Source of the DNA: Bacteroidales bacterium
Lineage (GTDB): Bacteria > Bacteroidota > Bacteroidia > Bacteroidales > UBA3824
DNA length: 51,469 bases
Direction of reading: 5' to 3'
Assembly (NCBI GenBank): GCA_017541145.1
Contig: JAFXZT010000139.1
Span: 1-51,469 of the forward strand
Positions within the stretch are counted from its first letter, which is position 1. The number at the start of each line of letters is the position of its first letter. A program made the position numbers and the translations under genes. Below the pieces are notes generated by a model. The model was not told the DNA's origin. It saw only the letters and a program-made list of their open reading frames with translations, and ran no database searches. Below, one piece after another: positions 1 through 51,469 of this stretch.

Positions 1-65
1 CCGTTAATCGGAAACTTTTCGACACGCAGCTGAAAATACAGTTCTAACAATAACTTTTGGAACAA

Positions 66-105
66 TAGGTAAAAAAATACCCCTACATGGTAGTGCAGGG
101 GCTAT
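66..105 (-). terminator. Possible second terminator downstream of korB
   Basis: Read on the minus strand, a CCCCT arm, a short loop and an AGGGG arm are followed by a T-rich run (complement of the A-run at 66-72). It lies about 130 nt beyond the korB stop, after a first terminator-like hairpin, so it may be a backup or belong to a gene to the left. The stem is short with one mismatch. Confidence 0.4.
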
Positions 106-170
106 GCTTGATGGTTATGTAATTTTTGTCGGACAGCAATAGTTAAAAATAAAACGTAAAATGCAAGAAA

Positions 171-214
171 ATAAGAAAGGCTATTCCGAAAATTCAGATT
201 TCGAAACAGCCTTT
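171..214 (-). terminator. Terminator hairpin after korB
   Basis: AAAGGCT (176-182) pairs with AGCCTTT (208-214), with further inner pairing (CGAAA/TTTCG). On the minus strand the stem is followed by a CTTATTTTCTT run. It sits about 20 nt past the korB stop codon, so it probably ends the korA-korB transcript. Confidence 0.6.
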
Positions 215-236
215 AGTGGTTTTATGTATTTTGTTA

Positions 237-1241
237 TTACTTTACTTCCCAAATATCGTTGGTTTCCAAAAGTTCAGCAAAATTGTGATATTTCTTTGCT
301 GCTTTTACTTCCTCGATTTGAGCGTTTACGGCGTCGTCGTAAGTTGGAGCTTCCACATCACGAATGATACCCAAAGCAACCGGAAAATCAGGACCTTCCA
401 TCAATGCGAGTTTGAGCTGGAGAGTGTTGTCCTGACAATGCGCATCGTGTACCAAAACGTCATCGAGAGTGTAACCGTCTTCGCCGATTGTTACAACCTT
501 GATTCCGAAGCCGTCTTGTACCAAACCTTTTTCATTGTTTTCGCCGAAAACCATTTTTTCGCCGTGTTTGAGGTAGATTGCATTTTTCAATCTTCCTGCT
601 TTGTCGTAAACTGCATCGTGAGTTCCGTTGTTGAAAATCACACAGTTCTGAAGGATTTCGCAAACTGCTGCGCCTTTGTGAGCATGAGCTGCTTTGAGGA
701 TTTCGATTGTTGCCGGTCCGTCGGTTGCAACGGCTCTTGCAAAGAAATGTCCGCGAGCTCCAAAACAAAGTTCTGCCGGGCGGAACGGATCTTCAACTGT
801 TCCGTAAGGTGATGATTTTGAAACAAATCCGCGTGGAGATGTCGGAGAATACTGACCTTTGGTCAAACCATAAATTCTGTTGTTCAAAAGAATCATCTTG
901 AGGTCGATATTTCTTCTGTTTGCGTGAATAAAATGGTTACCACCGATAGCAAGACCGTCGCCGTCACCTGAAATCTGCCAAACAGAAAGTTTAGGATTGG
1001 TAACTTTGCAACCTGTTGCGATTGCAGCAGCACGACCGTGAATTGTATTCATGCCGTAAGTTGCCATGTAGTGCGGCAAACGTGATGAACAGCCGATGCC
1101 TGAAATTACTGCTGTATCTTCCGGTGCAACTCCGATTTCTGCCATTGCTTTTTGCAGTGATGCCAAGAAAAAATGGTCACCACAGCCCGGACACCAACGT
1201 GGTTGTCCTTTTTTGAAATCATTTATTGTATATTCGCTCAT
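237..1241 (-). CDS. korB: 2-oxoacid:ferredoxin oxidoreductase, beta subunit
   Basis: This is the thiamine-pyrophosphate subunit of a 2-oxoacid (probably 2-oxoglutarate) ferredoxin oxidoreductase. It catalyses CoA-dependent oxidative decarboxylation and passes electrons to ferredoxin in the cytoplasm. The 334-residue length fits KorB. An N-terminal CPGCGDH motif (Cys17, Cys20) and the TPP/Mg motif GDGDGLAIGG (about 92-101), followed by NNRIYGLTKGQ, are diagnostic of the family. It lies 43 bp downstream of korA on the same strand, so the two are cotranscribed. No separate ferredoxin-like delta subunit is seen, as in two-subunit enzymes. 2-oxoglutarate is the usual Bacteroidota substrate but cannot be read from sequence; other 2-oxoacids remain possible. 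Confidence 0.93.
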   Translation of the reverse strand: MSEYTINDFKKGQPRWCPGCGDHFFLASLQKAMAEIGVAPEDTAVISGIGCSSRLPHYMATYGMNTIHGRAAAIATGCKVTNPKLSVWQISGDGDGLAIGGNHFIHANRRNIDLKMILLNNRIYGLTKGQYSPTSPRGFVSKSSPYGTVEDPFRPAELCFGARGHFFARAVATDGPATIEILKAAHAHKGAAVCEILQNCVIFNNGTHDAVYDKAGRLKNAIYLKHGEKMVFGENNEKGLVQDGFGIKVVTIGEDGYTLDDVLVHDAHCQDNTLQLKLALMEGPDFPVALGIIRDVEAPTYDDAVNAQIEEVKAAKKYHNFAELLETNDIWEVK

Positions 1242-1284
1242 TTGTTTTTCTTCGATTAAAATGTTGTAAAAAATTGGTTAGTAA

Positions 1285-3132
1285 TTACTTTGCGTAGATT
1301 CCGTTGAAGAATTCTACAAGTTCGCTTACTACAAACGGTTGACCTTTTACTTCGTTGAATTGATAAGGTACAAAACCGTCAACTTTCATTCTCAAGTATC
1401 CGGCAAACTGTCCGAGGTTTTGCTCTGCCACAACTACTTTTTTGTATTTTTTCAATACTTCAGCAGTATTTTTTGGCAACGGATTGATATATTTGAACTG
1501 AGCCAAAGCAACTTTTTTGCCGGCAGCTCTCATTTCGTCCATTGCAGCGTGGAGATGTCCGTATGTAGAACCGAAACCAACCAAAAGCAATTCTGCATCG
1601 TCTTTGTCGCCGATTACTTCAACATCCGGCACCGGAATTCTTTCGATTTTTTCGGCTCTCTTGCGGCACATCAAATCGTGATTTTCTGGATTTGTAGAAA
1701 TTGCTCCTGTCTTGTCGTCTTTTTCCAAACCGCCAAGTACGTGAGTAAAACCTTTTCTACCCGGCACTGCCCAATAACGAACCATATTTTCGTTTCTCAT
1801 GTATGGAGTCCAAGATCCCAAAAGATCTTCCGGAACGTATGGAGGATTGATTGCAGGATAGTCAGCAAGATTTGGCAATTTTAATGCTGCCGAACCGTTT
1901 CCGAGGTAAGCATCTGTCAACAAAATAACCGGAGTCATGTGTTCCAATGCGATTTTAGAAGCCTCGTAAGCAGCATCAAAACAGTCAGTTGGAGACAAAG
2001 CTGCAATTACAGGCATTGGAGATTCACCGTTACGTCCATAAAGAGCTTGCAACAAGTCGGTCTGTTCTGATTTTGTAGGAAGACCGGTAGCAGGACCACC
2101 GCGCTGTACATCCAAAACTACCAACGGAAGTTCCAAAATTACAGCAAGGTTCATAGCCTCTGATTTCAAGCAAATACCCGGACCTGAAGTACTTGTAGCA
2201 GCCAAAGCACCTGCAAACGAAGCTCCCAACGCTGATGCACAACCGGCAATTTCGTCTTCGCATTGTACTGTTGTAACGCCCAACGATTTATGTTTTGACA
2301 ATTCATGGAGAACATCAGTAGCCGGTGTGATAGGATAAGAACCGAGATAAAGTCTCAATCCGGCTTTTTCTGCTGCGGCAATCAAACCGTAAGCAGTGGC
2401 TTTGTTGCCGGTGATATCCATGTATCTGCCTTTTACTTTTTCTTTTGATTCAATTCTGTAAACATTTGTTGCAGAACTGTGAGTATTGTGACCGTAGTCA
2501 TATCCGGCTTGAATCACCTTAATATTAGCTTCAGCAACACCGGCTTTTTTGGCAAATTTTTCTTTCAAGAAATTGAAAGCAATCTGCAAATCTCTGTCAT
2601 AAAGCCAACAAACGAGACCGAGTGCAAACATATTTCTGCACTTGAGAATAGCTTTGTTGTCCATGCCTGAGTCTTTAAGACTGTCTTTAACCATTGTAGT
2701 GAGCGGACAAGCAATTACTCTGTCGGGGTCGATGCCCATTTCGCCGAGATAATCTTCGGTAGCGAAATTAGCTTTTTTCAAATCAACATCTTTGAAACTG
2801 TCGGTATCTATGATGATAGTTGCATTTGGTTTTGCATATTTATACTGAGTTTTGAGAGCGGCAGCGTTCATTGCTACAAGCACGTCGCATTTGTCGCCCG
2901 GAGTATAAACTTTGCCGGCTCCGATATGTACCTGAAAACCTGATACGCCGGTCAACGAACCTTGCGGAGCACGAATATCAGCCGGATAATCCGGAAATGT
3001 ACTGATACTGTTACCTACTGTGGCTGAAATAGTTGAGAAAATGTTTCCGGCGAGTTGCATACCATCACCGGAGTCTCCTGAAAATCTAACTGCCACTTCT
3101 TCCAAATTCTCGATTTGTACTTTGTTTGCCAT
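1285..3132 (-). CDS. korA: 2-oxoacid:ferredoxin oxidoreductase, alpha subunit (gamma-alpha fusion)
   Basis: Catalytic partner of KorB. At 615 residues it is the fused gamma-alpha type. The N-terminal roughly 190 residues are the gamma domain, with RFSGDSGDGMQLAG near the start. The PFOR-type alpha domains follow, including the stretch GSYPITPATDVLHELS and the region around TSTSGPGICLKSEA. KorA and KorB form the TPP-dependent enzyme that links oxidative decarboxylation of 2-oxoacids to reduced ferredoxin in anaerobic carbon metabolism, or to reductive carboxylation in reverse. It is the first gene of a two-gene operon. The ATG at 3132 is preceded by a leader with a possible -7 box (TAATTTTG, complement of 3191-3198). 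Confidence 0.94.
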   Translation of the reverse strand: MANKVQIENLEEVAVRFSGDSGDGMQLAGNIFSTISATVGNSISTFPDYPADIRAPQGSLTGVSGFQVHIGAGKVYTPGDKCDVLVAMNAAALKTQYKYAKPNATIIIDTDSFKDVDLKKANFATEDYLGEMGIDPDRVIACPLTTMVKDSLKDSGMDNKAILKCRNMFALGLVCWLYDRDLQIAFNFLKEKFAKKAGVAEANIKVIQAGYDYGHNTHSSATNVYRIESKEKVKGRYMDITGNKATAYGLIAAAEKAGLRLYLGSYPITPATDVLHELSKHKSLGVTTVQCEDEIAGCASALGASFAGALAATSTSGPGICLKSEAMNLAVILELPLVVLDVQRGGPATGLPTKSEQTDLLQALYGRNGESPMPVIAALSPTDCFDAAYEASKIALEHMTPVILLTDAYLGNGSAALKLPNLADYPAINPPYVPEDLLGSWTPYMRNENMVRYWAVPGRKGFTHVLGGLEKDDKTGAISTNPENHDLMCRKRAEKIERIPVPDVEVIGDKDDAELLLVGFGSTYGHLHAAMDEMRAAGKKVALAQFKYINPLPKNTAEVLKKYKKVVVAEQNLGQFAGYLRMKVDGFVPYQFNEVKGQPFVVSELVEFFNGIYAK

Positions 3133-3190
3133 AATTTTTTTGTATAGCGGTTTTATTTAATTATTTACTTCGTTTAATTTTTCTGTACTG

Positions 3191-3198
3191 CAAAATTA
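3191..3198 (-). promoter_or_regulatory. Possible -7 element for korAB
   Basis: The minus strand reads TAATTTTG, matching the Bacteroidota -7 consensus TAnnTTTG, about 60 nt upstream of the korA ATG. I do not see a convincing -33 TTTG about 20 nt further up, so this is a weak call. Confidence 0.4.
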
Positions 3199-3372
3199 AA
3201 CTATATATATTAACTAAATGTTAAATACTTACAATTTATTTGAATATTTTTGCAATTACGTCTTTCACGTAGTCAATTTAAGAGTTTTAGCTAATCAAAC
3301 TCTGTATAAATTCTATATTTATCAAGAAAATATACATTAGTTTTGTGTTAACATCAATAAATTCTACTAATT

Positions 3373-3663
3373 TCAGAGCATAAAATTGATGTGATATTCA
3401 TCGCGAGTACCAACCTCAAAATCTCTGTAATCAGGACGGAACCCGTTGCCCGGCTCATCGATATCAAGTCTGAGTTTTAAACCGATTTTCAAGCTTTCCT
3501 CGAAATAAAACTCGCCTTTAGAATTTGTACGGCATGACGCAATTATTTCCGTTTCGTGACGGCAATCGGCATTTTTAAGCGTTACAGTTACATATTCAAC
3601 AGGCTTTGCATTGCTGTCGGTAACGCGTCCGGAGATTATATAAAATTTGTAATCCTCATCCAT
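3373..3663 (-). CDS. Small carboxypeptidase-regulatory-like (CarboxypepD_reg) beta-sandwich protein
   Basis: A 96-residue protein. The opening segment (SGRVTDSNAKPVEYVTV, then LKNAD and TNSKGEFYFE) is the typical pattern of the CarboxypepD_reg/Cna-B-like beta-sandwich found at the N-terminus of many Bacteroidota outer-membrane proteins. Here it stands alone, with no signal peptide and no downstream barrel. I start it at the ATG at 3663, because a longer in-frame reading would run into the 3' end of the upstream gene. It follows the HExxH protein gene by 34 bp on the same strand, so the two are probably cotranscribed. Function unknown. Confidence 0.6.
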   Translation of the reverse strand: MDEDYKFYIISGRVTDSNAKPVEYVTVTLKNADCRHETEIIASCRTNSKGEFYFEESLKIGLKLRLDIDEPGNGFRPDYRDFEVGTRDEYHINFML

Positions 3664-3697
3664 TGTATTTATTATTTTACCGCAAAGTAACCTAAAA

Positions 3698-4051
3698 TTA
3701 ATCGGAATCACAAATTTTCCACCAGCTATATGCTTTTCTATTTTTCAAATAATTGAGATTCCGTTCATTACGGTAACTTTCAATTTCAAAAGGAATCATT
3801 TGGTACGATTTGAAATGCGAAAATCCTTTCAAACGGTTTTTCAGATAAAAGAACAAGTACAAAGGATAAAAGAAAATAATAAAAGTTTCCAATTGTTGAC
3901 GGAGATGAATTTTTTCGTGATTAATTAAAATTTTATAAGTAGAATCATCCAGTTCGTTTTTACCCTGTTTTAAGATTATGAACGGAAAAATCGTGATACC
4001 GTTATATCTCCGCAACACTTTATCAAACAATATTTTAGAAACAATAATCAT
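3698..4051 (-). CDS. Small membrane protein with HExxH motif (M56-like fragment)
   Basis: A 117-residue protein. It contains NHEKIHLRQQLE (HEKIH, about residues 44-48), which has the zinc-metalloprotease HExxH form. A hydrophobic segment (FIIFFYPLYLFFYL, about 57-70) follows, then MIPFEIESYRNE, where the acidic residue could be a third zinc ligand. This layout resembles small standalone relatives of BlaR1/M56 membrane peptidases that are common in Bacteroidota. No sensor domain is present. Proteolytic activity is inferred only from the motif. Confidence 0.55.
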   Translation of the reverse strand: MIIVSKILFDKVLRRYNGITIFPFIILKQGKNELDDSTYKILINHEKIHLRQQLETFIIFFYPLYLFFYLKNRLKGFSHFKSYQMIPFEIESYRNERNLNYLKNRKAYSWWKICDSD

Positions 4052-4225
4052 TGCCGTTGTTTTTCATTTCTCGATATTTTTTTAAACTGCAATTTGCAAA
4101 CCATTATTATCAATTAATGCAAATATTTTTTTATTGAATTATGTGGATTGGGCGTTTTTTTGGGGATACGAAACGGAATAGGGAAAATTTTTGATTGGAT
4201 TTCAAACGGGGGTTAAAAAAACTTA

Positions 4226-4269
4226 CGTTTTTACACCGCCCGCCTAATTTATGTCGCCGCTTTCGCGGC
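4226..4269. repeat. REP-like element with GC-rich hairpin
   Basis: The segment CGTTTTTACACCGCCCG (4226-4242) is followed by the hairpin GCCGC-TTTC-GCGGC (4256-4269). Closely related stretches occur at 50572-50613 (CGGTTTTACACGCCCCG plus hairpin CCGCG-T-CGCGG) and at 51346-51362 (CGTTTTTACACATCCCG), both flanking an IS200-like transposase. This suggests a dispersed family mobilised by a REP-associated transposase. Confidence 0.5.
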
Positions 4270-4477
4270 TGTGAAAGTGTTTTACTCCTCAATGACAATT
4301 GAGGAGTCTTTCTTCTGCCAATCGTCTAATTAACGCTTAATTTGTAGAAAAGATTTTTCTTTGGCTTTTTAATAGTAGTTCCATTCATCACACTTTTTTA
4401 GCATTTTATCATTGACCTTATTTTGAAGTTTCATTTTGTCGGCAGCAGACCAATCGAAATTGAGATGTTTTTTTTAA

Positions 4478-4520
4478 AAGTATACTTAAAGAACATCGTT
4501 AAAATTCTTTAAGTATACTT
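4478..4520. repeat. Perfect 16-bp inverted repeat built from two AAGTATACTT palindromes
   Basis: AAGTATACTTAAAGAA (4478-4493) and its exact reverse complement (4505-4520) are separated by 11 nt. Each arm contains the self-complementary decamer AAGTATACTT. It lies about 48 nt downstream of the ADP-ribosylglycohydrolase stop. No proper U-tract follows on the minus strand, so it could be a terminator or a protein-binding site. Confidence 0.55.
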
Positions 4521-4567
4521 CAACTCTTTTTGCAAAAAATCTAAATATACTTTCAAAAAATTTATCC

Positions 4568-5401
4568 TTATTTGTTGAACTCACTCAAGATATCTTTGAA
4601 TTCTTGAGGTAGCATCGACAGCATTTTGTCAACTATCCACTGAGGAATATTTTTGTAAAAAGCTTCTGCAATTCCACCCGTGATACATGTTAAAGTATCA
4701 GTGTCACCACCGAGCGAAACGCCCAAACGAATTGCACTTTCAAAATCCGTACTTTCCAAAAACGCAATAATCGCCTCCGGTACTGTGCCTTGACACGAAC
4801 CGTCAAAATTATAATAAGGACGGATTTCATCGCAAGTACGGTTTAGGTCATAACCGAAATTTTTTGAAATATAATTCTTGATTTCTTGCTTTGATTTTCC
4901 GTTACGGGCAAGATAAATCGCAGCCGCCGTAGCTTGTGCACCTTTGATGCCTTCGGGGTGATTGTGCGTAATTTCGGATGAACGTTTTGCAATTTCCAAT
5001 GTTTCGTCCAAAGTGTCAAAAGCCCAACCGACAGCCGAAGCCCTCATCGCTGAACCATTTCCCCACGAATTGTAAGGATGACGGCCGGATGTCAAAACTG
5101 CGTCAGATTTGCCGCCTTGATAAACCGCAAGCTGTCCCGGTCTAAACAACCAAGTGCAATATCCGCCGCCGTAACCGCCCATCGGATTCGGATAACGTTT
5201 ACCAAAATCAACCAAACACTCTTCCAATTTTTCAAAAGAATGTTTCGGGTCAATCAAAAGCCATTTTGCAACGGCAACCGTAACAATTGAATCGTCTGTA
5301 AATTCGCAACACGGGTCAAAGAGTTCAAAATCAACTGATTTGTGATTATCAAACTCATAAACAGAACCAACAGTATCGCCTATAATTGCTCCTAAAATCA
5401 T
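4568..5401 (-). CDS. ADP-ribosylglycohydrolase family protein (DraG/ARH-like)
   Basis: Predicted to hydrolyse ADP-ribose from proteins or small molecules using two Mg ions. The 277-residue length is normal for the family. Metal-binding signatures are all present: an N-terminal GAIIGDTVGSVYE, FTDDS (about residues 33-37), a central NHPEG segment, and GGDTDT near residue 232. No signal peptide, so cytoplasmic. It appears to be a single-gene unit with its own promoter (5478-5507). The substrate cannot be predicted; it may be a metabolic or signalling ADP-ribosylation. Confidence 0.88.
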   Translation of the reverse strand: MILGAIIGDTVGSVYEFDNHKSVDFELFDPCCEFTDDSIVTVAVAKWLLIDPKHSFEKLEECLVDFGKRYPNPMGGYGGGYCTWLFRPGQLAVYQGGKSDAVLTSGRHPYNSWGNGSAMRASAVGWAFDTLDETLEIAKRSSEITHNHPEGIKGAQATAAAIYLARNGKSKQEIKNYISKNFGYDLNRTCDEIRPYYNFDGSCQGTVPEAIIAFLESTDFESAIRLGVSLGGDTDTLTCITGGIAEAFYKNIPQWIVDKMLSMLPQEFKDILSEFNK

Positions 5402-5477
5402 AAGTATATTTTTTTACTTCCAAGCTCTAAACACAACTTTTGTCGTTGCATTTTTCTTGTAAGTTTTAGTCAATGGA

Positions 5478-5507
5478 CAAAGTTATATTTTTTTTTATTT
5501 TTACAAA
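5478..5507 (-). promoter_or_regulatory. Promoter for the ADP-ribosylglycohydrolase gene
   Basis: The minus strand carries TTTG (complement of 5504-5507), an 18-nt spacer and TAACTTTG (complement of 5478-5485). This matches the Bacteroidota -33/-7 arrangement, about 75 nt upstream of the ATG at 5401. Confidence 0.6.
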
Positions 5508-5517
5508 TCGCATTTAC

Positions 5518-5575
5518 AACAAAAAAAATTAACTCGTGGAAATCGTATATATTTCTACAATTCCACGAGTTAATT
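5518..5575 (-). terminator. Strong rho-independent terminator after the PAS/PP2C gene
   Basis: Perfect 15-bp arms (5527-5541 and 5561-5575, core AACTCGTGGAA) enclose 19 nt. On the minus strand the stem is followed by a run of T (complement of the A-run ending at 5526). It lies 33 nt after the stop of the gene ending at 5608. Confidence 0.85.
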
Positions 5576-5607
5576 CAAATATTTGGAGTATGTAACTTTT
5601 TTTTTGA

Positions 5608-7911
5608 TTAAAATTTTATACCCATAACTGTCACATCATCAATTTGACTAAGTGATTGTTGAGCCATCCATTCATCAAGGGTACGTTCAATTTTTTCCTT
5701 TTGTTTTGCGGTATTAACGAACGACACTTCTGTAAACAAATCGCGCAATCTGGCTGAACCGAAACGACGATTATATGGACCTCCAAACTGATCGCCAAAA
5801 CCATCTGAAAACAAGAATATTTCGTCACCGTCTTCGTAATCGATGGTATTGCGTTGAAAATTAAGCATTTTAGGATAACGACCAATAGGACACTTGTCAG
5901 CAGGATACTCGGTAAGAACTCCTCCGCGAACAAAAAACATTGGATTAAAAGCACCGGAAAACTGAAGTTGTTTTTTGGATTTGTCTACCACAATCAAACT
6001 GATGTCAAAACCTTCACTTCTTCCGCTACTCATTGTTTCAATAACATTTGCACGCAATTCTTCAAGAATATTTTCAGAAGTCAAACCGCTGTCAGGCAAT
6101 TCATTAATAACGTTGCGCAAGAACGACATCGACAATGTACTGATTAACGCACCCGAAACGCCGTGTCCTGTACAATCGCCGACCGAAGCAATGATTTTAT
6201 CATTTTTTTCAACAGCATAGAAGAAATCGCCTCCAACGACGTCTTTCGGTCTATAAATTACAAAACTGCTTTCAAAAATCTTGGCAATACCGGCAAAAGG
6301 CATAATGGCAGACTGTATTCGCTGAGCTGCATTAATACTTTCCATTGTGGCTTTGTGCGCAAGTTCGATTGTATGTTTCTGAGATTCAATGGTCTTTTCA
6401 CGTATAACTCGTTCTGTTACATCATGAATAATACCCTCAAATCCCGCAATTAAGTTCTCGCTGTCAATCCATGTAACAAGATTGGATTCTACGTATTTTT
6501 CTTGACCTAAAAGGTTGATAAGTTTGTTGGAAAAACCGTCTATTCGTCCGATTCTTTTTATCTCGTCAACAAAAAAATGATAGTCGTAATCAATTTGACA
6601 CAATGTATGGAAAAAGTTTTTTCCAATAATATCTGTCTTACGTTTACAACCATAAAGTGAACATACAGAAGGACTTACCTCTACAATTTTGCCCTCGTTG
6701 TCGGTTTTTACATAAACGTCGGTAAGGGTATTGAGTGTGTTTTCAAACTGTCTTGTACGTTCAAGTATAGTCTGTTCGTAGTGTTTTCGACTTGTAATAT
6801 CACGAACCACACCAATCACACCCGAAATTTGACCCCCACTATTTTTGTAAGACAATTTCGAGGTAGAAATCCATTTTTCATTACCTTTGGAATCGGTAAT
6901 CCTTTTTTCGATATTGAAAGACGGATTGGCTGTATTGATAATATGCTGTTCAAATTGTTCAATACCTTTGCTGCCTTCAATTCCCAACTCAGAGTCCGTT
7001 TTATTAAGAATTTTGTCAACAGAATCAAAACCGATAGATTTGGCATATCTGAGATTTGCGACCTTGTATTTCAAGTCTTTGTCCTTGAGATAAACATCAG
7101 CAATCAAGTTGTTGATAAGCGTGTTCATAACATTGTTTTGCTCGCTGATTTGCTTTTCGTAACGAAGACTTTCACTGATATCGTGAATAATAGAAATACA
7201 GTCAATAGGACGGTCGTTGGAGTCACGCAAAAATGACGACAAAACCTCAGTCATAATTACAGTACCGTCTTTTTTGAGCATCGGCAAACGTATCTTGTCG
7301 TGACCGCCACGAGCAAAACCGCGTTGTCCTGTTACATAACTTGTAATATTGTCAATAATCGGCTGGCGAACATTAGGATGAAAGATGTCAACGCAACGGG
7401 TTCCGATAAGTTCTTCCCAGTCATAACCCGCCATGTATTTGATTGATTTGCTGACAAATGACATCTCAAAAGTTTTGAAATCGTACCTGAGAATCACATC
7501 GGCAGTACTGTTGGCAACAAGGTCAAGATTTGCCATGGCTGCTTTCAATGCGATTTTGTCTTTTTCCTCATCAGTGATGTCCCGAACGGACACTATATAT
7601 CCGTTGAAATTACTGTTACTGTCAAAATATGTTGAAATATTAAGTCTCAAAACTTTTTTGTTATTCTGAGCTGTTGTAATCTTGACATCAATATTTACTT
7701 TATTCCCATTACAATTTTCCAAATGACTTTTTATTGTTGCCATATCCTCATCGCTAACAAAGTCAAACACATTGGCATTTTCATTTGCAAGTTCCAATAT
7801 GTTGTTAAGAACTTTGTTGAGGTAGACATTTTTAAAATTTGTGTCTACAATGGCAATACCTTCGTCCAAACTATTAAGTATGGGAGATATATTGTCGCTG
7901 AGTATTTCCAT
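5608..7911 (-). CDS. Four-PAS sensor with C-terminal PP2C/SpoIIE (RsbU-like) phosphatase
   Basis: A cytoplasmic signalling protein. Numbering runs from a possible TTG start at 7953; the first ATG is residue 15 (7911), which I chose. Four PAS domains follow each other (about 20-128, 141-262, 270-392 and 400-515), each ending in an RDIT/HDIS/HDVT-type strand. A helical linker (520-555) leads to a PPM/SpoIIE phosphatase (560-781) with VVGGDFF, GDCTGHG, FSDGFGD and DDVTV supplying the acidic metal ligands. RsbU-type enzymes dephosphorylate anti-anti-sigma proteins; no such partner, anti-sigma kinase or sigma factor is adjacent. No transmembrane segment. Monocistronic, with its own terminator. Confidence 0.88.
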   Translation of the reverse strand: MEILSDNISPILNSLDEGIAIVDTNFKNVYLNKVLNNILELANENANVFDFVSDEDMATIKSHLENCNGNKVNIDVKITTAQNNKKVLRLNISTYFDSNSNFNGYIVSVRDITDEEKDKIALKAAMANLDLVANSTADVILRYDFKTFEMSFVSKSIKYMAGYDWEELIGTRCVDIFHPNVRQPIIDNITSYVTGQRGFARGGHDKIRLPMLKKDGTVIMTEVLSSFLRDSNDRPIDCISIIHDISESLRYEKQISEQNNVMNTLINNLIADVYLKDKDLKYKVANLRYAKSIGFDSVDKILNKTDSELGIEGSKGIEQFEQHIINTANPSFNIEKRITDSKGNEKWISTSKLSYKNSGGQISGVIGVVRDITSRKHYEQTILERTRQFENTLNTLTDVYVKTDNEGKIVEVSPSVCSLYGCKRKTDIIGKNFFHTLCQIDYDYHFFVDEIKRIGRIDGFSNKLINLLGQEKYVESNLVTWIDSENLIAGFEGIIHDVTERVIREKTIESQKHTIELAHKATMESINAAQRIQSAIMPFAGIAKIFESSFVIYRPKDVVGGDFFYAVEKNDKIIASVGDCTGHGVSGALISTLSMSFLRNVINELPDSGLTSENILEELRANVIETMSSGRSEGFDISLIVVDKSKKQLQFSGAFNPMFFVRGGVLTEYPADKCPIGRYPKMLNFQRNTIDYEDGDEIFLFSDGFGDQFGGPYNRRFGSARLRDLFTEVSFVNTAKQKEKIERTLDEWMAQQSLSQIDDVTVMGIKF

Positions 7912-8173
7912 ATAGTATTGATATTTAGCATTGTTAAAAACTTCCCGCTGCAATTATAATGCAACTTTCTGTAATTAACAATTTTTTGATTATAAAAAAA
8001 TAAAAATTAATAATGAATTAAAATTAATGTAATAATTGAACCCAATTTTGTAAATTCAAATATTTGAATATCAAAGAATTATTTTTGTCAAAATATATTG
8101 AATTCTTATTTGTTTAATTCGAAAATTGAACCACAAGTAAAAATTAAGTTACCGAATGAAATTTTATGTTTTT

Positions 8174-8836
8174 TTACGCCACTTCTTTGTCGTTGAAACA
8201 TGGGAAAAATTCAGCTTTTACGAGCCACGAAAAACTAAACGCCCACAGCATTACCGCCTCATTGATCAACGTCCAATAGCCCGGACAATGTAAAATTGAA
8301 GTTATAAGTTGGTTGACCATGAAGACAATAATCACGCAAGAACAGATGGAATAAATCTTGTTTCTTATCATTTTTTCGCGAGTAACAACGCCGCCTTTTT
8401 CACTGAGTCGGAAATTGTATCCGACTAATATCGCGAAACTTATAAACATCAAACTTGCACAAATACAATGTATTACAAAACTGTAACAACATTTAATGCC
8501 CAAAATTCCTGTTGTTTCGATTCCGCTGTGACCACATGGAAAAGCAATAATTCCCATCGCGCACAATCCGGCTGCTAATGTTAACCATCTGTCGCTTTTA
8601 TCATAGCAAACATACGAAAAGAACAATATCGACATCGTGAACAAAACACCAATCATGCAAATATTTGAAGTGGCATAGTATGTCATACTAATTGAATACC
8701 ACCACTTAGGATCAACTATTGCAGAATTGTCGCCCCAAAGTCCAAATAAAATAGCACTTGGAGCTAAAAAGAATCCCAACAAGCCCAAAACTTTTTTTTG
8801 GAAAATCATCAAATTTTTCCTCTCTTTACTTATCAT
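8174..8836 (-). CDS. Multi-spanning membrane protein, DUF998-like
   Basis: A 220-residue hydrophobic protein with about six predicted membrane helices, for example around 13-30, 55-75, 83-100, 115-138, 158-176 and 185-205. The pattern, with WWYSISMTYY in the first loop and FPCGHSG in the middle, recalls the DUF998 family of uncharacterised membrane proteins. No catalytic motif is identifiable. It is preceded by a good promoter (8934-8965) and appears monocistronic. Function unknown. Confidence 0.65.
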   Translation of the reverse strand: MISKERKNLMIFQKKVLGLLGFFLAPSAILFGLWGDNSAIVDPKWWYSISMTYYATSNICMIGVLFTMSILFFSYVCYDKSDRWLTLAAGLCAMGIIAFPCGHSGIETTGILGIKCCYSFVIHCICASLMFISFAILVGYNFRLSEKGGVVTREKMIRNKIYSICSCVIIVFMVNQLITSILHCPGYWTLINEAVMLWAFSFSWLVKAEFFPCFNDKEVA

Positions 8837-9167
8837 AGTTTTATTGTTTTAATTATCAACGTTTTACCGAATGTTAATTTTATTTGTTAGTAGATAATTT
8901 TTAATTATTATAATCAGACTATACTTGTTTGGACAAAGATAAGTGTATTTTTGATGTAATACAAAAAAAATTGGTGGTATATTTCTTTTTTTTCGGAGTT
9001 GTAAGTAGCAATTCAGTTTTTTATCAAAAATTTCCAAACAAAAAAATGCACGAAATCAGTCGCGGAAGTTTAATTTTTAGCGAACGATTTTGTGCAAAAT
9101 TTAAACTGGCAACCTTGAAAATCAATGATTTTTATTGCATTTTACAACAGGGAAAAAGGTAAACTTC
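8837..9167. other. Intergenic interval without a supported gene
   Basis: It contains the promoter of the membrane-protein gene and AT-rich sequence. A 77-codon open frame at 8929-9162 overlaps that promoter, is rich in Phe and Lys codons as expected for AT-rich noise, and has no recognisable features, so I do not call it a gene. Confidence 0.6.
8934..8965 (-). promoter_or_regulatory. Promoter for the DUF998-like gene
   Basis: On the minus strand a -33 TTTG (complement of 8962-8965) and a -7 TATCTTTG (complement of 8934-8941) are separated by exactly 20 nt, an excellent fit to the Bacteroidota consensus. The predicted start is near 8927, giving a leader of about 90 nt. Confidence 0.7.
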
Positions 9168-10445
9168 TCATTCATCTAACAGCCACTTCCAACAAGGAAT
9201 TACTTCGACAGCACCATATTTATCGTTCAAAGTTTTTTCCTCATCGTAAGTAATTATAACACGACGTCGGCACGGACGAACTTTCGGAAACTTTTCTAAT
9301 GCACGTGCTTCGCGTAACAAAGTGTCAGAATCAACAATAGAATATGAAACTTGAATTGCAAGTTCGTCTTCCGGAACGTAAAAATCGACTTCGACATTTT
9401 CATTGTAAAAAAATATGCGCTCATTGTCAGAATCGTGTCCATATTTGCGGAAAAGGAACAATGCCACGATATTTTCCAACAAAAGCGTTTCACTGTTCAT
9501 AAGTTGCAACGACAACAATCCGTTATCAATAAAATAATATTTACAATTGCTTTCTTTTTCAGCAAAAGCAGAGGCTATATTTCTGAGTCTTAGCAACAAC
9601 CAAGCATCCTCCGAAAATTGTAAATAACTAGAAACAGTCGGAACTGATATTTTGCCCGCAACACTTGACAAGATTTTGGAAATTCTTGTATAAGACACAG
9701 GTTGCATAACACTTTCGGCAATTTTTTTTATCAACAACTGCAAAAGACGCGGATTTGAAATTCCGTTGCGTTGAACGATGTCACCAAGGTAAATCTTTTG
9801 AAAAACACTTGACAAATAATTGCGTTTTACCGGTAAATTTATGGTTTCAGGCAATCCTCCCCACGCAAAATATTCGTTGTAAGCCTTCATAAAACGTGCT
9901 TTAGATTCTGTTGCAGTCCGCGAAAGCTCATCGAATTTTACACCCGTGTAAGATAGATATTCCTTAAAACTGAACGGATAGACTTCCACAGGCAAATAAC
10001 GTCCGCCCAATTCCGCCATAATTTCTTTTGAAAGCATTTTAGCATTACTACCCGTAATAAACGCACTGTATTTTTTATCGGCAAGATTGCGGGCAAATTT
10101 TTGCCAACCTACGATATTTTGAATCTCATCAAGGAAAAGCATCGGGCGTTTTCCGTACATCTCCTGATGACATTCTAAAATCAAGTAAAAATCATCAGAA
10201 GAAAACCCGTCAAGCCTTGAATCCTCAAAGTCAAGATATAACATTTCGTCCCATTTATGACCTTGGGCAAGTAACTGACGGATTTTTTGGAATAGCAAAA
10301 ATGATTTTCCCGACCGTCTGACACCGACAAACACCATCAGAGGAAAACTGTCAAGGTCATAATTACGAACAAAAATTTTGTACTTTTCAATATCCTTCTG
10401 ATTATCGAGAAGCACCTGTTTCAGAATATTTCTTGCAATTGCCAT
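9168..10445 (-). CDS. AAA ATPase with DUF4143-type C-terminal domain (copy 1)
   Basis: A 425-residue protein of the large, poorly understood family of AAA_14 plus DUF4143 ATPases. The Walker A is GVRRSGKS (41-48), Walker B is LFLDEIQN (about 103-110), and sensor segment ITGSNAKML follows near 130. The C-terminal DUF4143 part contains a nuclease-like fold region (NENVEVDFYVP near 345-360). These proteins are abundant in Bacteroidota and archaea, without clear function. It is a paralogue of the next gene upstream (10620-11906) but diverged in sequence. The AT-rich codon use matches the bulk of the window, unlike its neighbour. Confidence 0.88.
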   Translation of the reverse strand: MAIARNILKQVLLDNQKDIEKYKIFVRNYDLDSFPLMVFVGVRRSGKSFLLFQKIRQLLAQGHKWDEMLYLDFEDSRLDGFSSDDFYLILECHQEMYGKRPMLFLDEIQNIVGWQKFARNLADKKYSAFITGSNAKMLSKEIMAELGGRYLPVEVYPFSFKEYLSYTGVKFDELSRTATESKARFMKAYNEYFAWGGLPETINLPVKRNYLSSVFQKIYLGDIVQRNGISNPRLLQLLIKKIAESVMQPVSYTRISKILSSVAGKISVPTVSSYLQFSEDAWLLLRLRNIASAFAEKESNCKYYFIDNGLLSLQLMNSETLLLENIVALFLFRKYGHDSDNERIFFYNENVEVDFYVPEDELAIQVSYSIVDSDTLLREARALEKFPKVRPCRRRVIITYDEEKTLNDKYGAVEVIPCWKWLLDE

Positions 10446-10530
10446 GATGTTTTTACTTTAAAAGTTAATTATTTTAAACCGACACTTTACAAAAATGGCG
10501 TTTTTATAAAATGAGATTTTAAATATTGGA

Positions 10531-10538
10531 CAAAAATA
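10531..10538 (-). promoter_or_regulatory. Possible -7 element for AAA ATPase copy 1
   Basis: The minus strand reads TATTTTTG, fitting TAnnTTTG, about 85 nt upstream of the ATG at 10445. No clear -33 element is seen. Confidence 0.35.
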
Positions 10539-10619
10539 TAAAATGTGGCTTTAAATTACAAGAATTTTTTTGTTGTTTTGGGCTTTTTATTCTTCGGTTA
10601 ACTGAAATGATTATCTCTA

Positions 10620-11906
10620 TTAATCCTCCTCCACGCACCACGCATATACAGGCCTGATGGCGATTTTTAGTCCTTTATGTTCAATGTCGTCGTATTCGTG
10701 GTCGGTAAGAAGAAGAAGGTTGGTGCATTTGGTAAGTTTGTTGGCAAGCAAAAGGCCCGCAATCTCGCGGTTGCGCGTTTTGGGCGACGAGATGTCGTAT
10801 GATACCTGAATCGCCTGAACCACGGTGTCGCCTTCGCACACCACAAAATCGCACTCGCCGCTACGCTCATTGAGATAATAAACATCCCTGCCTGACGCCT
10901 TGCAACGGCGTTGCAACTCAATTAAAACGATGGTTTCGAGCCGCCAACCAAGATTTTCGCCCGCAAAAGCATTTTCACGGTTGTTCATCATAGCCACGTC
11001 AACGGCGTAAACCTTTTCCTGCGTAAGGCGGACACGACTTTTTTGGGCATATTTTTGGATGCCAATTAACAAAAACGACTGTTTGAGATATTGGATGTAA
11101 TTCTTTATCGTGTGTTCCGACTTGATGTGGAACGCATCAGAAAGGTTGGAAACCACCACCTGCGCCGGCGAAACATTCAACAAATGCTGCGCCAATTGTT
11201 CAAAAGCCGCTTTGTAGGATATTTGGTTGCGTTGCTCGATGTCACGTTTGATGATATTGTCCGTCAAATCAGTGACATACGTGCGGCTGTCGCTGATTTG
11301 CAGCAATTCGGGGAAACCGCCGCCACGCATATAATCGTCAAACGCCGCCCGCCTGAACGCCTCCGCTTTTGTGGTCATTGTCTTGGTGTCAACGTCTTTC
11401 ATAGCGCAATACTCGCCAAACGAAAAAGGAAACAGATGTATCTCCTTGGCACGTCCCGAAAGATGTGTGGCAAGTTCGCCGCTCAACAGTTTCGCATTGG
11501 AACCCGTTACAATGATATGGATTTTCTTTCTCAAAAGACGGTTTACAAACAGATGCCAACCTTCCACGTTCTGAATCTCGTCCAAAAACAGGCAGTCGAA
11601 ATCGCCATAAACCTTGTACAGCACTTCAAGCACATCGTTCAACTGTTCTGCACTGATGTTGGCAAGACGCTCGTCGTCAAAATCGGCGTAGGCATACCCC
11701 ACCCCAGCGCTTTCAAGTGCCTGATAGCAAAGTGTTGATTTTCCACTTCTTCTAACGCCTATAACCACCTGTGCCTGTGGACTTTTCAGGGCGATAAGTT
11801 TTTCTTCGGTACGATGACAGAGTTTGTCGCCGCGCCTTGCCGCAAGTTCCTCTTTCTGTTCCGAAAATATTATCTCTAAAATTCTCTTGTCGATATTTCG
11901 TGCCAT
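10620..11906 (-). CDS. AAA ATPase with DUF4143-type C-terminal domain (copy 2)
   Basis: A 428-residue ATPase with the same plan as the neighbouring copy: Walker A GVRRSGKS (50-57), Walker B LFLDEIQN (about 106-113), sensor ITVTGSNAKLLSGEL-like segment near 137, and a C-terminal domain containing NERSGECDFVV. Base use is visibly richer in G and C than in copy 1, suggesting an independent origin rather than recent duplication. Its upstream region carries four 32-bp-period repeats (11964-12080) directly above a -7 box at 11941-11948, so expression is probably under a repeated-operator control. Whether the protein binds those repeats itself is unknown. Function of the family is unresolved. Confidence 0.88.
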   Translation of the reverse strand: MARNIDKRILEIIFSEQKEELAARRGDKLCHRTEEKLIALKSPQAQVVIGVRRSGKSTLCYQALESAGVGYAYADFDDERLANISAEQLNDVLEVLYKVYGDFDCLFLDEIQNVEGWHLFVNRLLRKKIHIIVTGSNAKLLSGELATHLSGRAKEIHLFPFSFGEYCAMKDVDTKTMTTKAEAFRRAAFDDYMRGGGFPELLQISDSRTYVTDLTDNIIKRDIEQRNQISYKAAFEQLAQHLLNVSPAQVVVSNLSDAFHIKSEHTIKNYIQYLKQSFLLIGIQKYAQKSRVRLTQEKVYAVDVAMMNNRENAFAGENLGWRLETIVLIELQRRCKASGRDVYYLNERSGECDFVVCEGDTVVQAIQVSYDISSPKTRNREIAGLLLANKLTKCTNLLLLTDHEYDDIEHKGLKIAIRPVYAWCVEED

Positions 11907-11912
11907 ATTTCT

Positions 11913-11948
11913 AAGTGCGTTTTGTTGGTTTATTCGACCGCAAATATA
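11913..11948 (-). promoter_or_regulatory. -7 box and inverted operator half for AAA ATPase copy 2
   Basis: The minus strand reads TATATTTG (complement of 11941-11948), a match to TAnnTTTG about 35 nt upstream of the ATG. Between it and the ATG, 11913-11923 reads AAGTGCGTTTT, an inverted copy of the AAAACGCACT core found in the tandem repeats just upstream. Confidence 0.5.
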
Positions 11949-11963
11949 AACATATTTTTTTCC

Positions 11964-12080
11964 AAACGCACTATTTTACAAATTTTCGTCTCGCAAAACG
12001 CACTATTTTGCAAAATTTTGGTTTATAAAACGCGCTATTTTACAAATTTTGGAGGTTCAATACGCATAATTTTGCCGAAT
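11964..12080. repeat. Four tandem repeats with exact 32-bp period (operator or iteron array)
   Basis: The core AAACGCACTATTTT(A/G)CAAATTTT starts at 11964 and recurs at 11996 (AACGCACTATTTTGCAAAA) and 12028 (AACGCGCTATTTTACAAA). A degenerate fourth copy lies 32 bp further (TACGCATAATTTTGCCGAA, about 12061). The spacing of 32 bp is close to three helical turns, so a protein would contact the same DNA face repeatedly. The array abuts the promoter of the AAA ATPase gene. Confidence 0.75.
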
Positions 12081-12111
12081 ACAAAATAATAATCCGCGCA
12101 AATCTCCACCT

Positions 12112-12184
12112 AAGTGCCAAAAATGTGTAAAAACACACAAAAACAAGTGCCAAAAATGTGTAAATTTACACATTTTTGGCACTT
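12112..12184. repeat. Perfect 40-bp palindrome plus an extra direct half-copy
   Basis: AAGTGCCAAAAATGTGTAAA occurs at 12145-12164 followed immediately by its exact reverse complement (12165-12184), a 40-bp perfect palindrome with no spacer. The same 20-mer occurs once more in direct orientation at 12112-12131. It lies 18 nt past the stop of the small ORF ending at 12202. On the minus strand the stem is followed by GTTTTTGTGTGTTTTT, so it could act as a terminator, but the third half-site suggests a protein-binding or recombination role as well. Confidence 0.75.
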
Positions 12185-12201
12185 GGCGGGTTTGGAATAT
12201 G

Positions 12202-12570
12202 TCAACCTATATTCACAATTTCAGAACCTGATGGGTCACCAGGCAGACCGGCATAACGCCAAGTGACGCCGTAGTTATCGTACTGTTCCTTGGTGATTTC
12301 GTTGACCTCGGGGCGGCTGATTATCGAATGAAACCACCGATGGTCTTTTATGGTATTGCCACGTTTGTAGTCCATGTAATTGTTGCCGGGGCATTTTACG
12401 AAGACATTTCCTTCGTCATCGATGCGCACTACTTGGTCTTCCATATACCAACCGAAACAACGTGCTTTTTCACTCGTGTAACCGTATTTTTCAATCCACT
12501 CGTCGTCCGACAAATGGATTGAAAAATTCAGCCGTTTCGTCTCTCCACTCTTCGTATGACTGATATCCAA
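12202..12570 (-). CDS. Small orphan protein at the end of the Z1 operon, start uncertain
   Basis: An open frame of about 122 codons with a protein-like composition (several Trp, Tyr, Asp and Glu) but no family that I recognise. No ATG is available: the first plausible codon is TTG at 12570, and the frame stays open upstream only to a TAG about 40 nt away. The segment beginning NFSIHLSDDEWIEKYG reads like the interior of a beta-rich protein. It may therefore be a 5'-truncated remnant. It lies 68 nt after the nuclease gene on the same strand and could be the last gene of the operon. Function unknown. Confidence 0.45.
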   Translation of the reverse strand: MDISHTKSGETKRLNFSIHLSDDEWIEKYGYTSEKARCFGWYMEDQVVRIDDEGNVFVKCPGNNYMDYKRGNTIKDHRWFHSIISRPEVNEITKEQYDNYGVTWRYAGLPGDPSGSEIVNIG

Positions 12571-12638
12571 TAATATTGAATTGTTTTTGGTTGAAAACTA
12601 TGTTTCCGCAAAAATAATGAATTTCTGCGGAAACATAA

Positions 12639-14189
12639 TTACATCGTTTTTACAACGTCTTTGCCAATGAGTTGTTTGAGTTTTGCGCCCTCAATTTCAT
12701 CAGAAAAGACTGTTTCCCAATGGTTTTCGTACAGAGGTTGATTGCGGTTGCTTGAACCGTTTTTGTCCACTTTGTAAAGAATGATTCGCTCCTTGTCGCA
12801 AATGCCCATTATTGATGAACGCAACATTCTTGAATACGAAAGTGCCTGAGCAAAAGCCTTTTGCTGTTCGGTAATGAGCGACATATCGTATTTGGCTTCT
12901 ATCAGCATTGGCGCGTTTTCAAAATGTCGCTCGCCTTTAGCAAAGAACACAAAATCGGGAATTGCCTTTTCGTTGCGACCGGCTTTTAGCGACAGTTGGC
13001 GCGTCCAATCTGATTCGCTGTACCCAAGTTTTTGCAGTATCGGGATAAGAATTTTCTCCTCAACGTTTTTTTCGATTTTTATATCACCAAAATCCACCTT
13101 GCCTTTTTCAAACAGTTTTGGCAAAACGGACACGTCGCCGCCTTTCTGTTCTACAAAACGCAATAGTTCTGAATAATCTTGCGCAGTAAACTCTGTGCCT
13201 TTGATGCCCTGCAAATTTTTGCGCACAATTGGAACTTGCGAAAAGTAGCCGTCCGCTTTCAGTTCCTTTGATGTAATAGGCGGAATTTTGATGCCCTCGC
13301 AGACGTTTACACGACAGTGATAAAAGTCGAAAGGATTAAAAATCCCGTTGGTTCTTGCCCTCCAAATCGAATGAATGTAACTGCGTGGCGACAAGCAATA
13401 TATTATCACAATGTCGCCGCGCCGTGTTCTTTCGTTGCAAGCCCAAACAAGGCTTGGATTCCCCGAATTGTCACCCTTGCCAAGTTCGTCGAGGATGTCG
13501 AAGTCGCCGCCTGACGCGCCTGTAAGCCAAACGTTTACAGGCTTGGGAAGTTCAGAAACTTCTTTTTCGTCCACAAACATAGGCGCGTAATCGTACAAAC
13601 AAGCACAAAACTCGGCGTCGGTCATTTTGTTAGCCTCTTGAAACTCATTGAATGCCACGCAGATGTCATAATAATACATCAAATATTCCTTGTAATCCTT
13701 AGTCCTCGGAATCGGCGGCAGTTCAAGACCAATTGCATCGCAGTTTTGTTGAATGATGTCGAAACGTAACTTGTTGAATATCGGCTTGAAAAATCTGTAA
13801 TTGTAATACAGATATATCGAAAGCACATCTACAATATTTGCTTTCCAACGATAATCCTCTTTGGGAGCCACCACACGTCCTGTGTATTTGACTTCTTTGT
13901 CGTCAGAAAAGTCCGCTTCTTCAACATAGAAATTCTCAACGAACTCTGCAAAAACGTCTCTCGTAACGCTTTGGAGTTTTTCTTCAAATCCATCTGTTGC
14001 AAAGTTAACAGCAAATTGGTCGTAACACCAAAGAACCGTACCCGAATTGTCATCAACGCCCCATTGCTTTGCGTACTCAAACAAATCGGTGATGCCCTTG
14101 GTCAAATCCTCAACTTCGGGATTGAAAAGTTCAATTGCCTTCTTTCCTTTTTCGGAATTTTTGTAAAAATTCCACAATTTAGTATTCAT
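12639..14189 (-). CDS. EVE/PUA-like domain plus PD-(D/E)xK nuclease (predicted modification-dependent restriction enzyme)
   Basis: A 516-residue protein in three parts. The N-terminal roughly 210 residues are helical and unrecognised. Residues about 217-330 look EVE-like: a strand with VNVWLTGASGG, a Trp-containing segment, then TRRGDIVIIYCLSPRS and a following SIWRA strand. EVE domains read modified bases. The C-terminus (about 370-475) is a PD-(D/E)xK nuclease of the type I R-subunit N-terminal kind: IPDFVFF (Asp412), LIEAKY (Glu431, Lys433) and QALSY (Gln448-Tyr452). This architecture suggests cleavage of modified DNA. It is the third gene of the Z1 operon, 25 nt after the preceding gene. 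EVE assignment is tentative; the nuclease motif is clear. Confidence 0.72.
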   Translation of the reverse strand: MNTKLWNFYKNSEKGKKAIELFNPEVEDLTKGITDLFEYAKQWGVDDNSGTVLWCYDQFAVNFATDGFEEKLQSVTRDVFAEFVENFYVEEADFSDDKEVKYTGRVVAPKEDYRWKANIVDVLSIYLYYNYRFFKPIFNKLRFDIIQQNCDAIGLELPPIPRTKDYKEYLMYYYDICVAFNEFQEANKMTDAEFCACLYDYAPMFVDEKEVSELPKPVNVWLTGASGGDFDILDELGKGDNSGNPSLVWACNERTRRGDIVIIYCLSPRSYIHSIWRARTNGIFNPFDFYHCRVNVCEGIKIPPITSKELKADGYFSQVPIVRKNLQGIKGTEFTAQDYSELLRFVEQKGGDVSVLPKLFEKGKVDFGDIKIEKNVEEKILIPILQKLGYSESDWTRQLSLKAGRNEKAIPDFVFFAKGERHFENAPMLIEAKYDMSLITEQQKAFAQALSYSRMLRSSIMGICDKERIILYKVDKNGSSNRNQPLYENHWETVFSDEIEGAKLKQLIGKDVVKTM

Positions 14190-14214
14190 AGGCAGTTACT
14201 TATGAGTTGTGACA

Positions 14215-15639
14215 CTATTTCCATTCTGATGTAACAATCAAGTCTTCCACGCCTGACAGCGTGCCATTCTTGATGCCTGAAAGAAGGATGCCGATTTCGT
14301 CTCCGGCAGCAGCCCACTCGCCGTCACCGCCGTCAAATTCTTTGACCTTGGCTTCCATTCCGTTGCTCAAAAGCACTTTGTTTCCTATCTCGACAAAGCC
14401 GCTCTCGATTGTGCCGCTCAGAAGATAACCTTTCTTTCCTTCAATCCAATATATTCCGTCCACAACCATTTTGAAAGGCTCGTCCATCTTGGATGTTGAT
14501 GGCGGAATGTCAAGGGGTTGAACCTTGCGATTGTGCTCTATTATTTCCGCTTCGTTTGCCTTGGCAGAACGTATTGCCTCGTCGATCTCTTCCTTTTTCA
14601 TTGCTTTGTCGGCGGTGTTCGCAACCTGTTTTTTGTCAATTGTGACGGCATCTTCCTGGGTAATTTGTTGTTCCGAAAGTTCTTGTGCTTTCATTTCTTC
14701 GTACCGTTTTGTGTCCGCCTTGTTGAGTTTGAAACCAACAACATTTTCGATTTCATAAGTCAATGACCAATCACACAGAGTTCTTTCCAAATATGGAGTT
14801 ATGTTGTTGTCCATATCTGCAAGTCTATCTTTATCGGATTTCGGAGAGCCTTCCACAATTGAATCGTCGGTGTATGGTTTCAGTTTTACAAGCAAGAGGC
14901 TGCCCGAACTGTCGTGCGAATTGCGGAACAAGATGTAGTCGAACTTGCGCAAAACAAACGGGAACACTCCATCATTGTACGATTCAATTCCCATTATTTT
15001 GCTCATATCGATTGGAATGTCTGTGCGTATTTTGTATTTGACAGGTGAATCCGGCGATTGTTCGATGTATCTTGATGCTGTGTTTTGGTTTATATCCCTG
15101 TGTTCTCCTGTTTTACCCCCGAAAATCATAGCAAAGAAGGGCTCGCTTGCGAGGGTGAGCCTCAACACGTTGTCACCGTCAGTGTCGATGCCAAGTCCGT
15201 CGGGAGTGATAATTTCTTTGTCGGACAATACCGCGCCGTTCAATGCATACATTACCTTTTTGACTTTTTGCGGCACAACCAAAACAGGCCAATAGAACGG
15301 CGTGTCGCGCCATCCGTCTTCCTTTTTACCATTTTGTCGCAGCAACATCAATACAGGGTAATTGACAGCCGCCGCACGAGAAGGCGTGGTGTCGCTATTA
15401 CCGTCGTCAGGAGCATCAATGTATTTTCCGTTTTCACGGAGACGGCTCATATTACGGTTGTCTGCGTAGTGAATGAGTACCTTGGGGGATTCTTTATCTT
15501 GAAGTGAATATTCAATGGCTGCAAGCATCTCGTTGGCATCCCATTCAAGCCCGGCATTGAACGTGCAAACGGTGTTGTCCTCATAGATGAATGTGCTGCG
15601 AATCTTCTTGATGATGTCTTGCGCAACTGCGGAATCCAT
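14215..15639 (-). CDS. Protein with C-terminal EF-Tu domain-2-like barrel, in Z1 operon
   Basis: A 474-residue protein without a recognised N-terminal family. A charged helical linker (about 305-370) precedes a C-terminal beta-barrel (about 386-474). The pattern DGIYWIEGKKGYLLSG, then IESGFVEIGNKVLL, and later AGDEIGILLSGI matches translational GTPase domain 2; there is no GTPase domain. The barrel could bind RNA, DNA or a protein. The ATG at 15639 lies 54 nt after the Z1 stop and in the same frame. The intervening codons are open and read as plausible protein, but offer no standard start. It sits between the Z1 ATPase and the nuclease, so probably acts in the same complex. N-terminal function unknown. 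Confidence 0.6.
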   Translation of the reverse strand: MDSAVAQDIIKKIRSTFIYEDNTVCTFNAGLEWDANEMLAAIEYSLQDKESPKVLIHYADNRNMSRLRENGKYIDAPDDGNSDTTPSRAAAVNYPVLMLLRQNGKKEDGWRDTPFYWPVLVVPQKVKKVMYALNGAVLSDKEIITPDGLGIDTDGDNVLRLTLASEPFFAMIFGGKTGEHRDINQNTASRYIEQSPDSPVKYKIRTDIPIDMSKIMGIESYNDGVFPFVLRKFDYILFRNSHDSSGSLLLVKLKPYTDDSIVEGSPKSDKDRLADMDNNITPYLERTLCDWSLTYEIENVVGFKLNKADTKRYEEMKAQELSEQQITQEDAVTIDKKQVANTADKAMKKEEIDEAIRSAKANEAEIIEHNRKVQPLDIPPSTSKMDEPFKMVVDGIYWIEGKKGYLLSGTIESGFVEIGNKVLLSNGMEAKVKEFDGGDGEWAAAGDEIGILLSGIKNGTLSGVEDLIVTSEWK

Positions 15640-15693
15640 CTCGAAGAAACCGTTTTTCTCAAAGCCTGCCGTCGATTTTACAATTGAATCAAT

Positions 15694-17481
15694 TTAGGCA
15701 ATTGTTTTTGAGATGGCTGTTTTCGGACCGGTCTGGAATCCATACGGTAAAATACGTTGCGACGGCGTTATCATCGTAACGTTAGAGAGTTTTATTTTGG
15801 AGTTGGCGCAAGGCTTGATGTGCTTGTCGTAGCCGATGAATTTTGCTGCGAAATCGCTGTCAATATCTTCATCGCCGACCATTTGGCTCAACTGATAACG
15901 CAAATCCTCGTCTATTTGGTGTATGCGTTTCAGGAATGTGTAGATGTAGTTTGTGGTGAAGAATCGTGTTACTGCCATATCTTCCTTGCTGCGGTTGCCA
16001 TACATTCGGGCGTGCTGCAATACGGTATCCATTTGGAAGTTCTTTGGATCACGTCCGTATAAGAAACACAACATATTGTCGATTGTGATGCCACGGTCGA
16101 GAATGCTGCCTCCTATAAAAATGTTGGCGGTGTTGTCAAGACGGAGTTGTCCATCATCATTCAGATTTTCAGATACTTCGTTGTCAGAATTGATTACTTT
16201 GACAGAATAATCATTATCTGTGAAAATTCTAATGATACGGTCGCGGATTTCCTGTTTCGATGGAAGGTCAATGCACTTGATTCCCGCTTTTTGAGCCTTT
16301 GCATTAGAGTCTTTGAAATCGTTGAACGCAATATCATACATTTCTTCCAAACGCAAGTCGGACTTGTCGTTAATTTCGTATAAGAAACCTCTGCGAATGT
16401 CTTCGATGAGTTTCAAACTTAAATCCTTTTGCCATTTGTGTGCATCCTTATCGGTATCAACGTGCACAAGACAACTTGTAAAACATTCCAAGTTTTGCTT
16501 CTCCTTTTGGATGGAGCGGATGGCGGCGGCTGTGAAATAGAACACAAGTGTTTTTGTAATGCTTTTGAGGTTGTCGGATGCAATGCCATTGTTGGTGTAA
16601 CGTGCATTGCGTTTGCCCAAAATGTTGATGCACTTTTCATCTACCGGCACAAACAGATTGGAATACATCGAATTTGGGTCTTCTGATTCCTCAAAGTATT
16701 GCTTCCCTCCCACATATTTGTCGTGAACAGGAACAAGTTCGGTGTGTCGGGGCTTGAAATGTGGTACAAGGCCGTCGGCATTGAGGTTGAGATAGCCGTC
16801 GGGCTGCAAATAGAGCGCGTACGGCGTAGCGGTTACCTGTAAATAGCGGCAATATTCAGGAATGGAGAGAAACTCCATTATCTGACTACTGATTTTCGCC
16901 ATTGTGCTTACGTTGTGCGTCCTTCTGAAATTGCAACTTGCAAAATCAGCCTCATCGTCAACTACAAGCACCTTTTTCTTTTTGAGGTATGGCGACTTAA
17001 CGTTGAACAGATTGATCAAGTGTTTGATGTTGGTAGTCTCTTTTTTGCAGACAATTATGATTTTTGAACGCTTTGCTACGCTCTCTTGAAGTCCGTTTTT
17101 CTTGAATTTTTCGAGAATGTCGTAGATTTCCACTCTGCCCTTTTGGTTGAGTGTGCCATCAGGTTTGAACCAACGGAAATCACGTAGTAAACGGTTGAGA
17201 GTCTGCGACGCAAGGGTCCTTGTTCCTTTGGTCATCACAATACATACATCGATGCCGTGGTCGAAGCATAGACCGATGATGTTTTCAAAAGTGTTGGTTT
17301 TGCCGCACTGTATTTTGCCAAGCAAAAGAATCGGCTCTATTGCGTTTGGCTTGTTGCTAAGTAGTGATTTCGCGGAGTTTTCAATACAATCACAAAGTTC
17401 TTTGGAGTACTGGAACACCGACTTACTCTTCAAAGTATTGTAAATGTATTCTTCTACCTGATTGTTGTTGCTTTGTATCAT
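15694..17481 (-). CDS. Z1-domain helicase-like ATPase
   Basis: A 595-residue SF2-like ATPase with Z1-domain features: Walker A GKIQCGKT (55-62), Walker B VLVVDDEAD (171-179), motif III VTATP (216-220), motif V-like GGSILDRGITI (457-467) and motif VI QHARMYGNR (489-497). Z1 proteins occur in restriction-type gene clusters with MutL/MORC ATPases, methylases and nucleases. Here no methylase or MutL is next to it. First gene of a three- or four-gene operon with a barrel protein and an EVE-like nuclease. A purine-rich AAAGGAAAA lies about 10 nt before the ATG. The long leader contains a structured RNA (17564-17733). Shorter than many Z1 proteins I know of, but all helicase motifs are intact. Confidence 0.82.
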   Translation of the reverse strand: MIQSNNNQVEEYIYNTLKSKSVFQYSKELCDCIENSAKSLLSNKPNAIEPILLLGKIQCGKTNTFENIIGLCFDHGIDVCIVMTKGTRTLASQTLNRLLRDFRWFKPDGTLNQKGRVEIYDILEKFKKNGLQESVAKRSKIIIVCKKETTNIKHLINLFNVKSPYLKKKKVLVVDDEADFASCNFRRTHNVSTMAKISSQIMEFLSIPEYCRYLQVTATPYALYLQPDGYLNLNADGLVPHFKPRHTELVPVHDKYVGGKQYFEESEDPNSMYSNLFVPVDEKCINILGKRNARYTNNGIASDNLKSITKTLVFYFTAAAIRSIQKEKQNLECFTSCLVHVDTDKDAHKWQKDLSLKLIEDIRRGFLYEINDKSDLRLEEMYDIAFNDFKDSNAKAQKAGIKCIDLPSKQEIRDRIIRIFTDNDYSVKVINSDNEVSENLNDDGQLRLDNTANIFIGGSILDRGITIDNMLCFLYGRDPKNFQMDTVLQHARMYGNRSKEDMAVTRFFTTNYIYTFLKRIHQIDEDLRYQLSQMVGDEDIDSDFAAKFIGYDKHIKPCANSKIKLSNVTMITPSQRILPYGFQTGPKTAISKTIA

Positions 17482-17563
17482 TGTTTTTTTCCTTTTAGGT
17501 TTCTATTGTCTCGTTTTGTTCTGACCATCCCAAAATCAGTATTTTTTTTGCCCCTATAAAATA

Positions 17564-17733
17564 AAACGTGGGATTGTACTATCGTCCGTTCCGTCCATTG
17601 AGGCTTTGACCTTGCCCTGTTATCGAGAACGAGCAACGCCGAAACCCACGCATTATGTACACTCCTATCCTTTCGGACGTGAGATTAATACATATCCGTC
17701 TGTCACCACCGTTGCTTTGAGTTCCGATAACAG
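17564..17733 (-). ncRNA. Candidate pseudoknotted structured RNA in the Z1 operon leader
   Basis: On the minus strand, CTGTTATCGGAAC plus GCAACG (17733 down to 17710) pairs with CGTTGC and GTTC plus CGATAACAG (17638 to 17617). This gives helices of 9, 4 and 6 bp separated by a bulge and an internal loop. Within it, ATGTA/TACAT and CTC/GAG enclose GTCC-GAAA-GGAT, a GNRA tetraloop hairpin. GCGTGGG (around 17645-17651) can also pair with CCCACGT (17566-17572) beyond the main helix, giving an interleaved, pseudoknot topology. The region has no ORF. It starts about 85 nt above the Z1 ATG. It may be a cis regulator, an RNA component of the system, or a mobile leader. Confidence 0.65.
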
Positions 17734-17763
17734 TTCTTGAAATGGCCAAATTCCAATGAATCG

Positions 17764-17790
17764 AAAAAACAAAGCGTTAGCAACGCCTTA
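17764..17790 (-). terminator. Terminator after the Big2 lipoprotein, or attenuator of the Z1 leader
   Basis: The minus strand reads AAGGCGTT-GCT-AACGCTTT followed by GTTTTTTCG, an 8-bp stem (one G-U) and a T-run. It lies about 97 nt below the stop of the lipoprotein gene. If the Z1 transcript starts at the -7-like TATATTTG (complement of 17835-17842), the same hairpin would sit inside its leader as an attenuator. Confidence 0.6.
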
Positions 17791-17834
17791 TTTTTATATA
17801 AGCCGCCGGAGGATTTTCACATCCACCGACAAAG

Positions 17835-17842
17835 CAAATATA
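17835..17842 (-). promoter_or_regulatory. Possible -7 element for the Z1 operon
   Basis: The minus strand reads TATATTTG, a match to TAnnTTTG. It would start a transcript near 17828 that contains the hairpin at 17764-17790, the structured RNA and then the Z1 gene. No clear -33 element is seen, so a start closer to the RNA is also possible. Confidence 0.35.
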
Positions 17843-17886
17843 TGTATTTCCTCGAAAGTGTACAACAATACGCGGGAATTTTTTTA

Positions 17887-18564
17887 CTACTTTTTCAAAT
17901 AGACTACGATCGCGTTAATTTGCAAATGATTTACCGACAACGTCATTGATACAATCATCGACGCATCGTCAACTTTGTCGGAATTAATGAAATAGGACAC
18001 GTTATCTTTGTAGTCGATAGCCTGATAACGTTCTATGAGAAAGTCTGTCAGCACCGACGACTGTGCATACGAAATGTTGGGCATACCATACGACACGCTT
18101 GTGAGTTTCGAGGTCTGACGGTCGAAATTGTAATGCATCAGGTACGTCTTTTTGTCGGTGTAAACCAGCACGGAGTCTCGGTCTTCTTCGAGCGAGCGCG
18201 TTTCCAACGACTTGATGTCGTACTTTGTGAGGGAGAAGTCGAGTAAAGGCTCCTTGTAGAGGTTGTAACTCGGGTTTACCGATATGGTACACTCCTTAGT
18301 CTGTCCGCCTGCCGTGGCAGTTACAATTGTCTGACCAACGTGCTTTGCCTCAATTTTACCGTCGGCTGACTCGGTTGCCACAAACGGATTTGCCGAGGAA
18401 AACGTTGACTTTTGGTTGGCGAAGATTGTGAGTGTGTCGCCGTGAACCATTGTCAGATTAGTCTGCGAAATGGTGAGCGGCGTCTCGTCGTCCTTGCCAC
18501 AGGACGAGAACTTCAATGAAACAATCACTGCAAGGCTCATAAGAGCAAATCTCAGTTTTTTCAT
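17887..18564 (-). CDS. Lipoprotein with bacterial Ig-like (Big2) domain
   Basis: A 225-residue secreted protein. The signal peptide ends in a lipobox-like KFSSC (Cys22), so it is probably outer-membrane anchored. Residues about 30-97 form one Big2-type Ig-like domain (LTISQTNLTMVHGDTLTI through ATAGGQTKECTISV). The C-terminal half is beta-rich and unrecognised. It is divergent from the WYL regulator at 18699 and shares an inverted-repeat operator with it, so is likely under its control. Role unknown; a surface adhesion or binding function would be usual for Big2 lipoproteins. Confidence 0.75.
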   Translation of the reverse strand: MKKLRFALMSLAVIVSLKFSSCGKDDETPLTISQTNLTMVHGDTLTIFANQKSTFSSANPFVATESADGKIEAKHVGQTIVTATAGGQTKECTISVNPSYNLYKEPLLDFSLTKYDIKSLETRSLEEDRDSVLVYTDKKTYLMHYNFDRQTSKLTSVSYGMPNISYAQSSVLTDFLIERYQAIDYKDNVSYFINSDKVDDASMIVSMTLSVNHLQINAIVVYLKK

Positions 18565-18612
18565 TTCTGTAACTTTTTAATGATGTTGAACGATTGATGT
18601 GAATTGTAGCCG

Positions 18613-18620
18613 CAAAGTTA
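18613..18620 (-). promoter_or_regulatory. -7 box for the Big2 lipoprotein gene
   Basis: The minus strand reads TAACTTTG, matching TAnnTTTG, about 50 nt upstream of the ATG at 18564. The inverted repeat at 18629-18649 occupies its -33 region. Confidence 0.5.
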
Positions 18621-18628
18621 TGCCGAGG

Positions 18629-18649
18629 TTGTACCAAAACACGGTACAA
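18629..18649. promoter_or_regulatory. Inverted-repeat operator between lipoprotein and WYL regulator
   Basis: TTGTACC (18629-18635) and GGTACAA (18643-18649) form perfect 7-bp arms around a 7-nt spacer, a 21-bp dyad. It covers the -33 region of the leftward promoter and lies directly upstream of the -33 element of the rightward one (TTG 18651-18653, TAAATTTG 18675-18682). It is a natural site for autoregulation by the WYL protein. Confidence 0.65.
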
Positions 18650-18682
18650 GTTGAAAAGTTTTGAAAAAAAATTGTAAATTTG
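18650..18682 (+). promoter_or_regulatory. Promoter of the WYL regulator gene
   Basis: TTG (18651-18653), a 21-nt spacer and TAAATTTG (18675-18682) fit the Bacteroidota -33/-7 consensus. The predicted start is only a few nucleotides before the ATG at 18699. Confidence 0.6.
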
Positions 18683-18698
18683 CGCAAAACAATCAGTT

Positions 18699-19601
18699 AT
18701 GGCTACACCGACACAATTTAGAGAATACATTTGGCTCGTCAACACCATCCAACGGGCGGGAGGCATCACATTTGCCGAACTCAGCAACAAGTGGGCAGAC
18801 AGCGAGTTAGGCGGAATGGCGTTGAGCCGTACCACTTTCAACCGTCATCGCGACGCAATATTGGATATTTTTGGGATAATAATTGACTGCAACCGCCGCA
18901 ATGGCAACAAGTATTTCATTTTCAACAGCGAAGTCCTGCAAGAAGACACGGTGCAGAATTGGATGCTCTCCACACTGAGTGTCCACAACATAGTAAGCGA
19001 AAGCCTGAGCCTTTCCAATAGGATTTTGCTCGAAAACATCCCGTCGGGCGGCACCAACTTGCAGACTGTCATACAAGCGATGAAAAAAGGACATAAAATT
19101 TCGGCAAAACATCTCCGCTACGGCGCAGAAAACCCGAAAGAGTTCGTAATGTTGCCCTATTGCGTGAAACTCTACCGCCAACGATGGTACGCCCTGTGTA
19201 TGCTCAGGCACGGAAATATGGGTGTTTTTTCGTTGGATAGATTCGCCGACGTGTCTATTTCAGACGAAAAATTCACAGTTGTGGACGGTTTTGACGCGGC
19301 GGAGTATTTCAGCGAATGTTTTGGGATTGTTTCGGAAGTGAACGCGCCCGCCGAGAGGATTGTAATCAGGGCGTTTGGCAACGAGCGGTATTTTATGCGC
19401 GACCTGCCCGTCCACCACACCCAACGCGAAATCAATTTCACCGACGAATACACTGATTATGAAATTGTTATGCGTCCTACATTCGACTTTTCCGGATATA
19501 TGCTTTCTCGCGGCGTGATGGCAAAAATCATTGAACCACAATGGCTCGCCGACGAAATTCACGATATGCATTTGCAGGCGGTGGAGATGTATGAAAAGTA
19601 A
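18699..19601 (+). CDS. WYL-domain transcriptional regulator
   Basis: A 300-residue DNA-binding protein. The N-terminal winged helix-turn-helix (about 1-70, with ELSNKWADSELGGMALSRTT followed by FNRHRDAI) precedes a WYL domain (about 130-210). Its ligand-binding core is seen in MLPYCVKLYRQRWYALC, where the RQRWY segment corresponds to the W-Y-L signature. A C-terminal extension domain follows. WYL regulators commonly control defence genes and can sense nucleic acids or nucleotides. It faces away from the Big2 lipoprotein and the Z1 operon, with a shared operator at 18629-18649. Control of the Z1 operon is possible but not shown. Base use is GC-rich, like the island to its left. Confidence 0.82.
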   Translation: MATPTQFREYIWLVNTIQRAGGITFAELSNKWADSELGGMALSRTTFNRHRDAILDIFGIIIDCNRRNGNKYFIFNSEVLQEDTVQNWMLSTLSVHNIVSESLSLSNRILLENIPSGGTNLQTVIQAMKKGHKISAKHLRYGAENPKEFVMLPYCVKLYRQRWYALCMLRHGNMGVFSLDRFADVSISDEKFTVVDGFDAAEYFSECFGIVSEVNAPAERIVIRAFGNERYFMRDLPVHHTQREINFTDEYTDYEIVMRPTFDFSGYMLSRGVMAKIIEPQWLADEIHDMHLQAVEMYEK

Positions 19602-19719
19602 ATTTAAATTCCAAAATTTCGTTTTTTGACATTTTTTAACTTCAGAATTACAGATATAGCAAAATTAATTTCAGAAAATTCGAAACAAGGAATATATTTC
19701 AGAATAAAATTAGCTTATT

Positions 19720-20184
19720 ATGACCACATTATCCGAAGAAGACCATGCCGCACAAATGGAAAGCATGAATGCTTTTGATACACAATTGCCTTGTGTCGGT
19801 ATTTTTTGGTACGATTTAGAAGAAAAAACACTCTTCAGCGTCCGCAAAAAGGAACTATCACCCAAGGAGGCTGAAGATGCCGCTGAAAAAGGTGTGCCAT
19901 TTATCAATTACCCGCAACTTCACCGTCAAGTGTGGGCAAAGGAATATTACCGTGCCCAGGCAAAAAACATTGAAACCAAATTCATCGGTGATTATACAAA
20001 AATACCACATGGACGAGTGGCGTGGAACATTAACAAGTTTATTGTTCTTGTCGGCAAATGGGCAGAACCAATCCAAGACGAACTTTCCGAATTGATTGAA
20101 CAGGAATTTTCACTTCCATATTTTGAGTTTGTCTATGACAGACACTGGGATTTGGGACACGGCTGGTCAGGAGATATGAAATAA
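19720..20184 (+). CDS. Hypothetical protein of a small conserved Bacteroidota family
   Basis: A 154-residue protein. The arrangement VGIFWYDLEEKTLFSV, then PQLHRQVWAKEYYR, then IPHGRVAWNINKFIVLVGKW and finally YDRHWDLGHGW recalls a family of uncharacterised small cytoplasmic proteins with conserved His and Trp residues. No signal peptide or membrane segment. It converges on the RluA-like gene and their 3' ends overlap by 18 bp. Function unknown. Confidence 0.6.
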   Translation: MTTLSEEDHAAQMESMNAFDTQLPCVGIFWYDLEEKTLFSVRKKELSPKEAEDAAEKGVPFINYPQLHRQVWAKEYYRAQAKNIETKFIGDYTKIPHGRVAWNINKFIVLVGKWAEPIQDELSELIEQEFSLPYFEFVYDRHWDLGHGWSGDMK

Positions 20185-21801
20185 TAAATCAGCCCAATCA
20201 ACATGACTTTCAAATGTCATAACTTCTTTTGTAACAGGATGTTGAAAAGTGATTATTCCGGCGTGAAGATACATCCGAAGGGATTTTTCGCCGTAAAGTT
20301 CGTCACCCAAAATCGGACAATTCAAACCGTCAGCATGCGCCGAATGAACTCGCAATTGGTGGGTTCTGCCGGTTTGTGGTTGAAATTCTATCAGCGTTTT
20401 ACCGTTTTTTACAGTTAAAACTCTGAATCGCGTAACGGCTTCTTTGCCGTATTTAAAATCTACAATTTGACGCGGACGATCTTGTAAATCAGGCATCAAC
20501 GGCAAATTTATTTCACCTTCCGTTTTACTGATTTCACCGTTCAAAATTGCAAAATATGTTTTCTTAATTTCGTGACGTTCAAATTGTTGCTGAATATTTT
20601 CGTAAACTTTACGTTTTTTTGCAATTATCATCAATCCGCTTGTTGCCATATCCAAACGGTGACAAATCATCGGTTCTTCCGCATCGGGAAACCATTGTCT
20701 TACAATTGAATACACCGATTCAATGCCGTTTTTACCGGGAACGCTCAACATGCCGTCGGGTTTGTTAACAATTGCAAGATACTCATCTTCAAATACTTTC
20801 TCAAGCTGAAGTTTTTTCGGTGTTAACAGCGGATTGTTGACCACGGAAAGCCCTTGCAACATGAAATTCAAAATCGGTTTACATTTTTCGTTGCAAGCCG
20901 GATAAAATTCAAGATGTCTTCGCAATAGATTTTTGTTGGTTTTTCCGTACCAAAATTCTGCAATTGATAACGGTTTAAGTCCGTGAAGATAAGCGTATTG
21001 CAAAAGTTTTGGAGCGCAACATTCACCACTTCCGGCGGGCGGAATTTTACCACAAAATTCGTTGAATATTTCTAATAAATTACGCTTTTCACCGTTGGCA
21101 TTTAACATTTCAAAATTTGAAAACAACCAATTTTGCAACGAATCCGATTTCTTTTTTCGTAACTCTTTCAACTCTGAAATTTCTGATTCTAAATCAGTTA
21201 ACTGCTGTTCAAATTCTTTGTTACGAATTTCCAAACTCGATTTCAAACGCTTGAGTTCAGCTTTCATAAATTGCGACTCTTTGATTAATGCCGCATTGTC
21301 TTTTTCCGTAAAATCAGGACTTTGTCGCAACATTTCGCGACGCGCTTTTGCTGATTTTATTTGATTCTGATACTGAGAAATTTCTTGCTCGGCAGAAAGT
21401 CTGTTTTCCTGAATTTTGAGTCGTAATTCTTGTAAAAAAGGAGATTCTTCTAAATTTTTTATCCGGAGATTCAACGCTGAAATTTCCCGCTCGTGAACTT
21501 TAAAATATCCGTTTTCATCCAAATAATCGAAAACTGCCGACACAAAAAAATCATGATCTTCACGACCGAGAATTTGACCTGAATATGCACACAACCAATT
21601 GATGTTCTGATTTTTATCTTCCACAATCAAAACACCGAACATCTTTCCCTGCTCAATTTCCGGCAAAAAATCGGGCTTGGTTTCCAAATATTTCAAAACT
21701 TCCTTTTGCGCAAATTTACAAAGTTCGTCCGGCTGATAATAAAACGGATTGTTCAACTTTTCAGGCTTTGCGCAATGGAAATTTATCGGATGCAAAATCA
21801 T
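20167..21801 (-). CDS. RluA-type pseudouridine synthase with long coiled-coil N-terminal extension
   Basis: A 544-residue protein. The C-terminal catalytic domain (about 335-540) has the RluA signature HRLDMATSGLM (catalytic Asp384), NKPDGMLSVPG and the QTGRTHQLRVH segment. It converts uridine to pseudouridine in rRNA or tRNA. The N-terminal 330 residues include a coiled coil (about 105-225) and a Cys-rich part (CCAPKLLQYAY, CNEKCK). This extended form is found in Bacteroidota and may help target a specific RNA. The start overlaps the stop of the upstream APH-RapZ gene by 1 bp (ATGA), so translation is probably coupled. The target site is unknown. Confidence 0.87.
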   Translation of the reverse strand: MILHPINFHCAKPEKLNNPFYYQPDELCKFAQKEVLKYLETKPDFLPEIEQGKMFGVLIVEDKNQNINWLCAYSGQILGREDHDFFVSAVFDYLDENGYFKVHEREISALNLRIKNLEESPFLQELRLKIQENRLSAEQEISQYQNQIKSAKARREMLRQSPDFTEKDNAALIKESQFMKAELKRLKSSLEIRNKEFEQQLTDLESEISELKELRKKKSDSLQNWLFSNFEMLNANGEKRNLLEIFNEFCGKIPPAGSGECCAPKLLQYAYLHGLKPLSIAEFWYGKTNKNLLRRHLEFYPACNEKCKPILNFMLQGLSVVNNPLLTPKKLQLEKVFEDEYLAIVNKPDGMLSVPGKNGIESVYSIVRQWFPDAEEPMICHRLDMATSGLMIIAKKRKVYENIQQQFERHEIKKTYFAILNGEISKTEGEINLPLMPDLQDRPRQIVDFKYGKEAVTRFRVLTVKNGKTLIEFQPQTGRTHQLRVHSAHADGLNCPILGDELYGEKSLRMYLHAGIITFQHPVTKEVMTFESHVDWADLLFHIS

Positions 21802-23240
21802 TATTTATCTTGTTCGCGGTGACTGAGATTTACTATTACTTGCGGATATTTTTTGCGTAAAAATTCCGCCATTCTTTCCGCGCTGTACACGCTGCGATGT
21901 TGACCGCCTGTACAACCGAAAAGTACTGACAAATTTTTGAAGCCGCGTTGTAAATATTTTTTTACTGACATCTCTACGATACTTTGTGTAAGTCCTACAA
22001 ATTCAGCCATTTCAGGTTCATGCGAAAAGAAATCAATCACTTCTTGATCTTTTCCGTTGAATTTGCGGTATTTTTCGTAGCGACCCGGATTGTGAATAGC
22101 ACGACAGTCAAAAACAAAACCTCCGCCATTTCCGGTCGGATCGTAAGGAATGCCTTTGCGGTACGAAAAACTCATCACCGTAACGGTTAACTGATTTTTA
22201 CCGGAATTGTAATTGAGTAAATCCTCGTTTTCGGTCAACTGTTTCCAACAATTTTCCAAATGCGGAATTTCAATCGGAAGTTTATGATTTTCAACGAGAT
22301 ATTTAAGATTTCGCATTGCGGGCGGAATACTGTTGAGAAAATGCGGTTTGTTCTCAAAAAATCCTCTGTAACCGTAACTTCCGCAAGCCTGCATGATTCT
22401 CACGTATGCAAACGCGCAAAACATCTTGCGAAATTCTTCCTCATCGAAATGAACAAAATTTTTGAGTTTCGAGATATAATAATCCAAAAGTTCAATACGA
22501 ATTTCCGGGCTCAACGCTGCTTTGCCGTCGTACAACAACGAAGCGATGTCATATTGCAATGCACCGTGGCGACCGCCCTGAAAATCAATAAAATACGGTT
22601 CACCTTTCGGCGTGATTATTATATTTCGTGACTGAAAATCTCGATAAAGGAAATAATTTGACGGTGCTTTGCAAAGATAATTTGTAAGCACGTTGAAATC
22701 GTTTTCCAAAAGCTGCTCGTCAAAAACGGTGTGAGTAGTTTTCAGAAAATAATATTTGAAATAATTTAAATCCCACTTAATTGACTGTTCGTCAAAGCTT
22801 TTGCGAGGGTAGCAATTGTCAAAATCAATAACCTTCTCTCCCACTGTCTGAAAAATCGGCAACACATCCAAAACTTTTTTGTACAATGCTACAGTTTCAT
22901 TGTCGGGACTGCCATCGCTAAGACGGTGATTTTCAAGATAATCGAACAGCGATGTGCCTTCAATATAAGTTTGCAAATACGAAAAACCGTCGTCAGAAAC
23001 TTCCAAAACTTTCGGAACAGGCAAATTCTCTTTTGAAAAAGCAGTAGCAAATTTTACAAAAGCATTATTTTCCCGCAACTCATTGCCTATCGTGCCAACA
23101 CATTGATTTTCAGCGTTTGACATCAAAAAATATTCACGGTTGGAGCCTGACAAAGGCATTTTTTCTATTCGTTCAGGATTTTGCCCGAAATGCTTGCAGA
23201 ACAACTGTTCGAGATTTTCTGTATTATTGATTTTTGCCAT
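21801..23240 (-). CDS. Aminoglycoside-phosphotransferase-like kinase fused to RapZ C-terminal domain
   Basis: A 479-residue fusion. The N-terminal half (about 1-330) is an APH/choline-kinase-type phosphotransferase with the catalytic loop RDFQSRN (200-206, Asp201) and metal-binding IDFQGG (Asp219). It is similar to sugar kinases of the AmgK type in cell-wall recycling. The C-terminal part (about 350-479) is a RapZ C-terminal domain with GCTGGQHRSV; in Proteobacteria RapZ senses glucosamine-6-phosphate. The fusion suggests an amino-sugar kinase with a sensing domain in cell-envelope metabolism. It sits 11 nt after batE and 1-bp overlapping the RluA gene, at the tail of the bat operon. The substrate is inferred, not shown. 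Confidence 0.85.
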   Translation of the reverse strand: MAKINNTENLEQLFCKHFGQNPERIEKMPLSGSNREYFLMSNAENQCVGTIGNELRENNAFVKFATAFSKENLPVPKVLEVSDDGFSYLQTYIEGTSLFDYLENHRLSDGSPDNETVALYKKVLDVLPIFQTVGEKVIDFDNCYPRKSFDEQSIKWDLNYFKYYFLKTTHTVFDEQLLENDFNVLTNYLCKAPSNYFLYRDFQSRNIIITPKGEPYFIDFQGGRHGALQYDIASLLYDGKAALSPEIRIELLDYYISKLKNFVHFDEEEFRKMFCAFAYVRIMQACGSYGYRGFFENKPHFLNSIPPAMRNLKYLVENHKLPIEIPHLENCWKQLTENEDLLNYNSGKNQLTVTVMSFSYRKGIPYDPTGNGGGFVFDCRAIHNPGRYEKYRKFNGKDQEVIDFFSHEPEMAEFVGLTQSIVEMSVKKYLQRGFKNLSVLFGCTGGQHRSVYSAERMAEFLRKKYPQVIVNLSHREQDK

Positions 23241-23251
23241 TTATTTTGTAA

Positions 23252-24016
23252 CTAAATTTTTTCTAAACTTGTAGATTTTACCCAACCTACACGACCGTCA
23301 GCAATACGAATTTCAATCCAATCGGCTGACTTGTCTTTGATTGAAACTTTCAAACCCTCGTGAAGTCTGAAAAGGTCTGTACCCGAATCATCAGGAGAAC
23401 TTTTTGCGGTAACTACTGTTTCCGTAATTATCGCGTCAGAACTTTGTGAATTTATTGATTCAGAGTAAAATCCGAGGCAGAGCGCACCGAAGCAAAACAG
23501 TAAAAATACAACTCCGAACGAGAATGCAAATTTTCTGAGTTTGCGTTCTGTTGAGAACAAATAAAGTAAAAACAATCCCAACGAAACCGCCAAAAATATG
23601 AGCGTAAAGGCTGCCCAAGAGTTGAGGCTGATACCTTTTACAACTAAATTGAAAAGTGCTGAAAAATTGGATTCCGGCACTGAATTTATTTTGTCTCTCA
23701 AATGCAGATTGGCAAGTTTCAAATTGTTTTTGGCGTCATCAAAATTCGGATTCTGCTTGATTGCTCTTTCATAATTGAGAATTGCCTTGGTGTAATTTTC
23801 GCTTTTGTAATACGCGTTACCAAGATTATAATTGAGTTCAGGCGCAGTAAAACCCTGATTAACAATTTGTTCATAAAGTTCTATCGCCAAAGTATAATCT
23901 TTGTTGATATAAGAGTCATTGGCTTTTTGCAACAAGGCTTCGCTATCTTGATTTTGCGAAAAAACATTGTTAACAATGCCTAATAAAAATATAATTGCGA
24001 AAACGAGATGTTTCAT
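23252..24016 (-). CDS. batE: BatE: TPR protein with C-terminal SH3-like domain
   Basis: A 254-residue envelope protein. A signal peptide (about 1-20) is followed by TPR repeats (about 25-105, for example YYKSENYTKAILNYERAI). Two membrane segments (about 133-155 and 164-184) precede a C-terminal bacterial SH3 domain (about 195-254, ending DGRVGWVKSTSLEKI). It is the last of the classic Bat proteins here, 19 nt from batD. Bat proteins support aerotolerance or envelope stress survival in Bacteroidota. Confidence 0.87.
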   Translation of the reverse strand: MKHLVFAIIFLLGIVNNVFSQNQDSEALLQKANDSYINKDYTLAIELYEQIVNQGFTAPELNYNLGNAYYKSENYTKAILNYERAIKQNPNFDDAKNNLKLANLHLRDKINSVPESNFSALFNLVVKGISLNSWAAFTLIFLAVSLGLFLLYLFSTERKLRKFAFSFGVVFLLFCFGALCLGFYSESINSQSSDAIITETVVTAKSSPDDSGTDLFRLHEGLKVSIKDKSADWIEIRIADGRVGWVKSTSLEKI

Positions 24017-24035
24017 AATTCAAAGATTTAATTAG

Positions 24036-25850
24036 TTAAGCCTTGATGTTGTTTTCCATAGTTTCGATAGCCTCAGCCGCCTTAGAGTAAATTTCGTTGA
24101 GCGGATGCGACAGCGATTCGGGTGCGTAATGTTCAAACTCACAGGTATCAAGCACGTCGATAAACTTGTTAGTAACAGCCTCGTCGATACCTTTTTCGGT
24201 AAGTTTTTCTACAACATTATCACGTGAAAGATCGGCAACCGGAATTGCAAGTTTATCTGAAAGATAACCCCAAAGAGCGTTAAGAATTTCAACATAAAAT
24301 TCATCTTTCTTGTTGTCTTTCATAAAGTTGGCAGCTTGTTTCAAACGTTTGCGCGAAGTTTTTCCGGCGCGACGGTTTTTCAAGCCGATAATATTTGCAT
24401 TATTCTTTATTTGTTGGATTCTCAAAGCAACAATTGTTGCAAAGGCAAGAATCAAGACGATAAAAATTATCCAAAATTCAAACGAATTGAAGAAATAGCT
24501 TTTACCGTTTTTCAATTTGATGCCGTCTTTTTTGATGAATCTGATGTCAGAACCGAGTTCCTCAACTTCTGATTTTGTAATTGCGGTATAAGTTTGAGCC
24601 GTAGAATCTCTTTCGCCGCTTACATTGATTGTAAATGGCTTGGATGTAACTGTTTTATAAGATTTTGAGTTGACATCGAAATAAGAAAATTCAACCGCCG
24701 GAATTGTATATTCACCCGGCTGACGGGCAATAATTACAGTGCTGAAAGTTTTTGTACCGGAAATTCCGTTGTCGCCGGCGGTAAGATTTTCAGAACTTTT
24801 GGTGTCATATTTTTCAAAAGCTGTAGGAACGTCAATTGCCGGAGTTTCAAACAGTTGGAAATTTCCTACACCTTTTACTTTAAGATGCAAAGTAAGAGGT
24901 TCATCGAGTTTTACTTGTGTTTTGTCAGCAGAAAAATCAACAGTAAAAGAACCTACTGCACCGCCGAAATTGTTTGGTTTTCCGTTGGTCGGCAATGGTT
25001 TTACTTTGATTTGTTTTGTCTTGCTTTTTGCTACAGCTTTGGCACGACGGAAACCGTAACCGTCTGTAATAATGCAATCTATAGAGTAAGGATCGATTTC
25101 CAATGTTCCGGCTTTTTGAGGGAACAAAGCTTTTTTCTGCCACAAAGCATAAAGATATGTCGCATTTTTTATGCGCTTTCTGTCAAATGAAATATTCTTT
25201 GGATTGTAAATATCTTTTGCCCAAAAACCTGCAAACTTTGGAAATTTACAATCTTCAAAACCCACAATTTCGTATCTTGAATAGAAGTTAGCACTCATTA
25301 TAATTTGCTCACCGACATAGACTTCTGATTTGTTGCAATTGATGTCAACAAACAAATCGCCCGAACCCGACGGAGTGGGAACATTATTATTTTGTGCAGG
25401 TTCGTCCAGCTCGTCAAAAAAGTCAGCAAAAGGATTGTTTCTTCGCTGATTATTGTTGTTATTATTGGTCTGAGCATTAGGATTTCCTTCTACTACAGTA
25501 ATTGTCAAAGAATTAGAGGTAAAAGTTTTACCATTTTCAACTACAGAAATCGACGGAATTTTAAAAGTTCCGGTTTTGGATGCAGCAACAGTATATGTAA
25601 CTGAACTTTTTACACTCATATTGCCGTTGATGAAAGACATGGAGCTGCCTCGCATCTGTCCATACACCTGAAAATCAGAAAGTTGAGGTTCCGGAATATT
25701 GATATTTTGTTTGTTAACAGATACTTCTACTCTAAATGGCTGCCCAACAGCGACTTGCGACGGTGCAGAAATTTTTAATTGTAAATCCTGCGCCGTTGCC
25801 AATGTTCCGGCAATCATCAAAATTGTAAAACTAAGCAAAAATTTTTTCAT
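24036..25850 (-). CDS. batD: BatD: large periplasmic beta-domain protein
   Basis: About 604 residues. I start at the ATG at 25850; a TTG two codons upstream is the alternative. It has a signal peptide, a BatD/oxygen-tolerance-type domain (about 25-130 and 150-420 in Ig-like modules) with an Asn-rich linker (NNNNNNQRRNNP, near 132-143), one membrane helix (about 460-480) and a cytoplasmic tail (about 500-600). It probably scaffolds the two VWA proteins BatA and BatB in the periplasm. Located 32 nt after batC. Confidence 0.88.
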   Translation of the reverse strand: MKKFLLSFTILMIAGTLATAQDLQLKISAPSQVAVGQPFRVEVSVNKQNINIPEPQLSDFQVYGQMRGSSMSFINGNMSVKSSVTYTVAASKTGTFKIPSISVVENGKTFTSNSLTITVVEGNPNAQTNNNNNNQRRNNPFADFFDELDEPAQNNNVPTPSGSGDLFVDINCNKSEVYVGEQIIMSANFYSRYEIVGFEDCKFPKFAGFWAKDIYNPKNISFDRKRIKNATYLYALWQKKALFPQKAGTLEIDPYSIDCIITDGYGFRRAKAVAKSKTKQIKVKPLPTNGKPNNFGGAVGSFTVDFSADKTQVKLDEPLTLHLKVKGVGNFQLFETPAIDVPTAFEKYDTKSSENLTAGDNGISGTKTFSTVIIARQPGEYTIPAVEFSYFDVNSKSYKTVTSKPFTINVSGERDSTAQTYTAITKSEVEELGSDIRFIKKDGIKLKNGKSYFFNSFEFWIIFIVLILAFATIVALRIQQIKNNANIIGLKNRRAGKTSRKRLKQAANFMKDNKKDEFYVEILNALWGYLSDKLAIPVADLSRDNVVEKLTEKGIDEAVTNKFIDVLDTCEFEHYAPESLSHPLNEIYSKAAEAIETMENNIKA

Positions 25851-25888
25851 AATCAAGTTGTTAAAAAATTATCGTGATATCAGTTTGA

Positions 25889-26833
25889 CTACCACTGCTT
25901 ATCATGTTTAATTTTAGATTTTGAATTTTCTTCTTTAACCTTTTGCAGTGTTTCTGCATCGGCCTTGTTGATAGCGTTGAGAATCAATTCGGCATCATCT
26001 CTTGAAATTTGATTACCCTGTCTGTATTCATCGCTATCGGGAATACCGTCATTATCAGAGTCAGTATCTTGATAATCAGGAATTCCGTCGCCGTCGGTAT
26101 CTTTCGGATTTTTAGGATTATCGCCGGCTTCCTGCTTATCGGAAATACCATCGTTGTCAGAATCTTGATCTTTGTAATCAGGAATTCCGTCGCCGTCGGT
26201 ATCTTTGGGCTGAGCACCGTTTCCTTTTTCTACGCTGTCAGGAATTCCGTCTTTGTCCTGATCTTGGTCGCCGTTGCCTTGATTGTTTTGATCTTTGTTT
26301 TGATTTTGCTGCTGTTGATTTTGCTGTTGCTGGTCTTGCCAATTTTTGTCGTTGTTCAAAGCCTCAAGCAGATGTTTTGCGTAAAGATAATTGTATTTTG
26401 TTTTGTGATTGTAGCAATCGTATTTCAAAGAATTTTTGTAGTCTTGAACTGCTTGTTGAGCAAATTTTATTGCTTCATCACGTTTTGACTGTTGAGCCGC
26501 AGCTCCGCTAAGTTCCAAATCGGAATTGCCGCAATTGTAATAACATTCAGCAAGTTTAGAAGTCTCAGTCTGAGATTTTGCAAGATTGGCAAATACTTCT
26601 TTTGCTTTGTCGAACTTGCCTTGCTTGTACAATGAAGATCCAAGATTAAACGAGGCATCGTAAGAAGACGGTACTTCGTTTACTGCTTTTTGATATTCAA
26701 CTTCAGCTTTGTCGAACTGCAAATCTTTGTAAAAAGAATTGCCTTCACGTATATATTTAGACTCCGTTTGCGAATAAATATTTGCTGTACTTAAACACAA
26801 AACAAATATTAAAATTATCTTTTTCAATTTCAA
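25889..26833 (-). CDS. batC: BatC: TPR protein with thrombospondin type 3 (Ca-binding) repeats
   Basis: A 314-residue secreted or periplasmic protein. After the signal peptide come TPR repeats (about 25-160), then a Gln/Asn-rich low-complexity linker. Calcium-binding thrombospondin type 3 repeats follow (DQDKDGIPD, then two [10 protein letters not shown] units with DSDNDGI partners, about 190-270). The TSP3 units are not usual for minimal BatC and may serve as a rigid spacer. The start appears to be TTG at 26833: no ATG precedes the hydrophobic signal sequence. Confidence 0.8.
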
Positions 26834-26843
26834 TAAAAATTAA

Positions 26844-27872
26844 TTAGTCAAAAATACCTAAATTCTTAATCCAACGGTTTTTACGTTGCAATGTAAAACA
26901 GTAAGCCACAAAGAAAATCAAAGCGAAAAATGCCGGAATGGTGAATTTTTCATCATACTCGGAAAATGTTGCGATTTCGCCTTTTTCCATTTTAGAAATT
27001 TGGTCATAAACATTGTTAAGACCAGAATTTCCGTCGGTGGCTCTTACGTAAATACCGCCGCCTGCCTCAGCGATGTCCCGCAACGACAATTCATCAAGTT
27101 TTGACACTACAACATTGCCGCTGTTGTCCCTGATGAAATCGCTGCTGCCTTCTTTTACAGGAATCGGCACTCCGCGTGTACTTCCCGCACCGATTGTATG
27201 TACAATTACGCCTTTGTTTTTACATTCTTTCGCAACTTTTATCGGATCGGGCTCTGCCTCATGGTTTTCGCCGTCGGTAATCAGAATTATTGATTTTGAA
27301 AGATTGTTGTTGTAATCAAATGATTTGTAAGCCAAACTCAATGCCGCGCCAAGTGCAGTTCCTTGTTCGGAAATCATGTCGCAAGATACGGATTGTACAA
27401 AAATGTCTGTCGCTTTAACATCCTGAGTGAGCGGAACTTGTACAAAACCTGTACCGGCAAAAATTATAAGTCCGATTCTGTCGTTTTTCAGTTTTTTGAG
27501 CAAATTGGAAATTGCATTTTTGGTGTTTTCCAATCTTGACGGATACATATCGGTAGCTCGCATGGAATTACTGATATCAAGACAAATCATAATTTCTGTA
27601 CCCTCGGACGATGCTTCTTTGAGTTTTGACCCCACACGCGGACGTGCAATGGCTATTATCAAAAATGTAAGAGCAAGACCAAGCAAAATACCGCGGATTA
27701 TCGGTTTCGACGACGAATATTCGGGCATCAAATTGCTCAGTATTTTGTTGTTACCGATTTTTTCCATCGCTACTTTGCGCCTGTGTAAAAACAATGCAAA
27801 CAGCAATGCTAATACCGGTATCAGAATCAATAAATATAGAAATTCTGTATTTGCAAATTGTAAATCAAACAT
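26844..27872 (-). CDS. batB: BatB: membrane-anchored von Willebrand A domain protein
   Basis: A 342-residue protein with two N-terminal helices (about 10-27 and 59-77), a VWA domain (about 92-285; MIDAS MICLDISNSM followed by a conserved Thr and DGENHE) and a C-terminal helix (about 312-330). This is the standard BatA/BatB plan, with the VWA domain in the periplasm binding a metal ion. It is a paralogue of the next gene upstream; I label the two by order. Gap to batC 10 nt. Confidence 0.87.
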   Translation of the reverse strand: MFDLQFANTEFLYLLILIPVLALLFALFLHRRKVAMEKIGNNKILSNLMPEYSSSKPIIRGILLGLALTFLIIAIARPRVGSKLKEASSEGTEIMICLDISNSMRATDMYPSRLENTKNAISNLLKKLKNDRIGLIIFAGTGFVQVPLTQDVKATDIFVQSVSCDMISEQGTALGAALSLAYKSFDYNNNLSKSIILITDGENHEAEPDPIKVAKECKNKGVIVHTIGAGSTRGVPIPVKEGSSDFIRDNSGNVVVSKLDELSLRDIAEAGGGIYVRATDGNSGLNNVYDQISKMEKGEIATFSEYDEKFTIPAFFALIFFVAYCFTLQRKNRWIKNLGIFD

Positions 27873-27905
27873 CTTAGTTTATGTTTTATCTAATCGTAAC
27901 AGATG

Positions 27906-28904
27906 TTACGGTAAAATTCTACCTACTGTCAATTTTATCAAAATGTTCAATGCCAAAAGAATCACAGCCGCAAGCAAGAACGGGAAAAACATCTCGTTGG
28001 CGTGACTGATTGTCATCGAAAGCATTTTTGTTTTTTCCAACTGATCGATTTGCTCGTAAACGTTTTTCAAAGCCTGATTGTTGGTGGCTCTGAAGTATTT
28101 ACCATCGGTAAGTTCGGAAATTTTTGAAAGCATATCTTCGTCGATTTCCACCGGAACTTTCTGAAACGATTTTCTTCCGAACGGATCAACTACCGGAAAA
28201 GGAGCTTCGCCGTTGGTACCGACACCGATTGTATAAACTCTAATTCCGTAAGTCGCAGCAATTTCTGCGGCAGTCATCGGCTCTATTTCGCCACAGTTGT
28301 TCATACCGTCGGTCAAAAGTATTATGACTTTGCTTTTTGCATCGGAATCTTTTATACGGGAAACGGCATTTGCAAGTCCGAGACCGATTGCTGTACCGTC
28401 CTCAATGATACCGTTTTTCACTTGGTGCATGAGGTTGATAAGTGTAGCACGGTCGGTAGTAAGCGGACATTGTGTAAAACTTTCTCCTGAAAAAAGCACA
28501 ATTCCCATACGGTCGTTTTCGCGGGCTTGAATAAATTCGCAAGCTACGTTTTTTGCGGCTTCAAGACGGTTTGGTGTAAAATCGCAAGCCTCCATCGAGC
28601 CGGAAATATCCATTGCCAAAACAACGTCAATACCTTCTTTTTCAACCTTTTCGTTTTCAGAAGTGGTTTGAGGTCTTGCCAATGAAATTATCAACAATGC
28701 GATAATCAAAAAGTTTAAAACCAATGGAATATATGCAAATATCTTTCTCAAAGTCAGCTTGTTGTCACCAAAATCACTAAGCGAACTGATTTTGAGAGTC
28801 GGGTTGAAATTTTTTAATTTGAAGTAATACCAAACAGCCAATGGAATGAGTATCAACAACATCCAAAGTCTGCCGGGATTAGCAAATTGTAAATAATCAA
28901 ACAT
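27906..28904 (-). CDS. batA: BatA: membrane-anchored von Willebrand A domain protein
   Basis: A 332-residue protein with the same plan as BatB: N-terminal helices (about 10-27 and 55-75), a VWA domain with a complete MIDAS (LAMDISGSMEA near 94-104, then LLTDGMNN) and a C-terminal helix (about 305-325). It probably pairs with BatB through BatD. Located 13 nt after the DUF4381-like gene. Confidence 0.88.
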   Translation of the reverse strand: MFDYLQFANPGRLWMLLILIPLAVWYYFKLKNFNPTLKISSLSDFGDNKLTLRKIFAYIPLVLNFLIIALLIISLARPQTTSENEKVEKEGIDVVLAMDISGSMEACDFTPNRLEAAKNVACEFIQARENDRMGIVLFSGESFTQCPLTTDRATLINLMHQVKNGIIEDGTAIGLGLANAVSRIKDSDAKSKVIILLTDGMNNCGEIEPMTAAEIAATYGIRVYTIGVGTNGEAPFPVVDPFGRKSFQKVPVEIDEDMLSKISELTDGKYFRATNNQALKNVYEQIDQLEKTKMLSMTISHANEMFFPFLLAAVILLALNILIKLTVGRILP

Positions 28905-28917
28905 CTTTTACAGTTTT

Positions 28918-29976
28918 TTAATTTAATCCGTTGTTTGCAGGCGGATTATTATTAACTTGTTGGTTTTCAGCAGATACAATACTGTTGGAATCGTTAGCAA
29001 CTTCCACAATTTTGGTAATTTCTACAAATTTGAAAGCCAAACTGAGACTTGTATCGTTTTGGTCCGGCAACGGTTCAAGTTTAGCAAATTTTACGAAATC
29101 GGCAACTTCAAAGATGTCTTTCATCCCCTGATATGCCTCTGATTTTGAATCAATACAATGTAATTTCAAAATATCGAGGGTTTCATCTGAAGTGCACTCC
29201 ATTACTGAAATTCCGTAACGGTCAGTAATATAAGTTTTTAAGATTTCAGTAAGCCTAGAATAATAATCCTTGGTTTTGCCTTTTTGCCAAAGTTGTGCAT
29301 CTTTGAGAATACACAATTGTTTATATGCGGTTTTGTCTGCCGGCTCTTTGGGTTTGAGTATCGGAATTATCGGTTTGTTGTTTTTCCAACGCATATACAT
29401 GTAGCCGATAACAGCGCCTACAAGCAATACAATTAATGTTACAACAATCCAACGTCCGAATCTTGCCCAAAATTCAGCAAATGTCCACGGAGCATCTTTC
29501 ACTGGTTTGATATCAAAAATTCGGATAAATTTTGTAGTATCAATTTCCGCTGTCAAAGTAGAATCTTCATTTTGTAAAAGTGTGAAAGTTACTTTCAGAG
29601 AATCGGTCCAAACAGTATCCTTGTCAAACAAAATTGGCAGTGGCGGAATCACAAATGTAGAATCTTCGTATGAAGTAATCAAATATGAACGAATTTCACC
29701 GCCGGCTTTCAAAACTTTGTTGCAAGTGGTATCGCCTTCCAAATAATCCAAAATTTCAATACCGTCAATAATTTTATTGTCCTTGAAAACCGGATATTTT
29801 ATTTTTCTGCCGGAATTATCAAAAACAGAAAAAATCAAATGAACAGGATTGCCAAATTCTACATTATTGGAATCTGTTAAAACTTTTACAATCTGAGCCT
29901 TAGAGATATGCGGCAATAATATTGCAAATATTAAAACCGCTGTTCTAAAAATTTTGCCTAACTTCAAGTAAGTCAT
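28918..29976 (-). CDS. DUF4381-like membrane protein of the bat operon
   Basis: A 352-residue protein. It has a signal peptide, a periplasmic Ig-like domain resembling part of BatD (about 25-160), one membrane helix (about 174-195, VVTLIVLLVGAVIGYMYM) and a cytoplasmic C-terminal domain (about 215-320) similar to DUF4381. Such a gene regularly lies between DUF58 and batA in Bacteroidota. It probably helps assemble the MoxR/VWA machinery. Its function is not established. Confidence 0.72.
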   Translation of the reverse strand: MTYLKLGKIFRTAVLIFAILLPHISKAQIVKVLTDSNNVEFGNPVHLIFSVFDNSGRKIKYPVFKDNKIIDGIEILDYLEGDTTCNKVLKAGGEIRSYLITSYEDSTFVIPPLPILFDKDTVWTDSLKVTFTLLQNEDSTLTAEIDTTKFIRIFDIKPVKDAPWTFAEFWARFGRWIVVTLIVLLVGAVIGYMYMRWKNNKPIIPILKPKEPADKTAYKQLCILKDAQLWQKGKTKDYYSRLTEILKTYITDRYGISVMECTSDETLDILKLHCIDSKSEAYQGMKDIFEVADFVKFAKLEPLPDQNDTSLSLAFKFVEITKIVEVANDSNSIVSAENQQVNNNPPANNGLN

Positions 29977-29990
29977 AATTTTTATAAGAT

Positions 29991-30854
29991 TTATCTCGAT
30001 TTAAAGAGTTTAATCAATGGTTTAACATAATCCTCATTATCAGCGATTTTTGAGCAGTCAACACCGGCACGGCGGAAGATATTTTCGTTTTCTTCCTGAC
30101 GTTTTAGAGCCGTTTGTCTGAAATGTTCTCTGACCTCACTGCTCGAAGTATCCACAAGTCTGATTTCACCCGTTTCGGAATCTAACATGTTAACAAGACC
30201 TACATTTGGCATTTCCATTTCGCGCGGATCATAAACGTTGAGAGCCATCAAATCGTGTTTGTGACTTGCTATTCTCAACGCGTCGGAAAAATCCGGACAA
30301 ATGAAATCCGAAATCAAAAATGCGGTGCTTCTTTTTTTGATAGCACTTGTAAGATATTCGAGGGCAAGAGCCGGATTTGTGCCTTTGCCCGTTGGTTGAA
30401 AAGTCAGCAACTCTCTGATAATACGCAAAATATGGGAACGACCTTTCTTTGGCGGAATAAATTTTTCGATTTTGTCGGAAAACAAAATCACACCGATTTT
30501 GTCGTTGTTGGTAATCGCCGAAAACGACAGACAAGCAGCAATTTCTGTTACAAAATCGCGTTTGCTCATCTCGCCCGAACCAAAATCCAAAGAACCGCTC
30601 ACGTCCACTAATATAATAACAGTGAGTTCGCGTTCCTCCTCAAAGACTTTGATATATGGCTTATCGAAACGGGCGGTAACGTTCCAATCAATATTTCTGA
30701 CATCGTCACCATATTGATATTCACGCACTTCGCTAAACGACATACCGCGTCCCTTAAAAGCACTATGATACTCGCCGGCAAACAAATGATTGCTGAGTCC
30801 ACGTGTTTTTATTTCGATTTTTCTTACCTTTTTTAAAATATCAGAAGTTTCCAT
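29991..30854 (-). CDS. DUF58 family protein (VWA-like, MoxR partner)
   Basis: A 287-residue cytoplasmic protein. The DUF58 signature YQYGDDVRNIDWNVTARF (about 46-63) is followed by a VWA-like fold (ILVDVSGSLDFGS near 81-93). DUF58 proteins are the usual partners of MoxR ATPases, which remodel or activate VWA proteins. It follows moxR by 34 nt. Confidence 0.9.
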   Translation of the reverse strand: METSDILKKVRKIEIKTRGLSNHLFAGEYHSAFKGRGMSFSEVREYQYGDDVRNIDWNVTARFDKPYIKVFEEERELTVIILVDVSGSLDFGSGEMSKRDFVTEIAACLSFSAITNNDKIGVILFSDKIEKFIPPKKGRSHILRIIRELLTFQPTGKGTNPALALEYLTSAIKKRSTAFLISDFICPDFSDALRIASHKHDLMALNVYDPREMEMPNVGLVNMLDSETGEIRLVDTSSSEVREHFRQTALKRQEENENIFRRAGVDCSKIADNEDYVKPLIKLFKSR

Positions 30855-30888
30855 CTTATTCTAAAAGGAATATTTTTTTATTCAAGGT

Positions 30889-31884
30889 TTACGGAACTTG
30901 TACCGCATTGAGAATTTCGCTGATAATTTCTTCTGTTGTGATGTTCTGAGCCTCAGCTTCGTAGCTTAAACCAATTCTGTGACGCAACACAGAATGACAA
31001 ACAGCACGGACATCTTCAGGAATTACAAAACCTCTTCTCTTGATAAAAGCGTAAGCCTTAGAAGCCTTTGCCAAAGAAATTCCGGCACGAGGTGAACCAC
31101 CGTAACTGATTAATTCCTTGAATTTTGAAAGCTGATAATCTTCAGGATTTCTTGTAGCAGAAACGATGTCAACAATATATTGTTCAATTTTTTCGTCGAT
31201 ATATACCTGTTTTACAACTTCTCTTGCATGAATAATATCAGCAGCTTTCATAATTTGAGAAGCTTTAGGAAATTCGCCGGTAATATTTTGTCTGATAATG
31301 AGTTTCTCTTCTTCTTTTTTCGGATAAGAAACTACAATTTTCAACATAAAACGGTCAACCTGAGCTTCAGGCAACGGATATGTACCTTCCTGTTCGATAG
31401 GGTTTTGAGTAGCCAAAACGAGGAACGGATCATCAAGTTTGAAAGTTTGTTCACCGATAGTAACCTGATGTTCCTGCATAGCTTCGAGCAACGCACTTTG
31501 AACTTTCGCAGGGCTACGGTTGATTTCGTCCGCCAATATGAAGTTAGCGAAAACAGGACCTTTTTTTACAACAAACTCCTCATTTTTCTGAGAATAAATC
31601 ATTGTACCTAAAAGGTCGGCCGGCAACAAATCCGGTGTAAACTGAATTCTATTGAATTTCGATTCAATGATTTGAGACAATGTTTTGATTGCCAAGGTTT
31701 TTGCCAAACCCGGAACGCCTTCGAGAAGTACGTGTCCGTTACTTAAAAGTCCAATCAAAAGACCTTCTGTAAGTTGTTTTTGTCCGATAATTACTTTGCC
31801 CATTTCCATGTTAAGCATGTCTACAAATGAGCTTTCTTCTTTGATTTTTTCGTTTAGTTCTTTAATATCAGCAACTTGTGTCAT
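30889..31884 (-). CDS. moxR: MoxR family AAA+ ATPase
   Basis: A 331-residue AAA+ chaperone-like ATPase. Walker A is GVPGLAKT (about 57-64), Walker B ILADEINRSP (about 116-125), and the sensor and arginine segment QNPIEQEGTYPLPEAQVDRF follows. It is the first gene of the run moxR-DUF58-DUF4381-batABCDE, and is thought to drive conformational changes in the VWA proteins. A good promoter lies upstream (31910-31940). All following genes down to 20167 are spaced by 34 nt or less, so the transcript may be about 11.7 kb. Confidence 0.93.
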   Translation of the reverse strand: MTQVADIKELNEKIKEESSFVDMLNMEMGKVIIGQKQLTEGLLIGLLSNGHVLLEGVPGLAKTLAIKTLSQIIESKFNRIQFTPDLLPADLLGTMIYSQKNEEFVVKKGPVFANFILADEINRSPAKVQSALLEAMQEHQVTIGEQTFKLDDPFLVLATQNPIEQEGTYPLPEAQVDRFMLKIVVSYPKKEEEKLIIRQNITGEFPKASQIMKAADIIHAREVVKQVYIDEKIEQYIVDIVSATRNPEDYQLSKFKELISYGGSPRAGISLAKASKAYAFIKRRGFVIPEDVRAVCHSVLRHRIGLSYEAEAQNITTEEIISEILNAVQVP

Positions 31885-31909
31885 ATTTATTATATTTTTT
31901 TAGCTCATG

Positions 31910-31940
31910 CAAAATTAGAAAACCTATAAATTAATACCAA
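31910..31940 (-). promoter_or_regulatory. Promoter of the moxR-bat operon
   Basis: On the minus strand a TTG (complement of 31938-31940), a 20-nt spacer and TAATTTTG (complement of 31910-31917) match the Bacteroidota consensus, about 25 nt upstream of the ATG. Confidence 0.7.
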
Positions 31941-32119
31941 CTATTTTAATAAAATATTGGTCAAAATTAACTTTTTTTAAATTTAGGATTAAGTCGGAGT
32001 CTTTTTTCGCCGATTTTTTTTTAAGATGTCTTGGTTGATTCAAGATTATTTTTTTATTTTGGAATTTAAAACTACAAAAAAATTTTTTCAACTAAATAAC
32101 TTAATATCAAATTATTAAA

Positions 32120-33535
32120 ATGGAACAACTATTCAACAGTTATACAGATTACTTTCAGAACCATTGCTCAAGCGTTACTATGATGATTTTGGGTGCAATC
32201 TTGTTCATAGTACTGATGTGTTTTGTGGGTATAGGTTTCAAAGTCATAAAACAAAATCTTATATGTTTTATAATCGTCTGTTTTTCAGTCTTTTTGATGA
32301 TTATTACAAATGCATCGCAACATCCGAAAATTGATAATGATTGTTGGTACTATCTGTTTTTCAACTGTTTTGTGGTCAGCAACAATTATTTATTAAAATT
32401 TGTTTGCGTAAAAAATGCTTGTAAAACGTGGTTTTATGAAATTACAGCAGTTTTGATAATTGTTGCGGCAATTTTTGCGGTAATAAATAATTGCCTAAAA
32501 ATATTTTATTTCTCAGCACCACTTTTGCTCGCATTTATTGTCTTGACCGGAGTATGTATTGTAAAACACGGAAAGAAATACACATATCATTATAAATTTC
32601 TGTTGTGCTTGTCGTTACTTTTTGTAATTGCAATAGTGTTTTCAGCACTGAAAATCAACAGTGTATTTTTATATTTGTACTTGATACTGTATTTAACAAC
32701 AGAAAAAGTATTTTTAATGCGAAATTTCAATTACTTTCATAACCGTAAAATTTTTGAAAGATTCCACCGCATTCACCGACAATTGGATGTATCCTTAGTC
32801 AACAACAACCTGAAACTCATGGTGGAAGAATTACAAAAATCCAACGAAACCAAAGACAGATTTTTCTCGATAATTGCTCACGATATCAAAAGTCCGGTAT
32901 CGAGTATCAAAACCATAACAGAATTTTTGGTGGAAGATTCTCATCGGGCAGGTTACGACGAGATAATAAAACTTGCTGATTCATTGAAAATTAGCGTTGA
33001 GAATTTGCACAATCTTTTGGAAAATCTGCTTACATGGTCGCGCTCGCAACTCGGAACTATGAAATGTATTCCCGAAATTTTGAAAATTGATGATATCATT
33101 AATAATCTGATTATCACGTTACAAGGACCATACGAACAGAAAAAAATCAAACTTTCTTTCGTAAAGCAAGGCGCACAAACTATCTTTGCAGACGAAAATA
33201 TGCTTCTTACTGTTCTGAGAAATTTGCTGACCAATTCGTTGAAATTCTCGTTTCCTGATTCCGAAGTAAAAGTAAATTTCACAACCGAAGGCAATTACTC
33301 TGTAATTAAAGTAAAAGATTACGGCGTCGGAATGATGGAGAAAAAGGCAAGAGAGTTGTTTAAACTTGATAAAGTAATTTCCTCAAACGGCACAAGCGAG
33401 GAGCCCGGTACAGGTTTGGGACTTGTAATTTGTCGTGATTTTATAAGTAAACACAACGGCACAATACAAATTGACAGCGAGGACGGCAAAGGTACTCAAG
33501 TAATTGTAAAAATACCGTTGAACAATATCATTTAG
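32120..33535 (+). CDS. Membrane histidine kinase (HisKA/HATPase)
   Basis: A 471-residue sensor kinase. About six membrane helices fill residues 20-200 (near 20-42, 46-63, 78-95, 108-124, 128-147 and 160-198). A short coiled linker leads to HisKA with FFSIIAHDIKSP (His254), then HATPase_c with the N box LRNLLTNSLKFS (Asn372), G1 DYGVGM (Asp400) and G2 GTGLGL (430-435). No large periplasmic domain, so it may sense a membrane or intramembrane signal. No response regulator gene is adjacent, making it an orphan kinase. Confidence 0.88.
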   Translation: MEQLFNSYTDYFQNHCSSVTMMILGAILFIVLMCFVGIGFKVIKQNLICFIIVCFSVFLMIITNASQHPKIDNDCWYYLFFNCFVVSNNYLLKFVCVKNACKTWFYEITAVLIIVAAIFAVINNCLKIFYFSAPLLLAFIVLTGVCIVKHGKKYTYHYKFLLCLSLLFVIAIVFSALKINSVFLYLYLILYLTTEKVFLMRNFNYFHNRKIFERFHRIHRQLDVSLVNNNLKLMVEELQKSNETKDRFFSIIAHDIKSPVSSIKTITEFLVEDSHRAGYDEIIKLADSLKISVENLHNLLENLLTWSRSQLGTMKCIPEILKIDDIINNLIITLQGPYEQKKIKLSFVKQGAQTIFADENMLLTVLRNLLTNSLKFSFPDSEVKVNFTTEGNYSVIKVKDYGVGMMEKKARELFKLDKVISSNGTSEEPGTGLGLVICRDFISKHNGTIQIDSEDGKGTQVIVKIPLNNII

Positions 33536-33554
33536 TTTTTTCATACAAAAAAAA

Positions 33555-33583
33555 GCGGTATATGATATCACATCACATACCGC
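33555..33583 (-). terminator. Hairpin after the histidine kinase gene, U-tract on the opposite strand
   Basis: GCGGTAT (33555-33561) pairs with ATACCGC (33577-33583), with inner TGAT/ATCA. The A-run before it makes a U-tract only on the minus strand, so it would stop transcription running leftward into the kinase gene. On the plus strand it is a hairpin without a U-tract. Confidence 0.5.
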
Positions 33584-33755
33584 CCAAAAAAAATGAAAAA
33601 TGAAAATGAAAAATATTTATTTACTTTTAGTTTTAAAATACCACTTGTGCATAAACACAAACCGTGCCAAACACAAAAAAAATTATTTTATTGCAACAAA
33701 TACTGATAAAAAAACGTAAAAACCAATTAATATACTTAAAAAACAGAATAAAAAA

Positions 33756-34460
33756 ATGAAGAGATTAAACAAATTAATTTATTTCGCTTTGGCTTGTACA
33801 TTTTTTGTTACAAGTTGCGAACTTACTGAAACTGAGGAAGAAAAAAATAACATCGATGTTACTGACTACTCAGACAACAAGGAAACCGAAATCAAATCCG
33901 AATGGTCGGAAGAAGAAATCGCTAAGGCAAACACTGCGGCAAATATTTCGTCGATGTCGCAAATGGACAAAGATATAATTTTGTTTTGCAACCTTGCGCG
34001 ACTCAACGGCAGAAAATTTTGGGAAACTTACGCATCTCCAAATGCTTACGGCTCACAATCTTATATCAATTCGCTGAAAATTGATTTGGAAAATGCAACA
34101 GGTCTTGCGATGCTTGTTCCTGAAGCTTCGTTGCAAAAAGCTGCTGAATATCACGCAAATGACATGTCAGAAAATAATTTTTTCGACCATACTTCTTATG
34201 ACGGAACAGGTTTTCCCGAACGTGTAAGATCGTTTTACAAAGGAAGTGCGATTGCGGAAAATATCAGCGCAGGAAAAACCGATGCGTTGGGCGTTGTAAT
34301 TCAATTACTTATTGATGACGGCATTACAACTCTCGGTCACCGAAAAAATATTCTGAATGCGAATTACACTGCAATCGGCGTAAAATCGGCGTCTCACGTA
34401 CAATGGAGAAATGTTACTGTTCAAGATTTCGGTAACAAAGTAATCGATAAATTAGAATAA
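33756..34460 (+). CDS. CAP-domain (SCP/PR1-like) lipoprotein
   Basis: A 234-residue secreted protein. The lipobox FVTSC (Cys21) suggests lipidation. A low-complexity acidic linker (22-60) is followed by a CAP domain (about 68-225) with the expected segments: LARLNGRKFWE, AAEYHANDMSENNFFDHTS (metal-binding His), AENISAG and GHRKNILN. CAP proteins in bacteria are mostly uncharacterised; roles in surface interaction or binding of small ligands have been suggested. It appears to be a single-gene unit. Confidence 0.85.
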   Translation: MKRLNKLIYFALACTFFVTSCELTETEEEKNNIDVTDYSDNKETEIKSEWSEEEIAKANTAANISSMSQMDKDIILFCNLARLNGRKFWETYASPNAYGSQSYINSLKIDLENATGLAMLVPEASLQKAAEYHANDMSENNFFDHTSYDGTGFPERVRSFYKGSAIAENISAGKTDALGVVIQLLIDDGITTLGHRKNILNANYTAIGVKSASHVQWRNVTVQDFGNKVIDKLE

Positions 34461-34860
34461 AAGTCAACCGAAAATTACGCACAATCAAAACAAAGGCTCA
34501 AAGTGTTTAATTTACAAAATATAGATTTTGTATTAACTAATTTTAGTATCAAACACCAAACACTTAGAGCAAAACTTACTAAAATAAATTCTCTATAATC
34601 CTCAAAAATTACCTCAAACCCGGTGGAAATCTATGATTTTTTGGCACATTTCCACCTGTTTCAGGTAAAAATGTTTGATTATTCTTTGTAAAAACTTTTG
34701 CGAAAACGAAAACAACGAATATGATTGTAGGAAGAAAAAAAAGATACTTTTGAACCTTCTGAACTCGCCACAATCTGAATTAGTGGCTGAGTGCCTTCTT
34801 CATCTCAACGAAATAAAAAACTTGAATAATAGAATTTTAACAAAACAATGCGATTTTTTT
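34461..34860. other. Intergenic interval with hairpins, no supported gene
   Basis: It contains a 9-bp hairpin (GGTGGAAAT at 34622-34630 with ATTTCCACC at 34648-34656) and a 14-bp inverted repeat at 34837-34877. A 91-codon open frame starting at 34675 would overlap the aldolase gene and lacks recognisable features; a TACTTTTG box inside it is probably coincidental. Confidence 0.55.
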
Positions 34861-34877
34861 TTACATCGTTTTGTTAA
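34837..34877 (-). terminator. Inverted repeat overlapping the 3' end of the aldolase-like gene
   Basis: TTAACAAAACAATG (34837-34850) can pair with CATCGTTTTGTTAA (34864-34877), 14 bp with one G-U on the minus strand. It spans the stop codon (34861-34863), with no strong U-run after it. It is probably a termination or RNA 3'-end stabilising hairpin. Confidence 0.45.
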
Positions 34878-35586
34878 TCAATTTTGCGATATGGTTGAGA
34901 GCGCAAATTTTGTCGGAAGCGGCAAGCGGATCTACTCCAAAGGTAAATAATCCGTGTTTAGGTACAAAAACGTTGATTTTATTACTCAATGCCTCTGAAA
35001 CTTGTTGCATAAATTCAGGATTGCCGTCTTTCGGAATCGAAATAAAGCCTTTTTTGAATGTCCAAACCTGATCCGGCGAAAGTTCTTGTCCCAATTCGAT
35101 GAATTTTTTGGTATCGTTGCCGAGTTTCATCATCGTAATTGTTAAATCCAACGGATATGTATGAATCAAACAAATTGACTGAAGTTTCGGGTCGGTGTGC
35201 ATATTGTAAGCTTGCAACGCAAGTGTTAAATCGTCAGGAAATTTTACAAGGTTGTCTGCAATAGCTTCGTAAGCATCGCAACTTTCTGTAATTCTGATAA
35301 TTGAGCTGTATTCCATTGGAGTTCTTGAATATTGCTCCAACGAACATTTGGCAGCCGTTGTATAAAAATATCTGTGTTTGAGATTCGGCATCGTTTCGCC
35401 TATCGGATACTCCGGACTGATTGCAACTTTGTCCGCTGAATCCTTTGGCATAAAAGAAGTTACATCCAAAATCATTGAGCCGCACCTGCCTTCTGCATAA
35501 CGATTTGTAGAAATATCGCGGGCTGCGTCTACAAATTTAGAAATTAATTTTGCTAAATGGTTATTCTTGTATAATATCGATGTCAT
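34861..35586 (-). CDS. Class II aldolase/adducin-like protein (RhaD-like)
   Basis: A 241-residue cytoplasmic protein. The segments CLIHTYPLDL (about 137-146) and FVPKHGLFTFG, then PLAASDKI near the C-terminus, recall class II aldolases such as rhamnulose-1-phosphate aldolase, where histidines bind zinc. Only part of the usual His set is evident, and no sugar-utilisation genes surround it, so activity and substrate are uncertain. I place the start at the ATG at 35586: the longer frame would use a TTG at 35598, which lies about at the predicted transcription start (35606-35637 promoter). Confidence 0.6.
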   Translation of the reverse strand: MTSILYKNNHLAKLISKFVDAARDISTNRYAEGRCGSMILDVTSFMPKDSADKVAISPEYPIGETMPNLKHRYFYTTAAKCSLEQYSRTPMEYSSIIRITESCDAYEAIADNLVKFPDDLTLALQAYNMHTDPKLQSICLIHTYPLDLTITMMKLGNDTKKFIELGQELSPDQVWTFKKGFISIPKDGNPEFMQQVSEALSNKINVFVPKHGLFTFGVDPLAASDKICALNHIAKLINKTM

Positions 35587-35605
35587 TTTTATTCTCAAAT
35601 TTATG

Positions 35606-35637
35606 CAAAAATAGTGATTTTATTTAAATACAGCAAA
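35606..35637 (-). promoter_or_regulatory. Promoter of the aldolase-like gene
   Basis: On the minus strand TTTG (complement of 35634-35637), a 20-nt spacer and TATTTTTG (complement of 35606-35613) match the consensus closely. It supports the ATG at 35586, giving a leader of about 14 nt. Confidence 0.7.
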
Positions 35638-35676
35638 ATTTTTCTTTGTTTTTTTGTTAACTATAGTTTATCGTAC

Positions 35677-35708
35677 AAAAAAAATCCCCGGTATTATTGA
35701 TACCGAGG
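35677..35708 (-). terminator. Terminator after the DRGH nuclease gene
   Basis: CCCCGGTAT (35686-35694) pairs with ATACCGAGG (35700-35708), a 9-bp stem with one G-U on the minus strand, followed by A and a run of eight T. It lies 28 nt after the stop. Confidence 0.85.
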
Positions 35709-35735
35709 AACTTATATTTTGTCGTAAAATTTCAA

Positions 35736-36641
35736 TTAAAATGCCCAATCGTTGATTGACGGTTCTTTTTCAACTTCGTCTTGAACGTCTTTTGGCAAAT
35801 TAGCAAAGAAATCGATGTCTGTAAAAGTTTCAAGCTGGTCGATTGAAACGGCGTATTGCTTGATATTTTTCTTTTCGATGTCGGAGTAATAATTTCTGTG
35901 CTCAATCCAAAAACCGATGGCTTTGTATTTTCCGTTTTTAAGACACAAAATAGCCATAAAAAAGTATTTCGGAATTATCAAACCGGAATTGCCGTGGGTT
36001 TTGAAGTCAAAAATCTGAGCTTCTTTATCAATTGTTCCGCCTTTTACAACATAAAGTGTATCACGGAAATTGTCAGTATTCCAAGCTCTGACTTTTGCTT
36101 CCATATCGCCCCAAATACCGGCGTTGAGAGTGTTGTATTGAGGTTGCATGTTGGAATAGCAGAAAGTTTGCTTGTTCATATTAGAATTTTGCAAACGGTC
36201 GGCTGAAGGACACATGTGACCACGGTCGAAACCGCTACCTTTGTAATCTTCATGTACAGAACGATATTCGTCAGGAATTTCCTCATCTTCGTGCCAAGCA
36301 TCGTCACCGCTACGATCTACAGTTTTTACGGTGTTACCTTTGTGCATCTGATAAGCTGTCCAACGCTGAGCGCGTTTGTTGCAATCCCATTCAAGAAAAT
36401 AATTTACGCCGTAAGTTTTATCGGTTTTGGCAATAATGAGATTGTCACCGCCTTTTACCTTTGGACATTCCAAACGTTTTGAATAATCGATATTTTCAGT
36501 GATTGGTTGCGGCTCATCAGGGCGTTCTTCGGGAATAACCGTTTTGTCCCCGGAAATGATGATATCGCTTTCGGGCACGTCTTCGCACGACACCGCAAAA
36601 ATTGCAATCACCGATAACAAATATTTAAAAACATTTTTCAT
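35736..36641 (-). CDS. DNA/RNA non-specific endonuclease lipoprotein (beta-beta-alpha metal, DRGH type)
   Basis: A 301-residue secreted nuclease. The signal peptide ends in AVSC (Cys19), so it is probably a lipoprotein on the cell surface. The catalytic motif FDRGHMCPSADR (138-149, general-base His142) and the metal-binding Asn segment CYSNMQPQYNTLN (about 161-173) match the NUC1/endonuclease G family. It follows the DUF6359 gene on the same strand, with a hairpin in the 65-bp gap, and ends the TonB-receptor gene group. Likely role: degrading extracellular DNA or RNA. Confidence 0.9.
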   Translation of the reverse strand: MKNVFKYLLSVIAIFAVSCEDVPESDIIISGDKTVIPEERPDEPQPITENIDYSKRLECPKVKGGDNLIIAKTDKTYGVNYFLEWDCNKRAQRWTAYQMHKGNTVKTVDRSGDDAWHEDEEIPDEYRSVHEDYKGSGFDRGHMCPSADRLQNSNMNKQTFCYSNMQPQYNTLNAGIWGDMEAKVRAWNTDNFRDTLYVVKGGTIDKEAQIFDFKTHGNSGLIIPKYFFMAILCLKNGKYKAIGFWIEHRNYYSDIEKKNIKQYAVSIDQLETFTDIDFFANLPKDVQDEVEKEPSINDWAF

Positions 36642-36661
36642 GGTTAATTGTTTTTTTTATT

Positions 36662-36698
36662 AAAAAAAACGTAGAGACCTTGTGTGCAACGTCTCTAC
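36662..36698 (-). terminator. Terminator between DUF6359 and nuclease genes
   Basis: GTAGAGAC (36671-36678) and GTCTCTAC (36691-36698) are perfect 8-bp arms with a 12-nt loop. On the minus strand the stem is followed by G and eight T. It lies just after the DUF6359 stop and before the nuclease ATG, so it may lower nuclease expression relative to the upstream genes. Confidence 0.75.
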
Positions 36699-36706
36699 AA
36701 AAATTA

Positions 36707-39175
36707 TTAATTTGACGGTTTAGTGCCGTAAGCTGTACCGTTGCCCTCTGCATCGTAAACAACTGCATAAGTAGGATCAAAACCTAAAATAGTAGCAGAT
36801 TTTCCATTCTTAGTCTTAGTACAGTTAGTATATTTTCCGTAAAAAACAACCTTTTTTTGACCTGTTACACTATATTTTAAATTAGCCTTATTATTTTTAA
36901 GAGAACCATCAAGATTAATGTACAAACAATCATTTAAATTGTTTGCGGAAATGTCTGTTCCAATTACAACATCATATTGTGCATTTTCTTTTCCAAAAGG
37001 AGAAACTTTAAAAACTCCATTAGTATAATCAGCAGTAGCAGCACCGACAACATAGCCTTCAACCCAAACGTTATCTGTATTTTCTGCTAATTGTTTTACT
37101 TGTGCAATAGTTTTTGGTGTTACACCTTCGGGAATTAAAACTACAGGTTCAGATGTTCCATTATCTTCTTCAACTTTGAACGGTTTGATTTCCCAAACGC
37201 CGGCAGATTCTTTTGTACCTTTGTAATGGAATGCAATATGAACGGTTTTTCCTTTATATGCTGACAAATCAACTTTTGATTCAACATAAGTCCAATCTGA
37301 AGGCCATTTTTCAACAGTCAATTTTGTCCATGTTGCTGTTTCTGGATTTCCGCTATAATCTTCTGAAATTTCAACCGAACAATCTTCTTCGATTTTATTT
37401 GTGAAGTAGTTTCCGCCATGACTGAATGTCAAAAAGAGATTAGCACTATTAGTTAATTTAATTGCCGGAGAAATTGCGTAACCTTCACCTTCATAATTTT
37501 CAGCTGTTTTAGATGATGAAGCTTTGGACATCACTTTCAAACCATATTTAGAATCATAACTCCAAAGTGCGCTCAATTCACCAGCACGAGAAACTGTGTA
37601 GAATGAAAAATCACCGACATTTGAAGCAAAAGTTTCTTCGTAAGGCAATTCGTGTACCTTAGCTGTATTATCATCTGATTCAAATTTTGATGTTACTTTT
37701 TCTTTAGCCGGTGCTGACGGGTCGATTCCGGCTTCTTTATCGCCGATTTTTGCATATTTAACATCTGATAAGCCTTCATTGAAATTAAAATATTTACCAA
37801 TTTTTGCAAAAAACAAAACCTCTTTTTTATAATTATCTGAGTTATCAACAATATTTACAAGTGTTTTAATATCCCCAGAAAGTCTTACAGCTGTTGAATT
37901 AAAATCTGATTTTACTGTATCCGCATCAGCAATCAAAACATTTGTTGCAATTGCACCTTCTGTTGTATACATGCCCTTATTATTGGTAACATATCCGACA
38001 ATTACACCTTTTACCCAAACATAATCAGTTGGAGCAGTGTTTTGTTGGAGGTATGAGATGTTGTAAGGATTTTCTTTTGTACCATCACCGGCTGCTTCTG
38101 CTGCACGAACAGGAACAACTACAACAGGTTCTGTTACTGTAAGTTTTACGTTTTTGATTTCCCATGTACCGGCTTTTTCAGCGGTAGAAGTATATTTGAA
38201 TGCTACTCTCAAACGTGATTCACCTGCGTATGCACTCAAATCAATTACGCCTGAATTTACAAAGGTAAAATTCTTAGGCCATGTTTTAATTTCGATTTCG
38301 TCCCAAGTTATACTATCTCTTGAAACCAAAACTTTGCAAGCCTCTGAAACTCCTGAATTATTTTCACCCGCAAAATAATTGCAAGCATGATCAAAAGTTA
38401 AATATGCAGTTGTTTTACCTGTTAAATCTACAGGAGCAGAAACTAACCAACTTTCTGATGCAAGGTTGACTTTGTTAATATAAGCAGTCGCAACCATACC
38501 ATAACCTTTATCACTGACTTTCCAAATCTGGTCATCTTTTTCTGTTTTAACAACATTTACATATCGGAAGTCGCCGTTTGATGTAGTAAACGGTTCGTTG
38601 ATTTCTGTTACAACAGGTTGAGGAGATGTGTTATCAAAGGCTTGAACAGCTGATGAATATTCTTTTCCGTCGATTTTTGCGTAAAATGTATTTTTCAATG
38701 CTTTTACACCGAAATATTTTTCTACTGTACCGCCAACTACAACTTGTTTTCCGAAATTGTCTTTGTTGTCTTTGAGATTCAATGCTGTACGGATTTTACC
38801 GGCAGGCAACTGAATAGGTGTACATTTTGAATAATCATTGATGTCAGCAGCTTCGGCAAGCAAAATGTTTGCCGGCTGAGAAACTGTATCACTTGGCACA
38901 AATACGCAACCGGTTTCAAGTTTTGTACCGCATACATAACCTACAATATAACCGGTGAGATATGCTGTATCGCTATTGGTTGCAAAATTTTGAATATCAG
39001 ATACTTGAACAGGATTTTCTATTGTACCGTGAGAAACTGCCGGTTTGTCTTTATCTTGTTCAAATTGGATGTTGGGATCAACATACGGTAAAGTCTCATC
39101 AGTATCCACACATGACGGCAAAAATGTAATTGCTGTCATGGCTGATAACATAAGGGTATTAAATAATTTTTTCAT
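36707..39175 (-). CDS. Secreted lipoprotein with DUF6359 and choice-of-anchor J repeats
   Basis: An 822-residue surface protein. The lipobox is FLPSC (Cys22). It alternates DUF6359/DUF5689-type OB-like modules (about 50-190, 375-490 and 705-815; each with VWVKGVIVGYV-like starts) with choice-of-anchor J jelly-roll domains (about 195-350 and 515-680; each with LTFDHACNYF or LTFSHGGNYF, then LSAY and WEIK). The repeated pairing suggests internal duplication. The proteins probably bind a polymer at the cell surface. It is third in a group with a TonB receptor and DUF5689 lipoprotein. Confidence 0.78.
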   Translation of the reverse strand: MKKLFNTLMLSAMTAITFLPSCVDTDETLPYVDPNIQFEQDKDKPAVSHGTIENPVQVSDIQNFATNSDTAYLTGYIVGYVCGTKLETGCVFVPSDTVSQPANILLAEAADINDYSKCTPIQLPAGKIRTALNLKDNKDNFGKQVVVGGTVEKYFGVKALKNTFYAKIDGKEYSSAVQAFDNTSPQPVVTEINEPFTTSNGDFRYVNVVKTEKDDQIWKVSDKGYGMVATAYINKVNLASESWLVSAPVDLTGKTTAYLTFDHACNYFAGENNSGVSEACKVLVSRDSITWDEIEIKTWPKNFTFVNSGVIDLSAYAGESRLRVAFKYTSTAEKAGTWEIKNVKLTVTEPVVVVPVRAAEAAGDGTKENPYNISYLQQNTAPTDYVWVKGVIVGYVTNNKGMYTTEGAIATNVLIADADTVKSDFNSTAVRLSGDIKTLVNIVDNSDNYKKEVLFFAKIGKYFNFNEGLSDVKYAKIGDKEAGIDPSAPAKEKVTSKFESDDNTAKVHELPYEETFASNVGDFSFYTVSRAGELSALWSYDSKYGLKVMSKASSSKTAENYEGEGYAISPAIKLTNSANLFLTFSHGGNYFTNKIEEDCSVEISEDYSGNPETATWTKLTVEKWPSDWTYVESKVDLSAYKGKTVHIAFHYKGTKESAGVWEIKPFKVEEDNGTSEPVVLIPEGVTPKTIAQVKQLAENTDNVWVEGYVVGAATADYTNGVFKVSPFGKENAQYDVVIGTDISANNLNDCLYINLDGSLKNNKANLKYSVTGQKKVVFYGKYTNCTKTKNGKSATILGFDPTYAVVYDAEGNGTAYGTKPSN

Positions 39176-39216
39176 TTAGATGTATTTTATATGGTTTATT
39201 TTCGTTTTTATGTTAT

Positions 39217-40038
39217 TTAATCTTCATGTATTTTGACATCTGCTGCCGAACGTATTGCAATTTGCCATGTACTATTGAAAACTGTAAGAATTCCGGTAAC
39301 GTCCAACTTACCTTGAGGCAAAGTGTCGTTAGCAAAATCGGCGTAACCGCTTGTTCTGACAACGAGTGATGTCGGCAAATCTTTGAAATATCTGTTTGTA
39401 GTGGTTTGATTCGGAGCGTAAACTGTAGCACCGTCGGCTTCTGAGAATGATACATTTTTCAATACAACCGGTTTACACAAATATTCACGTTTTAAATCGT
39501 CAACGGAATTTATTTCAATCGGAACTATTGGAGTGGCTTTGTTCAAATCGATGATTCTAAAATGTTCAGCCCAAAACATCGAACTCATTCTGCTGATAGA
39601 ACTACCGTCGGAAACACCAAGTTGAGGAGTTGTACCGTAACCTCCGATAGACATCCCGTTCAAGTCGATAAGAATACGACCTGTAGGCGGCAAATATGTA
39701 TACAAACTGTATTCGTCGATGCTTACGATAATTGCAGCAGTTTCGTCTTGAACAGCAATTTGTTTGTACAAATTACCGCCGATATCTGTACCACCAACTG
39801 TTACAAGAATTTGAGCGTCTTCTTCGATTTTTGCAACTTTATTATTTGTAATTGCGGATTCATATTTTTTCAGCAAGTCTGCAACTGTAATAATATTTTT
39901 GCAAACCAATGAGTTGTTGCCGTAGGGAAAATTTGAAATCGAACTGATATAAACCGGAGTTTGATCCCAATCTTTTTCACCGCACGAAACAGCAATCAAC
40001 AAAACTGAAACTAATATAATATTTCTAAAAAATTTCAT
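39217..40038 (-). CDS. DUF5689 domain lipoprotein
   Basis: A 273-residue lipoprotein with lipobox AVSC (Cys19). The DUF5689 part fills most of the protein: IVTVGGTDIGGNLYKQIAVQD and IIVSIDEYSLYTYLPPTGR are the typical strands of this OB-fold-like family. DUF5689 proteins are usually encoded next to TonB-dependent receptors in Bacteroidota, and may be surface ligand-binding subunits. The gene is 6 bp after the receptor gene, so translation is probably coupled. Confidence 0.8.
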   Translation of the reverse strand: MKFFRNIILVSVLLIAVSCGEKDWDQTPVYISSISNFPYGNNSLVCKNIITVADLLKKYESAITNNKVAKIEEDAQILVTVGGTDIGGNLYKQIAVQDETAAIIVSIDEYSLYTYLPPTGRILIDLNGMSIGGYGTTPQLGVSDGSSISRMSSMFWAEHFRIIDLNKATPIVPIEINSVDDLKREYLCKPVVLKNVSFSEADGATVYAPNQTTTNRYFKDLPTSLVVRTSGYADFANDTLPQGKLDVTGILTVFNSTWQIAIRSAADVKIHED

Positions 40039-40044
40039 AATTCA

Positions 40045-42588
40045 CTAAAATCTATAAACAACGTTTAACATCCCATTGATACCCCAAGCATAATATTTTT
40101 TGGGATTTTCAGAGAATTTGTAAGGTCTTTCCTCGCCTGTAGTTTTGTAATCAGAACGGCTCTGTTCGTAACCGCCGGTACAAATATTTGTGTTATTAAG
40201 AATATTTGTAAGCATAACTCCGGCATAAAGACTGCCATGTTTCAATCTGAAATTCTTACCTACAGAACCGTCAAGCATAAAACCGCCGTTGCCCTGAGCT
40301 TGTGCCGGAACATCGTAACTTGATGCTGATTCTGTTGTATGTTTTGAAAGATATGCGGTGTATCTTGCCATCGGTGAAAACGAAAGATAAATTCTGTCAT
40401 AATAATTTCCTCTCAATTCAAAGAACCAACCTTTAAAATTGTAAGAAAATCCGGCAGAATAAAGACTGAGCGGACAGCCGTCTTCTCTCATACCTTTGGA
40501 CATCACGATATCTTTGGAATATGTTACATTGTTGGAATTCATGTACATCACATCAGCATTGCTTAAATATTTTGCCTCGCTGACAGAAGTTAAAGCCGTA
40601 AAATTGAGGTTAGAAAGCAATTGAACGGTTAAACCGATTTCCGCACCGTAATAAGCCTTCTCAATTCCGGTCATAGAAACGTATGTAAATGAATTTTCGT
40701 CGTCATAATAGAAACAAGTCCATTTTGTAACATCGCTCATGTTGTAGTAGTATCCTGTAACATTTGCTTTGATTCTGCCGCTTGTATAAGCATAACTCAA
40801 TTCAGCAGAAATTACTTGCTCACATTTCAAGTTGCGTGCAAAATCGTTGTTGATTTCAGGAGCAGCAAATGCGGCGTTGGCATTAGGAGCATTTTTTTCC
40901 CAACCTGCGCCAAATTCAATAGCATTACCACTACCGAGATTAAGAGCAACACCGCCTTTGATTCCGCCGTCCAAGAAACGCGCTTTGTCTGACGGACCGT
41001 AAGAACTGTTTGGAGCAAGACCGTTTTGCATTTTACCTTCGCGGAACATATCTGTATAATTGAGTTTCGCTGTAGCAAATCCGTGCAACAATCCTTTGTC
41101 TACAACATACGATGCCCATGAATACAATCTGTCAGTAAAAATATTGTAATCATAACCGAAAACATCACCTTCAGAAAGTTCTTGGTTAGGATATCTGTAA
41201 TCGTACTGTACTTGAACAGAATTTTTCGGGAAATTTCTTGCTGCGTAATTATTGATATTGTGGAAATATTTTGCACCGAGCAAATCATACAAAGTTTGAT
41301 AATGATTTGACTTGTCACGATAATAAGAAATACCTCCGGAAAGTACAGAATTTGGAGTTAAATTATAACGCAGAGAGGAAGATAAACCGGCTGAAATTCT
41401 GTCGGTATGAGATTGTACTTGATAATAAACGGCATCAAGACCGTATTCAGAAACTGTTTGATTTACGAAATAAAGTTTATTGAAATCAATATAACGGTTA
41501 GAATTCAGCGACCAATATTCATACGCTGTATTCCAATTTTCGAGACAAGATTCTGTTCTGTAATCAGAATTGTCGGAATTATAAACGTCGAAAAAATTGG
41601 AAGGCATCGATTTGTAATAATCCGGCGAAGGATTTGTTCCGCCGTCACCGTAAGAAAGTTTTGTGCTGGAATATTTTGAGTAAACTAAAAATGCCGAAGT
41701 TGTAACTTTCAGATTGTCAAACGGATTATAATCCCATGTAAGAATTGTAGTAGGGGCATAATCTCTTACAACTCTGGAGTTTCTGAGATGACCGTTGAAA
41801 TATCCCAAATAAGGATTGTAATTGTTGGAACCTGCGAGGAAATAGCCCTCATCGGTAGAAGCTCCTCTGGAACCGCGCTCAGTAGGATTTCCGAACGAGA
41901 CAAGTGAAACAGAGTTTTGCGGATTTATAATTTTCTCAGCACCAAGATAATACGACAAGGAATTGTAGAAAGCACCTTCAACATTTTTAAAACCCTTGAG
42001 AGCCGCATATCGTCCTGTGATATTTCCCGCAAAAGCCCAACCTTTTTCGTTGACACCACTTCCGTAAGTGTACATCAAACGTCCTGTGTAAGTTCTATTG
42101 GCAAGCGAAGCCGAGATTTTGTTACCTTGCGCAACCTGCGAAGGGCGGAAATTGTAATTCACAGAACCGGCAGCACCCGGCATACAAAAACTGTTGGCCT
42201 CAAACGGAAGTACATAATCGGAATTTCTTGAAATATTGTTAAGACCTCCGATTTGTGTAAAACGGAAATAACCTCTTTCCGGATCATTAACCATAACACC
42301 GTTGATATACACACCGTTGTACTTATTGTCCAGAGCCCTGAAACGGTAACTGCCGGCGCCAAAGGTCATCGACGCATTAGAGGTAAAAATGTTGTTAGCC
42401 GACCCGATGATAGTAGAAGTTTTACCATCACTATCATCTTCACCAAGTTGTGACTCTGTAAAAGTGAATGACGATTCATCCAACGACGGTACATTACTGT
42501 CTGATTTGATAGAATCATTCACTACCTGAGCCCTTGCAAATTGCGTGGACCACAAGATTGCAGATAGCACGATTATCTTTTTATACAT
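40045..42588 (-). CDS. TonB-dependent outer-membrane receptor
   Basis: An 847-residue outer-membrane protein with a signal peptide (about 1-20). The plug region (about 40-150; SYRFRALDNKYNGVYINGV and DPERGYFRFTQIGGLN) leads into a long beta-barrel rich in aromatic strands that ends in YRF, the expected C-terminal aromatic. There is no N-terminal carboxypeptidase-regulatory domain and no SusD partner, so it is not a classical Sus pair; the DUF5689 lipoprotein downstream may fill that role. It imports a ligand powered by TonB-ExbBD. The ligand could be nucleic-acid fragments, given the nuclease in the same group. Confidence 0.87.
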   Translation of the reverse strand: MYKKIIVLSAILWSTQFARAQVVNDSIKSDSNVPSLDESSFTFTESQLGEDDSDGKTSTIIGSANNIFTSNASMTFGAGSYRFRALDNKYNGVYINGVMVNDPERGYFRFTQIGGLNNISRNSDYVLPFEANSFCMPGAAGSVNYNFRPSQVAQGNKISASLANRTYTGRLMYTYGSGVNEKGWAFAGNITGRYAALKGFKNVEGAFYNSLSYYLGAEKIINPQNSVSLVSFGNPTERGSRGASTDEGYFLAGSNNYNPYLGYFNGHLRNSRVVRDYAPTTILTWDYNPFDNLKVTTSAFLVYSKYSSTKLSYGDGGTNPSPDYYKSMPSNFFDVYNSDNSDYRTESCLENWNTAYEYWSLNSNRYIDFNKLYFVNQTVSEYGLDAVYYQVQSHTDRISAGLSSSLRYNLTPNSVLSGGISYYRDKSNHYQTLYDLLGAKYFHNINNYAARNFPKNSVQVQYDYRYPNQELSEGDVFGYDYNIFTDRLYSWASYVVDKGLLHGFATAKLNYTDMFREGKMQNGLAPNSSYGPSDKARFLDGGIKGGVALNLGSGNAIEFGAGWEKNAPNANAAFAAPEINNDFARNLKCEQVISAELSYAYTSGRIKANVTGYYYNMSDVTKWTCFYYDDENSFTYVSMTGIEKAYYGAEIGLTVQLLSNLNFTALTSVSEAKYLSNADVMYMNSNNVTYSKDIVMSKGMREDGCPLSLYSAGFSYNFKGWFFELRGNYYDRIYLSFSPMARYTAYLSKHTTESASSYDVPAQAQGNGGFMLDGSVGKNFRLKHGSLYAGVMLTNILNNTNICTGGYEQSRSDYKTTGEERPYKFSENPKKYYAWGINGMLNVVYRF

Positions 42589-42919
42589 CTCGTTATAAGT
42601 AAGATTAAAATGACATTAAATTATATGCAAATTAATAAAACTTTCCTCAGTAAAAAAATATTAAAGATGTAAAAAAAGTGTTAAAGTTAGATAAAATCTC
42701 AATCTAAAAATGTTCAAAAAGTACGAAAAAGGAATTATCGCGAAGGAAATCAGGTAAAAAAGGGAAATAATAGCATGAAAATAAAAAAATAAAAAATAAA
42801 GTTATTTATTGATTTTTATTGTTACTTTTGTGATGTCATTGTAATATCGCTAAATGACACAACCATATAATAAAGATTTTGTTATTTTCAAGTAACATTT
42901 TAATTGCGAAACCAAGGAA
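42589..42919. other. Intergenic interval with promoter and operator-like repeat for the restriction system
   Basis: AT-rich. It contains a TACTTTTG -7 box (42823-42830) and an inverted repeat (42834-42859). No gene or RNA is otherwise evident. Confidence 0.5.
42823..42859 (+). promoter_or_regulatory. -7 box and inverted-repeat operator of the R-M operon
   Basis: TACTTTTG (42823-42830) matches the Bacteroidota -7 box. Immediately downstream, TGTCATT (42834-42840) and AATGACA (42853-42859) form perfect 7-bp arms around 12 nt, covering the predicted start site. It is suited to repression by a DNA-binding protein. No control (C) protein gene is seen; the methyltransferase itself could bind. Confidence 0.5.
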
Positions 42920-43882
42920 ATGAAAAAATATTCCATAAATAAAAATAACACTTCTTATTGGAAATCAGATATCCAACAATCAGTTCTATTCTACAATGAA
43001 TGGTTTCTGAATTTTGCACCGAAAACATATATCAACGCGAAACAAGAAGCATTTAATAGAATCGAAACAATATTCAGCAAAACAGACTTTTTTAATTCGA
43101 TTTCATGCGAACTTTTAAAAACTGTACCCGAATCAATTACAATTTTAAGGATGTCTACAACGCCACCCTTGGCTCGCGAAAGATTGGCAGGATTGGCAGA
43201 TGTACAAAAGTCGTTCATAATTTCAATGGAACAAGGACGGTTACCTCGGATAAATGAGATAGAACGCGAAAAATGTCTCAAAAGAATAATTGATATTATC
43301 AACAGACTTTTTGATACCAACATCATGCCATGGCTTAAAGATAAATCATTTCCTCACGAGATAGACAGATTATTGGCAAAAAATGTAATAGGAGACAGAC
43401 TTTGCGACTCTCTGTCTGATCCCATAATTCGCAGTGAACAATAACGCAGACAACTTGAAACTATCAATTGCTATTTACAAAACAAAGGATACAAGTTTAT
43501 AGCATCCAAAGATATAACAGATTTCAAGAGCATGGAGCAAGGTTCATTCTCTTATCATCTTAATGTCCCTGTTGTAATAGGCCAAGTTCGTACTGCTAAC
43601 ATGCCAATCGATGTAGTAATAATGCGTAAAACTGCTAAAGAAGGAGAATTGCCGATATTTATAGAATGCAAGTCAGCAGGTGATTTTACAAACACCAACA
43701 AACGACGTAAAGAAGAGGCTACTAAAATTGACCAATTAAAAAAAACATACGGAAATGATATAGAATTTATACTATTTCTGTGCGGATATTTCGATTCGGG
43801 TTATCTCGGTTACGAAGCTGCTGAAGGAATAGATTGGATTTGGGAACATCGTATTGAGGACTTTTTAAAAGCAGGTATTTAG
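42920..43882 (+). pseudogene. XamI-family type II restriction endonuclease, interrupted by an in-frame TAA
   Basis: Both parts are in one reading frame. Codons 1-174 (42920-43441) match the N-terminus of XamI-type endonucleases (WKSDIQQSVLFYNEWFLNFAP near the start). After a single TAA at 43442-43444 the frame continues RRQLETINCYLQNKGYKF and reaches a normal stop at 43880-43882, for about 320 codons in all. The catalytic PD-(D/E)xK residues are in the second part: IDVVI (Asp) and FIECKSAG (Glu-x-Lys), then FLFLCGYFDSGYLGYEA. A single C-to-T change of a CAA codon would explain the stop. Restart at ATG 43532 gives only the catalytic half. Probably inactive, unless it is suppressed or a sequencing error. 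Confidence 0.85.
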
Positions 43883-43884
43883 AT

Positions 43885-45414
43885 ATGGAAAGTATAGAAA
43901 ACAAACGTAAGGAAATGCAAGATTATCTCGACGCGCAAAAATCGCAGAAAGATCGCAATAAAATGGGACAATTTTCCACTCCATATCCGCTTGCACTAGA
44001 CATTATGCGATATATGAGAAAAATTGTAGGAATACACAACGCATCATTTCTTGAACCTGCAATAGGAACAGGTGTATTTTATTCTGCCTTTAGAGAGACA
44101 TTTAATATCAATAACAAAGTTCTTGGTTTTGAAATAGATCCTCTCTATTACAATCCGACCAAAAAATTTTGGGAAAATACTAACCTAAATATACGTTGCG
44201 CCAATTTTCTAACGCAACACCCTGATGAAAAATTTGATATGATTGTATCAAATCCGCCGTATATTCGCCATCATCATCTAACAAACGAATCAAAAACTTG
44301 GCTTCAAAACCAAGTACAACAAAAATTTAATATCAAAATTTCTGGACTTGCCGGATTATATTGTTATTTCATGATTCTTGCATCCGAATGGTTGAAAGAT
44401 GGAGCATATTCTTGTTGGCTTGTTCCGAGTGAATTTATGGATGTTAATTACGGTGTTGCAGTAAAAAAATATCTGACAGAAAACGTACAATTAATTCAAA
44501 TTCATCGTTTTAATGCAGAAGATTTACAATTTACCGATGCACTTGTAAGTTCGTGCATCGTAGTTTTACGCAACAATAAACCGACAAAAAATCATGAAGT
44601 AGAATTAACAATCGGCGGGGAAATCACCAATCCGGAAAAAATCAAAAAAATAAAAATTTCCGACATTAAACCGGAAGATAAATGGACAAATCTTTTTACA
44701 GAAAACGAAATCGATATATCATCTCAAAATGTACTCGGAGATTTTTTTACAGTAAAACGCGGAATTGCTACCGGTGACAATAGTTTTTTTATAATCAATG
44801 AGGAAACAATCACCCGTTACAACATCCCAAAACAGTTTCTACGTCCGATTATTCCAAGTCCACGATACATCAAAGGAAATCTTATCAACAATATTGAAGG
44901 GTTGCCAACAGTGGAAAAACGGGAATTTTTATTTAGTTGCAACTTACCCGAAAATATTTTGAAAGAGCAATATCCTAAAGTGTGGGATTATGTAAAAATC
45001 GGATATGAACGCGGAGTAAACAATGGTTACATTTGCAGTCGCCGCAAACCGTGGTATTCTTGCGAACAACGCGAACCCGCAACAATTATAGTGCCCTATA
45101 TGGGACGCTCTGATAAAAAAAACAAATCATTCCGTTTTATTTTAAATACCTCAAAAGCAATTACAACCAACGTGTATTTATTGCTTTATCCAAAACCTCA
45201 ATATGCTGAATGTCTAAATAACGAAAAAACACTTGCCGAAGTATGGCGTGAACTGAACGACATCCCTACTGAAAAAGTAACCCGTAACGGAAGAATTTAC
45301 GGCGGAGGACTTCGTAAAATGGAACCGAGCGAACTTATGAGAACCCCGGCAGACTGTATTGCCCCTTTAATAGTCTCAAGAACCTCAAACAAACAACTAA
45401 CATTGTTTGAATAA
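43885..45414 (+). CDS. Type II N6-adenine DNA methyltransferase (XamI/Eco57I type)
   Basis: A 509-residue methyltransferase, intact. It carries the N-terminal FSTPYPLALDIM segment, the SAM-binding motif FLEPAIGTG (about 55-63) and catalytic motif NPPYIRHHH (123-131). The C-terminal half (about 270-500) is the target-recognition region. The gene starts 2 nt after the endonuclease stop, so the two form an R-M operon. XamI itself cuts GTCGAC, so that or a related target is a reasonable guess. With a broken endonuclease the methyltransferase would act as an orphan, still modifying the genome. Confidence 0.87.
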   Translation: MESIENKRKEMQDYLDAQKSQKDRNKMGQFSTPYPLALDIMRYMRKIVGIHNASFLEPAIGTGVFYSAFRETFNINNKVLGFEIDPLYYNPTKKFWENTNLNIRCANFLTQHPDEKFDMIVSNPPYIRHHHLTNESKTWLQNQVQQKFNIKISGLAGLYCYFMILASEWLKDGAYSCWLVPSEFMDVNYGVAVKKYLTENVQLIQIHRFNAEDLQFTDALVSSCIVVLRNNKPTKNHEVELTIGGEITNPEKIKKIKISDIKPEDKWTNLFTENEIDISSQNVLGDFFTVKRGIATGDNSFFIINEETITRYNIPKQFLRPIIPSPRYIKGNLINNIEGLPTVEKREFLFSCNLPENILKEQYPKVWDYVKIGYERGVNNGYICSRRKPWYSCEQREPATIIVPYMGRSDKKNKSFRFILNTSKAITTNVYLLLYPKPQYAECLNNEKTLAEVWRELNDIPTEKVTRNGRIYGGGLRKMEPSELMRTPADCIAPLIVSRTSNKQLTLFE

Positions 45415-45476
45415 ATCAAAACATAAAAAATAATCCCGCCGTTTAGGAATAATCTAATCGGCGGGACTCTCCTATC

Positions 45477-47072
45477 CTATTTGAAGAACAAAAATTGATG
45501 CTTGATTTTCCAACCTTCAGGAATACGTGACGGACCTTCGGATTCTGTAAGCTCGCGCGGACAACGGAATGTTCCGAAATTAGCGATGTCTTTTACCCAA
45601 TCCTCGGTTGCGCCTGCCCAATCTTTGAAATGAACTTCTATTTCACTCAAATTGCGACAGCCTTCAAACATCCGCATCATACAATCTTCTGCCAAAAATT
45701 CTGCTACAATATCCGGAGCTTTTACAATACTTGTACAATGTGAAAACATCTCAGCATAACTTTCGGTTGAAACCTCAGTAGCAGGAAGTTGCGGGGCTTT
45801 TACAAGACTTGTACAATATGTAAACATCCCGAAATAACTGCGGTTTTCTACAGTATCGGCAGGCAATTTCGGCGCATCGGTAAGACTTGTACAATTTTCA
45901 AACATCTTTTCGTAACAACCTTCAGTAAGCAAAACGGCAGGCAAACTACCCGGACCTTTGGTAAGACTTGTACAATTTGTAAACATCCCGGCGTAACATT
46001 CTTTACCGAGAATTTTGGCGTCAAGTTTCGGACTGCGATTCAATCCGGTACAATCTTTAAACATCTGAAAATAACTGCGTTCCAACACAGAATCGGCCGG
46101 CAACGACGGTGCACTCATCAATCTTGTACAACGCTCAAACATCGAATTGTAACAGTTGGAAGCCAATTTTTTTGCAGACAATTTTGGAGCGTCACTCAAA
46201 CTTGTACAGCCCACAAACATCTTTTCGTAACAAAAATCAGCCAAAGAATCCGCCGTAAGATTCGGACACGATTTTATACTTGTACAACCCAAAAACATCT
46301 TGCTGTAACATCTTGTACTAAGAACTTCGCCGCACAATTTCGGTGCTGTTTGAAGACTTGTACAACCCAAAAACATCCTTTCGTAACAACTTTCAAACAA
46401 TTCGCGAGCCGGCAATGTTAATGCCTTTGAAAGACTTGTACAACCGAAAAACATCCCTTCGTAACAATGCGGGGCAAGTCGTTCGGCAACCAATTTCGGA
46501 GTTGAAACCAATCGCGTACATTCCAAAAACATCTCGTAATAACAACCGTTAGCAAGCTCAGCGGCAGGGAGTTTTGGCGCAACTTTCAGATTGTTGCAAC
46601 CTTTGAACATCCAACGGTAACATTCATCTTTCAGCGTAGTGGCTGGCAATACCGGAGCCGTATTCAGACTTACGCAATTTTCAAAAAGTTGACGGAAACA
46701 TTCCGGATTTGGAATTTCAAGAGTTTTGCCGCGTTTGTCAATCAGCGACATTATATTTCCACTCGCTGAAATCGAACCCGACATCGTAAAATATGTATAA
46801 TCGTGATCCGAAGTGGAAAAACCGTAAGCGTTATCGCCTCTAAACCAAATTTTTTCGCCGGCTTTCTCAAAATACAAAGTGTCGCCGGAATACATCTTTA
46901 TCCATTTCTTTCGGTTGTAACTGTATTCTACATCAGGCGTGTTGCCGTCGTCAGAGGTAATAAGTCCGATTGAGGAATTTGCTGAATTGGCAGTGAAACA
47001 CAGATAGTTGGCTGCATTGGTAATCTCTTGAAATGTCAGAAATACCAACAAAAACAATAATATTTTTTTCAT
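45477..47072 (-). CDS. Secreted Cys-rich leucine-rich-repeat-like protein (14 x 26 residues)
   Basis: About 531 residues from the ATG at 47072, chosen because the longer frame only adds non-hydrophobic residues before the signal peptide (MKKILLFLLVFL). After a unique N-terminal domain, 14 consecutive 26-residue repeats follow, of form CYxxMFxxCTSLxxAPxLPAxxL. The first is CFRQLFENC and the last is degenerate (CMMRMFEGC). The spaced Cys pairs could form disulphides. Such LRR-like surface proteins occur in Bacteroidales (BspA-like group) and are thought to bind proteins or host ligands. It has its own promoter (47100-47130). Confidence 0.82.
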   Translation of the reverse strand: MKKILLFLLVFLTFQEITNAANYLCFTANSANSSIGLITSDDGNTPDVEYSYNRKKWIKMYSGDTLYFEKAGEKIWFRGDNAYGFSTSDHDYTYFTMSGSISASGNIMSLIDKRGKTLEIPNPECFRQLFENCVSLNTAPVLPATTLKDECYRWMFKGCNNLKVAPKLPAAELANGCYYEMFLECTRLVSTPKLVAERLAPHCYEGMFFGCTSLSKALTLPARELFESCYERMFLGCTSLQTAPKLCGEVLSTRCYSKMFLGCTSIKSCPNLTADSLADFCYEKMFVGCTSLSDAPKLSAKKLASNCYNSMFERCTRLMSAPSLPADSVLERSYFQMFKDCTGLNRSPKLDAKILGKECYAGMFTNCTSLTKGPGSLPAVLLTEGCYEKMFENCTSLTDAPKLPADTVENRSYFGMFTYCTSLVKAPQLPATEVSTESYAEMFSHCTSIVKAPDIVAEFLAEDCMMRMFEGCRNLSEIEVHFKDWAGATEDWVKDIANFGTFRCPRELTESEGPSRIPEGWKIKHQFLFFK

Positions 47073-47099
47073 AATAGTTACTGATTTTTTTATATAATG

Positions 47100-47130
47100 C
47101 AAAATTAACCTAAATTCTTTTTGATGACAA
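47100..47130 (-). promoter_or_regulatory. Promoter of the LRR-like gene
   Basis: On the minus strand TTG (complement of 47128-47130), a 20-nt spacer and TAATTTTG (complement of 47100-47107) match the consensus, about 28 nt upstream of the ATG at 47072, supporting that start. Confidence 0.7.
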
Positions 47131-47155
47131 CATTTTCGATAAAATAATATTTAAA

Positions 47156-47188
47156 TTGCTCTGTGATTGAAAATAATCCTTACTTTTG
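47156..47188 (+). promoter_or_regulatory. Promoter of the EEP-family gene
   Basis: TTG (47156-47158), a 22-nt spacer and TACTTTTG (47181-47188) fit the consensus. The predicted start near 47195 excludes the upstream TTG codon at 47186 and supports the ATG at 47216. Confidence 0.65.
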
Positions 47189-47215
47189 CGAAAAACTTCA
47201 AAAATCTCAATAAAA

Positions 47216-48268
47216 ATGAAAAAAATATATCTCTTGGTATGCCTATTTGGCTTGTTATCAGTAAGTTTTGCCAGTGCGCAAAAACAATTTAATCTTTACG
47301 CGATAGGTTTTTACAATCAAGAAAACCTTTTTGATACAATTCATGACGAAGGTAAAAATGATTATGAATTTTTGCCAAGCGGTTCTTACAAATGGAACGC
47401 TTTGAAGTACGAACACAAAATTCAAAACATGTCAAAAGCACTCTCTGAAATCGGAACTGATATGCTTCCGAAAGTCGGTTGTGCAATTATCGGACTTTCC
47501 GAAGTGGAAAACTCTCATGTTTTGGACGATTTGATTAAACAGCAACCTTTGGCAGAGAGAGGTTACAAATATATTCACGTGGAAGGTCCGGACAAACGTG
47601 GTGTTGATTGCGCATTTTTGTACAATCCGAATCTTTTTACACCGGAAACTACAGTTTTGGTTCCTTACGTTTACGACCTTCAGGAAGATATCGACAAGGA
47701 CAGACAAACTCGTGGATTTCTTACAGTTACAGGTACACTCGGCGGTGAAAAAATCGCAGTAATAGTTTGCCACTTACCATCGCGAGGAGCTACAAGTTAT
47801 TACCGTGAACTCGGCGGCAAACAGTTGAAAGCCGTAAAAGATTCGCTTCAAAAAGTAAACCCGAAAATCAAAATCATGATTATGGGCGATATGAACGACG
47901 ACCCGTTCAACAAAAGTATGGCGGAGGCTCTCGGCGCACAACGCGAAATTCAGAAAGTGGAACTGTTCGGACTTTACAATCCGTTTTGGAATACTTTGGT
48001 GAAAGACGGCAACGGAACTTTGTATTACAAAGGAGCTTGGAACTTGTTTGACCAGATAATTTTGTCACAAAATCTGCTTGACCAAAAACAAAACAAAAAG
48101 TACAAGGAGTTGACATTTTACAAGCATGCAATTTTCAAACGTGATTATTTGATTCAGCAGGAAGGCAAGTACAAAGGCGCACCCAAAAGAACAACTGCGG
48201 GAGGCACTTGGCTTGACGGATATTCTGACCACTTGCCGGTTTTGGTCTACTTAATCAAAGAAAAGTAA
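47216..48268 (+). CDS. Secreted endonuclease/exonuclease/phosphatase (EEP) family protein
   Basis: About 350 residues. The signal peptide (MKKIYLLVCLFGLLSVSFASA) directs export. The EEP fold is marked by FYNQENLFD (metal-binding Asn/Glu), IIGLSEVEN, VIVCHLPSRGA (catalytic His), IMGDMNDDP (Asp and Asn) and the C-terminal DGYSDHLPV (His). Such proteins cleave phosphodiester bonds in nucleic acids or lipid headgroups. With the DRGH nuclease and TonB receptor about 5-11 kb away it may take part in nutrient scavenging. The stop abuts the ATG of tcdA with no gap, so the two are cotranscribed. Confidence 0.85.
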   Translation: MKKIYLLVCLFGLLSVSFASAQKQFNLYAIGFYNQENLFDTIHDEGKNDYEFLPSGSYKWNALKYEHKIQNMSKALSEIGTDMLPKVGCAIIGLSEVENSHVLDDLIKQQPLAERGYKYIHVEGPDKRGVDCAFLYNPNLFTPETTVLVPYVYDLQEDIDKDRQTRGFLTVTGTLGGEKIAVIVCHLPSRGATSYYRELGGKQLKAVKDSLQKVNPKIKIMIMGDMNDDPFNKSMAEALGAQREIQKVELFGLYNPFWNTLVKDGNGTLYYKGAWNLFDQIILSQNLLDQKQNKKYKELTFYKHAIFKRDYLIQQEGKYKGAPKRTTAGGTWLDGYSDHLPVLVYLIKEK

Positions 48269-49012
48269 ATGATAAATTTAAAAGAAATCTACGCCAGAAG
48301 CTACCGGTTGTTAGGACCTGAGGCAATGAAAAAGATGTCAACAAAAAAAGTAATAATCTTTGGAGTTGGCGGCGTAGGAAGCTGGGTAGCAGAAGGTTTG
48401 CTGAGAACAGGCGTTTACAACATCACAATTGTAGATGCTGACAAAGTTGCAATTTCCAATTTCAACCGTCAACTGATGGCTACCTCCAAAACCGTAGGTC
48501 AACCGAAAGTTTTGGCGATGAAAGAACGGCTTTTGGATATAAATCCTGATGCCAATATCGTGGCATTGCAAGAAATTTATACCGCCGAAAATTCGGAAAA
48601 ATTTCATTTGGAAGACTACGATATAATTGTGGATGCCATTGACAGTCTGAAAGATAAAGCGGCTCTGATTCTAAATGCCTGCAAAACCAAAGCCTATTTT
48701 ATATCGTCGATGGGTGCGGCACTGAAAATCGACCCTCAGAAAATAAAAGTTGACGAATTTTGGAAAGTGAAAGGTTGCCCTTTAGCCCGTGCATTACGCG
48801 GAAAATTCAAACACTTTCAAACATATCCCGACCGAAAATTTCTGTGCGTTTACAGCGATGAACAGCTTGAAAACAAAGGTATTGACGAAGTACCGCCAAC
48901 CGAAAAATTATCATTTACCAAAGCACAAATCAACGGCTCGCTGGTACATATTACAGCAATTTACGGTTTTATGATTACCGGAAATATTATAAAAGAAATT
49001 TGTCTGGAATAA
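48269..49012 (+). CDS. tcdA: tRNA threonylcarbamoyladenosine dehydratase (TcdA/CsdL)
   Basis: A 247-residue E1-like enzyme that cyclises t6A to ct6A at position 37 of tRNAs reading ANN codons, using ATP. The ATP-binding GVGGVGSWVAEGLLRTG (about 32-48), the segment DADKVAISNFNRQLMA with conserved Arg, and DAIDSLKDKAAL are present. A ThiF/MoeB sulphur carrier system is not nearby, which agrees with TcdA rather than ThiF. It directly follows the EEP gene and is ended by the strong terminator at 49029-49075. Confidence 0.9.
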   Translation: MINLKEIYARSYRLLGPEAMKKMSTKKVIIFGVGGVGSWVAEGLLRTGVYNITIVDADKVAISNFNRQLMATSKTVGQPKVLAMKERLLDINPDANIVALQEIYTAENSEKFHLEDYDIIVDAIDSLKDKAALILNACKTKAYFISSMGAALKIDPQKIKVDEFWKVKGCPLARALRGKFKHFQTYPDRKFLCVYSDEQLENKGIDEVPPTEKLSFTKAQINGSLVHITAIYGFMITGNIIKEICLE

Positions 49013-49028
49013 ACTTCTTTTCTTTAAA

Positions 49029-49075
49029 CAACGGAAAACACAGAAAATCAGAGTGTTTTCCGTTGTTTTTTTTAT
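49029..49075 (+). terminator. Strong rho-independent terminator after tcdA
   Basis: CAACGGAAAACAC (49029-49041) and GTGTTTTCCGTTG (49053-49065) are perfect 13-bp arms with an 11-nt loop, followed by a long T-run. It lies 16 nt after the tcdA stop, immediately before the convergent MATE gene's 3' end. Confidence 0.9.
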
Positions 49076-50370
49076 TTTAATTTGACTTTTAAACTATAAA
49101 TCCATAACACCAAACCTCTGACAATCAAATAACTATCGAACGCAAGCCAAAGCGCATGATTTTGCCACGAATCACCGAAACAAAACCAAATTGCAAAATA
49201 AGTAACAGCCGCCCAAAAACAACACATCAACATGCTGAAAGTTTTGCCGAGTCCGATAAAAACACCGTCCCAAACAAACGCCGCAACGCCGCACATCGGC
49301 AACGCCCAAATCCAAATCAAATAAACCTTAGCAATTTTTACAACTTCCTGTTGGTCAGTAAGTAACGAAACGATATAACCGCCCGAAAAGAAATAAACAA
49401 CAGCAAAAGCCACGCCGACTGACCATCCGAATTTAAACAACGATTTTATAGTTTGATTCAAACTTTCAAAATTTCCGGCGCCAAAAAATTTACCGCAAAG
49501 AGCTTCACCCGAGTAAGCAAAACCGTCAATAAAAAATGTAAAAATCATGAAGAATTGCATCAAAACAGCATTTGCCGCCAAAATTCCGTCACCCATTTTT
49601 GCGCCGGCAATCGTAAAGTAAACTGTAACGGCTACTACACAAATTGTTCTCAAAAAAATGGCAGAATTAAGTTTGAAAAATTTCAGCAATTCACTCAACA
49701 TAAAAACCTGTTTCCAAACGATGTATTTTTTCAAACGCCCGAAATACTTTAACCAAAGTAAAAAACACAATATCAATCCCAACAATTGAGAACACATCGT
49801 GCCGAGAGCCACGCCTTTTACCTCTAATTTCAGTACAAAAACAAATATCAAACTAAGTACGATATTAACAACATTTTGTACTACCAAAATTACAAGCGGC
49901 AATTTAGTATTTTGCATTCCGACAAACCAACCTGTGAAACACCATAAACCCAACATCCCGAATGCGCCGTAAATACAGATATTGAAATATTCTGTAGCCC
50001 AGAATGTTACCTCATTAGAAGCATCAACAATCAGCATCGAAAATTTCAGAATAGGCACTTGCAACAGCACCAACAAAAGCGCGATACTCAGTCCGACAAT
50101 TAGCGAGCGAACAAGCGTAAGAGTCGCAATATCAAGACGATGCGAACCATAAGCGCGAGAAGTTTCGCTACCCGTACCAAACCTCAAGAAATTGAAAATC
50201 CAGTAAATCATCGAGAAAATAGTACCGCCAACCGAAATAGCACCGATATAAACTTTGGAACCGAGATGTCCTGTTATAGCGATGTCAGCCAACCCCAAAA
50301 GCGGCACTGTAATATTACTAATTATCGAAGGAATAGCGAGTTTCAGTATTTGAGAATCAATTTTAGTCAT
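49072..50370 (-). CDS. MATE family efflux transporter (DinF-like)
   Basis: A 432-residue inner-membrane protein with about 12 helices in two homologous halves, as in multidrug and toxic-compound extrusion proteins. The N-terminal IPSIISNITVPLLGLADIAITG and the motif near FNFLRFGTGSETSRAYG are typical of DinF-type members, which export cationic compounds in exchange for Na or H. Monocistronic, convergent with tcdA. Substrate unknown. Confidence 0.88.
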   Translation of the reverse strand: MTKIDSQILKLAIPSIISNITVPLLGLADIAITGHLGSKVYIGAISVGGTIFSMIYWIFNFLRFGTGSETSRAYGSHRLDIATLTLVRSLIVGLSIALLLVLLQVPILKFSMLIVDASNEVTFWATEYFNICIYGAFGMLGLWCFTGWFVGMQNTKLPLVILVVQNVVNIVLSLIFVFVLKLEVKGVALGTMCSQLLGLILCFLLWLKYFGRLKKYIVWKQVFMLSELLKFFKLNSAIFLRTICVVAVTVYFTIAGAKMGDGILAANAVLMQFFMIFTFFIDGFAYSGEALCGKFFGAGNFESLNQTIKSLFKFGWSVGVAFAVVYFFSGGYIVSLLTDQQEVVKIAKVYLIWIWALPMCGVAAFVWDGVFIGLGKTFSMLMCCFWAAVTYFAIWFCFGDSWQNHALWLAFDSYLIVRGLVLWIYSLKVKLK

Positions 50371-50389
50371 TCTAAATCAACGGATTTAA

Positions 50390-50397
50390 CAAAATTA
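50390..50397 (-). promoter_or_regulatory. Possible -7 element for the MATE gene
   Basis: The minus strand reads TAATTTTG, a match to TAnnTTTG, 19 nt upstream of the ATG. A TTG (complement of 50420-50422) lies 22 nt further up. Confidence 0.5.
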
Positions 50398-50489
50398 CTT
50401 GTTTCGTTACAGATTACGGCAATCCATTACGCCAACAATATTTAACGTAAATATCGTTCAAATAATATTTTTGTACGGATAAAATTAAA

Positions 50490-50613
50490 AATTTTCGGAT
50501 TTAATTTTTGTGCGTTTTTTCGGATTGATATTTTGCAATTTATTTTTTAACGGGGATTTTTAAAACCTTTTCGGTTTTACACGCCCCGACTAACCGATAT
50601 CACCGCGTCGCGG
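50490..50613. repeat. REP-like element downstream of the transposase
   Basis: An AT-rich part (TTTTTTCGGATTGATATTTT, 50515-50534) is followed by the hairpin AAAACC-TTTTC-GGTTTT (50562-50578), then CGGTTTTACACGCCCCG (50572-50588) and the GC-rich hairpin CCGCG-T-CGCGG (50603-50613), which abuts the transposase stop. The AT-rich part recurs between the two repeat copies at the right end (51297-51333), and the last two parts recur at 4226-4269. Confidence 0.6.
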
Positions 50614-51072
50614 CTAAAAGTCATCAAACGCAAAATTCTCATCATATCGAATTTTATACATCTCCAAAAATTGTTTATATTCATCAATATATGAAATAGT
50701 TTCATGATGATTTTGTTGATTTCGTATATATTCGATGGTTTTGTCTACGACCGATGCACTAACCGAAAATGCGCCGTAACCGTCCTGCCATGAAAACCAT
50801 TTATAATAATTTCCTTTCGACTTTATCCATTTGCTGGAATTGGATTTAATATATCTAACGAAATCAGCCAAACACATCGTTTTGGGTAACGTAAATAAAA
50901 TGTGAACATGATCATTAATACCGCCGACAACCAATGGAATACTTTTCGCATTTGAAATTAATCCGCCAATATAAGCAAAAACTTCGGGTAAATCCTCTTC
51001 ACGAATATATGTACAATTCTTTTTGATATGAAATACTAAATGGATATAAATTTTTGTTAATGTTGTTGCCAT
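50614..51072 (-). mobile_element. IS200/REP-associated tyrosine (HUH) transposase
   Basis: A 152-residue Y1 transposase of the IS200/TnpA-REP kind. The start is at the ATG at 51072. The HUH motif is seen in GINDHVHILF (His-x-His, about 72-75), and the catalytic tyrosine is probably that in DKTIEYIRNQQNHH (about 117-130). It acts as a single-strand DNA transposase with hairpin ends. It is flanked by GC-rich hairpins and repeats on both sides, as expected for a REP-associated transposase that mobilises short palindromic elements. No accessory TnpB gene is present. Confidence 0.85.
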
Positions 51073-51157
51073 GCTTTTTTTTCTACAAAATAAACAAAAT
51101 ATATGCCTTATTTTTATCAATTTATCGACATCCAATTGTGTTTTCAAATAACACGTT

Positions 51158-51469
51158 CCCGTAAACCCAATTTTTCACCATCCGCACCAATGAATCACCA
51201 CACACACAACCGCGACGCGGCGGCATAAAATAGCCAGGGCGTGTTGGCGCAAATGCGGCAATAACCCCCGGTTAACGTGTTATAAATGATTTCCGGATTA
51301 AATTTTTGCGTTTTTTTCGGATTGATATTTTTTTGGGAAAATTACCGTTTTTACACATCCCGTAAAACCCAATTTTAACCATCCGCACCAAACCAATCAC
51401 CACGCACAGCCGCGACACGACGGCATAAAATAGCCGGGGCGTGTTGGCGCGAACGCGGCAATAACCCCC
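51158..51469. repeat. Two direct copies of a ~111-bp GC-rich repeat upstream of the transposase
   Basis: Copy 1 is 51158-51269 and copy 2 is 51359-51469, reaching the window end; the period is about 201 bp. Shared parts include CCATCCGCACCAA, CGGCATAAAATAGCC, GGGCGTGTTGGCGC and CGGCAATAACCCCC. The copies differ by scattered substitutions and small indels. The 90-bp spacer resembles the AT-rich element at 50490-50534. The array probably continues beyond the window. No coding frame is convincing; hairpins are likely, so it may be a transposase substrate or a structured locus. Confidence 0.7.

Follow-up and report, generated by a model that had tools for sequence, protein, structure and literature searches.

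We found that a minus-strand structured RNA in a 51,469-nucleotide stretch from a Bacteroidales bacterium (contig JAFXZT010000139.1; hereafter, the window), lying upstream of a gene for a Z1-domain protein (15694-17481), belongs to a multicopy family present in many Bacteroidales. Its fold is conserved, covarying and multiply pseudoknotted, and its copies lie on the coding strand, preceded by a promoter motif and in most cases followed closely by an open reading frame (ORF). With a probability of about 0.5, we read the family as a cis-acting attenuator or riboswitch-like leader; transcription of the leader, along with its sensing, switching and termination, is predicted from sequence.

An earlier note on this DNA had described a 170-nt pseudoknotted RNA at the locus. 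The 170 nt are real, but they are only part of a structure of ~310 nt that runs from a 5' hairpin to a hairpin before the ATG, and the 5' strands of a long helix, H4 (17763-17744), lie outside them. The parts of the locus are as follows.

17561 to 17790, minus strand: core of the leader RNA, a covariance-model match of 158.2 bits with model R1, a score that is not independent because the model's alignment contains the window copy itself
17835 to 17842, minus strand: sigma-ABfr-type -7 box (TAnnTTTG), TATATTTG, proposed from the frequency of the motif upstream of genus copies
17808 to 17827, minus strand: P0, hairpin at the 5' end of the predicted transcript, GGTGGAT..ATCCTCC, from folding of the region between the -7 box and the element
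17774 to 17786, minus strand: H0 hairpin, GCGTT-GCT-AACGC, the loop of which pairs in relatives with a segment near 17710-17708
17744 to 17763, minus strand: H4 5' strands (long helix), partner 17613-17593, with APC z up to 31
17710 to 17733, minus strand: M' and M 5' strands (the interrupted helix of the earlier note), from folding, covariation and strand swapping
17655 to 17694, minus strand: P3 arm, GAAA tetraloop at 17674-17671, 92.4% of cells paired
17645 to 17651, minus strand: a5', GCGTGGG, 5' strand of the interleaved helix a, paired with a3' in 98.7% of cells
17617 to 17639, minus strand: M' and M 3' strands, T strand included, from folding, covariation and strand swapping
17627 to 17638, minus strand: T strand, CGTTGCTCGTTC, near-invariant, with the M 5' strand and d as competing partners, from pairing counts
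17593 to 17613, minus strand: H4 3' strands, from APC and double-sided changes
17581 to 17592, minus strand: d, GGAACGGACGAT, alternative partner of T, from pairing counts
17570 to 17576, minus strand: X, CAATCCC, overlapping a3' and complementary to the S loop, from duplex energies
17567 to 17572, minus strand: a3', CCCACG, adjoining the U-run, from the alignment of 66 copies
17556 to 17566, minus strand: U-run, TTTTATTTTAT, directly 3' of a3', from the sequence and the fold of the 3' half alone
17521 to 17539, minus strand: S hairpin, CTGATTTTGGGATGGTCAG, loop TGGGAT pairing with X, from the run ATCCCA and its flanking stem
15694 to 17481, minus strand: downstream gene, a Z1-domain protein of 595 aa (Pfam Z1, E 7.8e-23), starting 82 nt after the element

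The helices proposed in the earlier note are all present: the interrupted 9+4+6 helix (CTGTTATCG/CGATAACAG, GAAC/GTTC and GCAACG/CGTTGC), the GNRA hairpin (loop CC-GAAA-GG at 17676-17669) and the interleaved helix (CGTGGG at 17650-17645 with CCCACG at 17572-17567). The 6-bp part of the interrupted helix has a second possible partner at 17592-17581. Folded as the minus strand, the 170 nt reached -55.7 kcal/mol (z -3.69), and 0/200 shuffles were as good. Read as the plus strand, the same letters gave z -2.09, with 9/200 shuffles as good, while the fold of the 279-nt leader had z -5.2 (0/200).

To describe the fold across the family we used an alignment (A4) of 66 of 160 candidate copies, 114 of which passed a redundancy filter before the 66 were picked by hand, a choice that left out some longer and more divergent copies. 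Its 43 pairs, which make up eight helices, form in 95.5% of cells; double-sided cells number 426, compared to 143 in shuffles, so pairing in the homologues is not lost without compensation. Versions of the structure slid along the alignment were at most 46.6% paired, a control biased towards the structure, as it was derived from the same 66 copies. The pseudoknots are made by the H0-loop contact, H1 and helix a. H4, which pairs 17763-17744 with 17613-17593, is the best-covarying long helix: double-sided changes occur at 14 of its 15 pairs (one of the 15 is broken in the window copy), and its APC scores (z up to 31) are independent of the structure chosen from the alignment. The H0-loop contact is paired in 92.6% of cells in the 66 sequences, with double-sided changes at all 3 pairs. 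Helices of the earlier note also covary, both the GNRA-bearing arm (92.4% paired, changes on both sides at 3 of 5 pairs) and the interleaved helix (98.7% of cells paired, changes on both sides at 3 of 6 pairs). The 9-bp part of the interrupted helix, M', is poorly placed by the alignment and was therefore tested by swapping strands between copies; the longest run was 8.5 bp for a copy's own pairs compared to 4.8 bp for swapped strands. At least 6 bp form in 64/66 copies (p ~1e-39, which is not a true probability, as the copies are related). G-U cells far outnumber A-C cells (318 versus 48), indicating that the constrained molecule is the RNA of the gene's sense strand.

One sequence block of the alignment is almost invariant, and helix a adjoins a T-rich run in the 66 copies. 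Three copies outside this pattern (L086, L100 and L208) have no U-run right after CCACG; they carry similar sequence with TGATAATCA at that point, which looks like another element inserted there. Two further helices were considered. Helix b (GUGGGA/UCCCAC), which would form a local hairpin ahead of the U-run, shows covariation in the long class (double-sided cells: 20 versus 5.8 shuffled) and was kept out of the core model as it is, by eye, absent from several short copies. Helix K, a lower P3 stem that would compete with helix a as an alternative for a5', was rejected, having no excess of own over swapped pairing and being absent in the window copy. Three copies (L035, L045 and L049) have short pieces of the element's 3' part, in inverted orientation, upstream of them; these may be what is left of a second, divergent copy, or may serve as an antisense source.

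Conserved homologues, on which the earlier note had made its reading depend, were found by DNA search in 13/17 relatives sampled from the genus and in 1/21 genomes from other families. The same kind of search in the genome of the window yielded four more matching pieces, spread over three contigs, and the covariance model gave 10 matches there, 8 of them with E < 1e-19. Profile iteration over the fetched loci collected 55 copies above 100 bits, and a degenerate pattern hit at least 119 loci in bacterial genomes plus 4 viral contigs. Among the pattern matches listed, 120/123 loci fit the profile; L185, L197 and L207 do not. Across a sample of the order, the covariance model found matches in 43/198 genomes, the window's own included, at up to 10 places per genome. 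The best match exceeded 75 bits in 16 of these 43; in the other 27 it was weaker and mostly short. In a sample of the phylum, 3/197 other genomes matched, at 45.9, 37.6 and 32.5 bits. The weaker matches include a shorter form of ~165 nt that has the same plan and reaches beyond the order. Nearly all of the pattern-matched loci are labelled as Bacteroidales (Bacteroides, Phocaeicola, Prevotella, Hallella, Segatella, Paraprevotella, Parabacteroides, Muribaculaceae and others); two are labelled as other phyla and may be misbinned (L102 and L113). Copy counts are not independent, as some copies are near-identical between relatives and seemingly the same place was counted twice in three cases (L122/L040, L175/L029 and L163/L050). 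In 21 stretches of 4 to 51 kb there was one strong copy each; two of these stretches belong to one contig, with copies ~9.5 kb apart.

TAnnTTTG is the consensus of the -7 element of sigma-ABfr promoters. We found it 41-86 nt upstream of the element in 47/52 genus copies, with 5.6 expected from shuffles when counted anywhere in 170 nt. It also occurred within 100 nt upstream in 88/119 wider copies among the matches listed and within 110 nt upstream in 13/21 short copies, both figures being without a control. The region of P0, between the -7 box and the element, is itself structured, with a mean z of -3.0 over 47 copies and z < -1 in 45/47. On the downstream side, we determined ORF positions for 159 of the 173 copies at the cut-off (14 had short flanks). 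A same-strand ORF started 40-110 nt downstream in 114/159 copies, compared to 10/143 on the mirror side and 146/662 at random positions, and the spacing from element to ATG peaked at 70-79 nt (44/159). The ORF finder was crude, and annotated plasmid genes agree with it in two cases, one in Phocaeicola dorei with a start 61 nt past the match and one in Bacteroides finegoldii with a start 84 nt past it. The conserved structured domain thus lies in the same-strand 5' leader of genes, and the promoter motif suggests that it is transcribed. PMC11697453 names sigma-ABfr promoters for Bacteroides sRNAs; PMC7366714 gives 5' UTRs longer than 100 nt for 13.5% of mRNAs in B. thetaiotaomicron, with a predicted riboswitch in ~2% of those.

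Two sets of segments could pair with the near-invariant strand GCGUGGG-n-CGUUGCUCGUUC. For its first half the partner is the CCCACG directly before the U-run (helix a). Its second half pairs either with the upstream AGCAACG (M, 95.7%) or with the downstream GGRACGRGYAAC (d, 96.7%), and these partners overlap. The T:d pairing runs uninterrupted over 11 bp in 47/66 copies and over at least 9 bp in 62/66; in the window copy, 10 of 11 pairs form, 3 of them G-U, with one mismatch and a longest unbroken run of 6. Among the 66 long-class sequences, d showed no covariation signal (96.7% paired versus 96.5% shuffled, with 53/500 shuffles reaching its score), because T hardly varies. In the short relative, T and d differ in sequence from those of the long class and still match (8.1 own, 7.2 swapped and 6.5 shuffled over 20 copies, at least one of which, L238, is visibly cut in the wrong place). 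A functional role for d is suggested by its conservation, by changes after which pairing persists through wobble, and by this modest excess. Folded alone, the 3' half of the window copy forms a and d as one hairpin before the U-run (-27.7 kcal/mol), hardly more stable than shuffles (z -1.2); the 3' halves of the 66 copies have a mean z of -3.9, and both a and d form in 33/66, the window among them. When whole elements were folded, M was preferred over a and d together in 66/66 copies, a partial comparison, as the Vienna program scores nested states and not pseudoknotted ones.

A further pairing joins the end of the element to the region before the ATG. Of the 173 copies at the cut-off, 164 could be used (8 had no recognisable anchor and 1 a short flank). 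The duplex of X with the S loop averaged -9.8 kcal/mol for a copy's own partners, compared to -7.2 when partners were swapped between copies and -6.4 when shuffled. The corresponding values in 21 copies of the short relative were -10.4, -7.6 and -6.0. Uninterrupted Watson-Crick runs of 7 bp were present in 39/164 own pairs, versus 5.5% when partners were swapped and 2.8% after shuffling, and in 26% of copies the duplex was weaker than -8 kcal/mol. Among the copies with a strong duplex, 83/104 have an S stem of at least 4 bp, a figure without a control.

The genes behind the leaders are mostly unrelated and include those for lipoproteins, LRR proteins, TerD and UvrD. We scanned 135 downstream proteins (set A3: the window protein and 134 of 146 others; L015, L018, L022, L046, L056, L064, L101, L120, L149, L167, L187 and L201 were dropped as near-duplicates, doubtful ORFs or too long, L015 and L022 being near-duplicates). 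Their matches at E 0.001 covered 95 Pfam families, led by LRR_5 and Flg_new (5/135 each), and DUF6140 matched 2/135; among the 135 we saw no common function or pathway that points to a signal. PADLOC matches comprised GajB-like helicases, PbeA, BrxP, AbiP2 and type III methyltransferase (1-2 members each), MzaC in 3/135 and mad8-like proteins in five; these are raw counts from the downstream proteins alone, from which we claim no defence enrichment. Behind five leaders (L009, L017, L026, L043 and L052) is a small protein of 73-99 aa with a shared HIG-containing start, helix-turn-helix-like by eye. An abiF RNA above threshold lies ~240 nt from the copy of Prevotella ihumii (L095 1254-1290), and a DUF805b cis-regulatory RNA, at 34.2 bits against a gathering score of 35.6, lies ~560 nt from another copy in the window's own genome (L213 2300-2334).

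The earlier note had tied the RNA to the Z1 operon, possibly as an RNA component of a Z1 restriction-like system. Z1-type ATPases do recur, as the first gene behind five genus leaders (window, L012, L015, L022 and L027) and as the second in L013, but they are a minority: Pfam Z1 matched 2/135 downstream proteins (L015 and L022 having been dropped before the scan), and an 82%-identical leader in the relative G007 stands before an unrelated gene. A specific linkage to Z1 therefore did not hold, and with most copies preceding other genes, a part in a Z1 system is barely credible. Elsewhere in the window, two neighbouring AAA_14/DUF4143 ATPases (9168-10445 and 10620-11906) both match the PADLOC candidate PDC-S01 at ~1e-95. 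A 76-bp palindromic repeat (12109-12184, minus strand), close to where the Z1 cluster ends on its far side, is 98.7% identical in the relative G016, where neighbouring DNA is 65-72% identical.

The downstream gene can differ between relatives while the upstream gene, promoter and leader are shared. Two loci (L008 and L012) share 1767 bp at 96.4% identity, to 35 nt past the element, and then diverge into a helicase and a Z1-type ATPase gene. Others part 9 nt (L029-L031 versus L041), 40-54 nt (L014/L015) or, for the window and L007, 11-13 nt past the element. The reverse also occurs, with element and gene shared from the element's 5' end onwards and different DNA upstream of it (L043/L052 versus L047, L050 and L051). 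The pairs L032/L038 and L054/L055 were rejected as swaps, as their genes look like diverged homologues. Synteny resumes further downstream in L066/L067, L073/L074 and L068/window, and does not resume within the compared stretch in L078/L079; no conserved right end of the exchanged cargo was seen in the pairs examined, synteny resuming at different sequences. These observations give some support to a suggestion of the earlier note, that of a mobile leader element, in that leaders stand before different genes, and these can be replaced with the promoter, leader and upstream gene left in place. An integron-like or site-specific cassette was rejected, with break points varying from ~9 to 70 nt past the element and no arrays. 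An integron cassette site (attC, for which each ORF in an array would be followed by a site) was likewise rejected, since the copies are 5' of ORFs and there is a single strong copy per stretch.

We compared the element with the 4227 families of Rfam release 15. At gathering scores there were no matches in the window, and none overlapping the element in 16 further loci or in 20 loci of the short class. At relaxed thresholds, the window leader matched only freshwater-2 (16.3 bits, outside the core), and nothing lay on the element in the other loci scanned. The earlier note's long pseudoknotted leader, which that note did not recognise as a known riboswitch, is thus supported as one that no Rfam family matches, with covariation behind the fold. 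We do not assign it to any known riboswitch class. With riboswitches and attenuators the element shares a structured, conserved 5' leader, possible exclusive helices and a terminator-like hairpin before a U-run; it differs in having several pseudoknots, genes without a shared pathway and a switch strand linked to a loop beside the AUG. HEARO, the omega RNA of IscB, is likewise a ~200-nt pseudoknotted RNA 5' of a gene, with many copies that lack a nuclease gene. In contrast to it, the element has no Rfam match and keeps a conserved spacing before many unrelated ORFs; the RRXRR domain of IscB-type nucleases matched in 0/20 genomes, and control genomes equally gave 0.

Among RNAs of the same phylum, the FopS/GibS sRNAs of Bacteroides are alike in being multicopy in Bacteroidaceae, with a sigma-ABfr promoter and a terminator-like 3' end (PMC11697453). 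According to that paper, FopS consists of a single-stranded 5' stretch and one terminator hairpin and acts in trans; measured against that description, identity with FopS was rejected, the element being a 230-nt multiply pseudoknotted leader of coding genes. Bacteroidales-1, Bacteroides-1 and Bacteroid-trp are also structured RNAs of this phylum that came from comparative genomics (PMC2864571). Those Bacteroidetes motifs in the table of that paper that are in Rfam did not match the element; Bacteroides-2 and GUCCY-hairpin have no Rfam entry there. In the openly licensed literature, our search scope, no title or abstract start describes the element, subscription papers and supplements being outside that scope. 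The string 'Bacteroid' is absent from the main text of two genome-wide ncRNA surveys of 2021 and 2024 (PMC8632094 and PMC11109978).

In the attenuator or riboswitch-like reading, pairing of the middle strand (GCGUGGG...CGUUGCUCGUUC) with its 5' partners (M) would let RNA polymerase read on, while pairing with its 3' partners (d and a3') would form a long hairpin before the U-run and end the transcript. The 5' domain (H0, the loop contact, H4 and M') may sense a signal and bias the choice between M and d/a3'. In the read-through mRNA, X would bind the S-hairpin loop that precedes the AUG, blocking the re-forming of helix a and perhaps tuning translation. The leader would thereby act as a portable control module, which stays while the genes behind it are exchanged. 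A bolder version, which we advance tentatively, is that of a new RNA-switch class serving as a portable docking leader on chromosomes, plasmids and phages. Exchangeable accessory genes (defence ATPases, helicases, lipoproteins and adhesin-like proteins) would then answer to a single shared cellular signal, and an X:loop lock specific to each copy would match each leader to its own mRNA.

The main rival to the attenuator reading, itself rather unlikely, is control at the level of translation, possibly as an IRES-like module, in which the fold and the X:loop pairing beside the AUG set ribosome access and the U-run is a docking site rather than a terminator. Retention of the X:loop pairing in the distant short relative fits this idea, as do the place of S just before the ATG and the 70-79-nt spacing peak, but helix a beside a T-rich run in 66 copies looks like a terminator. 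We consider it improbable that the RNA is a processive antitermination leader, which would load onto RNA polymerase and carry it through accessory operons. The put and EAR antitermination RNAs provide the features for this comparison, and a stable RNA near the promoter of many unrelated genes, with one block almost invariant, resembles them; such a leader, however, would not require alternative pairings or a U-run beside helix a.

The promoter motif and terminator-like end would also suit a terminated leader that acts in trans as a small RNA, with X as a seed against the pre-AUG loop of its own or sister mRNAs. The better match of X and loop within than between copies would then mean an own target for each copy, but the conserved adjacency to a gene favours action in cis, which makes this account distinctly improbable. 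Still less probable is a role at the level of DNA, as a recombination or transposition site whose complementarities act in single-stranded form. Downstream genes do change soon after the leader (at 35 nt in L008/L012 and 9 nt in L031/L041), yet the variable break points mark no fixed site, and the G-U over A-C asymmetry that marks the RNA strand, the promoter motif and the occurrence of one copy per stretch rather than arrays all argue against it.

A complex, covarying, multicopy RNA without an Rfam family would be a major added regulator for a phylum in which RNA biology has been little explored, and it makes testable how newly acquired genes come under host control. If the switch of the attenuator or riboswitch-like reading is real, its signal would reveal how accessory genes, defence and surface genes included, are controlled, and the family would offer a regulated leader for engineering gut bacteria.
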